Source: Agrobacterium tumefaciens (GTDB taxonomy: Bacteria > Pseudomonadota > Alphaproteobacteria > Rhizobiales > Rhizobiaceae). Taken from it: DNA of 64,000 nt. Location of the stretch: the NCBI GenBank assembly GCA_025560025.1, contig CP048485.1, positions 124,001-188,000 on the forward strand, written 5' to 3'. The translations under genes and the position numbers were made by a program. Each line of letters opens with the position of its first letter. Position 1 is the stretch's first letter. Positions 1-64,000 of the stretch are shown in pieces. Under the pieces are notes generated by a model, which saw nothing but the letters and a program-made list of their open reading frames with translations, did no database searches and was not told the origin of the DNA.

Positions 1-1727
1 CGCCGAACAATCCTGCCCACCATGCTATTGTCCTCAAGGACGTGACTAATCGCCTGATAATAGTCGTCTTTGGTCGGCTGCGTATCACCGTCCATTGGCC
101 AATGTTCTCTCCAAGTCTGGGGCAGTATGTGCTCGACCGTAAGTGTATCTGGGAGGGACTTGTCTTCCTGTTTCTTGCCCCGCTTAGCGGTTTCGATTTC
201 AGAGAGCAGCGCACGAACCCGAGCAGGGCCAAGTGTCTCATACAGCGGCTTGCTGGCAATCGCTACTTCGAACTCAGCGTCATGCGGGAATCGGCCGCTC
301 TCTGCGGTAAGGCCGAGCAGGAAGGTTGACAGTACTTCATAGGTCCAGCCGGACTTTTCAAGAGCAGCTATCACGGTCAGGAATAAGTTGTTGTAATTTT
401 TCGAACCAAGCCCGCATACCGCGCGGCGAACAATAAGGGACAGCAGCAAGTCGAGTGACTTCTGTTTGTCTTCGACGGCCATATCGCTGGCCCAGAGTCG
501 TAGGAGCAGAGGATTGATCGTCGTCACGTCCCAAGGACGCAGCCGGGCTGAAAATATGGCGAGTGGTGAGCCCGACGAGCGCTCAATGATCTCCCGGTAG
601 ATTTTCCCGTAACGCTCCAGGTCCTGAATCTCGGCCAAAACGGTTGCATAACGGGGTGTTGTGCTGTTCCGCGCCGAACGCAAGAATGCTTTGTACTCCG
701 AAAACAGCTTGGAAATAGTCACCTCACCGGCGATTTTCCCAGCAATGAAGTTAGCCAGAAAAAACTCGATACGTTGCTTTTTGTAGCGTCCCTGTTTTTC
801 CATAGCACTCCAGAATCCGTCCTCGAAGGGTTTCCAGTGCTTTTTGAACAGCGACTCGGCGTCCTCGCCACGTGCGTCGGCTCGTTGAAAGATATTGTTG
901 CGCACAAGATCGGCCGCGAGCAGAGGTTCGCCCCGGTCATTCAGGGTTTCAAAGATGACCTGTGCGTCGTCGCCCTCATCTAGAACAATCTCAACAACCT
1001 TGAATTCCTCGAGCAGCGATTGCCATATCGCGTCTAACTTCAGCTCCAGAGGGGTCTCGTCATCAGTGGTGACATCTTCCGCACCCGCCGCCTCTGGCGC
1101 CTCATCCAGATCGTCGAGAAGGTCGTCGGTTTCGACAGAGTGCTTTATACGTCCATAGAAGTAATCATAGGCCCGAAGCATGGACGGGATGGTGCTATAT
1201 TCTTTCACCTGATCACGTTTGGCGAGCCAGTGTTCGCGATAAGACTGACGCAAGGCAGCTCGGTTCTCCGAAGAGACAATATTCACGAAGAGCTGGCGGT
1301 TGGATTGCGTTGGCCAAACCTTGTATGTCTCAACCTCAGGATCTTCCATGAGCTGAGGATCGCTGTTTAACATATAGCGTTTTATATTGCCTTCGCTCGT
1401 CCCATGGCCGATATGTTGGGCATAGTGTCTGGCTGCGGCCAAAAAAAGTTGAAACGTTGTCAATCGCTGCTGGCCGTCGACTACCTGAAATGATGGTACC
1501 TGCTTTACCGATGGCCTTGCCCTGCTTTCCAGCACAACAGCGCCCATGAAGTGCGAGAATCGCCGCTCGCGACCCGCAAGCCGTTCAATCGCCTTGGTCC
1601 GTATGTCCTGCCAGAAGGGCTCCCATTGTTTCTCGCGGCTCCAGACATAGTGGCGCTGATAGATCGGCACGCAATACCGGTTCCGGTTCTGCAGCAATGT
1701 TCCGATTTCGACCGGTCCGGCTTTCAT
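1..1727 (-). CDS. DUF262/DUF1524 GmrSD-like protein, partial (C-terminus beyond left edge)
   Basis: The reverse strand is open from the ATG at 1727 to the window edge, about 575 codons, with a good ribosome binding site (AAGGGGA) just upstream. Near residue 81 it carries VDGQQRLTT, the signature of DUF262, the ParB/Srx-like nucleotide-binding domain of GmrS. Near residue 529 it has VEHILPQT, the His-containing motif of DUF1524, the HNH-like nuclease domain of GmrD. Both domains in one chain are the single-polypeptide form of GmrSD type IV restriction enzymes, which cut modified phage DNA; related proteins act in other anti-phage systems. Defence is inferred from the family. An acidic stretch lies between the domains at about residues 190-215. 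The true C-terminus is not visible. Confidence 0.85.
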   Translation of the reverse strand, partial: MKAGPVEIGTLLQNRNRYCVPIYQRHYVWSREKQWEPFWQDIRTKAIERLAGRERRFSHFMGAVVLESRARPSVKQVPSFQVVDGQQRLTTFQLFLAAARHYAQHIGHGTSEGNIKRYMLNSDPQLMEDPEVETYKVWPTQSNRQLFVNIVSSENRAALRQSYREHWLAKRDQVKEYSTIPSMLRAYDYFYGRIKHSVETDDLLDDLDEAPEAAGAEDVTTDDETPLELKLDAIWQSLLEEFKVVEIVLDEGDDAQVIFETLNDRGEPLLAADLVRNNIFQRADARGEDAESLFKKHWKPFEDGFWSAMEKQGRYKKQRIEFFLANFIAGKIAGEVTISKLFSEYKAFLRSARNSTTPRYATVLAEIQDLERYGKIYREIIERSSGSPLAIFSARLRPWDVTTINPLLLRLWASDMAVEDKQKSLDLLLSLIVRRAVCGLGSKNYNNLFLTVIAALEKSGWTYEVLSTFLLGLTAESGRFPHDAEFEVAIASKPLYETLGPARVRALLSEIETAKRGKKQEDKSLPDTLTVEHILPQTWREHWPMDGDTQPTKDDYYQAISHVLEDNSMVGRIVR

Positions 1728-1894
1728 GGAAATCCCCTTAAAGTTGTCTTTTGGCTACAATGCACAGATGTGCTCTGCAGACAAGCCGCCCGAAAATCAA
1801 AAGCCTTTTTGTTGCGATGAAAATAGAGTTAAGGGCGCCTTCCGCGTTGCAAGCTTGCAAGCTGATTAATCACGTGAGCGGCCTAAACGATAGA

Positions 1895-3328
1895 TTATTT
1901 TGCGCCGATGCAAACGCGAACGCTTTCGCTTTTCCAGCACTGACCTGCACGCTTCATTTCGCCAAGTCGCGTGTGGGCGTGTGTCGCCCCGGGCGTATCG
2001 TTCCACCAACCGTCTGCTTCGTCGTTGTCAACCTCGATGATGGCAAAGTAGCCATTGGCCTCCATGACGAAGCTGCCGTCCATGCTGCTGTATGGACCCC
2101 AATAGCACGCCCCATCTATCGCTTTGGTCCCATCGACTTCCAGAACACAGCCCTTCCGATTTGGAGGCGTTTGCTTCGCCGCAGGATAGTTGCTCGCCTT
2201 TTCCGTCTTTGAAGCAGGTTTGTTGAAACATGCCTGAAACTGGGAGAAAGGGCCTGCGGCATCGGCGAGGCTGATGGCAATCGTCTTGCCATCAAGGTCG
2301 GCGATTTCCAGTTTTTTGCCTTTCTTGCCATCGTCGAGGATTTGCGGTGAGATTTCGTAGAAGCCGTGCCACCCGAAATAGTCTTCTGGATGGCCGTTGG
2401 ACATTTGAACCGTCTTATCATCCACCTGCCAAGACGTGCGAACAGTGCCGTCAAAGTTTCCATTCTCCACAAACGCAACGAAATCCTTGCCCGGTGTGCC
2501 CATGAAGCCAACTGTCACATTGCCCTGCGTCGCTGCCACAAAGCACGTATCGCCCCAATCCTCCTCGCGTTGATCAAAGGTCCACGGTGATGTTGAGGCG
2601 GCGGTGGCTGCGGCTGACTTCGGCGGCGGGTTTTGAAGCATCACGCTGCGGTTTGCAGGCGCTTGTGCGGCTGTTCCGGCACCATCACCTGACGGTTGCG
2701 CAAATGGCGACGTAGACGAAGCCTGAGGGGCCTTGAATAGCGATGGGCCGAGCCCAGTCAAAGTGGATATGCAGGTATCGAAGCCAGTCCCCAGCGCTAT
2801 TGCCTCTTTATAGGTCATCACCGGCACGAGCCATGGCGGCTCATTTCCTTGGAAGGTGATTGCCAACGGTGCTGGCTTGTTTGTCGAGATCGCTGTTCCC
2901 AGAATGGTCGTAACCTTGAAGCCACCGCCATCTTCAGCAAAGTCCTCAGGGATTTCACCATAGAGCTCATCGCCGTTGACCACCTTCGAAATGAACTGAA
3001 TGTTACCCGCCCATTCGGTTCCGATGCTCACATTGGTTGTCTGGCCCGCCGGAAGGTTCCAATTTTGCTTGGTGAGGCGCAGCCGTGGGACGATTTTGTC
3101 TATGCCGATGAGCGTGTATTCGATCACGACCGACTTCCCCGACCATGCCGTGCTGCGGAAACCACAAAATGCTTTATCGCCGAAGGGGTCTGGTGTCTTC
3201 AGTATGACCTGCCAGCTATTACCTTTGTGGTAGGAGTGTTCTCCAGCCACGGCAAGTGTCGAGATTGAGGCCACGATAGTGGCGCTCAGGCTGAGCGCGG
3301 CAAGAAGTATTCCGGCATTCTTTGTCAT
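1895..3328 (-). CDS. secreted hypothetical protein, 477 aa
   Basis: I do not recognise a family. The N-terminus is a clear signal peptide: Lys at position 4, a hydrophobic stretch to about residue 26, and a likely cut after AVA at about 28, so the protein is probably periplasmic or exported. Residues about 30-200 look like a beta-rich domain. A Ser/Thr/Pro/Ala-rich linker follows at about 205-245, then a second domain with several cysteines that could form disulfides. The end is rich in Trp, Gly and Asp. Its ATG overlaps the stop of the upstream DUF805-SHOCT gene (ATGA at 3325-3328), so the two are probably translated together. The next gene downstream is the DUF262 protein, after a 167-base gap. 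Confidence 0.75.
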   Translation of the reverse strand: MTKNAGILLAALSLSATIVASISTLAVAGEHSYHKGNSWQVILKTPDPFGDKAFCGFRSTAWSGKSVVIEYTLIGIDKIVPRLRLTKQNWNLPAGQTTNVSIGTEWAGNIQFISKVVNGDELYGEIPEDFAEDGGGFKVTTILGTAISTNKPAPLAITFQGNEPPWLVPVMTYKEAIALGTGFDTCISTLTGLGPSLFKAPQASSTSPFAQPSGDGAGTAAQAPANRSVMLQNPPPKSAAATAASTSPWTFDQREEDWGDTCFVAATQGNVTVGFMGTPGKDFVAFVENGNFDGTVRTSWQVDDKTVQMSNGHPEDYFGWHGFYEISPQILDDGKKGKKLEIADLDGKTIAISLADAAGPFSQFQACFNKPASKTEKASNYPAAKQTPPNRKGCVLEVDGTKAIDGACYWGPYSSMDGSFVMEANGYFAIIEVDNDEADGWWNDTPGATHAHTRLGEMKRAGQCWKSESVRVCIGAK

Positions 3329-3870
3329 GATGATTTTTCCATGTGAGATGGGGCAGTTCGGCGCTCTCTCCCAAGCTGGCCGGTGCCGATGATGCCCGCC
3401 TTCATCGTTTCAAATTCCTCGGCGGTGATCGCACCTGAAGAGTGCAGTGCCACGAGTTTTTCGATGCGCTCAATCTGTTGGTCCGAGCCTGAAGAGGGCA
3501 AACGCGGGGCAGGGCGCTGATCGCGGTGCTCGGGAAAGTCCGTTTCCCCATGCTTTGACGGGGTGCTACCGATCACTATGAAAGCAACGATCCCAACCAG
3601 CGGTATTAGGCAGGTCAGCACAAGCCAGCCGCTTTTCCCAAGGTCATGCAGACGCCTGACGATGACGGCGAGCGAAGGAACATAGTGGCCTATGACGATC
3701 AATGCCGAAACGAGGGGCTGTGGCTCACGTGGCCCGGCAATGGCCACATCGACAATCAATCCGCCGATGGCTAAGCCCAGCAACACAAGGTGGTAGTACC
3801 AAAATTCCTTTCGTGTGGATCGGCCTGAAAAGGTGGCGTAGCGGCGCATGGCGTCGAGGTAAGCGCTCAT
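3325..3870 (-). CDS. DUF805 membrane protein with C-terminal SHOCT domain
   Basis: The N-terminal 120 residues match the DUF805 layout: an amphipathic start (YLDAMRRYATFSGRSTRKEFW) followed by several membrane segments and the internal VRRLHDLGKSGW signature. From about residue 133 a short SHOCT domain follows (IEKLVALHSSGAITAEEFE), a small helical module found at the ends of many membrane or oligomerising proteins. The molecular function of either domain is unknown. The stop codon overlaps the start of the secreted 477-aa protein downstream, which suggests that the two products work together at the envelope. Confidence 0.85.
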   Translation of the reverse strand: MSAYLDAMRRYATFSGRSTRKEFWYYHLVLLGLAIGGLIVDVAIAGPREPQPLVSALIVIGHYVPSLAVIVRRLHDLGKSGWLVLTCLIPLVGIVAFIVIGSTPSKHGETDFPEHRDQRPAPRLPSSGSDQQIERIEKLVALHSSGAITAEEFETMKAGIIGTGQLGRERRTAPSHMEKSS

Positions 3871-3919
3871 GAATAGTCCCCGGTGTATGGCTGTTGTTGT
3901 GATTTAGGCCATAACGCTT

Positions 3920-4270
3920 TCACGCTGCTGGCTGGCTTTCCTTCCGCTTGGCCGAGCGCCACGTGAAGAATCCCATGACGGCAAGCAGGAGGGCAATCAC
4001 GCCCCAAACCGACATATCTCCGAAAGTGCCTTGCGACGACACGATAAAGGCCATCAGCGCCGATACGAGGAAAATGATGGCACCCACCAGTGGCAGGCCG
4101 AAGGAGAACGCGCCACCGATCACCAACAGCGCGCCTGTCAGCATGCCGACCGCCCCGGCGCTGCCGGTTGCTTGATCATTCAGCAGGCCGCTTCCCGCCG
4201 TCACCGCGCAGGATTGCAGCAGCACCAACAAGCCGAGGAAGAGGCCGATAATTCCAACTGCGATTTTCAT
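3920..4270 (-). CDS. small membrane protein, 116 aa
   Basis: The start at 4270 was chosen over an upstream in-frame extension because GGGGGT lies at ribosome-binding distance and the protein then begins directly with a hydrophobic segment (MKIAVGIIGLFLGLLVLLQS). There are about four membrane segments in 116 residues and a basic tail. A Cys follows the first hydrophobic segment (LLQSCAV), which could be a weak lipobox, but the further membrane spans make a lipoprotein unlikely. It is divergent from the XRE regulator at 4376, which may control it. No function is assigned. Confidence 0.7.
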   Translation of the reverse strand: MKIAVGIIGLFLGLLVLLQSCAVTAGSGLLNDQATGSAGAVGMLTGALLVIGGAFSFGLPLVGAIIFLVSALMAFIVSSQGTFGDMSVWGVIALLLAVMGFFTWRSAKRKESQPAA

Positions 4271-4375
4271 ATTACCCCCAATTTGACGCCGAGTAGGCAA
4301 CCGTAAGTCGTTAACAGGAAATATGTCGTATATATTCGATGGATTAATGCCCGGCAAGATGGTCGCCATGCCGGG

Positions 4376-4636
4376 ATGGAACATCGCGAACGCATTGGAT
4401 GGAATCTCAGGAAGGTCAGGACGGCTAAGCGCGTTACGCAAGAGAATCTTGCTGTTGACGCAGGGGTAGACCGAACCACCATCAGCGGTATCGAGAGAGG
4501 CGATTTTAATGCCTCGGTCGATTTGCTCGCGCGGCTTGCCGATGCGCTCGCCATCGATATCTCCTTATTCTTCGAAGTACCTGCTGAGGCTACCCCGCCT
4601 GAACCGCTGAAGGCGGGTCGCAAGCGGGGGCGCTGA
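4376..4636 (+). CDS. XRE-family HTH transcriptional regulator, 86 aa
   Basis: This is a one-domain DNA-binding protein of the Cro/C1 type. Residues about 7-65 contain the five-helix fold, with IGWNLRKVRTAKRVTQENLA leading into the turn and VDRTTISGIERG as the recognition helix. The C-terminal tail is basic (KAGRKRGR). It is transcribed away from the small membrane protein at 4270 with a 105-base AT-rich gap between them, the usual arrangement for autoregulation and control of the divergent neighbour. The ribosome binding site is weak, so translation may be inefficient or the start may lie elsewhere. Confidence 0.8.
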   Translation: MEHRERIGWNLRKVRTAKRVTQENLAVDAGVDRTTISGIERGDFNASVDLLARLADALAIDISLFFEVPAEATPPEPLKAGRKRGR

Positions 4637-4688
4637 TCGCCGGTCAAGCTGAAAAGGCGCTTGACGATGAAAAGATGGAGCGCACTGG

Positions 4689-5054
4689 TCAGTACTCATC
4701 TGCCCGCATGACGGTAAGCACCCGGCACGTAACATCATCATCCGCCGGATCGGATGATCCGAATTGCAGGTCGAGGTCGTAGTAGTCGAGCTTCCAAAAG
4801 AACACGGCGTCTTCGAGCGTGACGGCACCGAAGTCATGCTCGCCATAAGGGTCGTTGTCTGGCGAGAAATCATCGAACGTCTGCACCGCCACTATGATCG
4901 CTCGCCGTTGTTCGTCGCTGAGGTTTGTGACGCCCAGTGTCAGCAGCACTCGTCCGCCGGAGAGGCTTTTTCGAAAGGCGTCGTTTTTATCGCGGATGGC
5001 TGCGGCCCGAGCGGCCGCATCCTCGCTGATGTTCTGTTTCAAAGCGCAGCCCAT
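4689..5054 (-). CDS. DUF3768 family protein, 121 aa
   Basis: The core GGRVLLTLGVTNLSDEQR, the acidic FSPDNDPYGEHDFG block and the region VFFWKLDYYDLDLQFGSSDP are characteristic of DUF3768, a small family common on rhizobial and sphingomonad islands and plasmids. Its function is unknown. I chose the ATG at 5054 because it gives the family's usual length and avoids a long overlap with the upstream gene; the longer reading frame to 5198 would overlap it heavily. The gap to the upstream gene is five bases, so the two form an operon. Confidence 0.8.
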   Translation of the reverse strand: MGCALKQNISEDAAARAAAIRDKNDAFRKSLSGGRVLLTLGVTNLSDEQRRAIIVAVQTFDDFSPDNDPYGEHDFGAVTLEDAVFFWKLDYYDLDLQFGSSDPADDDVTCRVLTVMRADEY

Positions 5055-5059
5055 GGCGA

Positions 5060-5665
5060 TCACTTCTCGACATAGGCAGGGTGAATGAGGGCCACCTGAT
5101 CGACGCGGCGGGTGAAAGGCAGCATATCGAGATAATCGCGCCACTTGAGGCGAAGCCCTGTGTCGCCGTCGATCTTGATGACGGTGGCTTCGTACCACCC
5201 CTCGAGCGGACCGTCGGTTGCCAGTACAAGGCTGCCCACCGTCAAATGGTCCCAGCTTTCGGGCATATTCTTGGGCGGAACGGGGTAGCTGGTTTCCGGG
5301 GCGGGTTTGTCCGGCACCACACGCGGTTGCTCCAGCCGTTCGCGCTCCTCATTGGACAGGTGGGCGGCGATGGCCTGATAGAGGTCCTGCTTCACAAACG
5401 GCACGAAGGCCTTGCCGCTATCGAACAGCTTGCCCTGCGGCAACCGGCCGAGAAACGCCCTGAGTTCGTCGCCTTCCACTTTGAGTGACATCATGCCCAT
5501 CAGTTCGGCAGCCTTCTCAGCTGCGCGGGTATCGGTGGCAGGGAAGAATGAAGCGTGGGGCCTGCCGTTGTCGTCACGGCCGAGTATGATGACGGGGCAG
5601 GGCAGGCTGACGGCAGGGTTGGCGGGTAAGGCGGTGGCCGTGGATGTAGCGGTTGATACGTTCAT
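5060..5665 (-). CDS. hypothetical protein next to DUF3768, 201 aa
   Basis: The start at 5665 is supported by GGAGAGCT eight to ten bases upstream; the longer frame to 5749 has a Cys/Arg-rich N-terminus that looks untranslated. The N-terminus (to about residue 20) is Ala/Thr-rich. The C-terminal half, from about residue 140 (DHLTVGSLVLATDGPLEGWY), resembles a small beta-barrel and is the most conserved-looking part. No catalytic motif is evident. Co-transcription with a DUF3768 gene, with five bases between them, suggests accessory (island or plasmid-type) origin. The promoter region contains a repeated TTGCAACTA element. Confidence 0.7.
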   Translation of the reverse strand: MNVSTATSTATALPANPAVSLPCPVIILGRDDNGRPHASFFPATDTRAAEKAAELMGMMSLKVEGDELRAFLGRLPQGKLFDSGKAFVPFVKQDLYQAIAAHLSNEERERLEQPRVVPDKPAPETSYPVPPKNMPESWDHLTVGSLVLATDGPLEGWYEATVIKIDGDTGLRLKWRDYLDMLPFTRRVDQVALIHPAYVEK

Positions 5666-5743
5666 GACTAGCTCTCCAAAACAAGCAGAGGGGCCGAATG
5701 GCCCCTCGCACCGGCAGCACCGCCGGCGTGTTATGATATAGCA

Positions 5744-5782
5744 TTGCAACTAAAGATTGTCAAATTGCGTAGTTGCAACTAC
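5744..5782. promoter_or_regulatory. candidate operator: perfect palindrome plus a repeated half-site
   Basis: Positions 5769-5782 read GTAGTTGCAACTAC, a perfect 14-base palindrome. The half TTGCAACTA occurs again at 5744-5752, 29 bases away. The pair lies 80-120 bases upstream of the hypothetical gene that starts at 5665 on the minus strand. A palindrome with a spaced half-site upstream of an island gene is typical of a dimeric repressor site. The regulator is unknown. Confidence 0.45.
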
Positions 5783-5959
5783 AGTCACGGAGCGGTTTCG
5801 ACGAGCGGAAGACATTTCAAACCCGACCCTCAGCGCGCCTTAGTCGGGAACTCCCGCTAAAAAACAGCCGCCAATTGAGATTGAAAGCCTTGCTTGGTTC
5901 CATGTCGGACGCGTAGCTGATTCCTCCCCGTCGATGCCAAACTGAGATCCGAGAGGCCC

Positions 5960-6214
5960 ATGTCGATTTCAGATACGATTTTTCGCCCCTTCGAGACGCT
6001 GATGCGGCCGCTCGACATTCCCTTCCGGCCGATGCCGTCGAAAGGTCCCGTCGCGGTGCTTTTGCATTTCATCGGGATGTTTCGCGGCGTCCTCATTGCT
6101 CTTGCCTTGTCGTCCATGGCTGTGGAAGCCATCGACCTCTCGATCATCTGGGGGCTGTCTGTCATCGTAGATGGCGTGACGGTGCAGGGGAGCAGACGCT
6201 TTTCTGAGAAATGA
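5960..6214 (+). pseudogene. N-terminal remnant of an ABC exporter, 84 aa
   Basis: The frame begins with a fitting start (gaggccc then ATG). Its product resembles the N-terminus of rhizobial fused ABC exporters: a short polar lead-in ending PFRPMPSKGPVAVLLHFIG, then a first membrane segment and the start of the second, WGLSVIVDGVT. It stops at residue 84, whereas the family is about 600 residues with further membrane segments and an ATPase domain. No continuation of that domain is visible downstream in any frame. I read it as what was left after a deletion or insertion. Comparison with full-length homologues is from memory. Confidence 0.55.
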
Positions 6215-6327
6215 GTGGGGAAACGCCAGATTGGCGGCCTTATTCCCGAAGACGGGTAGGTGACGTCGTACGCGGTAGTAGCCCGAAGCTTAGAATAGAG
6301 AGCTTCGTCATGTGTAAAGAGGGTACG

Positions 6328-6720
6328 ATGAAAACCGATTGGAATTCGATCAGAGGCATGCTGAATGCAGCAGTCGACGCCTGCGAACGCATCGAGGCGC
6401 TGCAGTATGCCGAGACTGACCGGGAGGCCATGATCGATATCGGCGGACAAAAGGTCAGCGTCCACGATTTTCTGGTGATCGCGTGGACATACCCGGAGAA
6501 GCTCCGCTACCAGATCATACGCGAACGCCACGACACCCGCGTCGATATCCCATACGTGCCGGAGGCAGCGCGCATTCTGTTGGCAATGTCCCAAGCTGCA
6601 ATTGAATTGGTGGATGCTGGTGAAGTGACCCCGGCCAAACAAGACATTCAGCAAATGATCAAATGGTTTGAGGAAGATCTGGTGCCCGGGATTGAACGTA
6701 CAATCGCCTCCCGTCGATAG
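6328..6720 (+). CDS. hypothetical protein, 130 aa
   Basis: I do not recognise this soluble, mostly helical protein. The ATG at 6328 follows AGAGGG at good spacing; an in-frame ATG at 6310 is possible. It has a short LNAAVDACERIEAL helix, then IDIGGQKVSVHDFLVIAWTYPEKLRYQIIR, and an acidic C-terminal helix with Trp (IKWFEEDLVPGIERTI). It begins soon after the ABC remnant and may have arrived with the rearrangement. Confidence 0.6.
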   Translation: MKTDWNSIRGMLNAAVDACERIEALQYAETDREAMIDIGGQKVSVHDFLVIAWTYPEKLRYQIIRERHDTRVDIPYVPEAARILLAMSQAAIELVDAGEVTPAKQDIQQMIKWFEEDLVPGIERTIASRR

Positions 6721-6762
6721 GCAACCGTTGTCGACAGAATGGCGTAAGGCGCCAATGACGGG

Positions 6763-6978
6763 TCAGATAGCAGCCAGACACTCCGCGTTGGAATATTCCT
6801 GATCCAGCAGCTTTGCCAAGTTTTCATCCATTTCGCTGAGCCGCATCATATGCGCAGTGATCTGCAATGAGATGATGTGACGATCATCTATCGAAAAACG
6901 TTCCCACCTCTTGAGATTGTCTATGACCTCGATAAGGTCGAGGCGTTCTCGTTCTAGTTTCTCCAAATTCCAGATCAT
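6763..6978 (-). CDS. small coiled-coil hypothetical protein, 71 aa
   Basis: The chosen start at 6978 (MIWNLEKLERERLDL) has GGGAG upstream; an extended frame to 7035 adds a low-complexity N-terminus. Almost the whole product is predicted helical, with a heptad-like spacing of Leu and Ile (LEKLERERLDLIEVIDNL). No family is recognised. It is divergent from the Rep-like gene at 7363, with an inverted repeat between them. Confidence 0.5.
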   Translation of the reverse strand: MIWNLEKLERERLDLIEVIDNLKRWERFSIDDRHIISLQITAHMMRLSEMDENLAKLLDQEYSNAECLAAI

Positions 6979-7362
6979 CGCAGCCGGGCTCCCGTTTCGA
7001 CTTGCGTGAAACGTAGCATGCCGGGCTCGGTTCAAACCGATAAGATTTAGCGTAAATTTTATCTAAATCTCCGCTCGGCTTGTCCAGAGAAACCGCAGGT
7101 CGGCGCTTATCCGGGTCTGCGAGTCCGCCGCCAGCTGCAAAAATCCCCTAGAGACGCCGCCGTAAATAACGGTCGGCATAACGCCAATTACATTTGCAGG
7201 CCGCAAGGTCGTGCGTGGAAGCGCCACGCGGGACTTTGCCTGCTTCATCTGGAGACACAGATGCTGCGTTCGCAAGGGCAAAGCATATGGGCCAGCTGTA
7301 CCCAAATTACCCTACAGACACACCCCCACACACAACCAAACCTAACCAAGGGAGATATGCTT
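6979..7362. other. divergent intergenic region with inverted repeat, no gene
   Basis: These 384 bases separate two divergent genes. They contain an eight-base perfect inverted repeat (7043-7070) and, just before the Rep-like gene, a C/A-rich stretch at about 7308-7345. I see no credible coding frame. The region could hold both promoters and, if the neighbouring protein is a true Rep, its origin. Confidence 0.5.
7043..7070. repeat. 8-base perfect inverted repeat (AGATTTAG / CTAAATCT)
   Basis: AGATTTAG at 7043-7050 and its exact reverse complement CTAAATCT at 7063-7070 are separated by 12 AT-rich bases. It is too AT-rich for a strong terminator and there is no U-tract. It may be an operator for either divergent gene, or a hairpin of the kind found at rolling-circle origins. 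Confidence 0.5.
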
Positions 7363-7926
7363 ATGCATACCCATACCCATACCCATACCCAGCAGCTACT
7401 CGATGCCTACACCCAGATGGTGGAAGAGAGAACAGTAGGGGGTTGGGAAACTTACATGGTCACGTTGATGTTCAACCCGTTGGCAGGCAATGAGAACGCC
7501 AAAAGGCAGCAGATGCGTCGGATTACGGAGAACCTATATGCGCTCCTGTTGACCCGCTTCGTCAGGCGTCCTCACAACACTCCGATAGTAGAGATGCCAT
7601 TCTGGCTCGCCAGTTACGACTGGCCAGTGCGGAAGCTGTCTGGCTGGACTGCGGCTGACAGCATGATCAATGATGGGATGCATATTCACATTCTCGCGAT
7701 GATACCGCCCAACGGACGTGAGGGCCGTCGTCTAACGGACGTTATCGCGAACGCACCGGCAAGCTTTCTGATCGGAAAGACTGCGCCGCTTTCCCGCATT
7801 CATGTCATGCCCATCGAAAAGACGTTGGCGCGAGCCGCTGCATACACCCTGAAATCGGTGGACAGAAAAAGAACGACCCCGGAAGACGTGATTATTCTTC
7901 CGAGGTCGAGGAGCGAGCTTAAGTAA
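7363..7926 (+). CDS. candidate HUH-type Rep/relaxase-like protein, 187 aa
   Basis: The ATG at 7363 has AAGGGAG eight bases upstream; the ATG at 7357 is too close to it. The product shows, in order, the three motifs expected of single-Tyr HUH endonucleases: YMVTLMF at residues 31-37 (motif I), MHIHILAM around H107 and H109 (the HUH metal site), and AAAYTLK with Y161 and K164 (motif III, nucleophile Tyr). Such proteins nick one strand and stay bound to the 5' end to start rolling-circle replication or transfer. The length suits the endonuclease domain alone, with no helicase. Residues 2-9 are four His-Thr pairs encoded by a hexamer repeat. The assignment is by motif pattern, not by a search. 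Confidence 0.5.
   Translation: MHTHTHTHTQQLLDAYTQMVEERTVGGWETYMVTLMFNPLAGNENAKRQQMRRITENLYALLLTRFVRRPHNTPIVEMPFWLASYDWPVRKLSGWTAADSMINDGMHIHILAMIPPNGREGRRLTDVIANAPASFLIGKTAPLSRIHVMPIEKTLARAAAYTLKSVDRKRTTPEDVIILPRSRSELK
7366..7389 (+). repeat. (CATACC)4 in-frame hexanucleotide repeat
   Basis: Four exact copies of CATACC directly follow the ATG at 7363 and encode His-Thr repeated four times. Copy-number changes would keep the frame but alter the N-terminus and the early mRNA. Confidence 0.8.
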
Positions 7927-7946
7927 TAGAAAGACGATGAGGTTGA

Positions 7947-8753
7947 CTAGCCCTTGTCCGATGGCTCAACATGCTTCACCTTGTGCACCAGCAACCTGAA
8001 GGATGCGCTGATGCTTTCAATGGTCGCGGTGATCTTAACCTTCTCACCCACTTTATAACGCGTAAGAGATTTCTTCGAGTTCTTGAACCTCATAGACCCG
8101 GACCAGTCAAAAGGATCGCTAGCCGGGCGATCAGGTTGATCGAGATCATGGGTTTTTTCACTTTTCTTGTCAGGACCCGCGTTAGCCGCGCGGGTCTTTT
8201 TCGGGGCCTCTTCGGTCACGCCCTCCTCAGGCCGACGGCTCTCGTTACTGTCGTTCTTGTCATTTTTATGCTTCTCCTTCTTCTCCTTTTTTTCCTTCTT
8301 ATGCTTGGCGTATTCTGCAGCGAGCTTTTTAAGACCTTCTTCTTCGAGGCGAGCCTTGAGATCGTCACCCCGCAGGCCTTCCTCCTGCACCAGAAGGGCA
8401 ACGGCGTTGTAGTAGAAGCTGGCCTTCTTCTGCGCACCCTTGCCGGGACCCACCATAAACTTTATGGCAAAGCGCACGGCTTGATGGATTTGGTCTTCTT
8501 CCGGTCCCCCAGATGCCCAAGATTTGCAAAAGCAAGCCCATTCTTCTCTATCGTCTTGCATTTCCAAGCCGATCTCGACTGCAGCAACGATATCGGATCT
8601 TATGCCCTCGCGATGCTCTCGACGGCGTTCTTGATGCGCATCATGAAGTGCCAAGATTCTGGCGACAGCTGTGTCGCCATTTTCGGTACTTTTCGGATAA
8701 TCCGAATTTTGGGCTGCGATTTTCGACCGCGTTGAGTGAGCAGCGGCTGCCAT
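7947..8753 (-). CDS. hypothetical protein with Lys-rich linker, 268 aa
   Basis: The start at 8753 is preceded by GGAGGG at eight bases and leaves one base between this gene and the stop of the upstream gene; a longer frame to 8798 would overlap that gene by 44 bases. Residues about 40-130 are helical (IRSDIVAAVEIGLEMQDDRE and the aromatic WACFCKSWASGG). A strongly charged Lys/Glu/Asp linker at about 150-185 follows (runs of KEKKEKK). The C-terminal 70 residues (YKVGEKVKITATIESI) look like a small beta-barrel, possibly nucleic-acid binding. No family is recognised. It is the last gene of the AlpA-led trio. Confidence 0.6.
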   Translation of the reverse strand: MAAAAHSTRSKIAAQNSDYPKSTENGDTAVARILALHDAHQERRREHREGIRSDIVAAVEIGLEMQDDREEWACFCKSWASGGPEEDQIHQAVRFAIKFMVGPGKGAQKKASFYYNAVALLVQEEGLRGDDLKARLEEEGLKKLAAEYAKHKKEKKEKKEKHKNDKNDSNESRRPEEGVTEEAPKKTRAANAGPDKKSEKTHDLDQPDRPASDPFDWSGSMRFKNSKKSLTRYKVGEKVKITATIESISASFRLLVHKVKHVEPSDKG

Positions 8754-8754
8754 A

Positions 8755-9180
8755 TCATTCGCCCTCCAGTTGATCGTAGCCGGCCTCAGCTTTGCCAATT
8801 AGCGCTTTCAAGTTGAAAATGAGATGGCTAAGGTTGGACCGGTAAAGGTACCTGACGGTGTTCTTCATCTTAATTTCTGTTCTGCTAATTTCTTGCAGAA
8901 ACTCACGAATACGCTCCAGCAACTCGAGAATTTCGTCTTCTTCATAGCCGCAAGACCAGCCATATTCGGGCAACGGGCACTCATAGGACCGAGTGATGAG
9001 ATTCGAGCTCAAATCGCGAACTCGCGTCGATGATTTGCGCTTGAGTGCCTTGCGCAACTTCTCAAGCTCCTCGCAGAAAAGCGTTAGTCCGTTAACGACA
9101 ACTGGGGCTTCTTCTGATCGGTCTTGTCTGTAGGCCCATTCAGGATAGCTTTCATCGTGATCGGGGGGATCAAAAGTCAT
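8755..9180 (-). CDS. hypothetical helical protein, 141 aa
   Basis: The product starts acidic, then has long helices (LFCEELEKLRKALKRKS at about 34-50 and ILELLERIREFLQEI at about 83-97) suited to coiled-coil pairing. A CGYEED stretch with two nearby Cys lies between them. No known family is recognised. Its ATG overlaps the stop of the AlpA-like gene (9177-9180), and it ends one base before the next gene, so the three are one transcript. Confidence 0.6.
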   Translation of the reverse strand: MTFDPPDHDESYPEWAYRQDRSEEAPVVVNGLTLFCEELEKLRKALKRKSSTRVRDLSSNLITRSYECPLPEYGWSCGYEEDEILELLERIREFLQEISRTEIKMKNTVRYLYRSNLSHLIFNLKALIGKAEAGYDQLEGE

Positions 9181-9395
9181 GCTGCACCGCCTTCCTGTTC
9201 CATACGATCAATGAAAGCGATGATTTCGGAGGCGCGCCATGCACGCATACGCGGGCCTATTTTAATGCCGGGTGAAATCCGACCGTCGCGAACCATCATC
9301 CAGAACGTGGATTTGCTGATCGGCAAAATTGCATTGGGTCCGGCGATTTGATTGGGCCGAAGAAGCCTGTTGGTATCGATTAACTGCTTTTCCAA
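9177..9395 (-). CDS. AlpA-family HTH regulator / excisionase-like protein
   Basis: This 72-residue product has the AlpA/MerR-type winged-helix layout: ISKSTFWMMVRDGRISPGIKIGPRMRAWRASEIIAFI, where STFW...RDGR is the recognition region and RAWRASEI the conserved end. AlpA proteins activate or assist integrase genes of phage-like elements. No integrase is found in the window, so its target may lie to the left or be lost. It heads an overlapping operon of three. Confidence 0.8.
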   Translation of the reverse strand: MEKQLIDTNRLLRPNQIAGPNAILPISKSTFWMMVRDGRISPGIKIGPRMRAWRASEIIAFIDRMEQEGGAA

Positions 9396-9530
9396 TTTTT
9401 AGTCCTCTGTTGTTGAGGACTCTCAAATTACTCACGAATTTTAATTTGAAAACAACATTGTTATCCTGTGAAAACGCACAAAACCGCCTCTAATTTTTAT
9501 AGGTCTTTAAAAAACAAGCCGCAACCTAAC

Positions 9531-10256
9531 CTATTTCACAGATGGTCGGAGCTTCATTAGATGATTTTTCATAGCAGACTTAACCTGTCTTGCTGTGACG
9601 TCGTTAATGACGGTGCGGCAAAGATTATGGATAAGAACACAATCTGGGTTGGTAAATTCTTCAACTATTCTGCCAGCCTTTTTGTGAGAGACTATGTCGA
9701 AAGAGCGTGTGAGGTTGCGGTCGAAAGCTTCCTCGACGCCTTCAGTAAGTTGGACGACAAGTACAGAAACAGGCAGAGTTTTTCTTCCCCGCGTTTCGGA
9801 TTTCTCCCCGCGACGCATTATCGTTCGGGCTGCCATCAGCGATGCTCCTAGATTATCTGGTAGCAGGTCAACTCCACGAAGCTCCAAGTGAGCATTAATG
9901 ATGTCGCGACGAGTTTCAGGGATGCGTCTGTAAAGATCCCGCATTTGTCCTAGTATCGACAAAGTCCTCTCCCAGCTTTCTTTTTGTTTGTCAGTCCTGT
10001 CTCTCCATGATTTAGTCGTTTTTTCAATAAAGTATATAACAGAGAAACGTATAGTTTTAATAACGTCATCTTTTGTATTTTGTAACTTATTAATCCTATC
10101 GAAATCCTTCGAGAAATGCACTGGAAATTCACTAATGGTACTTAGAGTTATTGAGGAAATATCATTCAAGGTGTTTTCGAGATTTTTATTGTTGAATGTT
10201 TCCCACTCTTCAATTGCTGCTTTGCGCGCTTTTTCATACTCTCTAAAGTAATTCAT
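9531..10256 (-). CDS. AT-rich hypothetical protein, 241 aa
   Basis: The ATG at 10256 has GAGGTGGG seven bases upstream; an in-frame GTG at 10268 is possible. The protein is polar and helical, rich in Lys, Asn and Thr in its first 120 residues, with MRRGEKSETRGRKTLPVSV near residue 150 as a basic segment, and a basic C-terminus (MKNHLMKLRP). No domain is recognised. Its base composition is much more AT-rich than the core genes to the right, which points to recent transfer. Confidence 0.6.
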   Translation of the reverse strand: MNYFREYEKARKAAIEEWETFNNKNLENTLNDISSITLSTISEFPVHFSKDFDRINKLQNTKDDVIKTIRFSVIYFIEKTTKSWRDRTDKQKESWERTLSILGQMRDLYRRIPETRRDIINAHLELRGVDLLPDNLGASLMAARTIMRRGEKSETRGRKTLPVSVLVVQLTEGVEEAFDRNLTRSFDIVSHKKAGRIVEEFTNPDCVLIHNLCRTVINDVTARQVKSAMKNHLMKLRPSVK

Positions 10257-11552
10257 ATGACTACCCACCTCTCGAACCGCATATCAAAAACTTAATCGCG
10301 CAATGCCGAATGATGCAATCGCGTTTGACTGTACAAGATGGATTATCCATATGCGACAAAAGCCAATGCATTATCCGGTATTTTTATCGGTATTTTTAAT
10401 TGACTGTTAGAAAATAAATAGGTTTTTCAAATATTTGAGCTGCTATTATGATTCCCTTCACCCGCTCCAGCGATGCCGCTATCCATGCGCCAAAAATATT
10501 CCAGGTCACAAGAGAAAGCCCAGATCACACCCTTCTGGAAATCTTGGAAAATTCAGCGGCAACCTGAAAATGTTCAGTATTAACATTCAGGACATCGTGC
10601 ATTGAAGGCACGCCGTTTAAGCGGTTTTGTTCGATAAACGAGCTGTCACAGTGTGGCGCGGTATGTGACCGTTTATAGTGTCGCTGCCGATCTGGTGTTC
10701 GTGCCGATGAGGTGAGCGTTGATCTTGTCACTCATGGCAGCAATCTCGTTGATTTTGTCGTGATAGCTTCAGGTATGGCGTTTAATCAGTATATAATTGT
10801 TGTTATTTTATGCTGCAAAAAATCAACGAGAGGATAAATTGCGAGAGAAAGACATTTTAAAAATTGTATATTTTGTAGTATTATTGATATATTTTGTGAA
10901 ATTATCGATATCTGAGTTTCGGGAGATATTATTTTACAAAAATAATGGTTGGGATTTTCGTCAAGATAGCAAAACGGATATCCGGGTATATAAAGGTGAT
11001 TCCGCTGAAGCGGAAAATGAATACTAAAATGAATCAAGAGTTGTTTTTGCGAAGCCTTTCGATATTTTAATGTTGCTATTCTTCATGATAATGTTGTTTT
11101 TTTATGGAATATAAATGAGGAATGAAAAGATATGACACTGTGCTCGCTGAACTTTACTGGCATAGACATTACCTCGACCTCCCTGCCATTCACGAAAGTA
11201 GCAAAAGTATTACCGGCCGGACATGCACGATTTTTACCGGAACCGATCTCGTGGCAGGCCAACCTCCACAAGACGAGTGCATCGGGCGCGCCTAATCTCG
11301 GTCACGCACGTCGTGCCTGAATCAATGCGGGAACGTTATTTGCGGGGTACAGCTGCCGCTTTCTCGATATGAACGCCTATATTTCAATGATTTGTACAAA
11401 CGGCCGCGCAAGCACAATAACGGGTGGCCGACGAGAAATGATGACCTCTCCATCGGTGGCAAGCCGTGCTTCAAAGAGTATATGCGATTTATCTTGACTG
11501 CGATTAAATTGCACGTAATAGTTGATGCAGTCGTAACATGAGGGGAAGTGTT
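10257..11552. other. AT-rich region without a convincing gene
   Basis: Nearly 1.3 kb before the aquaporin gene holds only short frames without good starts or recognisable products (for example a 76-codon AT-rich frame at 10797-11027). It includes a direct repeat of CGGTATTTTT (10376-10385 and 10388-10397). I read it as the edge of the accessory region plus the aquaporin promoter. A small RNA could be present but I cannot see one. Confidence 0.5.
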
Positions 11553-12278
11553 ATGAGTCGCAAGCTTCTTTCGGAATTTTTGGGTACCTTTTGGCTCGTC
11601 TTCGGAGGGTGCGGAAGTGCGGTTTTTGCTGCTGCTTTTCCGGAGCTGGGTATTGGTTTTCTCGGCGTCGCTTTCGCTTTCGGCCTGACGGTACTTACCA
11701 TGGCCTATGCGGTTGGCGGCATTTCGGGAGGTCATTTCAATCCGGCTGTTTCCGTCGGTCTTTCAGTTGCCGGTAAATTTCCGGCCGCAAATCTTGTGCC
11801 CTATATCGTGGCGCAGGTTCTGGGAGCGACTGTCGCGGCTGCGGCGCTTTATGTCATCCTTACAGGCAAGGCGGGGGCGGACATTGGCGGTTTTGCTGCC
11901 AATGGTTACGGCGAACATTCGCCGGGCGGATATTCTCTGGTTTCGGCACTGCTGATAGAGGTCATCCTGACGGCCTTTTTCCTGATCGTCATTCTGGGGT
12001 CGACGCATGGCAGGGTTCCAGCCGGCTTCGCGCCGATAGCCATCGGTCTCGCCCTCACTCTTATTCATCTGATTTCCATTCCGGTTACCAACACATCCGT
12101 CAATCCGGCCCGCTCGACCGGGCAGGCCTTGTTCGTCGGCGGATGGGCGCTGCAACAGCTTTGGCTGTTCTGGCTGGCTCCGATCCTCGGCGGCGTCATT
12201 GGCGCTGTGGTCTGGAAAATCTTTGGCGAGGAAGAGAAGGCCGGTCACGCCGGTTCTGTCCAGCCTGCGCAGACGTGA
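11553..12278 (+). CDS. aqpZ: aquaporin Z
   Basis: This is an inner-membrane water channel of the MIP family. Six membrane segments are visible with the two pore loops: [10 protein letters not shown] (first NPA) and [15 protein letters not shown] (second NPA, followed by the Arg of the selectivity filter). FGGCGSAVF in helix 1 and the C-terminal TM6 match AqpZ. The ATG at 11553 has AGGGGA upstream; the ATG at 11538 does not. It is the first core-like gene after the AT-rich stretch, and is followed 52 bases later by a small glycine-rich protein. Confidence 0.95.
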
Positions 12279-12330
12279 ATAAGTGGCTTTGTTTTCCCGA
12301 ATGGTCGGGGAAACTGCTGAGGAGGATGAC

Positions 12331-12624
12331 ATGGATCTTACTTCGATATTGGCCCAAATCGTTGGCGGTGCGGTTGGCGGCACGGCTGGCGGAAAGATAC
12401 TGAAGGATTCCGATCTCGGTTCGCTCGGAAACCTGATCGCGGGCGCCATTGGCGGCATCGGGGGCGGAACCGTACTTGGATCGCTGCTCGGGACGGCGGG
12501 CACGGCGGCAGCCGGCGGCGTGGATATTGCCGCTCTTGCCGGCCAGCTTGTTGGTGGCGGTGTCGGCGGCCTGATCGTCCAGGTCATCGTCGGCCTGATC
12601 AAGAACAAACTCGTCGCCAAATAA
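12331..12624 (+). CDS. glycine-zipper small membrane-associated protein, 97 aa
   Basis: A strong ribosome binding site (GAGGAGG) precedes the ATG at 12331. The product is built of glycine-rich repeats with small residues at regular spacing (VGGAVGGTAGG, GAIGGIGGGTVLGS, VGGGVGGLI), the pattern of glycine-zipper proteins that insert in or pack against membranes. It ends with a short Lys-containing tail. Function unknown; the aquaporin upstream may share its transcript. Confidence 0.75.
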   Translation: MDLTSILAQIVGGAVGGTAGGKILKDSDLGSLGNLIAGAIGGIGGGTVLGSLLGTAGTAAAGGVDIAALAGQLVGGGVGGLIVQVIVGLIKNKLVAK

Positions 12625-12832
12625 AGTTGCCGGCCGCCTCGGTGGCGAAATCAAAGGCCTTGCCGGCGACAGGCTTCGTCCGGCAGGGCATTTTCGGAAA
12701 TGATGTGTCGATAGCGGCATCGCCATCGAAGCCGGAATTCATTTGCAAATTGCGGAAACGTGGCCTGAAACAGTGGGATGTCTTCCGCGTGACTTAAAAG
12801 CGCAGGGAAGGGTTCTTTCCGGTTGTGTTTCG

Positions 12833-14770
12833 TCAGGCTGTGTCTTTGACGACCGGCATATGCGGTGTCTTGTTCCAGACGAAGGGTTTGGTTTTTAACT
12901 CCACCACGGCGCGCCACGCCGCAATCGACATCATCAGCCAGTAAAGTGGGATCGCCATCCAGCGCTGCCTGATCTGCTGTTTTTCGTATCGTATCATCCT
13001 GTTCCTGCCCATCAGCATAAAGATGGCGTAGCTCCCGAAAATATTCAGCGTATCGATGAGGAATAGAAGGCCCTGCCAGGAAAACAGCATATCGGTGCCA
13101 TTTTCCCGGATCGCCATGGCCATGAAAGCGAAGGAAACGAACAGGAAGGGATGTGTCAGCGATGACAGGAGCATGCCGCCGATCAGCAGCTGAAAGACGA
13201 TATAGGCGACCCATCCCATGTTGTGTGCGGTGGTAAAGGGGGCGCGGGTCATCACCAGCCAGCTTTGCAGCCAGCCCTTGTACCAGCGCGCGCGCTGGCT
13301 CAGCCACACGGGCAGCGAGGTTGGCGCATCCTCCAGCGTCTGCCTCCGGATGACACCACAGCGATAACCGAGCCTGTGCAGCCTGAGACCCATATCGGCA
13401 TCTTCCGTGACATTATAGGGGTCCCAGGCACCCGCCCGGCGCAACACGGCCGTGCGGAAATGGTTGGAAGTGCCGCCAAGCGGCAGCGGCAGCCTGTGCG
13501 CGGCGAGAACGGGCAGCATGCAGCGGAAGAGGCCGGAATATTCCAGTGCGAAACAGGCGCTGAGCCAGGAGGCGCGGGCATTGCTGATGATAAGCGGCGC
13601 CTGCAGGCAGGCCACGTTGTCCGGCTGGTCTCGGAAAGTGGCGTAGGCTTCGCGCAATTGCTGCGGATGCGGTCGGTCTTCGGCATCGTAGACGGCAACG
13701 AATGTACCACGCGCGCCGGCGAGTGCGTAAGTCAGCGCCTTGGGCTTGGTACGCGGCAGGGACGGCGGCACCTTTATGATCTCTATATGCTGACCGGGAT
13801 TTGTCTTTTGAATAGCCTCTATCGTCGCGGCGTCGTCCGCCTCGCAGACAAGCTTGATGTCGAGCCGGGATTTGGGCCAGTCCAGCCGCTCCAGCGCATT
13901 GACAAGCTGATCAACGACCGCTTCTTCGCGATAAAGCGCCACGAGAACGGTGTAGACCGGTAAATCCCCGTCCCGCTGGAGCGGGAAGACGGTTCTCCCT
14001 TCGTTTTCCCTTGGTGCGTGAACGAGCGCAAACAGCCTGAAAAGCAGGGTGGAGAGATAAAGCAGCGTCAGGGTCACGTGCATATAGGCCAAGGCCGCCT
14101 GAGTATAAAACAGCAGCGACAGGGCGAGCAGGGTGATAAGGACGCCGCTCACGAAACCCTGCTGTCCATGCAGCGTAATCCTGGCGGAATGCTGCGGCGC
14201 CGTGTTGAAAAGCAGCTGCCGGGTTTCCGACGAGCGGCGTGTCTCGCCGGCCTTCCAGATTGCGCTACGCATGGCCTGTGGCGTGGTGACGGCAAGTTCG
14301 TCCAGGAGATGCGGGCGTTGATTGAGCATTTCTTTCAGCAATTCCATCCTCGCCAGTTCCGGCACGATCAGAAGCACTGTTTTGCCGTTGAGCGGTGTCA
14401 GCCGCAGAAACCGTGGTTCGCCAAGTTGCGTATCAAGGTGATTGATGTCTGCTACACGGCCCGGATCGATTTCCGGGAGAAACGGCAATCGCAAAAATCT
14501 GGCAAAAGCACCGAAATAGGCTTCGGCATCGACAAGACCGCTTGCCAGTAACTCGTCTTCGACGGTCGAGTTGTTTTTCAGAGCCTGTTCTTCGAATGTG
14601 CTGATATAGGGCTTGCCAAATCCCAGCGAAGCAAGGAAGCGCGTCGGTCCCGGCTCATCCGGTTCGGGAGCGCGCCAGAGCGGATTATCGCCGATGAGCG
14701 AAAACGCAATTTTTCGTCCCGCTGGCGTCGTGCGAAACGATTCTCGTGTATACTGCCTAAAAGAATCCAT
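12833..14770 (-). CDS. membrane glycosyltransferase family 2 with N-terminal extension, 645 aa
   Basis: This is a processive-type GT2 enzyme that probably polymerises an exopolysaccharide from nucleotide sugars at the inner membrane. The GT-A fold starts near residue 270 (VYTVLVALYREE). Catalytic features: CEADD, DAEDRP near residue 360, EDADMG near 455 and QRARW near 490, the D,D,D,QxxRW set of cellulose and hyaluronan synthases. Two membrane segments precede the domain (about 205-250) and several follow. The first 200 residues form a soluble domain resembling the MshEN/GspE-N type seen in some GT2 proteins, which may bind c-di-GMP. It is divergent from the solute-binding gene. Confidence 0.85.
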   Translation of the reverse strand: MDSFRQYTRESFRTTPAGRKIAFSLIGDNPLWRAPEPDEPGPTRFLASLGFGKPYISTFEEQALKNNSTVEDELLASGLVDAEAYFGAFARFLRLPFLPEIDPGRVADINHLDTQLGEPRFLRLTPLNGKTVLLIVPELARMELLKEMLNQRPHLLDELAVTTPQAMRSAIWKAGETRRSSETRQLLFNTAPQHSARITLHGQQGFVSGVLITLLALSLLFYTQAALAYMHVTLTLLYLSTLLFRLFALVHAPRENEGRTVFPLQRDGDLPVYTVLVALYREEAVVDQLVNALERLDWPKSRLDIKLVCEADDAATIEAIQKTNPGQHIEIIKVPPSLPRTKPKALTYALAGARGTFVAVYDAEDRPHPQQLREAYATFRDQPDNVACLQAPLIISNARASWLSACFALEYSGLFRCMLPVLAAHRLPLPLGGTSNHFRTAVLRRAGAWDPYNVTEDADMGLRLHRLGYRCGVIRRQTLEDAPTSLPVWLSQRARWYKGWLQSWLVMTRAPFTTAHNMGWVAYIVFQLLIGGMLLSSLTHPFLFVSFAFMAMAIRENGTDMLFSWQGLLFLIDTLNIFGSYAIFMLMGRNRMIRYEKQQIRQRWMAIPLYWLMMSIAAWRAVVELKTKPFVWNKTPHMPVVKDTA

Positions 14771-14823
14771 GCATCGCCGCCGCCGTCATGGTAACGCCCA
14801 ACTTCCTGTAACGGATAGTATAG

Positions 14824-15702
14824 ATGAGAATGACGAATGTAACGCGGAATGTAAGTCTTGGCTTTACTTTAGCTTTCGCTTTACAATTTGTCGGGTTTTT
14901 TAGCGAAGCTCGTGCGGATGATCTGGTGAGCGGAAACCGGATGCCGGTGCTGTTTGACGCGCAGGAGCGGTTTCCGGGTGGTGATCTTTCCTCTGTTCCC
15001 CGCATCAGGTTTCTGATGTCGGTCGATTTTCCACCCTTCAATTTTACCGATCAGGAAGGCCGGCTTGCGGGTTTCCATGTCGATCTGGTGCGTGAAATCT
15101 GCGCCCAGTTGAAGGTTGAGAGCAAGTGTCAGGTGCAGGCACTGCCCTTTGACGAGCTGGAGGCCGCTCTGGAAATGGGGGAGGGCGAGGCGGTGATTTC
15201 CGGCCTTGCCACCACTGCTGACCTGCGCAAGAGTTTCACCTTCTCACGCCCCTATCTGTTGTTGCCCGCCCGTCTTGCCGTCAACAAGGCGGGAAAATTG
15301 AGCGGTTCCGGCGCTGACGCCTTGTCAGGAAAAAAGGTCGGCGTGGTCACGGGTTCCCGCCACGAACAGATGCTCAAGGCGTTTTTTCCAAAAGCCACGG
15401 CCGAAGGTTTCGATGGGTATGAACCCATGTATGACGCTTTGAAGACAGGCAAGGTGGACGCCGTTTTTGCCGATGGCCTGCGCCTGCCCTTCTGGGTTTC
15501 GGGCAGCGCGTCCGAAGGTTGCTGCTCTCTCTTCGGCGGGCCTTATATGTCCGACAGGTTTCTTGGCGAGGGCCTTTCCATCATGGCTGTCGATCCGGAC
15601 AATGTACTTGTCCCGGCCTTTGATCAGGCGCTTGCCGCACTGTCCCGCAATGGCCGCCTGGAAGAAATTTACCGGCGGTATTTCCCCTACGGACTTTATT
15701 AG
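14824..15702 (+). CDS. periplasmic solute-binding protein, family 3
   Basis: The first 30 residues are a signal peptide with a likely cut after SEARA. The mature part has the bilobed type-3 fold: VDFPPFNFTDQEGRLAGFHVDLVREI, the hinge LSGKKVGVVTGSRHEQMLK, and the C-terminal FDQALAALSRNGRLEEIYRRYF. Members usually deliver amino acids to an ABC permease, but no permease or ATPase gene is nearby. It sits inside a polysaccharide locus, so a sensing or accessory role is possible. The start at 14824 has a weak ribosome binding site. Confidence 0.85.
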   Translation: MRMTNVTRNVSLGFTLAFALQFVGFFSEARADDLVSGNRMPVLFDAQERFPGGDLSSVPRIRFLMSVDFPPFNFTDQEGRLAGFHVDLVREICAQLKVESKCQVQALPFDELEAALEMGEGEAVISGLATTADLRKSFTFSRPYLLLPARLAVNKAGKLSGSGADALSGKKVGVVTGSRHEQMLKAFFPKATAEGFDGYEPMYDALKTGKVDAVFADGLRLPFWVSGSASEGCCSLFGGPYMSDRFLGEGLSIMAVDPDNVLVPAFDQALAALSRNGRLEEIYRRYFPYGLY

Positions 15703-15714
15703 GAAAAGCGCATC

Positions 15715-17007
15715 CTATTTGGCGGGTGCTAGGGCCGGGTCGTTGCGCCGCAGGCGCAGAAGCGCGATCCAGACGGCGGCGGCAATGGCGGATTCCACGA
15801 GGAAATAGCTGCCGATCGTTCCCGAAATGCTGAAGAGCCAGGTGAAGACGGCGACGATGACAGAGCCGATAAGATTGCCGCTGTTCCATATCTTGGCGCG
15901 AATATCCTGCCGCCCGGATGCGCCGAGTGCTTCAAGAGCCGTCGCCGCAACCGCCATCGGCAACACCACCCAGCAAAGCACGCGGGTGATGATCGGCAGC
16001 GAGACATATTCGTCGCCGAACAACAGGGGCAGGAAGGGCGCTATGACGAAGATCACCAGGGCGCTGCCCACTGCGATGACCAGCGCCGCCTTCAGCACAT
16101 TATAGGCGCGTTCTATGGTCTTTCCGATGCCCTGCAGGGCGGCGGAGGCGGAACCCGGATAGATCAGCCGGTTGAGGGCCTCCACCGAGAGGTAGGAACT
16201 GTCGAGAATACGCCGGGCTATGGAGTAGCTGCCCAGAACCTCGGCGCTGGCAATGGCGCCGAGAACGAGAATATCGGCGTTGCCGCGCACGGCCTTGAAC
16301 AGGAACTGGGTGGAAAACAGGATGCCGATGCGGATTTCATCGCGCACGATCCGGAAGACGGGCCTGCCCAGCCTGCCGATCGCCTTGACTGAAATCACCG
16401 TTGCAATGGCGTGGGCGGCAAGGTTCCACAGCGCCCAGGCCTCCACCGTTTCTATCTTGAAGATGAGGCAGGCAACCACGGCGGCAATCGTGCGTGCAAT
16501 GGCGAACATCACTTCCAGCTTGTTGGCAGAGGCGAAGTCGGAATGGGCGATGAAGCTCTGCGTGGAAAGCGAAATGACTTTCAGAAGAACGAGGTTCGTC
16601 ACCAGAATCACGAAGGTGGTGATGAGCGTATGCAGCAACGTTTCCGATGTCGGGAAGAAGACCGGGATCGTTACCATGCCGATGATGGTCAGCACCACGC
16701 CGGTCGCCGCACTGAGAAGATAGCTGTGGCCGAGCATGACGGGAAACATGCTGCGATCCTGCGCCACGCGGCGGATCAGCGATTCCTGCGAGCCGATGCC
16801 GCAAATCTGGACGCCGAGATTGGTGACGGCGGTGATCGAGGCATAAAGCGCGAATTGTTCGACACCGAGATGACGGGCAAGCAGGGCGAATGTCAAAAGC
16901 TGGGCGGCGCTGGACATCAGGAGAGCCCCGCCGGACGCCATGTAGGTCAATCCCAGTCTGACTAGATGGCCGAGCCGCGGCGTATTCAACGACACCTCAT
17001 TCTCCAT
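15715..17007 (-). CDS. oligosaccharide flippase family protein (Wzx-like)
   Basis: This 430-residue protein has about 12 membrane segments across its length and no soluble domain, matching the polysaccharide-transport MATE/MVF-type flippases that turn lipid-linked repeat units to the outer face of the inner membrane. GVEQFALYASITAVTNLGVQI near residue 50 and the final TWLFSISGTIGSYFLVES pair are typical. It lies between the solute-binding gene and the O-antigen ligase-type gene, which fits a Wzx/Wzy-type export pathway. Confidence 0.85.
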   Translation of the reverse strand: MENEVSLNTPRLGHLVRLGLTYMASGGALLMSSAAQLLTFALLARHLGVEQFALYASITAVTNLGVQICGIGSQESLIRRVAQDRSMFPVMLGHSYLLSAATGVVLTIIGMVTIPVFFPTSETLLHTLITTFVILVTNLVLLKVISLSTQSFIAHSDFASANKLEVMFAIARTIAAVVACLIFKIETVEAWALWNLAAHAIATVISVKAIGRLGRPVFRIVRDEIRIGILFSTQFLFKAVRGNADILVLGAIASAEVLGSYSIARRILDSSYLSVEALNRLIYPGSASAALQGIGKTIERAYNVLKAALVIAVGSALVIFVIAPFLPLLFGDEYVSLPIITRVLCWVVLPMAVAATALEALGASGRQDIRAKIWNSGNLIGSVIVAVFTWLFSISGTIGSYFLVESAIAAAVWIALLRLRRNDPALAPAK

Positions 17008-17279
17008 GTTTTTCCGGCATTACCGGTCGAATTCAAAAAATGACTGTCCTGCCTCTTAATATCTGGCGATGAACGCCGGCTGCCGGCCAGTCTGAATGCC
17101 GCCCGCCCGAATAAATGACAGTTTCTTCTGTCTTAGCCTTCTTGAGGTAAGAGAGGGTTAAAGCAATTGCACAATAATGATGATAATGACCGTTTATGGT
17201 TATTTGGACATGGCCCGGTTTCAACAAGGGTTACGTTGTTCGTCACAAGGCAGGCCAATGATCCGATTTTCCGTTCCTG

Positions 17280-18587
17280 ATGCAGGCCACCATGTCGCGG
17301 CTTGCTGATACGCAGTCCATTTCGGCGCAGGGCAATGCCATGTCCCTTTCGGGCAGTCGGCGCGACGCGATTTTTTTCGTCGGCACGATGCTCTATATCT
17401 GGATTTCCGTCGCACCTTTCGAGAATCTCGCGGCTCCGCCGGTGCCGCACGCCGCTGCAAATCAGCTGACGGGGCTGGTCATCGCGCTGATTTTGGGTGT
17501 TTTCGCCCTGCGCCATCGGTTGACGGGGCTGTTGCTGCGGCCACGCTTACCCATTCTGCTATTGTTTTTCTGGCTGGCGGTCTGCTCGGTCCTCGGCACG
17601 CAGCCTGCCACCTCGCTGCAGCGTCTGCTCTTCACAGCCATCCTGTGCTTCATCACCAGCGTCCTCGTCGTCATGCCGCGAGATCGGCGGCAGTTTGACC
17701 GGATGATGGCCATCTTCGCGGTCATCCTGCTGGCACTCTGTTATTTCGGGGTGCTCTTTCTACGCTCGCGTTCGATCCATCAGCCCTATGATCTCGATGA
17801 AACAGCGCTCGCGGGCGATTGGCGTGGCATCTTCAACCACAAGAATGCGGCCGCTCCCGCCATGATCATTCTTTTCATGGTCGGGCTTTACCTGCGTAAT
17901 GCCTGGTCCACGGTTGGCGGCATCGCAATCACACTGCTGGCGGGTTTCTTTCTTTGGAAAACAAACGGAAAAACCGCCGCGATGCTGCTGCCTGTCACCA
18001 TCGCGCTGATCTGGGTCATGGAAAGACATGCCGGCCGCACATTGCTGATGATCGGTGGCCTTCTGGCTTTCCTCAATATTCTCGCGGTTGGCTCCACCTA
18101 TTTTCCGAGCATACAGAATCTGGTCGAAAGTCTGGGGATCGATTCCACCTTCACCGGACGAACGGACATATGGCGTCTGTCTTTCGACACTTTTGCACAA
18201 TCGCCGATTTTCGGGCAGGGTTTCCAGGCTTTCTGGGCGAGTGACCGGCTCCTGGCGCAGGCGGATATCTCGGAAACCTGGGCCGTCACGGCCTTCCATG
18301 CCCATAATGGTTTTGTCGAAAGCCTGCTGAATGGCGGCTTGCCGGCCTTCATTCTCATCGTCATATGGCTCGTCATTATTCCTGCAAACGATTTCCGTAT
18401 AGCAGTAGAAAGGGGCACTGATCCGGGATTAACCCGGCTTTTTGCAAGAATCTGGGTGTATGCATTACTTTCTTCGTGTCTTGAGAGTAATTTCTTTACC
18501 GGAACAGGGCCTATCTGGTCGTCTCTTCTGATTGCAATCTATTGTTTGAGGCATCAGGCTTACGACATACTTGAACAGGGTCAGTAA
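17280..18587 (+). CDS. O-antigen ligase / polymerase family membrane protein (Wzy/WaaL-like)
   Basis: It has about ten membrane segments and a central periplasmic loop of the Wzy_C family, including RTDIWRLSFDTFAQSPIFGQGFQAFW, AFHAHNGFVESLLNGGLPAF and the conserved His that marks polymerases and ligases. It probably joins polysaccharide repeat units. The start is uncertain: ATGs at 17280 and 17292 both lack a good ribosome binding site. It is divergent from the flippase gene with a 270-base gap and is followed 27 bases later by the deacetylase, so those two form an operon. Confidence 0.8.
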   Translation: MQATMSRLADTQSISAQGNAMSLSGSRRDAIFFVGTMLYIWISVAPFENLAAPPVPHAAANQLTGLVIALILGVFALRHRLTGLLLRPRLPILLLFFWLAVCSVLGTQPATSLQRLLFTAILCFITSVLVVMPRDRRQFDRMMAIFAVILLALCYFGVLFLRSRSIHQPYDLDETALAGDWRGIFNHKNAAAPAMIILFMVGLYLRNAWSTVGGIAITLLAGFFLWKTNGKTAAMLLPVTIALIWVMERHAGRTLLMIGGLLAFLNILAVGSTYFPSIQNLVESLGIDSTFTGRTDIWRLSFDTFAQSPIFGQGFQAFWASDRLLAQADISETWAVTAFHAHNGFVESLLNGGLPAFILIVIWLVIIPANDFRIAVERGTDPGLTRLFARIWVYALLSSCLESNFFTGTGPIWSSLLIAIYCLRHQAYDILEQGQ

Positions 18588-18614
18588 TTTTGCAGACAGG
18601 CCGGGGGGCTATGT

Positions 18615-19367
18615 ATGACGCAAAAAATCGGGACATTTGCAGACAGGATCAATAACCGGCTCGTGCGGTATTTTCCGGGACCGGCGGCGCGGATCAAGAC
18701 ATCCGAACCGATCGTTTCCTTCACATTCGACGATATACCGGCATCCGCCTGGACAAGCGGCGCGAGCATCTTGGAAAATGAGGGCGTTCGCGGCACGTTT
18801 TATATCGCGGGCGTCTTTATCGACAGTCATGATGATGAGCAGGAGATGATCTCCACCCAGGGCTGTTCGGAACTGGCCGCAGCCGGCCACGAACTTGCCT
18901 GTCACACCTATTCCCATCGCAAGCTCTCAAGCTTTTCGCGGGGTGGGCTTGAAGAGGATCTCGATCGCAACGACAGCGTGCTCGGATCGTTCGACAAAAG
19001 CCGGCACAGACGGAATTTCTCCGTTCCTTTCGGCATGGCCTCGCCTATCATGCAGCCGCTGCTGCGACGCCGGTTCAAGACTGCCCGCGGCATCATGCCC
19101 GGCATCAATCGGGGCAGCATCGACCCGTATAATCTTGCCGCAGTCGAACTGCGCCCTGACCCAAATTATCTCGATGCGGCGGATCGCTGGCTCGAGGATG
19201 TTTTGCAAAATGGCGGCTGGCTCATCATTTTCACCCATGATGTCTCGCCAACGCCGAGTTTTTACGGTTGCCCGGAAGACAGGTTGCAAGGCCTTGTCCG
19301 CAGGGCGGTGTCCGGTGGTGCGAAGGTCATGCCGGTTGATGCCGCCGTAACCGCACTCGGCCTGTAA
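18615..19367 (+). CDS. polysaccharide deacetylase (NodB-homology), 250 aa
   Basis: This is a carbohydrate esterase family 4 protein that removes acetyl groups from N-acetyl sugars. The metal and catalytic residues are visible: TFDD with D39 and D40, and HxxxH with H97 and H101. Later, FSVPFG and the LIIFTHDVS motif (Asp and His near the end) complete the site. There is no signal peptide, so it acts in the cytoplasm or on the inner face of the membrane. Being downstream of the polymerase gene, it probably modifies that polymer. Confidence 0.9.
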   Translation: MTQKIGTFADRINNRLVRYFPGPAARIKTSEPIVSFTFDDIPASAWTSGASILENEGVRGTFYIAGVFIDSHDDEQEMISTQGCSELAAAGHELACHTYSHRKLSSFSRGGLEEDLDRNDSVLGSFDKSRHRRNFSVPFGMASPIMQPLLRRRFKTARGIMPGINRGSIDPYNLAAVELRPDPNYLDAADRWLEDVLQNGGWLIIFTHDVSPTPSFYGCPEDRLQGLVRRAVSGGAKVMPVDAAVTALGL

Positions 19368-19430
19368 AGGGTATTGTCGGTACGATGCCCAGAGCTGCGT
19401 CGCGGAAGCGGCAGGCACATGCAGGCGTGG

Positions 19431-20084
19431 TTATTGGCTGGCCCAGATGATGCGGGCAATCCATTCCACGTCGGCCATGTCGAAGCTGCGGTTCGGGTGC
19501 TCTGGATTGAGCGAAAGTAGCTCGATGTTCTTGGGACTTTGCCGCGCCAGCACCTTGGCCATCACTTCGCCGTCGCGGCTTTTCAGCACCACGCGGTCAC
19601 CGCGCCGCACCTGCGCGCCCGGCTCCACAATCAGGATGTCTCCATCGCGGTAAAGCGGCATCATGCTTTCTCCCTGGACCTCCAGCGCATAGACGCCCTG
19701 CTTGCGCTCGGGAGAAGAGGGGAATTCCACCACATCCCAGCCCTGACCAGCCGGAAAACCGCCATCGTCGAAAAAGCCGCCGGAACCGGCCTGCGCAAAA
19801 CCGAGCAGGGGGATGGCATTCTCCGCTCCGGAGGGCTGCATCGTCTGGGTCGCCTTGCCAAAAGCATAACCGAAAAACTGGTCGACACTTGCGCCTGTCG
19901 CCTCCAGCACCTTGGAGACCGATTCGGTCGAAGGCCAGCGTTTGCGGCCATCCGGGCCGAAGCGCTTCGATTTGTTGAAGGACGTCGGATCGAGACCGGC
20001 ACGCTTCGCCAATGCCGAGGGTGTCAGCTCATGGCGCTTGGCAAGCGTATCGATGGCGCTCCAGATCGTCTCGTGTGACAGCAT
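19431..20084 (-). CDS. HTH regulator with S24 peptidase domain (LexA/CI-like)
   Basis: An N-terminal helix-turn-helix (ALAKRAGLDPTSFNKSKRFG, about residues 24-43) is joined to a C-terminal S24 fold. The Ser-Lys dyad is present, S140 in QGESMMP and K177 in GEVMAKV, and an Ala-Gly pair sits at A99-G100 in QAGSGG, where LexA-type repressors cleave themselves. It may be a phage-repressor-like or stress regulator. It is one of two regulators between the polysaccharide locus and pyrD; its targets are unknown. Confidence 0.85.
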   Translation of the reverse strand: MLSHETIWSAIDTLAKRHELTPSALAKRAGLDPTSFNKSKRFGPDGRKRWPSTESVSKVLEATGASVDQFFGYAFGKATQTMQPSGAENAIPLLGFAQAGSGGFFDDGGFPAGQGWDVVEFPSSPERKQGVYALEVQGESMMPLYRDGDILIVEPGAQVRRGDRVVLKSRDGEVMAKVLARQSPKNIELLSLNPEHPNRSFDMADVEWIARIIWASQ

Positions 20085-20195
20085 GATAGAAAGCCCGCAG
20101 GTGGAGCAGGTGGCGGAAAAGCTCCTGTCGTTTACTTCTGAAATCTAGATCATATCCGGCCCGGAGTAAAGAAAAGAAAGGAATAAAATCCTTGC

Positions 20196-20846
20196 CTACG
20201 CCACCATGGCCGATGTGTTTATCTTCGCAAGCTGGATCACTGCCTGCGTGCGGCTGTCAACCTTGAGTTTCAGCAGGATCGCGGAGACGTGTGCCTTGAT
20301 GGTGGCTTCCGAAACATTCAGCTCATAGGCGATCTGCTTGTTCAGCAACCCTTCGGCCAGCATGCCCAGAACCCGGCTTTGCTGCGGCGTCAGTGTTCTG
20401 AGCCGGCCGATGAGATTTGCCACATCCGGGTCGTTTTCCTTCTCGCCCTGGCAGCTCGCCGGTATCCAGACGTCGCCTTCCAGAACCGCGCGAATGCCCT
20501 CTCTGATATCGTCGATACCGGAGGACTTGGAAATGAAACCGGAAGCGCCGAGTTCGATGGAGCGCCGAACGGTGGTCGCATCGTCCGTTGCCGAAACGAT
20601 GACGATCGGCAGGCTGGAAAATTCCGCCCGCAGCGCCATCAGGCCTGAAAACCCGCTGACGCCCGGCATGGCGAGGTCGAGAAGCATCAGATCGGCGTCG
20701 TTACGCGCTGTCGCAGCGCTTCGCGCGGCTTCGAAATCCCCGGCTTCTATGATGGTCTGCTGCCCGTCAAGACCGGATACGGCCTGTTTGAGGGCGCCGC
20801 GAAAAAGCGGGTGGTCGTCTGCTATGATAATGACAAGTTCCGACAT
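20196..20846 (-). CDS. LuxR/NarL-family response regulator, 216 aa
   Basis: A receiver domain with the acidic pocket D10-D11, phospho-acceptor D57 (LLDLAMPG) and K106 region (GFISKS) is followed by a LuxR HTH at about residues 145-205 (LTPQQSRVLGMLAEGLLNKQIAYELNVSEATIKAHVSAIL). A strong GGGAGG precedes the ATG at 20846. No sensor kinase gene is adjacent, so it is an orphan in this window. The gene is divergent from DUF952-pyrD with a 242-base gap. Confidence 0.9.
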   Translation of the reverse strand: MSELVIIIADDHPLFRGALKQAVSGLDGQQTIIEAGDFEAARSAATARNDADLMLLDLAMPGVSGFSGLMALRAEFSSLPIVIVSATDDATTVRRSIELGASGFISKSSGIDDIREGIRAVLEGDVWIPASCQGEKENDPDVANLIGRLRTLTPQQSRVLGMLAEGLLNKQIAYELNVSEATIKAHVSAILLKLKVDSRTQAVIQLAKINTSAMVA

Positions 20847-21088
20847 TCTGGCCCCCTCCCAAGGGCGTTATGCGGTTCTTTCGCAGGTCTGGTGTACTCC
20901 CATTTGCCGGCGGTCGAAACACTGCCAGCTCCTCCGCTCAAGGTTGCGCCAATCGGTCCCGCATTACAAGGAAAAGCTTGTGGACAGGCGGTCTTTCGGG
21001 CTCTCCGCAATAAAAATGCCGTGGAAACTGTGGACAATCTTCGAGCTTTGCGGCAAATCCCGCTGAGTGGAAAGCCTTGGAGAGCCCT

Positions 21089-21442
21089 ATGCAGGAAACG
21101 CCCGCGATCATCTATAAAATCGTGCCGGAGACGTTATGGAGCGCGGCAAAGGCGAAGGGCGTCTTCGAAGGTGCGGCTATCGATCTGACCGACGGCTTCA
21201 TTCATTTCTCAACGGCAAAACAGGCGGCGGAGACCGCCGCGCGGCACTTTTCCGGCCAGGTCGATCTGCTTCTGATCGCGGTCGACGGCGCGGCACTTGG
21301 CGACAAGCTGGTCTATGAACCCTCAAGAGGCGGTGATCTTTTCCCGCATCTTTATGCTCCGCTTCCCCTCAGTGCGGTGCTTTGGGAAACGCCGCTTTCA
21401 CTCGGCCACGATGGCCAGCATCAATTCCCGGAGATATTGTGA
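21089..21442 (+). CDS. DUF952 family protein, 117 aa
   Basis: The product has the DUF952 core, AIYKIVPETLWSAAKAKGVFEGAAIDLTDGFIHFS, with the conserved Trp, Asp and the GFIHFS stretch, and a second half ending HLYAPLPL. The domain resembles ADP-ribosyltransferase-like folds, but its activity is unproven. The ATG at 21089 has GGAGAG upstream. Its stop overlaps the pyrD start by one base (TGATG at 21440-21444), an arrangement conserved in related bacteria as I recall. Confidence 0.9.
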   Translation: MQETPAIIYKIVPETLWSAAKAKGVFEGAAIDLTDGFIHFSTAKQAAETAARHFSGQVDLLLIAVDGAALGDKLVYEPSRGGDLFPHLYAPLPLSAVLWETPLSLGHDGQHQFPEIL

Positions 21443-22533
21443 TGAGCGGATTATTTTCCTCGGTCGGTCGCAAGGGCCTGTTTCTCGTCGATCCGGAAAA
21501 GGCGCATGGCCTGTCCATTGCGGCGCTGAAAAGCGGCTTTCTGCCCACCTGCATGGTGCCGCATGATCCGCGTCTGCAGCAGACCGTGGCGGGCCTCGTC
21601 TTCCCCAATCCGCTCGGCATGGCGGCGGGTTACGACAAGAATGCGGAAGTACCGGGGCCGCTTCTGCGGCTCGGTTTCGGCTTTACCGAAATCGGCACCG
21701 TCACGCCCAAGGCGCAATCCGGCAATCCCAGGCCGCGTATCTTCCGTCTGGTAGAGGATGAGGGTGTCATCAATCGCCTCGGCTTCAACAATGAAGGCCA
21801 TGCGGCCGCCCTGGAACGTCTGAAGCAGGCAAAGCTGCGCGGCATCGTCGGCGTGAATATCGGCGCCAACAAGGATAGCGAAGACCGCATCGCCGATTAT
21901 GTGCAGGGCATCGAGGCCTTTTATTCGGTCGCATCCTATTTCACCGTCAATATTTCTTCGCCCAATACGCCCGGCCTGCGTGATCTTCAGGCGCGCGAAA
22001 GCCTTGCCGCCCTTCTCGCCGCCGTGCTGGAACGCCGCAAGGTGGAAGCTGAACGTTTCGGCAAACGCATCCCGGTCTTCCTCAAGATCGCGCCCGATCT
22101 GACCGAAGAGGGGCTGGACGATGTTGCGGAAGAGGCGCTGGCCCATGAACTCGATGGCCTGATTGTCTCGAACACCACGCTCTCGCGCGAAGGCCTGCGG
22201 CCCGGCCCGCACAAGGGCGAGGCCGGCGGCCTGTCCGGCAAGCCGCTCTTCGAGCTTTCCACCACGGTTCTCGCCAAAATGCGCCGGCGCGTCGGCGGTA
22301 ACCTGCCGATCATCGGCGTCGGTGGCGTCTCATCCGCGGAAACGGCACTGGAAAAGGTGAGGGCAGGGGCCGATCTGGTTCAGCTCTATTCCTGCATGGT
22401 TTATGAGGGGCCCGGCCTGCCGTCGTCCATCGTCAAGGGCCTGTCGAAGCTGGTTGCCCGCGAGGGCGTGGAATCGATCCGTGACCTGCGCGACAGCGCG
22501 GTCGATCGCTGGGCGGATCGCCCGCTCGGTTGA
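21442..22533 (+). CDS. pyrD: dihydroorotate dehydrogenase (quinone), class 2
   Basis: This enzyme oxidises dihydroorotate to orotate in pyrimidine synthesis, passing electrons to quinone at the inner membrane. It has an N-terminal hydrophobic helix that marks class 2, the GMAAGYDKNAE and NISSPNTPGLRDLQ blocks (with the catalytic Ser), FLKIAPDL, SNTTLSREGL and GVGGVSSAETALEKVRAGA, all typical of FMN-binding PyrD. It is translationally coupled to DUF952. Confidence 0.96.
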   Translation: MSGLFSSVGRKGLFLVDPEKAHGLSIAALKSGFLPTCMVPHDPRLQQTVAGLVFPNPLGMAAGYDKNAEVPGPLLRLGFGFTEIGTVTPKAQSGNPRPRIFRLVEDEGVINRLGFNNEGHAAALERLKQAKLRGIVGVNIGANKDSEDRIADYVQGIEAFYSVASYFTVNISSPNTPGLRDLQARESLAALLAAVLERRKVEAERFGKRIPVFLKIAPDLTEEGLDDVAEEALAHELDGLIVSNTTLSREGLRPGPHKGEAGGLSGKPLFELSTTVLAKMRRRVGGNLPIIGVGGVSSAETALEKVRAGADLVQLYSCMVYEGPGLPSSIVKGLSKLVAREGVESIRDLRDSAVDRWADRPLG

Positions 22534-22669
22534 GCATGATCTAAAAGGGTCGAGACGGTGCGTCGGTTAGGAGGAGTGCTGCTCGTGGCGGGGCGCTCAT
22601 CTCTCCTCATCCCTATGACAGGCACAGGAATAAGGGTGGAGAGGGTTTTCGCCGCCGGCCCCAATTATC

Positions 22670-23167
22670 TCAGGCGCAGAGCACCATCGCCCAATAGGGC
22701 CGGTTACGGCTGGCCGCATCATATGCCACCGCGACGCCGAGACCATTGTAAGGCCCGAGCATGTTTTCGAGATGGTGTTTGGAGCCAATCCAGGCCTTTA
22801 CGACGCGTTCCACGCTGTCCTGTCCGGCCGCCACGTTTTCCGCTGCCGGAAGCGGCACGCTGCCGTCCTTCATGCGAATGAGGAAACTGTCGGTCAGGCC
22901 GATCAGATGCGCCATTTTCTGCGCCTTGACCATGCGGCCGGCCTGATAAGCGGCGGCGCTGCTAGCCGCGCCATTGATGGCGAGCGGCGAAAGCCCCTTG
23001 GATCGGCGCAGATCATTGACCATGGGAAGGGCCGCCGCCGTCTCGTCGCAGGTGCCGGATGGCATGCCCTTGTTGGTGGGCACGGAAACGCAGGCGGAAA
23101 GCACGGAGCCGGCGGAAACCAGCACGAAGCCGCGCCGGGTGAGCGTCTGGAATGATGTGTCGGTCAT
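22670..23167 (-). CDS. CAP-domain lipoprotein with twin-arginine signal
   Basis: The signal peptide contains TRRGF (R11-R12) followed by a hydrophobic stretch and the lipobox LSAC with Cys26, so the protein is probably exported by Tat and lipidated. The mature part is a small CAP (SCP/PR1) domain of about 120 residues: MVNDLRRSKGLSPL, AGRMVKAQKMAH, AAENVAAG and VKAWIGSKHHLENML, the conserved His/Glu pattern. In bacteria such proteins are often envelope or lipid binding; function here is unproven. It faces pyrD convergently and is followed by the DUF6460-like gene upstream with one base between. Confidence 0.9.
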   Translation of the reverse strand: MTDTSFQTLTRRGFVLVSAGSVLSACVSVPTNKGMPSGTCDETAAALPMVNDLRRSKGLSPLAINGAASSAAAYQAGRMVKAQKMAHLIGLTDSFLIRMKDGSVPLPAAENVAAGQDSVERVVKAWIGSKHHLENMLGPYNGLGVAVAYDAASRNRPYWAMVLCA

Positions 23168-23168
23168 G

Positions 23169-23435
23169 TCAGCGACGATAGCTCAGGAGGCGAAGAATAA
23201 TGAAAACGGGAATGACGATCGTGGCGCCGAGGATCAGATAGTCGCCGATCGCGCCAAGCGCATGGAAACCGCTGCGCCAGAGATCGACCACGAAATCGCG
23301 CGCGCCATAGATGATGTTCCAGGGCGTCAATCCGAAGATCGCCATCAGAAAACCAACGAGCAATGAAACCACCAGCAGCTTCACCACGGTGCGGGCCACC
23401 GTATCACCCAGCATTTTGTTGACCTCACCGGCCAT
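23169..23435 (-). CDS. small membrane protein, DUF6460-like, 88 aa
   Basis: The ATG at 23435 has AGGAGA upstream; a longer frame to 23474 lacks support. The product has two membrane segments (ARTVVKLLVVSLLVGFLMAIF and YLILGATIVIPVFIILRLLSY) around a conserved Gly/Trp/Pro loop (GLTPWNIIYGARDFV) and ends in basic residues. This matches a widespread alphaproteobacterial small protein of unknown role. It ends one base before the CAP lipoprotein gene, so the two are co-transcribed. Confidence 0.75.
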   Translation of the reverse strand: MAGEVNKMLGDTVARTVVKLLVVSLLVGFLMAIFGLTPWNIIYGARDFVVDLWRSGFHALGAIGDYLILGATIVIPVFIILRLLSYRR

Positions 23436-23592
23436 CAGCAAGTCTCCTGTTTTGTCCTGACATATGGGGCGCACCGCTTCGATGCAAGTTTTCGCGCACT
23501 ATATCGCGCCATATTCGCCGCTGCCATGAAATAGGACTTGAGTTTTTTTATGGCTTGATAAATGACAGCCCGCATCTTCTCAGGAATCATTG

Positions 23593-24534
23593 ATGGCCCC
23601 AAACCAGTTTTCTTCCGGTGACGTCATTGCCGACCGCCGGGCGGACTATGCCCGCATGTTGGCGGAAGGCGGTGACTACCCCGCCGCCGCCGAACTCATG
23701 GAACAGGCGCTTGAACTTGCGCCACGGTGGACGGCGGGCTGGTTTCGCTTCGGGGAATATCAAGAAAAGGCGGGGGAACCCGCAAAAGCCGTGGCGGCTT
23801 ACGAGAAAGTCGCCACGCTGGATACGGAAGGGCTGTTTGCAGCCGAACTGAAGCTCGCGGTTCTCGGCGCCGCGGAAACACCCGAGCAGCCGCCGAGCCG
23901 TTATGTGGAAGGGCTGTTCGACGATTATGCCGACCGTTTCGAAACGTCGCTCGTCGAGAAACTGGATTACAGCGTACCGCAGAAACTGGCGGAGCTGATC
24001 GGGACGGCGGCGGATGGCGGCGTCTTTGACACGATTGTCGATATTGGCTGCGGCACGGGCCTTCTCGGCGTCGAGATAAGTTCCCTGACAAAGCGGCTTG
24101 AAGGCTTCGATATTTCCCAGAACATGCTCGCCAAGGCGGAGGAAAAAGGTCTTTACGACCATCTTGGCCAGGCAGATCTTTCGCTCGAAGCGGAAGCGTC
24201 GGGATTGTTCACCCCGACCATGGCGCAGCACCGCGCCGCGCTCGTCGCCGCTGCCGATGTGATGATGTATCTCGGCAGTCTCGAAACTGTCATGCCGCTC
24301 GTTTCCGCCCTGCTTGCACCCTCCGGATTCTTCGCCTTTTCCGTGGAGGATGCCGGGGATGAAGAAGGTTTCGTGCTGCGGGAATCCCTGCGTTACGCCC
24401 ATTCGAAGAGCTACGTCACCAGCCTTCTGGAGCGGACCGGCTTTTCCCTCATCGAAATTCGCAAAACCACCATTCGCAAGGATGCCGGAAAACCCCTTTC
24501 CGGCATTCTTTTTCTTGCCCGCGCCAAAGCCTGA
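23593..24534 (+). CDS. TPR-containing SAM-dependent methyltransferase, 313 aa
   Basis: Residues about 10-80 carry two TPR-like helix pairs (DYPAAAELMEQALELAPRWTAGWFRFGEYQEKAG). From about 115 a class I methyltransferase fold follows: the SAM-binding VDIGCGTGLLG, the acidic FDIS after strand 2 and AADVMMYLG. The substrate is unknown; TPR-methyltransferases of this type often act on small molecules or proteins. The ATG at 23593 follows AGGA at eight bases. Confidence 0.85.
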   Translation: MAPNQFSSGDVIADRRADYARMLAEGGDYPAAAELMEQALELAPRWTAGWFRFGEYQEKAGEPAKAVAAYEKVATLDTEGLFAAELKLAVLGAAETPEQPPSRYVEGLFDDYADRFETSLVEKLDYSVPQKLAELIGTAADGGVFDTIVDIGCGTGLLGVEISSLTKRLEGFDISQNMLAKAEEKGLYDHLGQADLSLEAEASGLFTPTMAQHRAALVAAADVMMYLGSLETVMPLVSALLAPSGFFAFSVEDAGDEEGFVLRESLRYAHSKSYVTSLLERTGFSLIEIRKTTIRKDAGKPLSGILFLARAKA

Positions 24535-24641
24535 ACATTCCGTTTCTTGCCATTTTCGCGATAGGTCAGGCTTCCTTACGTATCCTTCTTGCTCAGACGT
24601 TTTTTGCAGTGCAAAATATGCTTGAAACTGAGGAAAAAAGC

Positions 24642-25280
24642 GTGAGCAGAACGAGAAGCGTTTACAGCATGTGGAGTTCCGATCCGGCCAGACATGCGCC
24701 GGTGGAAGACGTGCAGGGCATCGTCACCGGTGCCATCGTGTCGGCGCTCGGCTTTTATCTGCTGAACAAGGTCGGTCTTCTGACCGGCGGCACCGCCGGC
24801 GTCGCCTTTCTCCTTCACTATGCCTTCGGCATCAGCTTCGGCCTCCTGTTCTTCCTCGTCAATCTGCCCTTCTATTACCTGTCCTTCCGACGCCTCGGTC
24901 TTGCCTTCTCCTTGAAGACCTTCATTGCCATCGGCCTCGTTTCGGTGCTCACGGAAGTGGAGGCGCGCTGGATGATCATCGACAGCATCAACCCGCTCTG
25001 GGCGGCGCTTCTGGGCGGCCTGCTTCTGGGTTACGGATTGCTGGCGCTTTATCGCCACCGCGCCAGCCTGGGCGGTATCGGCATTCTGGCCATCTATATT
25101 CAGGACCGCTTCGGCATCCGCGCCGGTCTGATCCAGCTGGCCTTCGATGCCTTCGTGATGCTCTGCGCCTTCCTCGTCATCGATCCGGCCACCGTCGTCT
25201 ATTCGATTGTCGGCGCTTTCGTGCTCAACATGTTTCTCGCCATCAATCACCGCTCGGACAGATACATCGTTGTGCGTTGA
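24642..25280 (+). CDS. YitT family membrane protein, first of tandem pair
   Basis: The GTG at 24642 was chosen because GAGGA lies just upstream and it gives the same length as the paralogue downstream; in-frame starts at 24609 and 24618 lack ribosome binding sites. The protein has about five membrane segments, with GLLTGGTAGVAFLLHY and FRRLGLAFSLKTF as family-conserved stretches. It lacks the C-terminal soluble DUF2179 domain found in Bacillus YitT. YitT proteins are thought to be transporters; the substrate is unknown. Seventy-three bases separate it from its paralogue. Confidence 0.88.
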   Translation: MSRTRSVYSMWSSDPARHAPVEDVQGIVTGAIVSALGFYLLNKVGLLTGGTAGVAFLLHYAFGISFGLLFFLVNLPFYYLSFRRLGLAFSLKTFIAIGLVSVLTEVEARWMIIDSINPLWAALLGGLLLGYGLLALYRHRASLGGIGILAIYIQDRFGIRAGLIQLAFDAFVMLCAFLVIDPATVVYSIVGAFVLNMFLAINHRSDRYIVVR

Positions 25281-25353
25281 GCAAAGCACGCTTGAAATCC
25301 ATCGCGCTTTTGCGCAATAGCTCGACAGAGGCCGGAAAATCAGGGGAACAGGC

Positions 25354-25995
25354 ATGGGCGATACGACTGCACGCAGGCGCTTGAATATCTGGGCTTCCGC
25401 GCCAGATCGTCATTCGATGCTGGAGGATGCCCAGGGCGTTCTGGCCGGCAGCATGCTCGTCTCGCTCGGTGTGACCCTGCTTTCTGCCGCGGGCCTGCTC
25501 ACCGGTGGCACCGTCGGCCTTGCCTTTCTGGCGCATTATTCCACCGGCTTCAGCTTCGGCGTGGTGTTCTTCCTCGTCAACCTGCCGTTTTATTATCTCG
25601 CCTTCCGACGTCTCGGTCTTGCCTTCACGGTCAAGACCTTCTGCGCCATCGCCATGACGGCGCTGCTGTCGGAATATATGCCCGGCTTTTTCGCCTTTCA
25701 GAGCATCAATCCGGTTGCTGCGGCTCTCTTTGGCGGATTGACCGTCGCGGCCGGCATGCTGGCGCTGTTCCGTCATCGCACGAGTCTCGGCGGTTTTGGT
25801 ATCCTCGCGCTTTATCTTCAGGATCGTTTCGGCTGGCGCGCGGGCCTCGTGCAGCTCGCCTTTGACGGCATGGTGCTGGCCTGCTCGTTCTTCGTGGCCA
25901 CACCTTTCGTCATCATCTGCTCCATCCTCGGCGCGTTGGTCATGAACCTCACGCTCGCCATCAATCACAGAAACGACCGCTACATCGCCATGTAG
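25354..25995 (+). CDS. YitT family membrane protein, second of tandem pair
   Basis: It is co-linear with the preceding gene over its full length: both start with a polar lead, share WASAPDRH/WSSDPARH, then GLLTGGTVGLAFLAHYSTGFSFGVVFFLVNLPFYYLAFRRLGLAF and end AINHRNDRYIAM. This is a gene duplication, with divergence mostly in the N-terminus and in the middle of the third segment. The ribosome binding site AGGGGAA precedes the ATG. The two products may form a heterodimer. Confidence 0.9.
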   Translation: MGDTTARRRLNIWASAPDRHSMLEDAQGVLAGSMLVSLGVTLLSAAGLLTGGTVGLAFLAHYSTGFSFGVVFFLVNLPFYYLAFRRLGLAFTVKTFCAIAMTALLSEYMPGFFAFQSINPVAAALFGGLTVAAGMLALFRHRTSLGGFGILALYLQDRFGWRAGLVQLAFDGMVLACSFFVATPFVIICSILGALVMNLTLAINHRNDRYIAM

Positions 25996-26021
25996 CGGCC
26001 GCCCATTTTGGGTTTAAGAGG

Positions 26022-26483
26022 TCACGCCGCCTTCGCAGCCGCATCGACCGGATGCTGGGAGCGGAAACCGACAGCGATGCGGTTCCAGGTGTTGATGGCG
26101 CCGATGGCGACCGTGATCTTCACGATATCCTCATCGGAAAAATGCGCCTTCAGCGTCTCGAAGGCATCATCCGGGGCGCCGGTTTCGGCAATCTTCGTCA
26201 CCGCGTCCACCCATCCGAGCAGCGCCCGTTCCTGCTGGGTATAAACGGGGGATTCCCGCCACACGCTCATCAGGTTGATCCATTGTTCGGAGAGCCCGTC
26301 ATGGCGGCTTTCCTTCACATGCATGTCCACACAGAAGGCACAGCCGTTGATGATCGAGGCGCGCAGCTTGATGAGGTGAACGAAGCGGCGCTCGAGCCCG
26401 CTGCCCTGAACATAATTTTCCAGAGCCATGACGGCCTTGAAGGCTTCGGGCGATGCTTTGGCATAGTTGATACGGGTTTTCAT
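26022..26483 (-). CDS. carboxymuconolactone decarboxylase family (AhpD-like) protein
   Basis: The CxxC redox motif of AhpD-like proteins is present in NGCAFCVDMHVKES (two Cys and the following His), and the surrounding helices fit the CMD fold. Proteins of this type act in peroxide or aldehyde stress or as alkylhydroperoxidases. The start at 26483 follows GGAGAG; the longer frame to 26525 does not. The Rrf2-type gene lies upstream in the same orientation with a 109-base gap, so it probably regulates this gene. Confidence 0.88.
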   Translation of the reverse strand: MKTRINYAKASPEAFKAVMALENYVQGSGLERRFVHLIKLRASIINGCAFCVDMHVKESRHDGLSEQWINLMSVWRESPVYTQQERALLGWVDAVTKIAETGAPDDAFETLKAHFSDEDIVKITVAIGAINTWNRIAVGFRSQHPVDAAAKAA

Positions 26484-26592
26484 GGGTCTCTCCATTGGTT
26501 GGGTCTGTTTGAAGTCATGCGTCATCGGTCCGGAAAGCGGCGAAGCTCTCCGGTGCAGGTCGATCTTTTTTTGGGGGGCCTGTTTTCGGGTC

Positions 26593-27096
26593 TCAGCGCG
26601 TCATCGTCTTGCGCTCGTTCAGCTCCAGAAAGGCGCAGCCACGCGCGGCAATCCCGCCATCATCATTGGCGGCGAGATCGTCCAGAATATCGGCGATGGT
26701 GGTTTTGGCGAGTTCCGCCCGATAGGCCTTCTCCGCTTTCAGCATCGCGGCATTGATGCCGCAGGGCTTGGTGAAATAACGCCCCGGCAAGGGGTTCGGC
26801 CCGCGCTGGCGGATTTCCGCGCAGCGGAAGGCAGGCTGCGGCCCTTCGACGGCCAGCACGATATCGAGCAGCGTGATCCTGTCTGTCGCCCGGGCCAGAC
26901 GGTAACCGCCCTTCGGCCCCGGCACGGTGGCGACAATCCCGGCATTGGACAGCGACTGAAGATGCTTCAGCAGATAGCTGGTGGAAACGCCGTGAAATTC
27001 CGCCAGCGCCGCTGCCGACAGCACGCCGCCTTCGGAAAGCCCCGCCAGCATGCCCACGCTGTGAATGGCCTGTTCCACGCCGTCGCCGAGTTTCAT
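26593..27096 (-). CDS. Rrf2-family transcriptional regulator, 167 aa
   Basis: The N-terminal winged helix (LSAAALAEFHGVSTSYLLKHLQSLSNAGIV followed by GPKGGYRLAR) is the Rrf2 DNA-binding domain. Only two cysteines (RCAEI and PCGIN) lie in the region that in IscR or NsrR holds the cluster ligands, so Fe-S binding is uncertain. It is upstream of the AhpD-like gene and faces the helicase gene divergently across a short gap, where it may also bind. Confidence 0.88.
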   Translation of the reverse strand: MKLGDGVEQAIHSVGMLAGLSEGGVLSAAALAEFHGVSTSYLLKHLQSLSNAGIVATVPGPKGGYRLARATDRITLLDIVLAVEGPQPAFRCAEIRQRGPNPLPGRYFTKPCGINAAMLKAEKAYRAELAKTTIADILDDLAANDDGGIAARGCAFLELNERKTMTR

Positions 27097-27217
27097 CCGA
27101 CTTGTCCCTGTGCGGTTTGTTTCAGTATCGTGGATAAAAATTATCCGTGATTGTGCTTTCTGTCAAGCGGTCCCGTTCCGCCCTTCTTTTTTGCAGCTTT
27201 TTCACTACCTTGAAGAT

Positions 27218-29737
27218 GTGAAACACGCCGAGTCTCCCATTTCCGGCACGCATGTCGGCTCCTTGCCCCTTCCATTCCAGAAATGGTTTGCCGAAAAAGG
27301 GTGGTCTCCGCGCGCGCATCAATTGGAGCTGATGGCCCGGGCGCGCGGCGGCGAAAACATGCTGCTGATCGCGCCCACGGGCGCCGGCAAGACGCTGGGC
27401 GGCTTCATGGCCTCGCTCACCGATCTGGCAGAACGCGGCAAGGTGCCGGCGGGCTCCGGCTTCGTCGGCGTGCACACGCTCTATATCTCGCCGCTCAAGG
27501 CGCTGGCGGTGGATATCGAACGCAACCTCACCAGACCCGTCTCTGAAATGGGTCTGCCGATTTCCATCGAGACCCGCACCGGCGATACGCCGCAGGGAAA
27601 ACGCCAGCGCCAGAAGGTGAAGCCGCCAGACATTCTGCTGACGACACCGGAACAGGTCTCGCTGCTGCTCGCCAACAAGGAGGCCGAGCGCTTTTTCCGT
27701 GACCTGAAATATGTGGTGCTCGACGAGTTGCATTCGCTCGTCACCTCCAAACGCGGCCATCTGCTGTCGCTGGCGCTCGCCCGGGTGCGCCTGCACGCAC
27801 CCGATGTGCGCTTTATCGGCCTTTCGGCCACGGTGGCGGAGCCGATGGATTTGCGCCGTTACCTCGCGCCGCAGGGACAGGCTGAGCCGCCCGCCGGCCT
27901 CATCACCGTCGAAGGCGGGGCAAAGCCGGATATCTCCATCCTGAGCACGGAAGAGCGCATCCCATGGTCCGGCCATTCGGCACGTTACGCCATGAAGGAT
28001 TTGTACGCCGCGCTGAAGGACCATCAGACGACGCTGATCTTCGTCAACACCCGCTCGCAGGCGGAGCTGATTTTCCAGGAACTCTGGACCATCAATGACG
28101 ACAATCTGCCGATTGCACTGCATCACGGTTCGCTGGATGCCGGCCAGCGCCGCAGGGTGGAAGCGGCCATGGCGGAAAATAAATTGCGCGCCGTCGTCGC
28201 CACCTCCACGCTCGATCTCGGCATAGACTGGGGCGATGTCGACCTCGTCGTGCATGTCGGCGCGCCGAAGGGCGCAAGCCGCCTGGCCCAGCGCATCGGC
28301 CGCGCCAATCACCGCATGGACGAGCCGTCAAAGGCGATCCTCGTTCCCGCCAACCGTTTTGAGGTTATGGAGTGCCGCGCAGCTTTGGATGCCAATTACA
28401 TCGGCGCGCAGGATACGCCGCCGATTGCCGAGGGCGCGCTCGATGTTCTAGCCCAGCATATACTCGGCATGGCCTGCGCCGAGCCCTTCGATGCGGATGA
28501 TCTCTATCGCGAAGTAACCAGCGCCTCGCCCTATGCCGATCTGCCGCGCGCCACCTTCGACCGGGTGGTGGATTTCACCGCCACCGGCGGTTATGCGCTG
28601 CGCACCTATGAGCGTTACGCCCGCATCCGGCAGATGAAGGACGGTCGCTGGCGCGTCTCCAATCCGGCGGTCGCGCAGCAATATCGCCTGAACCTCGGCA
28701 CCATCGTCGAGGCGGCGGAACTCAATGTCCGCATGGTCAAGCGTAATGCCAAGGGCACGGTCGGGCGCGGCGGCATGTCGCTCGGCAAGGTCGAGGAATA
28801 TTTCCTCGAGCAGCTGGTGCAGGGCGATACTTTCCTCTTCGCCGGCAAGGTGCTGCGCTTCGAAGGCATCAGGGAGAATGAATGCCTGGTCTCACAGGCC
28901 TTCTCCATGGACCCGAAGATACCCTCCTATGCCGGCGGCAAGTTTCCGCTCTCCACCTATCTCGCCGATCAGGTGCGCTCCATGCTGGCAGACCCGGCGC
29001 GCTGGCATGCCCTGCCGGATCAGGTCCGCGACTGGCTGGCGATCCAGAAGGAAAAGTCGATTATTCCCAAGCGCGACGAGCTGCTGGTGGAGACCTTCCC
29101 CTTCCGCAAGCGCTTCTTCATGGTCATGTATCCCTTCGAGGGACGCTTGGCACACCAGACGCTCGGCATGCTTTTGACGCGACGGCTGGAACGCGCGGGC
29201 GCCAAGCCGATGGGTTTCGTCGCCACCGATTATTCGCTCGCCATCTGGGCCATGGAGGACATCGGCAGGCGGCTGAAATCCCGCCGCCTTTCGCTTGCCG
29301 ACCTGCTGGACGAGGACATGCTGGGCGACGATCTGGAGGCGTGGCTGGACGAATCCTTCATGCTGAAGCGCACCTTCCGCAATTGCGCCGTCATTTCCGG
29401 GCTGATCGAGCGCCGCCATCCGGGTAAGGAAAAGACCGGCAGGCAGGTCACGGTCTCCGCCGATCTTATTTATGACGTTCTTCGCAGCCATGAGCCGGAC
29501 CATATCCTGCTGGAAGCGACGCGGCGCGATGCCGCGGCGGGACTTTTGGACATTGGTCGTCTTGGCGATATGCTGAGGCGAATCAAGGGTCACACCACCC
29601 ATCGCGCGCTGGAACATGTCTCGCCGCTTGCCGTTCCCGTCATGCTGGAAATCGGCCGCGAGACGGTGGCGGGCGAGGCGATGGACGATGTGCTGGCCGA
29701 AGCCGCAGACGAACTGATCGCGGAAGCGATGTCCTAG
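27218..29737 (+). CDS. ligase-associated Lhr-type DEXH helicase, 839 aa
   Basis: This is a superfamily 2 DNA helicase of the Lhr core type. Walker A is APTGAGKT, the DEXH box is DELHS, motif III is LSATV, and motif VI is QRIGRANHR. The second half contains the winged-helix and Lhr-specific regions (about residues 400-800). GTG at 27218 is the best start; an extension to 27065 has no homology-like content. It is followed by PdeM; together they belong to the bacterial ligase-associated DNA damage response group, but no ligase or exonuclease gene lies next to them in this window. Confidence 0.9.
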   Translation: MKHAESPISGTHVGSLPLPFQKWFAEKGWSPRAHQLELMARARGGENMLLIAPTGAGKTLGGFMASLTDLAERGKVPAGSGFVGVHTLYISPLKALAVDIERNLTRPVSEMGLPISIETRTGDTPQGKRQRQKVKPPDILLTTPEQVSLLLANKEAERFFRDLKYVVLDELHSLVTSKRGHLLSLALARVRLHAPDVRFIGLSATVAEPMDLRRYLAPQGQAEPPAGLITVEGGAKPDISILSTEERIPWSGHSARYAMKDLYAALKDHQTTLIFVNTRSQAELIFQELWTINDDNLPIALHHGSLDAGQRRRVEAAMAENKLRAVVATSTLDLGIDWGDVDLVVHVGAPKGASRLAQRIGRANHRMDEPSKAILVPANRFEVMECRAALDANYIGAQDTPPIAEGALDVLAQHILGMACAEPFDADDLYREVTSASPYADLPRATFDRVVDFTATGGYALRTYERYARIRQMKDGRWRVSNPAVAQQYRLNLGTIVEAAELNVRMVKRNAKGTVGRGGMSLGKVEEYFLEQLVQGDTFLFAGKVLRFEGIRENECLVSQAFSMDPKIPSYAGGKFPLSTYLADQVRSMLADPARWHALPDQVRDWLAIQKEKSIIPKRDELLVETFPFRKRFFMVMYPFEGRLAHQTLGMLLTRRLERAGAKPMGFVATDYSLAIWAMEDIGRRLKSRRLSLADLLDEDMLGDDLEAWLDESFMLKRTFRNCAVISGLIERRHPGKEKTGRQVTVSADLIYDVLRSHEPDHILLEATRRDAAAGLLDIGRLGDMLRRIKGHTTHRALEHVSPLAVPVMLEIGRETVAGEAMDDVLAEAADELIAEAMS

Positions 29738-29807
29738 GAGCCGGCGGACAGATGCAAACGACTTTCGGGCCGTCCGATATGGGGACCCGGTAAAGGAACG
29801 ACGAGAA

Positions 29808-30536
29808 GTGCTGAGCCGTCTCACATTGAGCGACAGGTTTTCAAACGGTTTCGAATGCCTCGGCAGCGAAACCGCCGTTAATGGTGTCGCGGCCTGGTGC
29901 GATCCGCTCGGCGGACTTTACCTGCCCGACCTGTCGCTGCTCGTGGTGTCCGACCTGCATCTGGAAAAAGGGGCGGCCTTTGCCCGGCGCGGGCGCATGC
30001 TGCCGCCTTATGACACCATCGCTACCCTCAAAATCCTGTCCTCCCTCGTCAGCCGCTACGACCCGAAGATCGTCGTCAGCCTCGGCGACAATTTCCACGA
30101 CCGCGTGGGGTCCGAGCATCTGCCGCCCATGCTGCGTGAAATCATCCGCGAGATGGCCAGCGGCCGTGAATGGATATGGATCAACGGCAATCATGATCCT
30201 GATGGTACGGTCGATCTGCCGGGATCTTCGGTGGATGAGATGTTTTACGGCAATCTCGTTTTCCGCCATGAGCCGAAACCGCGTGATGCCGCCGGCGAAA
30301 TCGCCGGCCACCTGCATCCTTCCGCCACGGTTCGCCGCCGCGAAAAGACGGTTCGGCGGCCCTGTTTCGCCACCGATGGTTCACGGCTTCTGATGCCGGC
30401 TTTCGGGGTCATGAGCGGCGGGCTGGATCTGCGGCACAAGGCCATGCGCGGTCTCTTCGATCACGCCGCCCTCGTCGCGCATCTAATGGGGCGGGAGCGC
30501 ATCTATTCGGTGCGGTTTGCCAATCTGCTCGGCTGA
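29808..30536 (+). CDS. pdeM: ligase-associated metallophosphoesterase/endonuclease PdeM
   Basis: This is a calcineurin-like phosphoesterase. The metal ligands are visible in VSDLHLEKG (D and H), SLGDNFHDRVG (D, N), INGNHDPDG (N, H) and GHLHP (His pair). It begins with GTG after AAGGA. It belongs to the family that sits with Lhr-type helicases and a DNA ligase in alpha- and gammaproteobacteria and processes damaged DNA. The gene is 70 bases after the helicase, so the pair is probably co-transcribed. Confidence 0.9.
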   Translation: MLSRLTLSDRFSNGFECLGSETAVNGVAAWCDPLGGLYLPDLSLLVVSDLHLEKGAAFARRGRMLPPYDTIATLKILSSLVSRYDPKIVVSLGDNFHDRVGSEHLPPMLREIIREMASGREWIWINGNHDPDGTVDLPGSSVDEMFYGNLVFRHEPKPRDAAGEIAGHLHPSATVRRREKTVRRPCFATDGSRLLMPAFGVMSGGLDLRHKAMRGLFDHAALVAHLMGRERIYSVRFANLLG

Positions 30537-30554
30537 GCATGGTGTTGCAGCCGC

Positions 30555-30992
30555 CTATTGACGGTAGACCAGCACCGGTATCTTCGAATTCTTCAGCACC
30601 TTGGCCGTAACGCTGCCCAGCAGCATCTCGATGAAACTCCTGCGCCGGTGCGACGCCATGGCGATGAGGTCGCAGCCGGTTCTGTCGGCTATTTCGATGA
30701 TAGCCTCATCAGGCCGCCCCGCTCGCGCCAACAGGGCTTCGCAATCGAGCCCCATGGATTCGGCGTGCGCCTGCGTGTCTCTCAGAAGATGCTCCGCCTC
30801 CTCGCAACGGTGAAATTCCTCTTCAGCAATGGCGGCAATGTCCTCGACATCGCTGGCAATCACGTGAAAGGGTTCCGATACCGTCACGACGGTCACCTTT
30901 GCGCCTGCCTCCCTGGCGAGAGCGAACCCTTGGTCGATTGCGATCTGCGCCAGCGGCGAGCCATCGGTGGGAATGAGAATGTGCTTGAACAT
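30555..30992 (-). CDS. universal stress protein (UspA family)
   Basis: A single Usp domain is seen: MFKHILIPTDGSPLAQIAIDQGFALA at the N-terminus and GCDLIAMASHRRRSFIEMLLGSVTAKVL near the end, the second containing the nucleotide-binding loop. The ATG at 30992 has AAGGAG upstream; the longer frame to 31037 does not. It faces pdeM convergently with only an 18-base gap. Confidence 0.9.
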   Translation of the reverse strand: MFKHILIPTDGSPLAQIAIDQGFALAREAGAKVTVVTVSEPFHVIASDVEDIAAIAEEEFHRCEEAEHLLRDTQAHAESMGLDCEALLARAGRPDEAIIEIADRTGCDLIAMASHRRRSFIEMLLGSVTAKVLKNSKIPVLVYRQ

Positions 30993-31151
30993 GACATTTC
31001 TCCTTTTCATCCCGGTCACAACCGCACTTACCGCCATGATCTGCGTGCGTGGTTGTAACGCCTTGAATTTTACCGCAAACCGTTGAAGGAAGCGAATGCT
31101 ATCTTTGGAGGAAAGGGCGACAGACGGTTTCTTTTCCGGGAGGGAAAAGGC

Positions 31152-31979
31152 TCAGTCCTTGCGGAAGATGATGCTAGCACCCCAGCCGGTCACGACGGCG
31201 AGCAGAACGCAGAGCGCGCCATAGGCAAGCGGCGTCTGATGGGCGGCGTCGGTGATCGCCTGTTCCATGCCGGTCTTGACGACGCGCAGCTTCAGCTCGC
31301 GCTGGGCGATGAATTTGCCGCTCTTGAAGAGATAGGCGCGGGCGGTGTGTACGCCGTTCGGCACGTTGGCGGGCAGGCGAAGCGTCGCCCAGAACAGGCC
31401 GGTGCGTTCCAGCCTCACCCCGGTCGTGTCGTTGCGATAAATGCCGCTTGAAAGCTTGAGCCGACGATAGGCTTCCTGAAAATCGAAGACATTGTCGGGC
31501 ACGCCGGAAAAAACAGCGCTTTTGAGCGACAGATGATCGACACCCAGCCCCATGGCCCGCAAGGTACCGGGCGATGCGATGGCGCTGATGTCGCGCGTGC
31601 TGGCCATGGAATAGGATTCCGGCAGCGGCGTGAAGGTAATGGCGCTGGTATTGATCCAGATACCGGCCACACGTTCTTTCTTGCGCACTGTCATGTAGTC
31701 GCTCGGTCCCTCGAGCGTCACGACAATGTCGTATTGCCCGATGGCAAGTAGCAGCTGGTCGGTATTGTTCAGCGCGCCGAAGAGCGTGAAATCCGCCCCG
31801 CGAAAATCGGAAGCGATGGGAATTTCCGTTGTCGATGCGCCGATTTCGATGTTTTCCAGCAGTGACCGCTGCTGCGGACCGGGCGGCAGGGCAAGCGGTG
31901 GTGTCTGCGCCGAGGCAATGCCCCCAAAAGCAAGGCATGAGATAAGAAAAAACACGGCGTGCAAAATAGGGCGGGTCAA
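31152..31979 (-). CDS. TIGR02186 family exported protein
   Basis: There is an N-terminal signal peptide (ISCLAFGGIASAQ) and a C-terminal membrane helix (YGALCVLLAVVTGWGASIIF) with a short basic cytoplasmic end, so the bulk lies in the periplasm. The central domain (FRGADFTLFGALNNTD and VRKKERVAGIWINTSAITFTPLPESY) matches TIGR02186, an alphaproteobacterial family always found next to a TauE/SafE transporter. The ATG overlaps the stop of the TauE/SafE gene by four bases. Confidence 0.85.
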   Translation of the reverse strand: MTRPILHAVFFLISCLAFGGIASAQTPPLALPPGPQQRSLLENIEIGASTTEIPIASDFRGADFTLFGALNNTDQLLLAIGQYDIVVTLEGPSDYMTVRKKERVAGIWINTSAITFTPLPESYSMASTRDISAIASPGTLRAMGLGVDHLSLKSAVFSGVPDNVFDFQEAYRRLKLSSGIYRNDTTGVRLERTGLFWATLRLPANVPNGVHTARAYLFKSGKFIAQRELKLRVVKTGMEQAITDAAHQTPLAYGALCVLLAVVTGWGASIIFRKD

Positions 31980-32902
31980 TAACCTAACCCCCCGACGGCA
32001 ACCGAAAACAGGTCTTCCGGGCGCACCACCAGTGAGACGGCGAGGCGAAGCGCAACGGCAAGCACCAGCAGCGCCAGCAGCGCACGCAGCTGTTCGCCGC
32101 GCAGTTTCTGCCCCACCCGCACACCATATTGCGCGCCGATGACGCCCGCCACCATCAGGATGAAAGCCAGCACCACATCGACGGAATAGTTGGTCGCGGC
32201 CTGTACGACGGTCGTATAGGCGGTCACGAAAATGATCTGGAACAGCGAGGTGCCGACGACCACGCTGGTGGGGATGCGTAAGAGATAGATCATCGCCGGC
32301 ACCATGATGAAACCGCCGCCGACACCCATGATCGATGTGAGGATGCCGATGCCGAAACCCAGGGTCACGATGGGAATGACGCTGAGATAGATCTTCGATT
32401 TCTTGAACCGCATTTTCAGCGGCAGACGGTGCACCCAGTTGTGATGGCCGGGGCGACGCAGCGTCACGGTTTCGTTGCGGGCGGCGCGGCGGAGCGCCGA
32501 AATGCTCTCCTTCAGCATCAATCCGCCGACGGTGCCGAGCAGGATGACGTAGAGCAGGGAGACAATGAGATCGAGCTGGCCGATGCTACGCAGAAAGGAG
32601 AATATCCACACGCCGACCGTGGCGCCGACAAGACCGCCCACAAGCAACACGCTGCCAAGCTTGACGTCCAGCGTCCCGCGCCGGAAATGCGTGATGGAGC
32701 CGGAAACGGAAGAGGCGACCACCTGGTTCGCGCCAGTCGCAACCGCCACGACGGGGGGAATATTATAGAAAATCAGAAGCGGCGTGATCAGGAAACCACC
32801 GCCAACGCCGAACATGCCGGAAAGAAAACCGACAGCCGCGCCCATGCCCAGAATGATGAAAATATTCACCGACAGTTCTGCGATTGGCAGATAGACAGTC
32901 AC
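31976..32902 (-). CDS. TauE/SafE family anion exporter
   Basis: Eight or so membrane segments are organised in two halves, each with the glycine-rich VGFLSGMFGVGGGFL or GILTSIMGVGGGFIM motif of the TauE/SafE family, which exports sulfite or organosulfonates. The start is set at the GTG 32902 because GAGG lies at eight bases and the upstream frame begins only with a TTG. It overlaps the TIGR02186 gene by four bases, so the periplasmic partner and transporter are made together. Confidence 0.9.
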   Translation of the reverse strand: MTVYLPIAELSVNIFIILGMGAAVGFLSGMFGVGGGFLITPLLIFYNIPPVVAVATGANQVVASSVSGSITHFRRGTLDVKLGSVLLVGGLVGATVGVWIFSFLRSIGQLDLIVSLLYVILLGTVGGLMLKESISALRRAARNETVTLRRPGHHNWVHRLPLKMRFKKSKIYLSVIPIVTLGFGIGILTSIMGVGGGFIMVPAMIYLLRIPTSVVVGTSLFQIIFVTAYTTVVQAATNYSVDVVLAFILMVAGVIGAQYGVRVGQKLRGEQLRALLALLVLAVALRLAVSLVVRPEDLFSVAVGGLGY

Positions 32903-33163
32903 GGCTCGGACCTCGGGCAAATGGTTCCGGGCGACGGGGCCTGTCCGGGTGAGGGGGCCGCGCCGCGATTATACTTTCTGTCTGAAAAGACCGGGCATGC
33001 CCAGCCTTCATTCGTCATGCCCGCGAGGGTCTGACGTGTCAACATTCAACGGTAAATACGTTGATAATTTGGAAAGATAGCGGCCGTGTGTCGGCAGGCC
33101 GTCACATTCCTGCGCCGTGTTGCGCCGAAGCGGCCAGGAGGCCGCCCCATCGGTTCCGGAATG

Positions 33164-36100
33164 TTACTTGTTGCGGGCAAGCAGCGCGGTCACCAGCTCG
33201 TTGGTGATGCGCCCGTCAGGCGTCTGGCCCACGGATTTCTGGAAGTCCTTGATGGCGGTGACGGTGTTCTTGCCAAGCTTGCCATCGGGCTGGCCGGCAT
33301 CGAAACCGTTCTTGTTCAGGATTGCCTGAATGTTGCGGATCGCCTTTTCCATGTCCACGGAGGCGGTCTTCACACCTTCCTTGCCGGCCCATTCCTCAGG
33401 CGGGTTGACGCTGTTGGCGTCTTCCGAAAGCGGCTTGACCTTCCACGCGTCCACCTTGGCCTTGGCGCTCTGAAGCTGCTGCGGGTTCATCGCCCCGGCA
33501 ACTTCGTCACGCTTCTGGGCGGCGTCAGCGTCGCCATCCTTGGCGGCAATCGCGAACCACTTGTAGGATTCCTCGATATCCTGCTTCACACCACTGCCGC
33601 GGGCATAGAGAATGGCGAGGTTGAACTGGCTGTCCCGAACGCCGAGTTCGGAAGCCTTGATGAACCATTGTGCGGCACCAGTGAAATCCGGCTGGCCAGC
33701 CGCGTCTGAGGCAAGCAGGACGGCGAGATTGTGCATGGCGCCGGCATTGCCCTGCTCTGCGGCCAGCGTGTAATAACGCTTGGCCTCGGAAAGGTTGCGC
33801 TCGACGCCGTTTGCCTTCTCGTAAAGGTTGGCGAGACGATATTGTGCGGGTGCAAGACCGCGATCCGCCGCCATTTTATACCATTTTGCGGCTTCAGCAC
33901 GGTCGGCGGCCACGCCGCGGCCGTCGGTGTAACGTGCGGCGATCTCAAACAGCGCCTGCGTGTCGCCCTTGGCTGCGGCCTCGGCGAGCGATGCCGGCTC
34001 GATGCCTGCGGGAACCGCAATCGCGTCCTGGGCGGGGGCAGCCGGAGCGGCGGCTTGCTGCGCCGGTACCTGCGGCTCGCTTTTTACGATTGTGTCAGGT
34101 GTTGTCGTATCGACAACCGGAGCATTGGCGACCGGCGGCTCGTCGGCGAGCGGTGCGCCGCCAATGGTGCGGGGATCGATTGTATTCTGCGGCGGTGCCG
34201 CGTTTTCGATACTGTCGGCGGATGCCGCCTGCTCCTGATCGATCGCGAGGTCGGACGGAATGGTCACTGCCTTGTCGCCACTCTCGGGAAGGGCGGAGAC
34301 CGGAGAGTTTTCCATCTTCTGTTCGATGACGGGTGCCGGCGCTTCCGTGCCACCGATCAACGTCTTGATGAGCGGCATGGCCATCATGGCGAGAAGAATG
34401 GCACCTATGCCGAGCAGCAGCGGGCGACGGTAGCGCGAGAGCGCAGAGGCGTCGGCCTTGCGATTTTTCTTGCCGGTTTCAAGATTTTCCGGCGAGGTTT
34501 CCATGGCGGCGGCCTGTGCAGCGCGGCGGGCGGCGGCAATGAAATCCGTCCGTCCTTCGGCATCGGCGGCCTTGCCGCTGGCGGCCACCTGGCTGGCGCG
34601 CACCCGTTCCAGTATCTTCTTGATATCAGGCGCGCCCGAACCCGGCTCCAGAAGCTCGTTTTCCTGGCCGGCTGGCAGAACGTCAATCGGGTCGAGCGAA
34701 GGCGCGGGCTCCACCTGCGTGCGGGTGGAGGTGGCGGATATGGGCTCTTCAGTGGTTTTGGCCGCCTTCGCCGTGCTGCTCCTGAACCGTTTCGTCAGGC
34801 CGGCAAGCAGGCTCTTCTTTTCGGCCTTTGCCGGCTTTGCCGCAGCAGGCGGCACGACGGTCATCGCATCCGCATCCTTCTCGTCGGCGTCGAGAATGGC
34901 CTGCTCCTCGGCAATATAACCTTCCTCCGGGAAGACCGCTGCCGGCATGGGCACATCTTCGCGGGCGGGAGCAACCATATGCTGCGCAACGTTTCGGGGC
35001 GCGGCCTCTTCGCGATAAGCGGGAACAGCCTCGCGATTGTCGAGACTGTCGAGCCGGCCGGCGATCTGCACCAGCGTCTCGTGCAGCGCCTCGAAGGTGC
35101 GATGCGTGCGCTCTTCGGTATTGCGGCTCAGGGCTTCAAGACTGCGAAGATCGGTCGCGAGATCGGTCAGCATCGTCATGTCGGCGAGATTGGCGCCGGC
35201 GGACAGGTTGTTGCGGGTATAGGCGTCCAGAACGGCTTCGGCCGCCTGCCGTGCCGCTTCGATGATATATTCGTCGTTCGACGCCATATAGTCCTCGATC
35301 GCCGCCATGCGGGCATCGAGTTGCGGGGGCAGGCTCGCCTGTGCGTGCACCGGCTGGCTGATCAGCGTCGAGAGATGGGCGATCTGGTTTTCGAGGCTTG
35401 CCAGCGCGTGGCTGTCGGCGGGCGCGGCATGGGCGGTCTCGTCGAGACGGGCGGCAATATTGCCGAGCCGCTCTTCCAGACGCGAGAAGGCGTTTTCGCT
35501 GAGGCCCGAAGCCGGCTGCGGCTGGCTATAGCGATAATCGAGGTCCTCGATCCGCCGCGACAGCGTATCGAGCCGTTCGGCCAGGCCATCATTGACGGCG
35601 CCGTGATCCAGTGCGTCGATCTTGCGGGAAATGTCACTGAGGAAGGAGGTCAGTTCCGCCTGCTGCGAAGGGCGCTGCGAGCGCTCCAGCAGCAGGGAAA
35701 GCTGGTCCAGCCGCTCATGCAGCTGCGCGGCGTCGCGGGCGGTGCTGAGCTCATCGATCTTGCCGGCCAGCGTTTCGAGACGGGCGGTCAGGTCCAGCGC
35801 CGGCTCAGGCTTGGCGGCGGCAAGACGGTTGATGTCATCAAGCTGTTCGGCAAGGCCGTTCAGGCGGGTTTCCAGCCGCTGCGCCAGCGCATTATCCGTG
35901 GCCTGGGCATTCGAGCGGGCCCCCGTTGCGGCAATCGCGCGGCTGATTTCGTCCAGACGCTGATCCAGCCCGGAAAACTGTTCGGTAAAGGCCGCCTCGT
36001 TCGGCTGCATGTGTTTGCCGAGCTGCTCCACGGCGCTCGCAATGGCGATCAGCTTTTCTTCAAGCACGCGCACGGCCGGATTGTTGCTCATGCCGCCGAG

Positions 36101-36916
36101 CTGGGTCTTGATGTCGTCCAGACGATAGGCGAGCGAAACGATCTCATCCTGCAGCGAGGCGGCGTCGAAACCGCGCAGCGTATCTTCCACATTGTTCCAG
36201 CGGCTTTCGATCCGGTGCACGCTGTCTTCACGCGCAAGCTGGTCGATCGTCAGGCGCAGGTCCTCGAATTCGTTGCGCAGCCCATAGGCGTCAGGCGATG
36301 CCAGGTTGCCGAGCTGGTCGATGCTGCCGGCAAGCCGTGCAATATCGTCGCGCAGATCGCCGATGAATTGCTGGTCTTCCGCGATGGCGCGAATGTTGCG
36401 GATCTCCGCACGCAGCCCCTGCGCCTCGCGCGCCACGCCTTCGGAGATATCGTGCTTCAGCTCATGCCGCAGGTTGACGAGGGCCTGTGCGATTTCCTGC
36501 AAGGCCGCGTCGTTACGCTGCTGCTCCTGATAAGGCGGAATGGAGCGTGCACGCGGTGCGGCGGCAGCCGCCTCGTTTGGGCGATACTCCGGCGCAAGCG
36601 GCCTGGTAATGGTTCGTTCCGGGCGTGCAACGGGTTCCTGCGGGCGCTGGAAGCTTGATTCGAGCAGGCGCTGGCGCTGGCGGATTTCGTTGACGGGGTC
36701 GAGCTGCGGCGGCGTAACCGTGGCGCGTGGTTCGCGCGGCGCGGCGTAAGCCTCGGTTTTCGGTTCCGGCGCCGGGGTCGCCGTGCGCGGCTCGCGCGGG
36801 AATTTCTGGCTCATCAGCCCTTCAATACGGGCTTCAAGGCCTTCAATGGTGCGATTGAGAGCATCAAGAGACGATCTGTCGCCTGGCTGTTGGGTTTTCG
36901 ATCGCAATCCGTTCAT
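33164..36916 (-). CDS. podJ: polar localization factor PodJ
   Basis: This long protein (1250 aa) organises the cell pole in alphaproteobacteria. From the N-terminus: an Arg/Pro-rich and coiled-coil cytoplasmic part with many repeated helical segments (residues about 1-800); one membrane segment near 829-850 (LLLGIGAILLAMMAMPLIKTL); a Pro/Ala-rich periplasmic linker; Sel1/TPR-like repeats from about 985 to 1140; and a peptidoglycan-binding domain at about 1185-1249 (IQAILNKNGFDAGQPDGKLGKNTVTAIKDFQ). The ATG at 36916 gives a natural N-terminus; the frame continues to 37000. The next gene upstream is divergent. In Agrobacterium PodJ marks the old/new pole transition. Confidence 0.9.
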   Translation of the reverse strand: MNGLRSKTQQPGDRSSLDALNRTIEGLEARIEGLMSQKFPREPRTATPAPEPKTEAYAAPREPRATVTPPQLDPVNEIRQRQRLLESSFQRPQEPVARPERTITRPLAPEYRPNEAAAAAPRARSIPPYQEQQRNDAALQEIAQALVNLRHELKHDISEGVAREAQGLRAEIRNIRAIAEDQQFIGDLRDDIARLAGSIDQLGNLASPDAYGLRNEFEDLRLTIDQLAREDSVHRIESRWNNVEDTLRGFDAASLQDEIVSLAYRLDDIKTQLGGMSNNPAVRVLEEKLIAIASAVEQLGKHMQPNEAAFTEQFSGLDQRLDEISRAIAATGARSNAQATDNALAQRLETRLNGLAEQLDDINRLAAAKPEPALDLTARLETLAGKIDELSTARDAAQLHERLDQLSLLLERSQRPSQQAELTSFLSDISRKIDALDHGAVNDGLAERLDTLSRRIEDLDYRYSQPQPASGLSENAFSRLEERLGNIAARLDETAHAAPADSHALASLENQIAHLSTLISQPVHAQASLPPQLDARMAAIEDYMASNDEYIIEAARQAAEAVLDAYTRNNLSAGANLADMTMLTDLATDLRSLEALSRNTEERTHRTFEALHETLVQIAGRLDSLDNREAVPAYREEAAPRNVAQHMVAPAREDVPMPAAVFPEEGYIAEEQAILDADEKDADAMTVVPPAAAKPAKAEKKSLLAGLTKRFRSSTAKAAKTTEEPISATSTRTQVEPAPSLDPIDVLPAGQENELLEPGSGAPDIKKILERVRASQVAASGKAADAEGRTDFIAAARRAAQAAAMETSPENLETGKKNRKADASALSRYRRPLLLGIGAILLAMMAMPLIKTLIGGTEAPAPVIEQKMENSPVSALPESGDKAVTIPSDLAIDQEQAASADSIENAAPPQNTIDPRTIGGAPLADEPPVANAPVVDTTTPDTIVKSEPQVPAQQAAAPAAPAQDAIAVPAGIEPASLAEAAAKGDTQALFEIAARYTDGRGVAADRAEAAKWYKMAADRGLAPAQYRLANLYEKANGVERNLSEAKRYYTLAAEQGNAGAMHNLAVLLASDAAGQPDFTGAAQWFIKASELGVRDSQFNLAILYARGSGVKQDIEESYKWFAIAAKDGDADAAQKRDEVAGAMNPQQLQSAKAKVDAWKVKPLSEDANSVNPPEEWAGKEGVKTASVDMEKAIRNIQAILNKNGFDAGQPDGKLGKNTVTAIKDFQKSVGQTPDGRITNELVTALLARNK

Positions 36917-37294
36917 CTTCTCGCTCGCTTCGCTTCCGTCCGGCGTGCCCGGTTGTTTGTCGCGACGGTTGCCTGTCTGGACATGCCGTCGCCGCAACAT
37001 GCAGCAATTCTAGAGCCGGTATTTGCCCCCTTGGAGGAAAATGCGCCGATGGACGAAGCAGTTACCTCTGTCGGGAGAATTCACGAAACGTGGTAAAGAA
37101 GTGGTTAACTATGGTGGGAATTTTTTAACTTTTGTGGCGCGCGGCACTCCCGCGCGCGGGCTGACCATCCAATCGGCGGAAAGGGCAGGCGATATTCAAC
37201 CGGAATTTATTTGACGTTTACGCGCACGTCAAATATTGTCATCCCATATTTGCCGGATCGGCTCCGGCTTTCACGATGCGGAGGAACATCGGTA

Positions 37295-39091
37295 ATGCCT
37301 GTTTACAAGGCCCCAGTCAAAGACACGCTTTTTATCCTGAACGACGTTCTCGGCCTGGAGCGGTATAACAACCTGCCCGGCTTCGAAGATGCAACCCCTG
37401 ATATGATCGAGGCCATCACCGGTGAAGCCGCCAAGCTTGCCGAAGAGCGGCTTTTCCCGCTCAACCTTTCCGGCGATCAGCAGGGTTGCAAGCGCGCCGA
37501 TGACGGCTCCGTTTCCGTGCCTGAAGGTTTCAAGGAGGCCTATGACGCCTATTGCGAGGGCGGCTGGATCGGTCTTGCCGTTCCGCAGGAATTTGGCGGT
37601 CAGGGCCTGCCCTATACGCTCCATGCCGCGATCGGCGAATATATGTCGTCCGCCAACCTGTCGCTGATGATGTATCCCGGCCTGACGCAGGGCGCCATCG
37701 CCGCAGTCCTCGTGCATGGAACGCAGGAACAGAAGCAGACCTATCTGCCGAAGATGGTCGAAGGCACATGGTCCGGCACCATGAACCTGACCGAACCCCA
37801 TTGCGGCACCGATCTCGGCCTCTTGCGCACCAAGGCGGTTCCGCAGGGCGACGGCACTTACAAGATTTCCGGCCAGAAGATATTCATCTCCGCCGGCGAA
37901 CATTTCATGACTGATAATATCGTCCATCTGGTGATTGCCCGTATCGAGGGCGCGCCGGAAGGTACCAAGGGCATTTCGCTGTTCATCGTGCCGAAGTTCC
38001 TCGTCAAGGAAGATGGTACGCTCGGCGAGCGCAATGGCGTCACCTGCGGTGCGATCGAGCACAAGATGGGTATTCACGGCAACGCCACCTGCGTCATGAA
38101 CTATGATGACGCGACGGGTTATCTGCTGGGCGCGGAGAACAAGGGTCTCTCCGCCATGTTCGTGATGATGAACGAGGCCCGCCTCGGCGTTGGCCTGCAG
38201 GGTCTGTCTGTTGGCGAGATCGCCTACCAGAACGCGGTGGAATATGCGCGTGACCGCATTCAGGGCCGCTCGCTTTCGGGTGCGAAATTCCCCGACAGGA
38301 AGGCCGATCCGATCATCGTGCACCCGGATATCCGCCGCACGCTGATGACCATCAAGGCCTATAACGAGGCCGGCCGCGCCTTCCTTCTGTGGACCGCGCT
38401 GCAATCCGACATCGCCCACCGCGCCACTGACGAAAAACAGCGGCAGGCGGCGGACGACCTGCTCGGCCTCGTCACGCCGATCCTGAAGGGTGTGCTGACC
38501 GACAAGGGCTTCGATCACGCCGTGATGGCGCAGCAGGTCTTCGGCGGCCACGGCTACATCGAGGAACACGGCATGAGCCAATATGTCCGCGATGCGCGTA
38601 TCACCATGATCTATGAGGGTGCCAACGGCATTCAGGCGCTCGATCTGGTCGGCCGCAAGCTCGGCATGAATGGCGGCCGCGCCGTGATGGCGCTGTTTAA
38701 GGAAATCGGCGATTTCTGCGAGGAAAACCGCGCCGATGAAAAGCTGAGCCTCTACACCAAGGGCCTGAAGAAGGGCTTGAACGACCTGCAGGCCGCAACC
38801 ATGTGGTTCATGCAGAACGCCATGGCGAGACCCGACAATGCCGGTGCCGGCTCGACCGACTATATGCATCTCTTCGGCATCGTGGTGCTGGGCTACATGC
38901 AGGCGCGCATGGCGAAAGCCGCCAGCGAAGCGCTTGCAGCGGGCAGCACTTCGGACGAGGATTACCTCAAGACCAAGCTTGTCACGGCGAAGTTTTACAT
39001 GGAGCGCATCATGCCGGAAACGGCGCTGCGCAAGGCCCGCATCGAAACCGGCGCGGACACCATGATGGAACTGGCTGCGGAAGCATTCTGA
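37295..39091 (+). CDS. acyl-CoA dehydrogenase with C-terminal extension, 598 aa
   Basis: This FAD enzyme makes the first double bond in beta-oxidation. The N-terminal, middle ([16 protein letters not shown]) and C-terminal domains are complete, and the catalytic Glu lies in [13 protein letters not shown]. An extra helical domain of about 150 residues follows, as in the long ACAD family associated with rhizobial and other fatty-acid clusters. The ATG at 37295 has GGAGGA upstream. It precedes thiolase and FadB-type genes that complete the pathway. Confidence 0.93.
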
Positions 39092-39128
39092 TGAGGCTGG
39101 CGTTTCTGACGCCGCAGGGAGAGAAACA

Positions 39129-40337
39129 ATGACCGACGTATTTATCTACGACCATGTCCGCACCCCGCGCGGACGCGGCAAGAAGGATGGCAGCCTGCAT
39201 GAGGTGCCTTCCGTTCGCCTTGCCGCCAAGACACTGGAAGCCATCCGCGACCGCAATGGGCTCGACACTTCTGCTGTCGATGACATCATCATGGGCTGTG
39301 TCGATCCCGTCATGGATGCCGGTGCGGTGATCCCGAAGGCCGCCGCCTTCGAGGCGGGTTACTCCAATAAGGCCCCGGGCATGCAGATATCGCGCTTCTG
39401 CGCCTCGGGTCTTGATGCCATCAACTTCGCGGCCGGCAAGGTCAAGGCGGGGTCCGACGATATCGTCATCGCCGGCGGCGTCGAAAGCATGTCGCGTGTC
39501 GGCATGGGCATGTCCGGCGGCGCCTGGTACATGGACCCCTCGGTCAACTTCCCGGCCTTCTTCATGCCGCAGGGCGTGTCGGCCGATCTCATCGCCACAA
39601 AGTATGGTTTCTCCCGTGACGATGTCGACGCCTATGCCGTCGAAAGCCAGAAGCGTGCGGCGCATGCCTGGGAAAAGGGCTATTTCAACAAGTCGGTCAT
39701 TCCGGTGAAGGATTCAAACGGCCTGACGATCCTCGACCGTGACGAGCACATGCGCCCCGGTACGGACATGCAGGCGCTGGCCTCGCTCAACCCTTCCTTC
39801 CAGATGCCCGGCGAAATGGGCGGCTTCGAAGCCGTCGGCATCATGGCGCATCCGGAAGTGGAGCGGATCAATTACGTCCATCACGCCGGCAATTCGTCCG
39901 GCATCGTCGATGGCGCTGCGGCCGTGCTGGTTGGCTCGAAGGCGGGCGGCGAGGCAATGGGCATTAAGCCCCGCGCCCGCATCAAGGCATTCGCCAATAT
40001 CGGCTCCGATCCGGCGCTGATGCTCACCGGCCCGGTGGATGTGACCGAAAAGCTCCTGAAAAAGACCGGCATGTCTCTTGCCGATATCGATCTTTTCGAA
40101 CTCAACGAAGCCTTTGCCGCCGTGGTCCTGCGTTACATGCAGGCCTTCGACATCGACCACGACCGGATGAACGTCAATGGCGGCGCCATCGCCATGGGCC
40201 ATCCGCTCGGTGCAACCGGCGCGATGATCCTCGGCACGGTGCTGGATGAGCTGGAGCGGCGCGATCTGAACACCGCGCTCGTCACGCTCTGCATTGGCGC
40301 GGGCATGGGCACGGCGACGGTTATCGAACGGGTTTAA
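39129..40337 (+). CDS. fadA: acetyl-CoA C-acyltransferase (thiolase)
   Basis: Thiolase cleaves 3-ketoacyl-CoA. Catalytic residues are present: Cys in [32 protein letters not shown] (His) and the final CIGAGMG (Cys). At 402 residues it is the usual length. It starts 37 bases after the acyl-CoA dehydrogenase stop and is followed by a hairpin repeat and the FadB-type gene. Confidence 0.94.
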
Positions 40338-40360
40338 GGCAGCGGTAACAACCCCCGCTT

Positions 40361-40433
40361 CCGTCATCCTCGGGCTTGACCCGAGGATCCACGCCGAGGT
40401 GCTGGATGGTCGGGTCAAGCCCGACCATGACGG
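40361..40433. repeat. REP-like palindromic intergenic repeat
   Basis: Two hairpins, ATCCTCGGGCTTGACCCGAGGAT (40366-40388) and a TGGTCGGGTCAAGCCCGACCA one (40407-40427), are nested in an outer inverted pair CCGTCAT / ATGACGG (40361-40367 and 40427-40433). This is a known type of dispersed repeat of alphaproteobacterial intergenic regions. It separates the fadA and FadB-type genes and could attenuate read-through or stabilise the mRNA 3' end. Confidence 0.8.
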
Positions 40434-40481
40434 GAAGGAGGAGTTAGACGCGTCAGGAAATTCAGGGAAGAGGAATCCCAA

Positions 40482-42698
40482 ATGAGCACTTACACCAATT
40501 TCACCATCGAGACGGACGCAGACGGCATTGCCCTCGTCACCTGGGACATGCCGGAAAAATCCATGAACGTCTTCACATCAGAGGTGATGGACGAGCTGAA
40601 CGCGATTGTTGATGCCACCGTCGCCGATAGCGCCGTCAAGGGCGTCGTCTTCACGTCAGGAAAAAGCACCTTTTCCGGCGGCGCCGATCTGTCGATGATC
40701 AAGTCGATGTTCTCCTTCTACAATGACGAGAAGACGAAGAACCCGGATCAGGCGGCGGCAAAGCTGTTCGAACTGGTTGGCCGCATGACGGGCCTGTTCC
40801 GCAAGATCGAGACCAACGGCAAGCCCTGGGTTTCCGCCATCAACGGCACCTGCATGGGCGGCGCGTTTGAGCTGTCGCTTGCCTGCCACGGCCGGGTCGC
40901 CTCCAGCGCCAAGAACCTCAAGATCGCCCTGCCGGAAGTCAAGGTCGGCATTTTCCCGGGCGCCGGTGGCACCCAGCGCGTGCCGCGCCTGACGGATGCG
41001 CAATCGGCATTGCAGATGATGACCACCGGCCAGTCGCTGACCGGCGCGCGCGCCAAGGCCATGGGGCTGGTGCATCAGGTGGTGGAGCCGGATCAGTTGG
41101 TCGCAACCGCAAAGCAAATGATCAAGGACGGCCTGAAACCGGTCGCCCCTTGGGATGAAAAGGGCTTCAAGGCTCCCGGCGGCGGCATCTGGACGCCTGC
41201 CGCAGCCCAGCTCTGGCCCGCCGCTCCGGCCATCCTGCGCCGTGAAAGCGCCGGCAACTATCCGGCTGCACTCGCAATCCTCAAATGCGTCTATGAAGGC
41301 CTGCAATTGCCTTTCGATACGGCGCTCAAGGTGGAACAGCGTTATTTCACCGAAATCCTTCGCTCAAAGGAAGCCTTCGGCATGATCCGCTCGCTGTTCA
41401 TTTCCATGCAGGAACTCGGCAAGGGGGCGCGCCGCCCGGCCGGCCAGCCGAAGACCGAGTTCAGGAAGGTCGGCGTCGTCGGCGCGGGCTTCATGGGCGC
41501 TGCCGTCGCTTACGTCACGGCTGCCGCCGGCATCCCCGTTGTGCTGGTGGATCGCGATCAGGAAGCCGCCGACAAGGGCAAGGGCCATTGCGAGGAAAGC
41601 GTCAAGGCCGCCATCGGCAAGGGCAGGCTGACGCAGGACGAGGGCAAGGCCCTGCTCGACCTCGTCACCCCGACAGCGGATTACAAGGCGCTCGCCGATG
41701 CCGATCTCGTCATCGAGGCCGTCTTCGAAGACCGCGATGTCAAGAAGGCCGTCATCGAGGCGGTGGAAGCCGTCTTGCCGCAGGGCGCGATCTTCGCCTC
41801 CAACACCTCCACTTTGCCGATCACCGGCCTTGCGAAGAACTCGAAGCGCCCGGCGGATTTCATCGGCATCCATTTCTTCTCGCCGGTCGAGAAGATGATG
41901 CTGACTGAAGTGATCCTTGGCAAGGAAACTGGCGACAAGGCGCTCTCCGTCGCGCTGGACTACGTGGCCAAGATCAAAAAGACCCCGATTGTGGTCAACG
42001 ATACCCGCGGCTTCTTCGTCAATCGCTGCGTGCTGCGTTACATGGCGGAAAGCTACGATATGCTTATCGAGGGTGTACCCGCCGCCATGATCGAAAATGC
42101 CGCGAAATTCGCCGGCATGCCGGTCGGCCCGCTGGCGCTGAACGATGAGGTGGCGATTGATCTTTCCTACAAGATCCTGAAGGCTACCGTCGCCGATCTC
42201 GGCGAAAAGGCCGTCGATCCGCGCCATATGGAGCTGGTGAAGACGCTGGTGGAAGGCGAGGGCCGCTTCGGCCGCAAGAACGCCAAGGGCTTTTACGACT
42301 ATCCGCAAAAGCCTGCCAAAAAATCCCTCTGGCCCGGCCTGAAGGACCTCTATCCGCAGCAGAAGCCTGAAGCGGTGGATATGGAGGTGCTGAAACAGCG
42401 CTTCCTCGTCACCGTGGCGCTGGAAGCCGCCCGCACGGTGGAAGAAGGCATCGTCACCGATCCGCGTGAGGCGGATGTCGGCTCCATCCTCGGTTTCGGT
42501 TTCGCGCCCTATACCGGCGGCGCGCTGTCCTACATCGACGGCATGGGTGTGAAGAGCTTCGTGGCGCTCGCCGAAAAGCTCAGCGAGACCTACGGCCCTC
42601 GCTTCAAGCCGACGCCGCTGCTGAAGGACATGGCCGCCAAGGGCGAGACCTTCTACGGACGCTTCGATCCCTATGCCAGCGCCGCCAAGGCGGCCTGA
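40482..42698 (+). CDS. fadJ: bifunctional enoyl-CoA hydratase / 3-hydroxyacyl-CoA dehydrogenase
   Basis: It is the two-domain beta-oxidation enzyme of 738 residues. The N-terminal crotonase domain has the oxyanion-hole regions SGGADL and MGGAFELSLACHG and the catalytic acids around PEVKVGIFPGAGGTQRVPRL. From about residue 330 an NAD-binding Rossmann fold (VGVVGAGFMGAAVAYVTAAAG) and the C-terminal 3HCDH domain follow, with the His motif in FIGIHFFSPVEKM. It completes a cluster with the acyl-CoA dehydrogenase and thiolase. FadJ and FadB differ subtly, so the symbol is provisional. Confidence 0.92.
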   Translation: MSTYTNFTIETDADGIALVTWDMPEKSMNVFTSEVMDELNAIVDATVADSAVKGVVFTSGKSTFSGGADLSMIKSMFSFYNDEKTKNPDQAAAKLFELVGRMTGLFRKIETNGKPWVSAINGTCMGGAFELSLACHGRVASSAKNLKIALPEVKVGIFPGAGGTQRVPRLTDAQSALQMMTTGQSLTGARAKAMGLVHQVVEPDQLVATAKQMIKDGLKPVAPWDEKGFKAPGGGIWTPAAAQLWPAAPAILRRESAGNYPAALAILKCVYEGLQLPFDTALKVEQRYFTEILRSKEAFGMIRSLFISMQELGKGARRPAGQPKTEFRKVGVVGAGFMGAAVAYVTAAAGIPVVLVDRDQEAADKGKGHCEESVKAAIGKGRLTQDEGKALLDLVTPTADYKALADADLVIEAVFEDRDVKKAVIEAVEAVLPQGAIFASNTSTLPITGLAKNSKRPADFIGIHFFSPVEKMMLTEVILGKETGDKALSVALDYVAKIKKTPIVVNDTRGFFVNRCVLRYMAESYDMLIEGVPAAMIENAAKFAGMPVGPLALNDEVAIDLSYKILKATVADLGEKAVDPRHMELVKTLVEGEGRFGRKNAKGFYDYPQKPAKKSLWPGLKDLYPQQKPEAVDMEVLKQRFLVTVALEAARTVEEGIVTDPREADVGSILGFGFAPYTGGALSYIDGMGVKSFVALAEKLSETYGPRFKPTPLLKDMAAKGETFYGRFDPYASAAKAA

Positions 42699-42717
42699 GG
42701 CTTCAAGCGAGACATTG

Positions 42718-42742
42718 AACAGGCCCTTCGGGGCCTGTTTTA
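42718..42742 (+). terminator. Rho-independent terminator after the beta-oxidation cluster
   Basis: The hairpin AACAGGCCC-TTCG-GGGCCTGTT is followed by a T-rich stretch, 20 bases after the FadB-type stop. Confidence 0.85.
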
Positions 42743-42853
42743 TTATGCCTGTCTCCCTGCTTTCCGTGCATCCTTTGCCGGGCTGAGGCGTTGAAAAGGC
42801 TGACCGGGCAAAAGCGCCCGCCGCCGCAATTCAGCACGCCTCAGGAGACAGCG

Positions 42854-43279
42854 ATGAAAGCACCACTGCGATCCCACGGTTTCGACAAGCCCTCGGACCT
42901 TGACGACCATCTGGCCGAACTGGACGAAGAGGCCGTGGAGAAGAAGGCTGCAAAACCCGCTGCTGCCCGAAGAGCGCGTGCCGCCGCCCCGCCGGAATCA
43001 TCCTTGCGCGCGGAACTGGAAGACCTGCGCAAACAGCTCGAAAAGATTCGCCGCGACGTCAAACGGCTGGAAGCCGCCGCCAATCCGTCGCACCACAAAG
43101 CCGTCGATGCCAGGCATGAGCGCGACCGCGAGAATTCGCGCCTGATGATGGTGGTGCGCTCCGTTGCCGTCACCTCGCTGGCAAGCCGCATCTTCGCCTC
43201 CTCGCCCGTCATGGCGGCGCTGGTGGCCGTTGTGCCCATCGCGCTTGGTCTTGCCGCACGGCGTAATGAGGGGGCATAA
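42854..43279 (+). CDS. coiled-coil, membrane-anchored hypothetical protein, 141 aa
   Basis: The start has a good ribosome binding site (CAGGAGA). The protein begins with an acidic part (SDLDDHLAELDEEAVEKKAA), then an Ala-rich basic linker and a long coiled coil (LRAELEDLRKQLEKIRRDVKRLEAA). The end (ASSPVMAALVAVVPIALGLAARR) is a membrane helix. This resembles small alphaproteobacterial membrane-anchored coiled-coil proteins of unknown role. It is monocistronic, next to the tRNA-Phe gene. Confidence 0.75.
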   Translation: MKAPLRSHGFDKPSDLDDHLAELDEEAVEKKAAKPAAARRARAAAPPESSLRAELEDLRKQLEKIRRDVKRLEAAANPSHHKAVDARHERDRENSRLMMVVRSVAVTSLASRIFASSPVMAALVAVVPIALGLAARRNEGA

Positions 43280-43422
43280 GCCGCCCCCTGCCGCGCCGCC
43301 ACCCGCTGGTCCGGCGGATGCCCAGGAGCTGGTTTTCCGCCGCAATCCGGCCTGCGCCGGGCAGACTTTCCAGCCATCCACAGGCGCCGTGAAAAAACTG
43401 TCAAAAAACTTCGCGATGGCGC

Positions 43423-43450
43423 TTGCCATGTCCGAACAAGATGTTATAAC
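43423..43450 (+). promoter_or_regulatory. candidate sigma-70 promoter of tRNA-Phe
   Basis: TTGCCA at 43423-43428 and TATAAC at 43445-43450 with 16 bases between them lie about 70 bases upstream of the tRNA gene. The match is good but short; the leader of the primary transcript would include a C-rich hairpin at about 43451-43470. Confidence 0.45.
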
Positions 43451-43518
43451 CCCGCTCACTTTCGGGGCACCAAACAGCCCCGCCCGCCAAAAGCGGAGGT
43501 TCTTCAAGGACCTGAAGT

Positions 43519-43594
43519 GCCCGGATAGCTCAGTTGGTAGAGCAGCGGATTGAAAATCCGCGTGTCGGTGGTTCAAATCCGCCTCCGGGCACCA
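43519..43594 (+). tRNA. tRNA-Phe (GAA)
   Basis: The 76-base gene folds as a standard cloverleaf: acceptor GCCCGGA pairing TCCGGGC, D arm with AGCTCAGTTGGTAGAGC, anticodon stem-loop GGATT-GAAAA-TCC with GAA, and T arm GGTTCAAATCC. The CCA end is encoded. It decodes the Phe codons. Confidence 0.97.
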
Positions 43595-43686
43595 TTTATC
43601 TCATTTGCATTTTTTTACGAATTGCGTGCGTGGTGACTTATCTATACCTCGCTTGTCGCTAGGTCGTTGCTTTGCAACAGTCTTGA

Positions 43687-43947
43687 TCAGAGAAGAACGC
43701 CCTGTTCCTCCATCCTTGTGAGCAACAGCTGAAGAAGCGCAGTTGGGTCTTGATCCATTGCGGCCGACAATTTTGCAAATTCAACGACGTCTATTCGTCT
43801 TTCAGAGCCCTCTGCCTTTGCGACATAGGACTGTGGCTTGCCCAACCGATCTGCGACCTGCTGTTGTGTCAGGCCCGCTTTTCGCCGCGTGTCGGTCAGT
43901 ATCTCAACAAGAAGCCGGTACTCGGGCGTATGTGTAGACTTTGTCAC
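43687..43947 (-). CDS. XRE-family HTH regulator, 86 aa
   Basis: A Cro/C1-type helix-turn-helix fills most of the product (LVEILTDTRRKAGLTQQQVADRLGKPQSYVAKAEGSER, residues about 13-50). It continues with a short helical end, without a sensor domain. It lies between the tRNA-Phe gene and the small membrane protein at 44050, facing the tRNA. Confidence 0.85.
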   Translation of the reverse strand: MTKSTHTPEYRLLVEILTDTRRKAGLTQQQVADRLGKPQSYVAKAEGSERRIDVVEFAKLSAAMDQDPTALLQLLLTRMEEQGVLL

Positions 43948-44049
43948 GAGCTCCAGAACTCCGAAATTTTAGGAGCTCACGGATTAATCCTGATTTGGAA
44001 TTATCCCATTATAGGATAATGTCTTGCGGAATAGCCATGGAGCGCAGTC

Positions 44050-44328
44050 ATGGAACTATCCGTATCGAGCTGGTGTTCAATCGCGGTCATTGGAGCGTGT
44101 GGACTATCCGCTTTTATGTATGTCATTTGGCAGCAAGCTGTGCGACCCATGCTTGTCCCGCGCGCCGAGATAACGCGCGTCGCCGATATCTTAAGCAAGA
44201 CATATGGGAATGCTGCCGAGGAATTCGCGGTCATCGAGGAAGATCGCGCCTGGCGATATTCCCAAAATTTCGAGCAGGGCAAATGGCGGCGGGTGCGCGC
44301 AGAGCTTCGCCGCCGCAAAGAGCTTTAG
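44050..44328 (+). CDS. small membrane protein, 92 aa
   Basis: A GGAGCG ribosome binding site precedes the ATG. One hydrophobic segment near the N-terminus (SSWCSIAVIGACGLSAFMYVIW) anchors the protein, followed by a basic/acidic helical part (RVADILSKTYGNAAEEFAVIEED) on the inside. It meets the phaG stop almost end to end (two bases apart). No family recognised. Confidence 0.65.
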   Translation: MELSVSSWCSIAVIGACGLSAFMYVIWQQAVRPMLVPRAEITRVADILSKTYGNAAEEFAVIEEDRAWRYSQNFEQGKWRRVRAELRRRKEL

Positions 44329-44329
44329 C

Positions 44330-44674
44330 CTAGAGATGCTCCCGATTATCCGTATTCTGCTCCGCCCGGTCCCGATAAAGCGCAGCGCGCCCCAGCAGCA
44401 TCAGGGAAACCGGTGTCGTCACCGTCATGAAGATGCCGATGAAGATTTCGTGAAAGGCGAAGCGGTCGCCGGAGACGGAGAAATAGATGATCGAGGCCAT
44501 GACGATGCCGCCGGTGCCCCAGCTGGTGCCAAGTGTGGGCGCGTGCAGGCGCTCATAGAAGCTGTTGAGCCTGGCAAAGCCGATGGTGCCGATCAGCGTC
44601 AGCGAAGCGCCCAGAAGGACGAAGAAAGCCACGAGAATGGCGGCCCAGAGCGGAAATTCGGCGGCGTTGTTCAT
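44330..44674 (-). CDS. phaG: cation/proton antiporter subunit G (PhaG/MnhG)
   Basis: The product is a small three-helix membrane protein with the MnhG pattern RLNSFYERLHAPTLGTSWG and GGIVMASIIYF. It is the last subunit gene of the Mrp-type antiporter operon, which exchanges K+ or Na+ for protons and supports growth in alkaline or salty conditions. It overlaps phaF by four bases. Confidence 0.9.
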   Translation of the reverse strand: MNNAAEFPLWAAILVAFFVLLGASLTLIGTIGFARLNSFYERLHAPTLGTSWGTGGIVMASIIYFSVSGDRFAFHEIFIGIFMTVTTPVSLMLLGRAALYRDRAEQNTDNREHL

Positions 44675-44952
44675 TCGATCACCTCGCCGCGCATCATGAA
44701 TTTGGAAAGGGCGACGGTGGAGACGAAGCCGAGGATGGCGATCAGCAGCGATGCCTCGAAATAGATGTCGTTGCCGGTGCGCAGGCCGAAGGTCAAAAGA
44801 AGCAGCATGGCGTTGACATAAAGCGTATCGACGCCAAGCACGCGGTCCTGGGCCCGCGGGCCGATGGCGATGCGATAGACTGATATCGTCATGGCGATGG
44901 CCAGCATCAGCTGCGCGAGTGAAAAGGACCAGAAAAGGATAATCGAACTCAT
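44671..44952 (-). CDS. phaF: cation/proton antiporter subunit F (PhaF/MnhF)
   Basis: It has three membrane helices, with YRIAIGPRAQDRVLGVDTLYVNAM matching MnhF. Its start and stop overlap those of the neighbouring subunits. Confidence 0.9.
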   Translation of the reverse strand: MSSIILFWSFSLAQLMLAIAMTISVYRIAIGPRAQDRVLGVDTLYVNAMLLLLTFGLRTGNDIYFEASLLIAILGFVSTVALSKFMMRGEVIE

Positions 44953-45437
44953 TCGAATATCTCCATCAGCAGTTTTTCATAACGGTTCTTGATGAGGCTT
45001 ATCCACGCTGCCTCATCCACATCGTCGAGAACGTGGAGGAGGAGCGTGCCCTGGCTGGAATTATATTCGAGCCAGGCGCTTCCCGGTGTCGAGGTGAGGA
45101 TCGTTGCCAGAACGGCAAGCGCCATGGGATCGCGAATATCAAGCGGCACCGCCAGGAAGCCGGATTTGCGGTCCCTTTCACGCTTGAAGAGAATGATCCT
45201 CACGACCGAGATATTGGACCGGACAATGTCGTAAAGCACGATCAGGATCAGCTGCACGAGCCTGTGCCAGTTGCGGATGCGCGGTTTGGCGGGCCTGAGC
45301 GACGCCATGGCCCAGGAAGCGATGAGCGCAACGGCGGTGCCGAGCAGCAGATGTCCGGGCGAAAAGCTGTTGATCGTCATCCAGAAGAAGATGAGCGAGA
45401 CCGTCAGCAGCGGATAGGGCAGGAGACGGCTCATCAT
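44949..45437 (-). CDS. phaE: cation/proton antiporter subunit E (PhaE/MnhE)
   Basis: Starting at 45437 (MMSRLLPYPLL) it has a membrane N-terminal half, then a soluble part with ILTSTPGSAWLEYNSSQGTLLLHVLD, the MnhE core. A longer frame runs to 45725 but lies inside phaD. The start overlaps the phaD stop. Confidence 0.9.
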   Translation of the reverse strand: MMSRLLPYPLLTVSLIFFWMTINSFSPGHLLLGTAVALIASWAMASLRPAKPRIRNWHRLVQLILIVLYDIVRSNISVVRIILFKRERDRKSGFLAVPLDIRDPMALAVLATILTSTPGSAWLEYNSSQGTLLLHVLDDVDEAAWISLIKNRYEKLLMEIFE

Positions 45438-47080
45438 GGCTCCGCCTCCGGATTGCTTCCCGCCCTCGGCGCGGAAATGACGCCCTGAATATAGCTCGCC
45501 GGCAGGTCGAGAATACGCGCCGTCTCCTGCATGTAACGCATCACCGGCCCTGCCTGCACGGTCATGGCAAGCGTCAGGCCGAGCAGCAGCATCACGGGGG
45601 CGATTTCGATGACGAGAACGCGCGGCACGGTGCCTTCGATGGAGGCCCAGAAGGTGCGGATGCCGGCGCGCGTCATCGAGATCAGCGAGGCGAAACCGGC
45701 AAAGACGATCAGGAAGACCAGCCACCAGGAAAGCGTGGAAACGCTGTCATTGGCGCCGAGCCCGGAAGGGTTGAGAATGGCGGTCAGCATCGAGAATTTG
45801 GCGATGAAACCCGAAAGCGGCGGCAGGCCGGCCAGAAGAATGCCGCAGGCCGCAAAACAGGCGCCGAGCACGGCCATGGTGCCTGGCATGGTCACGCCGA
45901 CTTCCTCTTCCTCCTCTTCCTCGTCGCCCTCGCCGTAGGCCTCCATGGTCACGGCCAGAACGTTCGCGCCCGCATCCTGCCCGCGCTCGACGAGTTCGAT
46001 CAGCATGAAGAAGGCGCTGATGGTGAGCGTGGAGCTGACCATGTAATAAAGCGCGCCGGCCGCCACCGTCGGATTGCCGGTGCCCATGGCGGCAAGCAGC
46101 GTTCCCGAGGAGACGAGAACCGAAAAGCCGGCGAGCCGCCCGAGCGCCTGTGAGGCGAGAACGCCGATAGCCCCGAAGATGATGGTGGCGATGCCGCCAA
46201 CCAGCAGGGCATCATGGCCGAAACCGGCCGATTCCCCGGCCGTCTGTCCGAAAAGCAGGAAGGACAGGCGGGCGATGACATAAATGCCGACCTTGCTCAT
46301 GATCGCAAACAGCCCGCCAACAGGTGCTGAAGCCGAGCCATAGGCGGAAGGCAGCCAGAAATTCAGCGGCCACATGCCGGCCTTGACCAGGAATGCGATG
46401 CCGAGGACGGCAGCGCCGGTTTCCAGTAGCATGCGCTGGTCCGGGTTGAGCCCTTCGATGCGATGGGCAAGGTCGCCCATGTTCAGCGTGCCGGTGACGC
46501 CATAGATAAGGCTGACGCCGATGAGGAAGAACAGCGCCGCCACGAGGTTGATGGCGATATAATGCAGCCCGGCCTTGACGCGCTGCTGGCCGGAACCATG
46601 CAGCAGCAGGCCGTAAGAGGCCGCCAGCATCACTTCGAAGAAGACGAAGAGATTGAAGAGGTCGCCGGTCAGGAACGCACCGTTGACGCCCATCAGCATC
46701 ATCTGGAACAGCGAATGGAAATGCGCGCCTGCCTTGTGCCACTTCGCCATTGAATAGATCAGCGACGGAATGGCAAGAAGTGCCGTCAGAAGCACCATCA
46801 GCCCGGAGAGGCGATCGGCCACAAGCACGATGCCAAAGGGCGCGGGCCAGTTGCCAAGCAGATAGACGCCGCTCGAAACCACCGCTGCGATCTCCGTATT
46901 GACCGTCGAGTTCACCTCGCGGAACAGCAGAATGGCGACAACGAGCAATATGATTGTTGAGGCAAGGCTGATGGCGGCTTTCGCAACACGCTGGCGCTCA
47001 TCAAAAAACAACAGCAGCGCTGCGGTTATCAACGGCACCAGAATGGGGGCGATGACGATGTGGAAGGGGAACGACATCAT
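45434..47080 (-). CDS. phaD: cation/proton antiporter subunit D (PhaD/MnhD)
   Basis: This is one of the two large proton-translocating subunits related to NuoM/NuoN, with 14 or so membrane segments. LFNLFVFFEVMLAASYGLL has the conserved Glu, and LVKAGMWPLNFWLPSAYGSA the conserved Lys. A Glu-rich loop (residues about 395-408, GEGDEEEEEEEVG) is unusual and lies between helices. The start at 47080 overlaps phaC by four bases. Confidence 0.92.
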   Translation of the reverse strand: MMSFPFHIVIAPILVPLITAALLLFFDERQRVAKAAISLASTIILLVVAILLFREVNSTVNTEIAAVVSSGVYLLGNWPAPFGIVLVADRLSGLMVLLTALLAIPSLIYSMAKWHKAGAHFHSLFQMMLMGVNGAFLTGDLFNLFVFFEVMLAASYGLLLHGSGQQRVKAGLHYIAINLVAALFFLIGVSLIYGVTGTLNMGDLAHRIEGLNPDQRMLLETGAAVLGIAFLVKAGMWPLNFWLPSAYGSASAPVGGLFAIMSKVGIYVIARLSFLLFGQTAGESAGFGHDALLVGGIATIIFGAIGVLASQALGRLAGFSVLVSSGTLLAAMGTGNPTVAAGALYYMVSSTLTISAFFMLIELVERGQDAGANVLAVTMEAYGEGDEEEEEEEVGVTMPGTMAVLGACFAACGILLAGLPPLSGFIAKFSMLTAILNPSGLGANDSVSTLSWWLVFLIVFAGFASLISMTRAGIRTFWASIEGTVPRVLVIEIAPVMLLLGLTLAMTVQAGPVMRYMQETARILDLPASYIQGVISAPRAGSNPEAEP

Positions 47081-47412
47081 TTCGACTCCCTCCCGTCCAC
47101 ATGGTCGGTGCCGGTAAGGCCGCGGGCGGCAAGCAGCACGACGAGGAACAATGCGGTGGTGGCGAAGCCGATGACGATGGCCGTCAGCACCAGCGCCTGC
47201 GGCACGGGGTCGGCGAGTGTCGAACTGTCGACGCCGTTGACCAGCACCGGCGGCGCATTGGTCTTGATGCCGCCGACGCCGAAGATGAACAGGTTGACGG
47301 CGTAAGACAAAAGCGAAAGTCCGACAATGACCTGATAGGTACGCGGGCGCAGGATAAGCCACACGCCGGAGCCGGTCATGATGCCGATGCCGATTGCAAG
47401 AATGAGTTCCAT
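47077..47412 (-). CDS. phaC: cation/proton antiporter subunit C (PhaC/MnhC)
   Basis: It has three membrane helices, homologous to NuoK, with the family's LILRPRTYQVIVGLSLLSYAVNLFIF and PVPQALVLTAIVIGFATTALFLVV. It begins at the last base of phaAB (one-base overlap). Confidence 0.93.
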   Translation of the reverse strand: MELILAIGIGIMTGSGVWLILRPRTYQVIVGLSLLSYAVNLFIFGVGGIKTNAPPVLVNGVDSSTLADPVPQALVLTAIVIGFATTALFLVVLLAARGLTGTDHVDGRESK

Positions 47413-50330
47413 TACACGTCCTCCGCTTTTGCGGCTTCAGGCGTGCGAACGCGGTAGTTACGCAACGATTGGTGTGCCAGTGCTATCAGGATAAGAACGG
47501 TGGAGCCGACGACCAGCGAGAAGACGCCGAGGTCGAACAGCAGGGCCGATGCCGTCGGCATTTTGCCGATATAGGGTATCTCCGTATACTGGAAATAGGA
47601 GGTCAGGAACGGGTAACCGAAATACCAGGAGCCGATACCCGTTGACGCCGCCATCAAAAGGCCGAAGCCCATCCAGCGCAGCGGCAGGATGCGAATGCGG
47701 TCTTCCGCCCAGCGCGCCCCGCCGGCAAGATATTGCAGCAGGAAGGCGATCGCCATGGTGATGCCGGCTGCAAAGCCGCCGCCCGGCATGTCATGGCCGC
47801 GCATGAACAGGAAGATCGAGAAGGTGATGATGACGGGGAACATCCACTGCATCACGATCGATGGCACATAAAGATAGTCGCGGACCGTATCGCCCTTGCT
47901 ACGGTCCGGCCGTTCGGCATCGAAGGCGTTTTGCATCTGCTGCTGTTCCGGCACCCCGATGCTTTCATGGGCGGGGCGGAAACGGCGAAGCAGCGCAAAG
48001 ACGGTGAGCGCCACGATGGCCAGCACCGCGATTTCCCCGAAGGTATCGAAGCCGCGGAAATCGACGAGGATGACGTTAACGACATTGGTGCCGCCGCCTT
48101 CGGTATAGGCGCGTTCGAGGAAGTAGGTCGCAATCGCGTTCGGCACCGGCAGGGTCATCACGGCATAGGCAATGACGGACATGCCGATACCGCTTGCTGC
48201 GGCGAGCAAAAAGTCACGCGCGCGGCGAAGCTGTGCGGGCAGCTCATCGCTGCTGTCAACCTTCTCGAAGCGTTTCGGCAGCCATCTGAGGCCGAGCAGG
48301 ATGAGAACCGTGGTGACGATTTCGACCAGCAGCTGGGTAATGGCGAGATCCGGCGCGGAAAGCCAGACGAAGGTAAGGCAGGTGACCAGGCCCGAGACGC
48401 CGAGCATGACGAGGGCGGCGAGGCGGTGATATTTCGCCTGCCAGGCCGCACCCATGGCCGCGATCATGCCGATCAGCCACAGGATGGCAAAGATCGGGTC
48501 GAAGGTCGTGACGCGCGGCAGCGACAGGGAGAATTCCGAAAGGAACAGGGGCGAGAAACCGGCAAGAAGCGCCACGAGGATGAGAAGTCTCAGCTGCGGC
48601 TGCAGACGCCGCGTGCCGAGCGTGCTTTCCAGCCACCGCGCCCACTTCCAGGACACGGTGACGAGAATGCGCTCGAAGATGCGCTGGCCCCGCAAATGCC
48701 GGAAGACCGGCGGGCCATCATCGCAGCGCGAGAAATAACCGCCGAGCAGAACATAGATCGTAACCCCGCCGATCAGCGCCGCGATACTCATGATCAGCGG
48801 CAGATTGAAACCGTGCCAGATCGACAGGCTGTAAACCGGCGTTTGCGCACCAAGCACGGAAAGCACGGCCGAATGCAGGAAGGGACCGATGGAAAGGCTC
48901 GGAACGATGCCAACGATCAGGCAGGCGAAGACGAGGAATTCAATGGGGAAACGCATCCAGCGCGGCGGCTCGTGCGGATGCGGGTTCGGCAGATCGACGG
49001 GCTTGGGGCCGAAGAACACCGTATGGATGAAGCGCAGCGAATAGGCGACGGCAAATGCGCCCGATAGCGTCGCGACATAGGGCAGCGCCCGGTCCAGCAG
49101 TGAATCGGCATGGGTTTCGACGGCCTCGGCAAAGAACATTTCCTTGGAAAGGAAGCCGTTGAACAGCGGCACCCCAGCCATGGCCGCACTCGCCGCCATG
49201 GCGAGTGTCGCGGTCGCCGGCATATAGGTGTAAAGCCCGCTTAAGCGCCGCATGTCGCGCGTGCCGGTTTCATGGTCGATGATACCGGCCGCCATGAACA
49301 GCGACGCCTTGAAGGTGGCGTGGTTGACCATGTGGAAGATGGCCGCAACTGCCGCAAGCGGGCTGCCGAGGCTGAGCAGCGTGGTGATGAGCCCGAGATG
49401 GCTGATGGTGGAATAGGCGAGCAGGCCCTTCAGGTCCTGCTGGAACATGGCGAAATAGGCGCCGAGCAGCAGGGTGATGATGCCTGCCGCACCCACCAGC
49501 CAGAACCATTCCTGCGTGCCCGCCAGCACCGGCCAGAACCGGACAAGCAGAAATACGCCGGCCTTCACCATGGTGGCGGAATGCAGATAGGCGGAAACGG
49601 GCGTGGGCGCCGCCATGGCGTTAGGCAGCCAGAAATGGAATGGAAACTGCGCGCTCTTCGTCAGCGCGCCGCCGAGAATGAGAATAAGTGCAGGCAGATA
49701 GAGCGAATGGGCGCGGATATCGGCGCCGGCCTCGATGATCTTGTCGAGATCGTAACTTCCCGCCATATGGCCGAGGATCAGCAGGCCCGCCAGCAGGCTG
49801 AAGCCGCCGATGCCGGTCACGGTCAGCGCCATGCGCGCACCGTCGCGCGCACCGGCGTTCTGGTGCCAGTAGCCGATCAGCAGGAACGAGAAGATGCTGG
49901 TCATTTCCCAGAAGATCGACAGCAGGATCACGTTGCCGGACAGAACCACGCCGAGCATCGAGCCCATGAAGGCGAGCAGGAAGGCGAAGAAACGCGGGAT
50001 CGGGTCTTCGGCCGACATGTAATAGCGGGCATAGAGCACCACCAAAAGGCCGATACCGGTAATGAGGATCGCAAAAATCCAGGCAAATCCATCCAGCCGC
50101 AGGGTGAAGTTGAGGCCGAGCTGCGGCAGCCATTCCACATCATATTTCAGCACGCCGCCGCCGCTGACGGTCGAATAAAGGAAGATGCTGCTGACGAGAC
50201 CGAAAAGGGCGACGGCGCCCGCAACGGAGGCCGGACCGGCGGCCGCACCGTCGCGCGGCATGAATGCCGTCAGGAGGGCGCCGACAAAGGGCAATGCGAC
50301 AATGAATGGAAGAATGGTTGCAAGTGTCAT
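47412..50330 (-). CDS. phaAB: cation/proton antiporter fused subunits A and B (PhaAB/MnhAB)
   Basis: At 972 residues it fuses the NuoL-like MnhA with the MnhB domain. MnhA motifs are visible (LLSIFWEMTSIFSFLLIGYW, TKSAQFPFHFWLPNAMAAPTPVSAYLHSATMVKAGVFLL, the Lys and Glu of the proton path); the C-terminal part (MWMFPVIITFSIFLFMRGHDMPGGGFAAGI) is MnhB. The AB fusion is the form seen in rhizobia. It is the first gene of a six-gene operon, all overlapping. Confidence 0.93.
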   Translation of the reverse strand: MTLATILPFIVALPFVGALLTAFMPRDGAAAGPASVAGAVALFGLVSSIFLYSTVSGGGVLKYDVEWLPQLGLNFTLRLDGFAWIFAILITGIGLLVVLYARYYMSAEDPIPRFFAFLLAFMGSMLGVVLSGNVILLSIFWEMTSIFSFLLIGYWHQNAGARDGARMALTVTGIGGFSLLAGLLILGHMAGSYDLDKIIEAGADIRAHSLYLPALILILGGALTKSAQFPFHFWLPNAMAAPTPVSAYLHSATMVKAGVFLLVRFWPVLAGTQEWFWLVGAAGIITLLLGAYFAMFQQDLKGLLAYSTISHLGLITTLLSLGSPLAAVAAIFHMVNHATFKASLFMAAGIIDHETGTRDMRRLSGLYTYMPATATLAMAASAAMAGVPLFNGFLSKEMFFAEAVETHADSLLDRALPYVATLSGAFAVAYSLRFIHTVFFGPKPVDLPNPHPHEPPRWMRFPIEFLVFACLIVGIVPSLSIGPFLHSAVLSVLGAQTPVYSLSIWHGFNLPLIMSIAALIGGVTIYVLLGGYFSRCDDGPPVFRHLRGQRIFERILVTVSWKWARWLESTLGTRRLQPQLRLLILVALLAGFSPLFLSEFSLSLPRVTTFDPIFAILWLIGMIAAMGAAWQAKYHRLAALVMLGVSGLVTCLTFVWLSAPDLAITQLLVEIVTTVLILLGLRWLPKRFEKVDSSDELPAQLRRARDFLLAAASGIGMSVIAYAVMTLPVPNAIATYFLERAYTEGGGTNVVNVILVDFRGFDTFGEIAVLAIVALTVFALLRRFRPAHESIGVPEQQQMQNAFDAERPDRSKGDTVRDYLYVPSIVMQWMFPVIITFSIFLFMRGHDMPGGGFAAGITMAIAFLLQYLAGGARWAEDRIRILPLRWMGFGLLMAASTGIGSWYFGYPFLTSYFQYTEIPYIGKMPTASALLFDLGVFSLVVGSTVLILIALAHQSLRNYRVRTPEAAKAEDV

Positions 50331-50436
50331 ATGCGGCGGCGGTTTTCTCTCTGGAATTGGAGCCTACGGCGGGTTTCCGACGACTCCGATCCCTCAAGGT
50401 TCATGATGAACCGAATGATGAGGACCGCCGGAATAA

Positions 50437-50823
50437 CTAATAGATAATATGCGGGGGCGCTCTTGGAACCACGCTCGCGAAGTCTCGGAAAGCTTGTGGC
50501 ACGACGGCAACAGGTGTGACGGCCGGCCTCACCTCAGCTGTTATCCGCAGGGTGGATGAAGCGAAATCGCTGGGGCGAAAGCCAGAACCGGCCTCGCCAG
50601 CCTTGCAGCCGAAATCATCGCCGTTTGTGCATTCTTTATCGCGAAGAGAAAGGGATCGGCTAAGATCCACTGTCTGCAAACGCTCCAGACGGCTGGCCTT
50701 CGAGACGGCCTTGACGCCGGAAGGAGACTGGAAGCCGATCATGACGAGCAGGCTTGCGACCACGAGGCCGATCAACACTTGCGGATGGCGCCCTGAACAG
50801 CGGCATTTCTCCATCCATAACAA
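50437..50823 (-). CDS. hypothetical membrane-anchored protein, 128 aa, TTG start
   Basis: The TTG at 50823 lies eight bases after AAGGAG, a strong ribosome binding site; the ATG at 50814 has none. There is one hydrophobic segment (VLIGLVVASLLVMIGF) near residue 17, then a polar region with two Cys and an Arg/Pro/Val-rich end. No family recognised. The use of TTG makes this gene easy to miss. Confidence 0.5.
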   Translation of the reverse strand: MLWMEKCRCSGRHPQVLIGLVVASLLVMIGFQSPSGVKAVSKASRLERLQTVDLSRSLSLRDKECTNGDDFGCKAGEAGSGFRPSDFASSTLRITAEVRPAVTPVAVVPQAFRDFASVVPRAPPHIIY

Positions 50824-51268
50824 GTTGGCATCTCCTTGATCGTAAAGGTCTCTTTAAAGCATCACCGTGCAGCGAATATCCCGTTGATTTGTTTTAGGGG
50901 AAGGCGGACACGCTTGTCCAGCGCACAGGCCGGAAAAACCGCCCGCAGCGTCTGATTCCTTTTCGTTTTCGCCCGTTTGCGGCAAAGTAAGGGCAACAAT
51001 CGCTAAAAGCTTTTACAAATTTTACCGTTTGACGCCGGTGCTTATGTTTCTTAACTTTCAAGCAAGGAATTAACCATAAAGATTGATGGTATTTCCACGG
51101 CGGAATGGGGTTCTCTCCCCTTCCAGGCATGACGCCGCACTGCCGTACCGGTGCCGATCCGGTATTTCGTTTCTTGGTTCAAGAAGGTCTGGCAGGCGTC
51201 GATGCCGCATCGTCCGCGATGGGTATGTTCGTTCAAAAATCCCCTTAAGGGTGCTGGCGTTCTGAACC
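50824..51268. other. intergenic region upstream of the chemotaxis operon
   Basis: The 445 bases hold no convincing gene. The region probably contains the promoter of the chemotaxis operon; the stretch from about 51020 to 51090 is AT-rich. Confidence 0.5.
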
Positions 51269-52927
51269 TTGGCCAATTTGGCCGGGTTTTACCGGCCGTC
51301 ATGTTGTTGGGGACGTCGGTTGGGGCAGGATTTGCCATCAGATCAAGCGCGCAGATCGGCAGGCGGAAGCCTGGCGGGACGGTTGCGCTTTGCCGGCCTC
51401 GATGAGACGCAATCCGATTTCCTGCGCAATTATCGCAGCATGCTAGAGCCTTACGTCAAGGCTGGCCTGCGGGACGTGATGACCCGTTTCCAGTCCATGC
51501 CGGACTGTTCTCCGTCCTTCGAAAGCGAAAATCAGCTCGACCGCCTGCACGATCTGCAATCCTCGCACTGGAGCGTTCTGACCGATGCGCGTTTCGATGC
51601 GCTCTACGCTGAGCGGGTGAAGGTTCTTTCCGACAATGCCAGCCGCATGGGTCTCGATCCGCGCTGGCAGATCGCCAGCCACGCGGTGGTTCTGGAACAT
51701 CTCGTCGGCGGGCTGGTGGCTGAACATGCACCGCGCTCCATCCTTCCGGGCAACCGCAAGAAAACCCGTGAACTGGCGGAAGCCGTCAAGAATGTCGTCC
51801 GTCTCGTGATGGTCGATACCGAAATCGCGGTTTCGCTGCGCTTCAACGAATTGCGCCTGCGCCATGGCCGCGAACTGGCGGAACAGCGTGACAATGACCG
51901 CTCGGAAGCGGCGAAGTTGCTGGGCACGGCACTGACGGCCTTTGCCGCGGGCGATTTGCAGGCCCGCATCGGCGGTGAAGTGCCGGAAGCCTATCGCGAT
52001 GTTGCAGCTTCCTTCAACACGGCTCTGGAAACGATCGGCGCATCGCTGATCGCGGCGCAAAACAGCATCGGCGAGGCTGAAGCGCTCGGCTCGCGTTTTG
52101 CCGATATGGGCCGCTCTATCGCCGAACGCTCCCGCCAGCAGGCCGAAGCGCTTGCCGAAACCTCCCGCGCCATCCAGGCGATGATCGGGAACGTTGCTGA
52201 AAACGGCGCGCGTATAGCGGCCACGGAAACGGCTGTTTCCCGTGCTCGCGAGGCGGCTGTCGAGAGCGGCCGGGCGATCGGCGAGGCCATTGACGCCATG
52301 TCTGACATCGAACAATCCGCCGAACAGATCGGCAGGATCATCGGCACGATTGACGAGATCGCCTTTCAGACAAACCTTCTTGCCCTCAATGCCGGCATTG
52401 AGGCGGCGCGCGCGGGTGAAAGCGGACGTGGTTTCGCTGTCGTCGCGCAGGAGGTCCGGGCGCTCGCCCAGCGTTCCGCCGATGCTGCAAGAGAAATCAA
52501 GAGCCTTGTCGGCACCACCAAGACGCAGGTCGAGGGCGGCGTGCGCATGGTCAACCGCACGCAGGACGCAATCGGCGGTGTCGTCCGGCAGGTCTCGGGC
52601 ATCAACGACATGATCGCGGAAGTCTCCCGGCATACGGCCGAGCAGGCCGGCGAACTGCAATCGGTCGCCGCCGATATCGGCGAGCAGCAAAGGCAGGCCG
52701 GCCGGAACGCCGTCGATATCAGCGCGAGCGCTTCCGAGGCCGACGCGCTTCATACCGTTATTCTGGAACTCGGCCGCACCATCCGCGAATTCCGCATTGC
52801 CCGTCAGGTGCAGGCGAAAGCGGTATCCGGTGCGGACCGGCAGGACACTTCATTTATGGCCCGTGCGGATAATCGCTCGGATTACGGCCAGGATTACCAA
52901 CAATTCAGACGTCAGGGAGTCATGTAA
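51269..52927 (+). CDS. mclA: soluble globin-coupled methyl-accepting chemotaxis protein
   Basis: The first gene of the chemotaxis operon has no membrane segment. Residues about 43-200 match the protoglobin domain of HemAT-type sensors, with the proximal His (H100 in LQSSHW) kept; the family's HxRIGL becomes NASRMGL. The rest is a receptor signalling domain, with [40 protein letters not shown] as the tip. It probably senses oxygen or redox in the cytoplasm. The start is uncertain: TTG at 51269 or 51383; no ATG lies before the globin domain. The stop overlaps cheS by one base. Confidence 0.85.
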
Positions 52928-53226
52928 TGGCAGCCAGAAAAGCAGCTGAGGCGACGCTGAAACTGTCACCGGTGCTGGATCTCAACGAAGCATCGGCCCT
53001 GCACGGCAAGCTGATGACGCTGAGAGGAGCACCTTTGTCGGTCGATGCGTCAGAGGTTGAGCGTATTGGCGCGCTTTGCGCTCAGGTTCTGATGGCCGGC
53101 GCGAAATCCTGGGAAGAGGACGGCAAGCGGTTCGGTTTTGCCAGGGTGTCCGATGCATTCGACAAGACGATGAAACTGATAGGCGTCGATATTGACCATT
53201 TGCTCCCTAAGGAGATGCAAAAGTGA
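52927..53226 (+). CDS. cheS: CheS, STAS-domain protein
   Basis: The 99-residue product is a single STAS-type fold (VLDLNEASALHGKLMTLRGAPLSVDASEVERIGALCAQVLMAGAKSW). In Sinorhizobium, CheS helps drain phosphate from CheY1 by acting with CheA. It is overlapped by mclA and by cheY1. Confidence 0.9.
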   Translation: MAARKAAEATLKLSPVLDLNEASALHGKLMTLRGAPLSVDASEVERIGALCAQVLMAGAKSWEEDGKRFGFARVSDAFDKTMKLIGVDIDHLLPKEMQK

Positions 53227-53588
53227 AGAAAAAAGTTCTTACCGTGGATGATTCCCGGACGATCAGGAACATGCTCCTGGTCACCCTTAACAATGCCGGT
53301 TTCGAAACCATTCAGGCCGAAGATGGCATTGAGGGCCTCGAAGTGCTCGAGCAGAGCAACCCCGATGTCATCGTGACCGATATCAACATGCCCCGTCTTG
53401 ATGGTTTCGGCTTCATCGAGGGTGTACGGCGCAACGAAAAGTATCGCGCGATCCCGATCCTGGTCCTGACGACGGAAAGCGATGCGGAAAAGAAGAACCG
53501 CGCCCGTCAGGCCGGTGCGACGGGCTGGATCGTCAAGCCGTTCGATCCTGCAAAACTCATCGATGCCATTGAACGCGTAACCGCCTGA
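53223..53588 (+). CDS. cheY1: CheY1, chemotaxis response regulator
   Basis: This single-domain receiver has D9-D10 in the acidic pocket, D53 as phospho-acceptor, Thr83 and K105. In rhizobia with two CheYs, CheY1 acts mainly as a phosphate sink. It starts with GTG, and its start overlaps the cheS stop by four bases. Confidence 0.93.
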   Translation: MKKKVLTVDDSRTIRNMLLVTLNNAGFETIQAEDGIEGLEVLEQSNPDVIVTDINMPRLDGFGFIEGVRRNEKYRAIPILVLTTESDAEKKNRARQAGATGWIVKPFDPAKLIDAIERVTA

Positions 53589-53604
53589 TACGGGACATTT
53601 CACG

Positions 53605-55872
53605 ATGGATATGAACGAAATCAAGGAAATCTTTTTCCAGGAATGCGAGGAGCAGCTCGCCGAACTGGAATCGGGGCTTCTTAAATTGAATGACGGCGAC
53701 CGTGATCCGGAAACCGTCAACGCCGTTTTCCGTGCCGTTCATTCCATCAAGGGCGGGGCGGGTGCCTTCGGTCTCGATGATCTCGTGGCCTTCGCCCACG
53801 TTTTTGAAACGACCCTCGACTGCGTCCGCTCCAACAAGCTGGAGCCGACACAGGATGTTCTGAAGGTCATGCTGCGCTCCGCCGACGTGCTGGCGGACCT
53901 GACCAATGCGGCCAGAGACGGCGGCAGCGTCGATGAAAGCCGCACCCGCGGCCTCGTCAAGGAACTGGAAGCGCTGGCAAACGGCGAAACCATACAGGTT
54001 TCCGCGCCGGTGGCAGCGCCAGCTGCCGTCAAGGCGCCGCAACCCGTCGCACCCAAGCCGACGGATGAGAGCGGCTTCGAGCCGATCCCGTTCTCCTTCT
54101 CGGACTTTGCCGACGAAACCACGCCGTTGATGGAAGCGCCGACCTTCCAGATCACCTTCAAGCCGCATGCATCGCTTTATTCGAAAGGCAACGAGGCTGC
54201 CCTTCTCCTGCGCGATCTTTCGCGCATCGGTGAAATGAGCATCAATTGCGACATGTCGGAGCTGCCTTCGCTCGACAAGCTCGATCCTGAAGCATCCTAT
54301 CTCTCCTGGACGGTTTCGATCACGACCGAGAAGGGTGAAGAGGGTATCCGCAGCGTCTTCGAATTCGCTGAATGGGATTGCGATCTCGAAATCACCCCCG
54401 TTGTGTCGGATGCCGCCGCGGATGAGGAAGAGCTTCCGATGATCCCGGTTCCGTTCGATCTCTCGGCTCTCGATAGCGGATCGGAAGAGGAACCCGCCGT
54501 CGAAGCCATCGCGGCGGAAACGTCCTATGTTGCCGCAGCCGTCGAAACGGCCGTTGCGACGACGCAGATCGCCCAGAGCGTCAATGCCGCAATCGAAAAG
54601 CGTGAGGCGGCGGCAGCCCCTGCCGCAGCCCAGGCGAACGCCAATGCGGCGGCCAATGCCAGCGCCGGCCAGACCATCCGTGTGGACCTCGACCGTGTCG
54701 ACCGCCTGATCAACCTTGTCGGTGAGCTCGTCATCAATCAGGCGATGCTGTCGCAGAGCGTCATCGAAAACGATGCGAGCGGCACCTCGGCCGTCAATAT
54801 GGGCCTCGACGAGCTGCAGCAGCTGACGCGCGAAATCCAGGACAGCGTCATGGCGATCCGCGCGCAGCCGGTGAAGCCGGTGTTCCAGCGCATGTCGCGT
54901 ATCGTCCGCGAAGTCGCCGACATGATCGGCAAGCAGATCCGCCTCGTCACCGAAGGTGAAAACACGGAAGTCGACAAGACGGTCATCGATAAGCTGGCCG
55001 AACCCCTGACGCATATGATCCGCAATGCCGTCGACCACGGTATCGAAACGCCGGAAAAACGCGAAGCGGCGGGCAAGAACCCGGAAGGCACCATCAAGCT
55101 TTCGGCCAAGCACCGCTCGGGCCGTATCCTGATCGAGCTTCAGGACGACGGCGCAGGCATCAACCGTGAGCGCGTTCGTCAGAAGGCAATCGACAACGAT
55201 CTCATCGCCGCCGATGCGAACCTGACGGATGAAGAAATCGACAATCTGATCTTCGCACCGGGCTTCTCCACCGCCGACAAGATTTCCGACATTTCCGGCC
55301 GTGGAGTCGGCATGGATGTAGTCAAGCGCTCCATTCAGGCGCTTGGCGGCCGCATCAGCATCTCCTCGCGCCCCGGCCTTGGCTCGACTTTCACCATGAG
55401 CCTGCCGCTGACGCTCGCCGTTCTCGACGGCATGGTGGTGACCGTTGCCGGCCAGACGCTGGTGGTGCCGCTGACGGCAATCGTGGAAACCCTGCAGCCG
55501 GAGGCGAAGAACATTCACTCCTTCGGCGCGAACCAGCGGCTGATTTCCATCCGCAACTCCTTCTGCCCGCTGGTCGATGTCGGCCGCGTGCTGAACTTCC
55601 GCCCGACCCAGGCCGATCCGGTCGAAGGTGTCGCTCTTCTGGTGGAATCGGAAGGCGGCGGCCAGCGCGCCCTGATGGTCGATGCGATCCAGGGTCAGCG
55701 CCAGGTTGTCATCAAGTCGTTGGAAGCCAACTATACCCATGTTCCGGGCATTGCCGCCGCCACCATCCTCGGTGACGGACGCGTTGCGCTCATCCTGGAT
55801 GTCGATGCCATCGTCAGCGCCTCGCGCGGACAGCCCCTGAAGCAGGAAATGTCGCTTGCGGCGACAGGTTGA
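53605..55872 (+). CDS. cheA: CheA, chemotaxis histidine kinase
   Basis: The 755-residue kinase has an N-terminal Hpt domain with His46 (VHSIKGGAGAFG), an acidic central linker with Ala/Glu runs, the dimerisation region (RVDRLINLVGELVINQ), the ATPase with N box (LTHMIRNAVDHGIE) and G boxes (DDGAGI, GRGVGMDVVK) and a C-terminal CheW-like domain (PLTAIVETLQPEA). It passes phosphate to CheY1, CheY2 and CheB. Confidence 0.96.
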   Translation: MDMNEIKEIFFQECEEQLAELESGLLKLNDGDRDPETVNAVFRAVHSIKGGAGAFGLDDLVAFAHVFETTLDCVRSNKLEPTQDVLKVMLRSADVLADLTNAARDGGSVDESRTRGLVKELEALANGETIQVSAPVAAPAAVKAPQPVAPKPTDESGFEPIPFSFSDFADETTPLMEAPTFQITFKPHASLYSKGNEAALLLRDLSRIGEMSINCDMSELPSLDKLDPEASYLSWTVSITTEKGEEGIRSVFEFAEWDCDLEITPVVSDAAADEEELPMIPVPFDLSALDSGSEEEPAVEAIAAETSYVAAAVETAVATTQIAQSVNAAIEKREAAAAPAAAQANANAAANASAGQTIRVDLDRVDRLINLVGELVINQAMLSQSVIENDASGTSAVNMGLDELQQLTREIQDSVMAIRAQPVKPVFQRMSRIVREVADMIGKQIRLVTEGENTEVDKTVIDKLAEPLTHMIRNAVDHGIETPEKREAAGKNPEGTIKLSAKHRSGRILIELQDDGAGINRERVRQKAIDNDLIAADANLTDEEIDNLIFAPGFSTADKISDISGRGVGMDVVKRSIQALGGRISISSRPGLGSTFTMSLPLTLAVLDGMVVTVAGQTLVVPLTAIVETLQPEAKNIHSFGANQRLISIRNSFCPLVDVGRVLNFRPTQADPVEGVALLVESEGGGQRALMVDAIQGQRQVVIKSLEANYTHVPGIAAATILGDGRVALILDVDAIVSASRGQPLKQEMSLAATG

Positions 55873-55885
55873 AAGCGGATCGTTC

Positions 55886-56794
55886 ATGGCAGCACTTAAT
55901 TTCAGCGATCAGCGCCAGTCTCCCGACGATGTCCTTGCCAGCGGCGAATACCCGCTGACACGGCGCGACCTGTCGGAAATCGCGGCGATGATCTATGCCG
56001 ATGCGGGCATCTATCTCAACGACACCAAGGCGTCGCTGGTCTATTCCCGCCTGTCGAAGCATATCCGCAATCTCGGCCTGTCGGGTTTCCGCGAATATTG
56101 CGCTTTGGTATCCTCGCCGGATGGCGCGCAAGCGCGGCGCGAAATGCTGTCGCACCTGACGACGAATTTCACCCGCTTCTTCCGTGAGAACCATCATTTC
56201 GAACATCTGCGTGACGAGGTCCTGCCGGGCCTCATCGCCCGGGCGAAGAGTGGCGGTCGTGTTCGCATCTGGTCGGCGGCCTGTTCCGACGGGCAGGAGC
56301 CCTATTCCATCGCACTTACCGTGCTCGCCATGTTCCCTAATGCGGCGGATTACGATTTCAAAATCCTGGCGACGGATATCGACCCGAAGATTTTGGCGCA
56401 GGCCCGGGCAGGGGTCTATGACGACAATGCGCTCGAAACCGTGTCTCCCGCCATGCGCAAGCAATGGTTCACGGAAGTCGATGCCGGTGGCCGTCGCAAG
56501 TTCCAGATCGATGACAAGGTCAAGCGCCTCATCACGTTCAACGAATTGAACCTGATGACGCAATGGCCCTTCAAGGGCAATTTCGACGTCATTTTCTGCC
56601 GCAACGTCGTCATTTATTTCGACGAGCCGACGCAGACGCGTATCTGGTCGCGTTTCGCGGGGCTGCTGCCGGAAGGCGGTCATCTTTATATCGGCCATTC
56701 CGAACGCGTCTCCGGTGATGCCAAGAACCTGTTCGACAATACCGGCATCACCACATACCGCTTCATTGGTCACGCTTCGGGGAGGAAGGCATGA
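55886..56794 (+). CDS. cheR: CheR, receptor methyltransferase
   Basis: It methylates receptor glutamates. An N-terminal helical domain (residues about 30-90) precedes the SAM-binding domain with [19 protein letters not shown] and [13 protein letters not shown]. The ATG at 55886 lies just after the cheA stop; a longer frame starts at 55856. The stop overlaps cheB by four bases. Confidence 0.93.
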
Positions 56795-57846
56795 GCGCGC
56801 TCGCACGGGTTCTTGTCGTTGATGATTCTCCAACGATGCGCGGCCTGATTTCGGCCGTCCTCAAGGCCGATCCGGAGGTTGAGGTGGTCGGCCAGGCCGG
56901 CAACGCCATGGAAGCGCGCGCCGCCATCAAGCAGCTCAATCCCGATGTCGTGACGCTTGATATCGAGATGCCGGAAATGAACGGCCTCGAATTCCTCGAA
57001 AAGATCATGCGCCTGCGGCCGATGCCGGTCATCATGGTCTCGTCCTTGACGCATCGCGGCGCTGACGCTTCGCTTGCCGCTCTTGAAATCGGCGCTTTCG
57101 ACTGCGTCGGCAAACCCGCTCCCGGCGATGCGCGCCCCTTTGGCGATCTTGCCGACAAGGTAAAGGCAGCCGCCCGCTCGCAGCACGCGGCCTATCGCGC
57201 GGCGCGCCCGGAAACAGCAGCGGCAGTGCAGCCGACCCCGGTCAGCGATTATCGCGCCGGCCGCAAGGTCGTGGCCATCGGCTCTTCCACGGGTGGCGTC
57301 GAGGCCTTGATCGCCGTGCTTCAGAAGTTTCCTGCCAATTGCCCGCCGACCGTCATCACCCAGCATATGCCGCCGACATTCACCAAGAGTTTCGCGGAAA
57401 GGCTGAACCGCATCTGCGCACCTGTCGTGGAAGAGGCGACGGACGGCGCACGCCTGCAAACCGGCAAGATTTACCTCGCGCCGGGCGGCGAACGCCATTT
57501 GCAGATCGCCAATCGTACCGCGCCCTGCTGCCGGCTCATCGAGCGTGATCCCGTCAACGGCCATCGGCCCTCCGTCGATGTGCTGTTCGATTCCGTGGCC
57601 GAGCTTGCCGGACGCAACGCCGTCGGCGTCATTTTGACCGGCATGGGCCGCGATGGTGCAGCCGGGCTGTTGAAAATGCGCCATGCCGGTGCGCGCACCG
57701 TCGGCCAGAACGAAAAAACATGTGTCGTCTACGGCATGCCGCGTGTGGCCTATGAGCTTGGCGCCGTTGAACAGCAATTGCCGTTGGCCTCCATCGGCGA
57801 AGAAATCCTGAAACTAACCACTGCCCGTAAAGAAGGTGCTGACTAA
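56791..57846 (+). CDS. cheB: CheB, receptor methylesterase/deamidase
   Basis: An N-terminal receiver domain with D57 ([11 protein letters not shown]) is joined to the esterase domain with Ser166 in GSSTGG, H192 in QHMPP and D288 in GMGRDG, the catalytic triad. It resets receptor methylation. It is overlapped by cheR and cheY2. Confidence 0.95.
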
Positions 57847-58235
57847 TGTCTCTCGCAGAAAAGATCAAAGTTCTGATCGTCGACGATCAGGTGACCAGCC
57901 GGCTGCTCCTCAGCGATGCGCTGACACAGCTCGGCTTCAAACAGATTACTGCCGCTGGCGATGGCGAGCAGGGATTGAAGATCATGGAGCAGCAGCCCCA
58001 TCATCTCGTCATCTCCGACTTCAACATGCCGAAGATGGACGGCCTTGGTTTCCTGCACGCCGTGCGGGCCAATCCGACCACCAAGAAGGCCGCCTTCATC
58101 ATCCTCACCGCGCAGGGCGACCGCGCGCTGGTGCAGAAGGCAGCACAGCTCGGCGCGAATAACGTGTTGGCCAAACCCTTCACCATCGACAAGATGCGCG
58201 CTGCCATCGAAGCGGTTTTCGGATCGCTGAAATGA
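57846..58235 (+). CDS. cheY2: CheY2, main motor-control response regulator
   Basis: This receiver has D58 as phospho-acceptor and K110 after the fifth strand. In rhizobia, CheY2 binds the flagellar motor. Its start overlaps the cheB stop (TAATG) and its stop overlaps cheD. Confidence 0.93.
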
Positions 58236-58777
58236 TTGAAGCTGCGGCCAAGCGCGTACATATCATTCAGGGCGAGTATAAGGTTGTCAACGATCCCGAC
58301 GTGGTCATGACGACGATACTCGGTTCGTGCGTGGCCGCCTGTCTGAGAGACCCCGTTGCCGGCATTGGAGGCATGAACCACTTCCTGCTGCCGGGAACGG
58401 GCAATGTGACGGGGGGAGATGCAACGCGTTACGGTGTGCATCTCATGGAACTTCTGATCAACGGCCTTCTGAAGAAGGGCGCCCGCCGCGACCGGCTGGA
58501 GGCCAAGGTTTTCGGCGGCGCGAAGACGATCGCCAGCTTCTCGAATGTCGGTGAGCAGAATGCCATCTTCGCCATGCAGTTTCTGAAGGATGAAGGCATT
58601 CCGGTCATAAGCTCCTCCACGGGCGGGGAACACGGCCGCAAGATCGAATTCTGGCCGGTCTCAGGCCGTGCGCGGCAGCATCCGCTCAGCGGCGCGGAAA
58701 CCCAGAAGACCGTTGCGATGGAAACGCGTCCGGTGCCGGCGCCCAAACCCGTCGCCAACGACATCGAATTTTTCTAG
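58232..58777 (+). CDS. cheD: CheD, receptor deamidase
   Basis: The catalytic Cys in [12 protein letters not shown] and His in [10 protein letters not shown] mark CheD, which converts receptor glutamines to glutamates. At 181 residues it is of usual length. The C-terminus is Pro-rich. Confidence 0.94.
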
Positions 58778-58791
58778 TCACGGAGTTTCCA

Positions 58792-59175
58792 ATGCAGATT
58801 GCAGACCACACCGGCACCACTCCGTTCGAAGAAGCCTTGCCGGACGTTCTGATGCGCGTGGTATCGGAACTGCACGACGTCGCCTATCTTATTGAGCGCA
58901 TCGAGCCACAACTGCTGGAAGTGACCAGCGGCGAATTGTCCAGCGATGGCGTCAAGCTGCTGCAGGGCATCGATCTTGCCGTTCAGAAGACCCGCGGCCT
59001 CGCAGAGTTCATCGATACCATCACAGGCTCCATTCCCGGTGACTGGATCGTGGACGTCTCGACGGCACTCAGCCTCGTCAAGCTTGCCGAAATGCAAAAG
59101 GCGCTGGGCGCTGCGTTCCGCCACGGCCATTCCCAGCCGCTCGACAAGGCCTCCGGCGACTTCGACCTGTTCTAG
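58792..59175 (+). CDS. cheT: CheT, helical protein at the end of the chemotaxis operon
   Basis: The position after cheD and before fliF matches rhizobial cheT. The product is all-helical (VLMRVVSELHDVAYLIERIEPQLLEV and LLQGIDLAVQKTRGLAEFIDTI) and ends SGDFDLF, which recalls the CheY-binding C-terminal end of CheZ. No catalytic Gln/Asp pair of CheZ can be seen by eye. A phosphatase or CheR-binding role is inferred only from related species. Confidence 0.8.
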   Translation: MQIADHTGTTPFEEALPDVLMRVVSELHDVAYLIERIEPQLLEVTSGELSSDGVKLLQGIDLAVQKTRGLAEFIDTITGSIPGDWIVDVSTALSLVKLAEMQKALGAAFRHGHSQPLDKASGDFDLF

Positions 59176-59304
59176 ACCTTCCGGCTGCCATTCATCCCTC
59201 CTTCGCGGATAACGGAGAAAGGCAACGCTCGCGCAAGCTTCGCACCCTATTGTCACCACGGGGCCAAAAGGTCTCGGACTCTATGAATGACGGTGCGGAA
59301 CAGA

Positions 59305-60987
59305 ATGAATCTGTTAAATCAAATCCCTCAGGTCTTGAAGAATGTCGCGGCGCTGGGTCAGACACGGCTTCTGATGCTGGGCGGCGTGGGCGTTTTGTCC
59401 ATGGCCGTTATCCTTGCAGCGGCACTCTATGTGAACCGTCCCGCTTACGAGACCCTTTATGTGGGACTTGAAAAGAGCGACCTCAACAAGATCAGCATTG
59501 CGCTTGCCGAATCGGGGCTGGACTTTCAGGTTGGAACCGATGGTGCGAGCCTCCAGGTTCCCGTCGGGCTCACCAGCAAGGCGCGTCTGCTGCTGGCCGA
59601 GCGCGGCCTGCCGGACAGCGCCAATGCCGGTTACGAGCTTTTCGACAATGTCGGCTCTCTCGGCCTGACCTCCTTCATGCAGGAAGTGACGCGGGTTCGC
59701 GCCCTTGAGGGCGAAATCAGCCGCTCCATCCAGCAGATCGACGGGGTTGCGGCCGCACGCGTCCATATCGTCATGCCTGACGTCGGCAATTTCCGCCGTG
59801 GTGAACAGAAGCCCACGGCATCAGTCATGATCCGCGCCAGTGCCACCGCCGGGCGCAAGGCCTCCGCCTCCATCCGTCACCTCGTCGCCTCGGCCGTTCC
59901 CGGCCTTGAAGTCGATGACGTGACCCTGCTTGATTCGACGGGCCAACTTCTGGCCTCCGGTGACGATGTCACCAATGCCGCCATGAACCGTTCGCTGACA
60001 CTGGCGCAGAACGTTCAGCAGGAAATCACCACCAATATCGACAAGGCGCTGGCACCTTTCCTCGGCATGGACAATTTCCGCTCCAGCGTCACGGCGCAGC
60101 TCAATACTGACAGCCGCCAGATTCAGGAAACCGTCTACGATCCGGAATCACGCGTCGAGCGCTCTGTCCGCACGGTGAAAGAAGATCAGAAGTCCCAGGA
60201 AACGCAGCCCGACACGGCAGCGACCGTGGAGCAGAACGTGCCCCAGGCAGCGCCGCAGGGCGGTGCCGGTGGTCCACAGTCTTCCGACCAGTCTGCGAAG
60301 AAAGAAGAACAGACCAACTACGAGATCAATTCCAAAACGGTCGCCACCGTCAAGAACGGCTATACCGTCGAGAAGCTTTCGGTCGCCGTGGTCGTCAACA
60401 AGGGCCGCATCGCCAAGATGGTCGGTGAACCCGCCGATCAGGCCAAGATCGATGCCTATCTTGCCGAAATGCAGAAGATCGTAACCTCGGCTGCGGGCAT
60501 TTCTTCCGATCGCGGTGACATGGTCACTCTGACTGCCATGGACTTCCTGGAAACGCAGCTGCTCGACGAAGCCGCAAGCGGACCGGGCATCATGGAAGTG
60601 CTCAGCCGCAATTCGGCAGGCATCATCAATTCGCTCGCCTTCGTCGCCGTCGCCTTCCTTGTCATCTGGCTCGGCGTACGTCCTCTGGTCCGCACGGTTG
60701 CCGGCAACGGTGCTGCCGCAGGCCAGCTCAGCCAGGAGGCCGCAGGTCTCGAACTGCCGGATTTCTCCCCTGGCATGGATGCGGGTGCAGGTGGACTCAT
60801 GGAAGGTTTCGGAGCGGATTTCGGCTTCGACAGCACCGACGACCTTCTGGCTGGCGGCGACAGCGAAGGCACCTTCAACCGCCGGGTTCGCGAAGGACCC
60901 GAGCGCAGGCTCTCCCGCATGGTGGAAATCAGCGAGGAAAGAGCAGCCAAGATTCTTCGCAAATGGGCGGTGGAAAAAGCCGCGTGA
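59305..60987 (+). CDS. fliF: FliF, flagellar MS-ring protein
   Basis: FliF forms the inner-membrane MS ring of the flagellar base. Two membrane segments are seen (residues about 20-45 and 440-465), with the periplasmic YscJ/FliF domains between (ETLYVGLEKSDLNKISIALAESGL and ARVHIVMPDVGNF) and a C-terminal FliG-binding helix (RLSRMVEISEERAAKILRKW). I chose the ATG at 59305 (MNLLNQI), as in related proteins; 59287 is also possible. A terminator follows directly. Confidence 0.93.
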   Translation: MNLLNQIPQVLKNVAALGQTRLLMLGGVGVLSMAVILAAALYVNRPAYETLYVGLEKSDLNKISIALAESGLDFQVGTDGASLQVPVGLTSKARLLLAERGLPDSANAGYELFDNVGSLGLTSFMQEVTRVRALEGEISRSIQQIDGVAAARVHIVMPDVGNFRRGEQKPTASVMIRASATAGRKASASIRHLVASAVPGLEVDDVTLLDSTGQLLASGDDVTNAAMNRSLTLAQNVQQEITTNIDKALAPFLGMDNFRSSVTAQLNTDSRQIQETVYDPESRVERSVRTVKEDQKSQETQPDTAATVEQNVPQAAPQGGAGGPQSSDQSAKKEEQTNYEINSKTVATVKNGYTVEKLSVAVVVNKGRIAKMVGEPADQAKIDAYLAEMQKIVTSAAGISSDRGDMVTLTAMDFLETQLLDEAASGPGIMEVLSRNSAGIINSLAFVAVAFLVIWLGVRPLVRTVAGNGAAAGQLSQEAAGLELPDFSPGMDAGAGGLMEGFGADFGFDSTDDLLAGGDSEGTFNRRVREGPERRLSRMVEISEERAAKILRKWAVEKAA

Positions 60988-60993
60988 TTTTGA

Positions 60994-61019
60994 AAAAGGC
61001 CGGGTTTACCCGGCCTTTT
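60994..61019 (+). terminator. Rho-independent terminator after fliF
   Basis: A hairpin with stems AAAAGGCCGGG and CCCGGCCTTTT around a TTTA loop ends with T's, six bases after the fliF stop. Confidence 0.88.
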
Positions 61020-61319
61020 GCGCATTTACGGACTTTTTGGTATGTTTGTCAGGCGCGCGGCTGCATTCTCGTTTCAGGACACTGTTTACAAAAAATTCAG
61101 CAACGATACAGTTTGCTGGGAATAGGCTGAGAATGCCGTTTATGGATTGGCCAGCTTTTCAGTATGTTTTTTTAGCAATAGACGAGCAGGGAAATACGTG
61201 GAAAGGCTGTTGTCAGGTAATGGCAAATTCCGGTCGGTTCCATAAAATGAAGTGATTCGGTCTCCGGGGGCGCGCCATCCCGTTTTGGTAAGCTTCTCGA
61301 ATGGAATGATTCCATCCCG
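61020..61319. other. intergenic region between fliF and visN
   Basis: No convincing gene in 300 bases; it probably holds the promoter of visNR. The part from about 61060 to 61200 is AT-rich. Confidence 0.5.
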
Positions 61320-62090
61320 ATGTATAATCTCCCACTGGGAGCAAGAGGGCGTAGGCGATTGAAAGTCGATGTTGATATCCGCAGGCTGTCTGCCAAGCCT
61401 ATGGAGGGCATGGGTAAGCCCTTGCCGCGCGACCAGCTTGCCAAAAATGTCGCTGCCACGGCTGCCGCCGGTAACGTTTCAGGCGCGCTGGATCTGCTTG
61501 TGACCTATGCTGGCGCCTCGCATTATCTGCTGGCGCGGGATGATCTTCTCGAAGAAACCGGGCTGAAATTCATCGTCACATCCGATTGGCCCTTCGATCT
61601 GGTGCGCAGGCTCGGCGTCGAACTGACGAACAGCCAGAACAGATCGAGCGAAATGGAAAAATGCCTTTCGCTTCTGAGGCCCCGATTGCTTTTCCTTCCA
61701 GACGACGTTTCCGTTCCCTACGGTATCGACCGGCAATATTCGGCCCTGTCTTTCTGCGTCGGCCGCATCCGGCTGTCGCTGCTGCTGCTGTTTCCTGAAA
61801 ATGCCGTTCCTTTGCCGGAGCGTCTGCGCGAAATTGCCCTGCTGACGGGTTATTGCGTCAGTTTCGGCATCGCCAGCGAAGCAAAGGCGGTGCGGGATAT
61901 CGATCTCACCGAGCGTGAGCTCGAGTGCCTGTTCTGGATCGCCGAAGGCAAGACCAGTGACGAAATTGCGATGATCCTTGGCATTTCTCGCAATACGATC
62001 AATAATTACATTACAAGCGTGATGCGTAAAACCGCGACAAAAACCCGCTCGGAGGCAATCGCCTACGCCGTGCGCAACAACCTTGTATAG
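61320..62090 (+). CDS. visN: VisN, LuxR-family master regulator of flagellar genes
   Basis: A large N-terminal domain (residues about 40-190) resembles autoinducer-binding-type folds but lacks recognised ligand residues. The C-terminal HTH runs LTERELECLFWIAEGKTSDEIAMILGISRNTINNYITSVMRKT. In Sinorhizobium and Agrobacterium, VisN and VisR act as a heterodimer at the top of the motility cascade. The ATG at 61320 has no good ribosome binding site. It ends ten bases before visR. Confidence 0.9.
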   Translation: MYNLPLGARGRRRLKVDVDIRRLSAKPMEGMGKPLPRDQLAKNVAATAAAGNVSGALDLLVTYAGASHYLLARDDLLEETGLKFIVTSDWPFDLVRRLGVELTNSQNRSSEMEKCLSLLRPRLLFLPDDVSVPYGIDRQYSALSFCVGRIRLSLLLLFPENAVPLPERLREIALLTGYCVSFGIASEAKAVRDIDLTERELECLFWIAEGKTSDEIAMILGISRNTINNYITSVMRKTATKTRSEAIAYAVRNNLV

Positions 62091-62100
62091 GCATCGAACG

Positions 62101-62844
62101 ATGGTACAGACGAAGGACAATGAGGGTTTTGGTCAAACGGGGATGTTTCACCGCAGCCCGGTCGTGACAACCCGGTCGGACCTGTTTCCGAAACTCGTCG
62201 CCATGCAGAAGCTGGTCGGCGCGCGAAATTTCGTGGTGACGAAAGCCGCTGCTTCCGGCTTCCCCAACAAGAAGAAGATGACCTGTGAGCTGGAAAACTG
62301 GGGCATGAATGCCGCGGAACAGAGCACCCAGTTCATCCGCGCCGTCGGCGATATTCTTCTCGACCATATTGAAACGTCGCTGCTGCCGGTCATCTGGCGC
62401 AACAAGAATGCCGGCGGCTTCGCCGATCTTCCCGATGTGCCGGCTCTCTTGCGCCGGATCGAGAACGATACCTTGCCCTATGCGGGCCTGGCCCTGCCGG
62501 TGCGGCTTGGCACCATCGGCAACGGCTATATCGTTTTCTGCGGCAGCAATCTCGTTCTCGACAATGAGGTCGTCATCGAGCAGCACATCAAATGCTGCGA
62601 GATCATGGTCGATATGCTGGCGTTGGACGAGCGCAAGGCTGCACCGTCGGAAGCCTTGAGCGAGAGGGAAATTGCCTGCCTGCAACTGGCGGGTGATGGC
62701 CGTATCAGCGAAGAGATTGCGGTCAAGCTCGGGCTTTCCGTGCACACCGTCAATGCCTATCTCGGTTCGGCAACGATCAAGCTTGATTCCGTCAACCGCA
62801 TTCAGGCGATCGCAAAGGCGATCCGTCTCGGTTACATCCATTGA
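62101..62844 (+). CDS. visR: VisR, LuxR-family master regulator, partner of VisN
   Basis: This is similar in layout to VisN: an N-terminal ligand-type domain (about residues 25-170) and a LuxR HTH (LSEREIACLQLAGDGRISEEIAVKLGLSVHTVNAYLGSATIKL). It forms an operon with visN and is followed by a receptor gene. Confidence 0.9.
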   Translation: MVQTKDNEGFGQTGMFHRSPVVTTRSDLFPKLVAMQKLVGARNFVVTKAAASGFPNKKKMTCELENWGMNAAEQSTQFIRAVGDILLDHIETSLLPVIWRNKNAGGFADLPDVPALLRRIENDTLPYAGLALPVRLGTIGNGYIVFCGSNLVLDNEVVIEQHIKCCEIMVDMLALDERKAAPSEALSEREIACLQLAGDGRISEEIAVKLGLSVHTVNAYLGSATIKLDSVNRIQAIAKAIRLGYIH

Positions 62845-62989
62845 TCCTGGACGGGGCTTCCCGTCCCGCATAAGCCGGGCGGGCGCCTGCCGGCCTTGTG
62901 CAGCCCCTAAAAGGTGCTATCGACACTTCGCGTTTTTTTAACAGTTGCCTACTAGAACTTTTATAAGTTTGGCTTTGGGGAACTGTTTC

Positions 62990-64000
62990 ATGTACAACCG
63001 GCTCTTTAAGTCCGTTGCTGGCAAGGTCGTCGCCTTGACGATCGGCCTGATCACGCTCAGCGTGGCGGCAGTTGGTTTTTCGACCTACATTCGCTTGAAG
63101 GATAACATCATCACCACCGCGCTGCGTGATACGCACAGCGCAATGCGCGGCATGGCAATCCTCTACGAGATGAAGGTCGGCGGCGTTGCCCTCGAAATGG
63201 TGGATGGCGATTTGAAGAGCGTGGGCCGCGCCAGCATCGGAACGATGCGCGACAATGATCTCGTCGATCGCACGGCAGCCGGCAACGGCGGTATCTCTAC
63301 TGTTTTTGAAGCCAAGGCCGGCGAGTTCATTCGCCTGACCACCAATCTGAAGAACGAAAAGGGTGAAAGAGCAGCCGGCACCAAGCTTGCTACCGATCAT
63401 CCCGCTTTCCCGAAAGTTTCCAAGGGTGAGGCCTATTTTGGCACCGCCACGCTGTTCGGCACCAGCTACATGACCGGTTATATGCCGGTTACGAACAAGA
63501 CCGGCGCAACCGTCGGCATCCTGTTCGTGGGTATTCCCATGGATGTCTACGATGCGCAGATATACAGCCTGCGCGACATGATGCTGATCTGCGGCGCGCT
63601 CGCCATGCTTGGCGTCGGATTGCTCGCCTATTTCGTCATCAAGCGTACGCTTCAGCCGCTTGGCAAGCTGACCGATGCGGTGAAGTCCCTTTCGGATGGT
63701 AATCTCGATACGCCGATCCCCTATGCCACGAACAGCAACGAGTTCGGCAACATCGCCCGCGCTCTGGTGATATTCCGCGAGAATGCGCTTGAGAAGCTGG
63801 CGATCGAAGGGAAGAGCGCCGAGGAACGCTCGATGGCGGAAACGGAACGTCACCGCAACGATGCCGAGAAGCAGGAGCTGGACGGCCAGATCGAATTTGC
63901 GGTCGGTGAGATCGCCTCCGGCCTTGGCAGACTGTCGCGTGGTGATCTGAGCCGCACGATCGAGGCGCCCTTTAACGGCCGTCTGGACCGGCTTCGCACG
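62990..64000 (+). CDS. mcp: transmembrane methyl-accepting chemotaxis protein, partial
   Basis: The 337 codons seen start at ATG 62990 with GGGGAA upstream and run open to the right edge. There is an N-terminal membrane helix (VVALTIGLITLSVAAVGFST), a periplasmic Cache-like sensor domain (residues about 35-190), a second membrane helix (MLICGALAMLGVGLLAYFVI at about 198-217) and a HAMP linker, with the adjoining methylation region just beginning. The signalling tip lies beyond the window. It is the next gene after visR, as in Agrobacterium. Confidence 0.9.
   Translation, partial: MYNRLFKSVAGKVVALTIGLITLSVAAVGFSTYIRLKDNIITTALRDTHSAMRGMAILYEMKVGGVALEMVDGDLKSVGRASIGTMRDNDLVDRTAAGNGGISTVFEAKAGEFIRLTTNLKNEKGERAAGTKLATDHPAFPKVSKGEAYFGTATLFGTSYMTGYMPVTNKTGATVGILFVGIPMDVYDAQIYSLRDMMLICGALAMLGVGLLAYFVIKRTLQPLGKLTDAVKSLSDGNLDTPIPYATNSNEFGNIARALVIFRENALEKLAIEGKSAEERSMAETERHRNDAEKQELDGQIEFAVGEIASGLGRLSRGDLSRTIEAPFNGRLDRLRT

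Follow-up and report, generated by a model that had tools for sequence, protein, structure and literature searches.

The window analysed here, a stretch of 64,000 nucleotides from Agrobacterium tumefaciens, carries near its left end a small forward-strand gene (rep), a conserved non-coding block in front of it and a set of mostly reverse-strand genes on both sides (Table 1). The gene encodes a Rep-type protein with the UUTU, HUH and YxxK motifs and was originally predicted from the letters of this stretch, with motifs I, II and III in Rep order; the ORF is present as described.

Table 1. Features of the rep locus and its surroundings, in window coordinates.
Feature	Position	Strand	Remarks
GmrSD-type restriction protein	1..1727	-	cargo; gene continues past window start
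HTH_3 regulator, 86 aa	4376..4636	+	Pfam
DUF3768 protein (c1)	4689..5198	-	domain E 1.7e-34; cluster in 13/21 loci
c3, 229 aa	5060..5749	-	no Pfam family; relatives near rep in 11/21 loci
8-bp inverted repeat	7043..7070		exact repeat in 2/5 close copies checked
Non-coding conserved block	7153..7303	+	in front of rep; candidate for an origin (nick site) or for a structured leader
rep, HUH Rep-type protein, 187 aa	7363..7926	+	residues of ORF translation: motif I YMVTLMF, 31-37; HIH, 107-109; YTLK, 161-164 (Y161/K164)
c2, 283 aa	7947..8798	-	convergent with rep; relatives near rep in 11/21 loci
141-aa ORF	8755..9180	-	no family above cut-off
AlpA-like / excisionase-type regulator, 72 aa	9177..9395	-	cluster c8, 8/21 loci
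245-aa ORF	9531..10268	-	adjoins attR; no family assignment
attR	10450..10473	+	24-bp exact copy of tRNA-Gly(ccc) 3' end; 20 tRNA bases plus 4

To see how far these motifs are kept, we counted residues over 34 aligned sequences, a set that includes near-duplicates, one cut-off distant row and G820 (E 5e-5; row L043). The UUTU of motif I reads MVTL in the window protein, with T34 in 31/34 sequences and serine in 3/34. H107 of motif II is found in all 34 and H109 in 31 of them, the remaining 3 having glutamine at this position, which is a point against the explanation as an HUH Rep. The YxxK motif lies C-terminal of HUH, with Y161 in 34/34 and K164 in 32/34, and further conserved positions are F37 (30/34), N103 (34/34) and G105 (33/34). 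As a control, the protein was shuffled 200,000 times at constant composition, and the ordered pattern UUTU...HUH...YxxK appeared in 124 of these. The motif order is I-II-III and not the III-II-I of MOB relaxases, and together with the one tyrosine and the residues kept in the homologues this agrees with the proposed single-Tyr HUH Rep, whose HIH and tyrosine are conserved apart from the three Q109 sequences. The dN/dS ratios (NG86) of rep were 0.084, 0.081 and 0.106 in three of four close-copy pairs, the fourth (window against L032) being saturated. The start of the gene (window 7363-7395) encodes a His-Thr repeat of CATACC units, which differs in length among the window, L030 and P0002 and is missing from L031-L033.

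Comparison of the predicted fold with known structures, including the HUH endonucleases, gave as the top match an HUH-type viral protein, SIRV1 ORF119 (PDB 2x3g), which we take to be the Rep of archaeal rod-shaped viruses. Ribosomal S6 chains scored equal to most HUH Reps in the same comparison. Foldseek against the PDB gave no match at E<=0.001, the best row being the ISDra2 transposase (E 0.015). In the model a helix is predicted at residues 155-162, and the motif residues sit on the HUH strand and the Tyr helix. SIRV1 ORF119 differs from our protein in coming from an archaeal linear virus, and hhalign of the rep family with SIRV1 ORF117/119 aligned motif II alone (probability 5.6%). Both refuting conditions set in the original prediction, a structural match outside the HUH fold and homologues that lose the HIH and the Tyr, turned out in its favour. 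The assignment of Rep as an HUH protein is well supported.

No family is known to the searched libraries for this protein, as had been suspected by eye: the window Rep matched no model of Pfam, PHROG or NCBIfam at E<=1 and none of PADLOC at E<=0.01, and 17 family members against Pfam and PHROGs and 23 against NCBIfam gave just single-member matches at E>=0.12. Neither Rep nor its family members matched a relaxase family of Pfam, and a search of the literature (titles and abstract starts) found no description of this family or element. The gene occurs in one full copy in its own genome (sole other match E 0.45), and its homologues are patchy across the taxa searched. Counting its own genome where applicable, rep matches were found in 7/39 genomes of the genus (two of these with a 37-residue remnant only), 9/394 of the bacterial family, 4/297 of the order and 2/385 of the class, one of the latter being a marginal match (G753, E 0.0097); another genus gave 3/39, and two more genera 2/3 and 1/6. 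The protein database search yielded 3 and then 12 proteins, and the genome contigs collection a match in Agrobacterium leguminum only. The viral contigs collection held no relative and the phage collection one weak partial match (E 0.7). In the plasmid collection two Paracoccus plasmids matched with 31.8% identity (E 8e-24 and 5e-23). As both plasmids encode a separate replication protein, RepA, rep should be dispensable for their maintenance and is on them a passenger or second system. In two genomes of the genus (L034 and L035, ~9690-9800) only a 90-bp piece of rep is left, 92% identical and near the common right flank, with the c22 gene still present. In G1034, another genome, the module is present twice on one contig (L045 and L046), with closely similar upstream blocks and different right-hand genes.

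The non-coding block in front of rep measures 151 bp, ends 59 bp before the start codon and is strongly conserved among five copies in the genus. A covariance model built from four of these copies and run over 24 sources (455,851 bases) gave 10 matches at E<=1, all of them immediately upstream of rep: the four training rows, L030 with letters identical to the window, and five new ones from three lineages (L045, E 0.015; L046, 0.12; L024, 0.17; L004 and L005, 0.31). An unfiltered search of 17 short loci (59 kb) returned 18 matches at E<=5, with the block at the expected place in L010 (E 0.15), L008 (0.29), L048 (1.4) and L049 (1.6), a further match at the expected place in L007 (0.94) that is doubtful by eye, and seven others elsewhere (E 2.0-4.7) that look like chance. 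When the best 79 candidates per genome were scored in the 39 genomes of the genus, 5 genomes matched at E<=0.01, once each, and these are the same 5 that carry a full-length rep. The block thus recurs 5' of rep also in distant relatives, the Paracoccus plasmids among them. Rfam gave no family at its gathering cut-offs for the block and one chance-like match (E 3.2). We infer from this linkage that the block may be the origin that Rep nicks.

The evidence that the block folds is mixed. Of the 25 pairs in a model-fitted alignment of 8 distinct rows, 9 vary at both positions, a number reached by 0/500 shuffles and compared with 1-3 in slid versions, all counted on an alignment fitted to a structure that was drawn after the sequences had been read. 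In a cross-pairing (duplex) test with arms hand-picked beside conserved anchors, the arms of P2 preferred their own partner (16/20,000 with 9 sequences and 24/20,000 with 11, against 2,615/20,000 on the reverse strand) and P5 was weaker (405/20,000 and 287/20,000 on the forward, 252/20,000 on the reverse strand). For the 11 blocks aligned by sequence only (A11), RNAalifold predicted no pair. The folding z scores of 7140-7330 are -2.9 (DNA) and -2.7 (RNA) on the forward strand and -1.4 (DNA) on the reverse strand.

A different cis-element had been put forward in the original prediction, a perfect 8-base hairpin farther upstream, and the block at 7153-7303 goes unmentioned there. It exists, with the arms AGATTTAG at 7043-7050 and CTAAATCT at 7063-7070, and in an exact search it was found in the window and L030 and was absent from L031, L032 and L033. 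Being exact in only two of the five close copies, it was dropped as a conserved cis-element of rep.

The module lies in a larger element. An integrase with Arm-DNA-bind_3, Phage_int_M and Phage_integrase domains begins beside a tRNA-Gly(ccc) gene (G000:C1:113353-113426), and the other 24-bp copy of the attR sequence is located at G000:C1:113407, outside the window and 21,043 bp from attR. With the integrase and this direct repeat the locus has both marks of a tRNA-integrated island, and rep and its block form one module of an island of 21 kb at tRNA-Gly that has the 24-bp direct repeat as its boundaries. The claim of a compact element in a rhizobial island therefore stands for the mobile island and falls for the compactness, as the 7043-7926 stretch is only one module of it. 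Next to attR are rep, c2, the 141-aa ORF, the AlpA-like gene and the 245-aa ORF, while the integrase is found 17 kb from rep at the opposite end. The island cargo is of a restriction or defence type: besides the GmrSD-type protein it comprises (G000:C1 113.5-125.7 kb) two C5 methyltransferases, an AAA_5 ATPase with an unmatched partner, a pair that appears McrBC-like by its layout, and an ORF that looks resolvase-like by eye. In L031 an identical att core lies 2.9 kb right of rep, in a stretch that excludes the tRNA side of this locus. Sequence common to relatives resumes near window 11,475-11,480, and the insertion site is variable among them: G402 has an intact tRNA-Gly followed by 12.7 kb of other DNA ahead of the common flank, and G399 and G414 have copies resembling the tRNA 3' end 3.3 and 4.8 kb ahead of it. 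No clean empty site was found among the relatives compared, and when nine other loci were searched for exact repeats near their integrases, a single match of 15 bp came up (L028).

In order to describe the gene neighbourhood we surveyed 21 loci (including the window, the two remnants and a short contig) by BLASTP (E<=1e-4) for genes at most 10 kb from rep, the clusters being named from Pfam on one representative each. The expected AlpA-like gene is present, with PHROG 2790 at E 3.5e-5 and Pfam AlpA at E 8.6e-4 (19.6 bits against a cut-off of 21). For c2 no family above the cut-off was obtained from Pfam, PHROG or NCBIfam, and its AF2 model (pLDDT 70.4) had no PDB match at E<=0.001. An integrase cluster, c6, is near rep in 10/21 loci, the window not among them, and the window copy also lacks the c22 gene of its relatives. 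Integrases adjoin tRNA genes in L021, L024, L046 and L047; in L046 (5886-5962) a tRNA-Thr gene has the integrase on its 5' side, compared with the 3' side in the other three.

Among known systems, the pCRESS-type Reps share the UUTU, HUH and YxxK motifs with our protein, and most pCRESS groups are described within elements integrated site-specifically into bacterial chromosomes (Kazlauskas 2019, PMC6668415). As characterised there, pCRESS Reps have an SF3 helicase domain, in contrast to the window protein, which has the size of a stand-alone nuclease and no Pfam match. The RepB cluster of pMV158/pE194 (Rep_2) has YLxH as motif III (PMC6668415), unlike the YxxK of our Rep, which again has no Pfam match. 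HUH Reps in integrated plasmids are already known (PMC6668415); judged by sequence, what appears new in the rep family is the missing helicase domain, the missing recognised profile and its own conserved block. The island as a whole resembles integrative mobilizable elements (IMEs) and other tRNA islands in its tyrosine integrase, tRNA 3'-end att repeats, AlpA-like gene and cargo, but differs from IMEs in the Rep-type rather than Mob-type motif order and in having no relaxase family match.

On the whole we consider it probable that Rep, as an HUH protein with one domain and one tyrosine, is the replication initiator of an integrative island that targets a tRNA gene, and that it probably starts the copying of the island DNA. 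The HUH motifs and their conservation, the predicted fold, the att-bounded island and the block-rep linkage, on which this draws, are supported by the comparisons above. Excision, nicking at the block, rolling-circle replication and any transfer might then proceed as follows: the tyrosine integrase on the attL side would excise the island as a circle, probably together with the AlpA-like protein, Rep would recognise the block ahead of its own start codon, and Y161 would nick one strand of it with a metal ion held by H107/H109. Host enzymes would perform rolling-circle copying primed from the free 3' end, and the circle could thereby be amplified or kept prior to re-integration or transfer.

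The main alternative starts from the layout, since IMEs are known to combine an integrase and an AlpA-like gene with a nicking enzyme whose conserved site lies next to it. Rep might accordingly be the relaxase of such an element, with the block as oriT and a helper conjugation system transferring the nicked strand. We regard this as unlikely, as its motifs run I-II-III as in Rep, whereas Mob order is III-II-I (PMC5714925), as YxxK is Rep-type (PMC6668415), and as a relaxase match in Pfam is absent. Rather unlikely is also that the block serves rep as a structured RNA leader or as an antisense control region while Rep acts elsewhere, an explanation to which we gave more weight because of the mixed folding evidence. 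The position of the block, where a 5' leader would be expected, the stronger P2 pairing on the forward strand and the stronger fold of this strand speak for it, but P5 has no forward-strand preference, an Rfam match is absent, and a single-stranded DNA origin would give an equal strand preference.

That the module is a domesticated or decayed relic replicating nothing any more would fit the missing c22 and c6 genes and the two genomes with a remnant only, but appears improbable given the low dN/dS in three pairs and the complete motifs. A single-strand transposase of the IS200/IS605 or REP type would explain the predicted HUH Y1 fold and the ISDra2 row of Foldseek; we hold it for very improbable, and the transposing element once suggested finds no support in the copy number and neighbourhood compared here, with a single copy of rep in its genome, one block per genome in the 5/39 genomes having it (best 79 candidates per genome scored) and gene neighbours that recur across loci. 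Just as poorly placed is a non-HUH, RRM-like protein with chance motifs, as the motif residues are invariant or nearly so in the 34 sequences and lie on the HUH strand and Tyr helix, and as the HUH-type 2x3g is the top structural row.

Beyond the replication initiator itself, we tentatively propose, at a little less than an even chance, an undescribed family of alphaproteobacterial integrative islands with exchangeable cargo (here restriction-type), excision by a tyrosine integrase and copying by a helicase-less orphan HUH Rep on a new origin of ~150 nt that is shared between Agrobacterium and Paracoccus. An HUH nuclease family beyond the libraries searched is added, with a candidate target site adjoining the gene, and the persistence of some tRNA-borne islands after their excision, in rhizobia and related bacteria, becomes open to testing. 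Covalent DNA tagging is a further use of small HUH proteins that have short targets.

Nine other neighbours of rep that were scanned vary between the copies, with a Tle1-like phospholipase and an MFS transporter in L030, a UvrD helicase in L032, an HNH protein in L033, a large serine recombinase in L022, flagellin in L026, DUF927 proteins in L025 and L028, and no family for the one in L021. The DUF927 proteins (L025:10960-12888 and L028:7438-9192), which may have a replication helicase role, are at most ~2.2 kb from rep, and their two loci are distant ones. A protein of ~340 aa, c19 (L004:17346-18413), is near rep in five loci; one member was scanned against Pfam and matched no family, and the Cys-rich C-terminus of c19 resembles by eye that of Fe-S DNA glycosylases.
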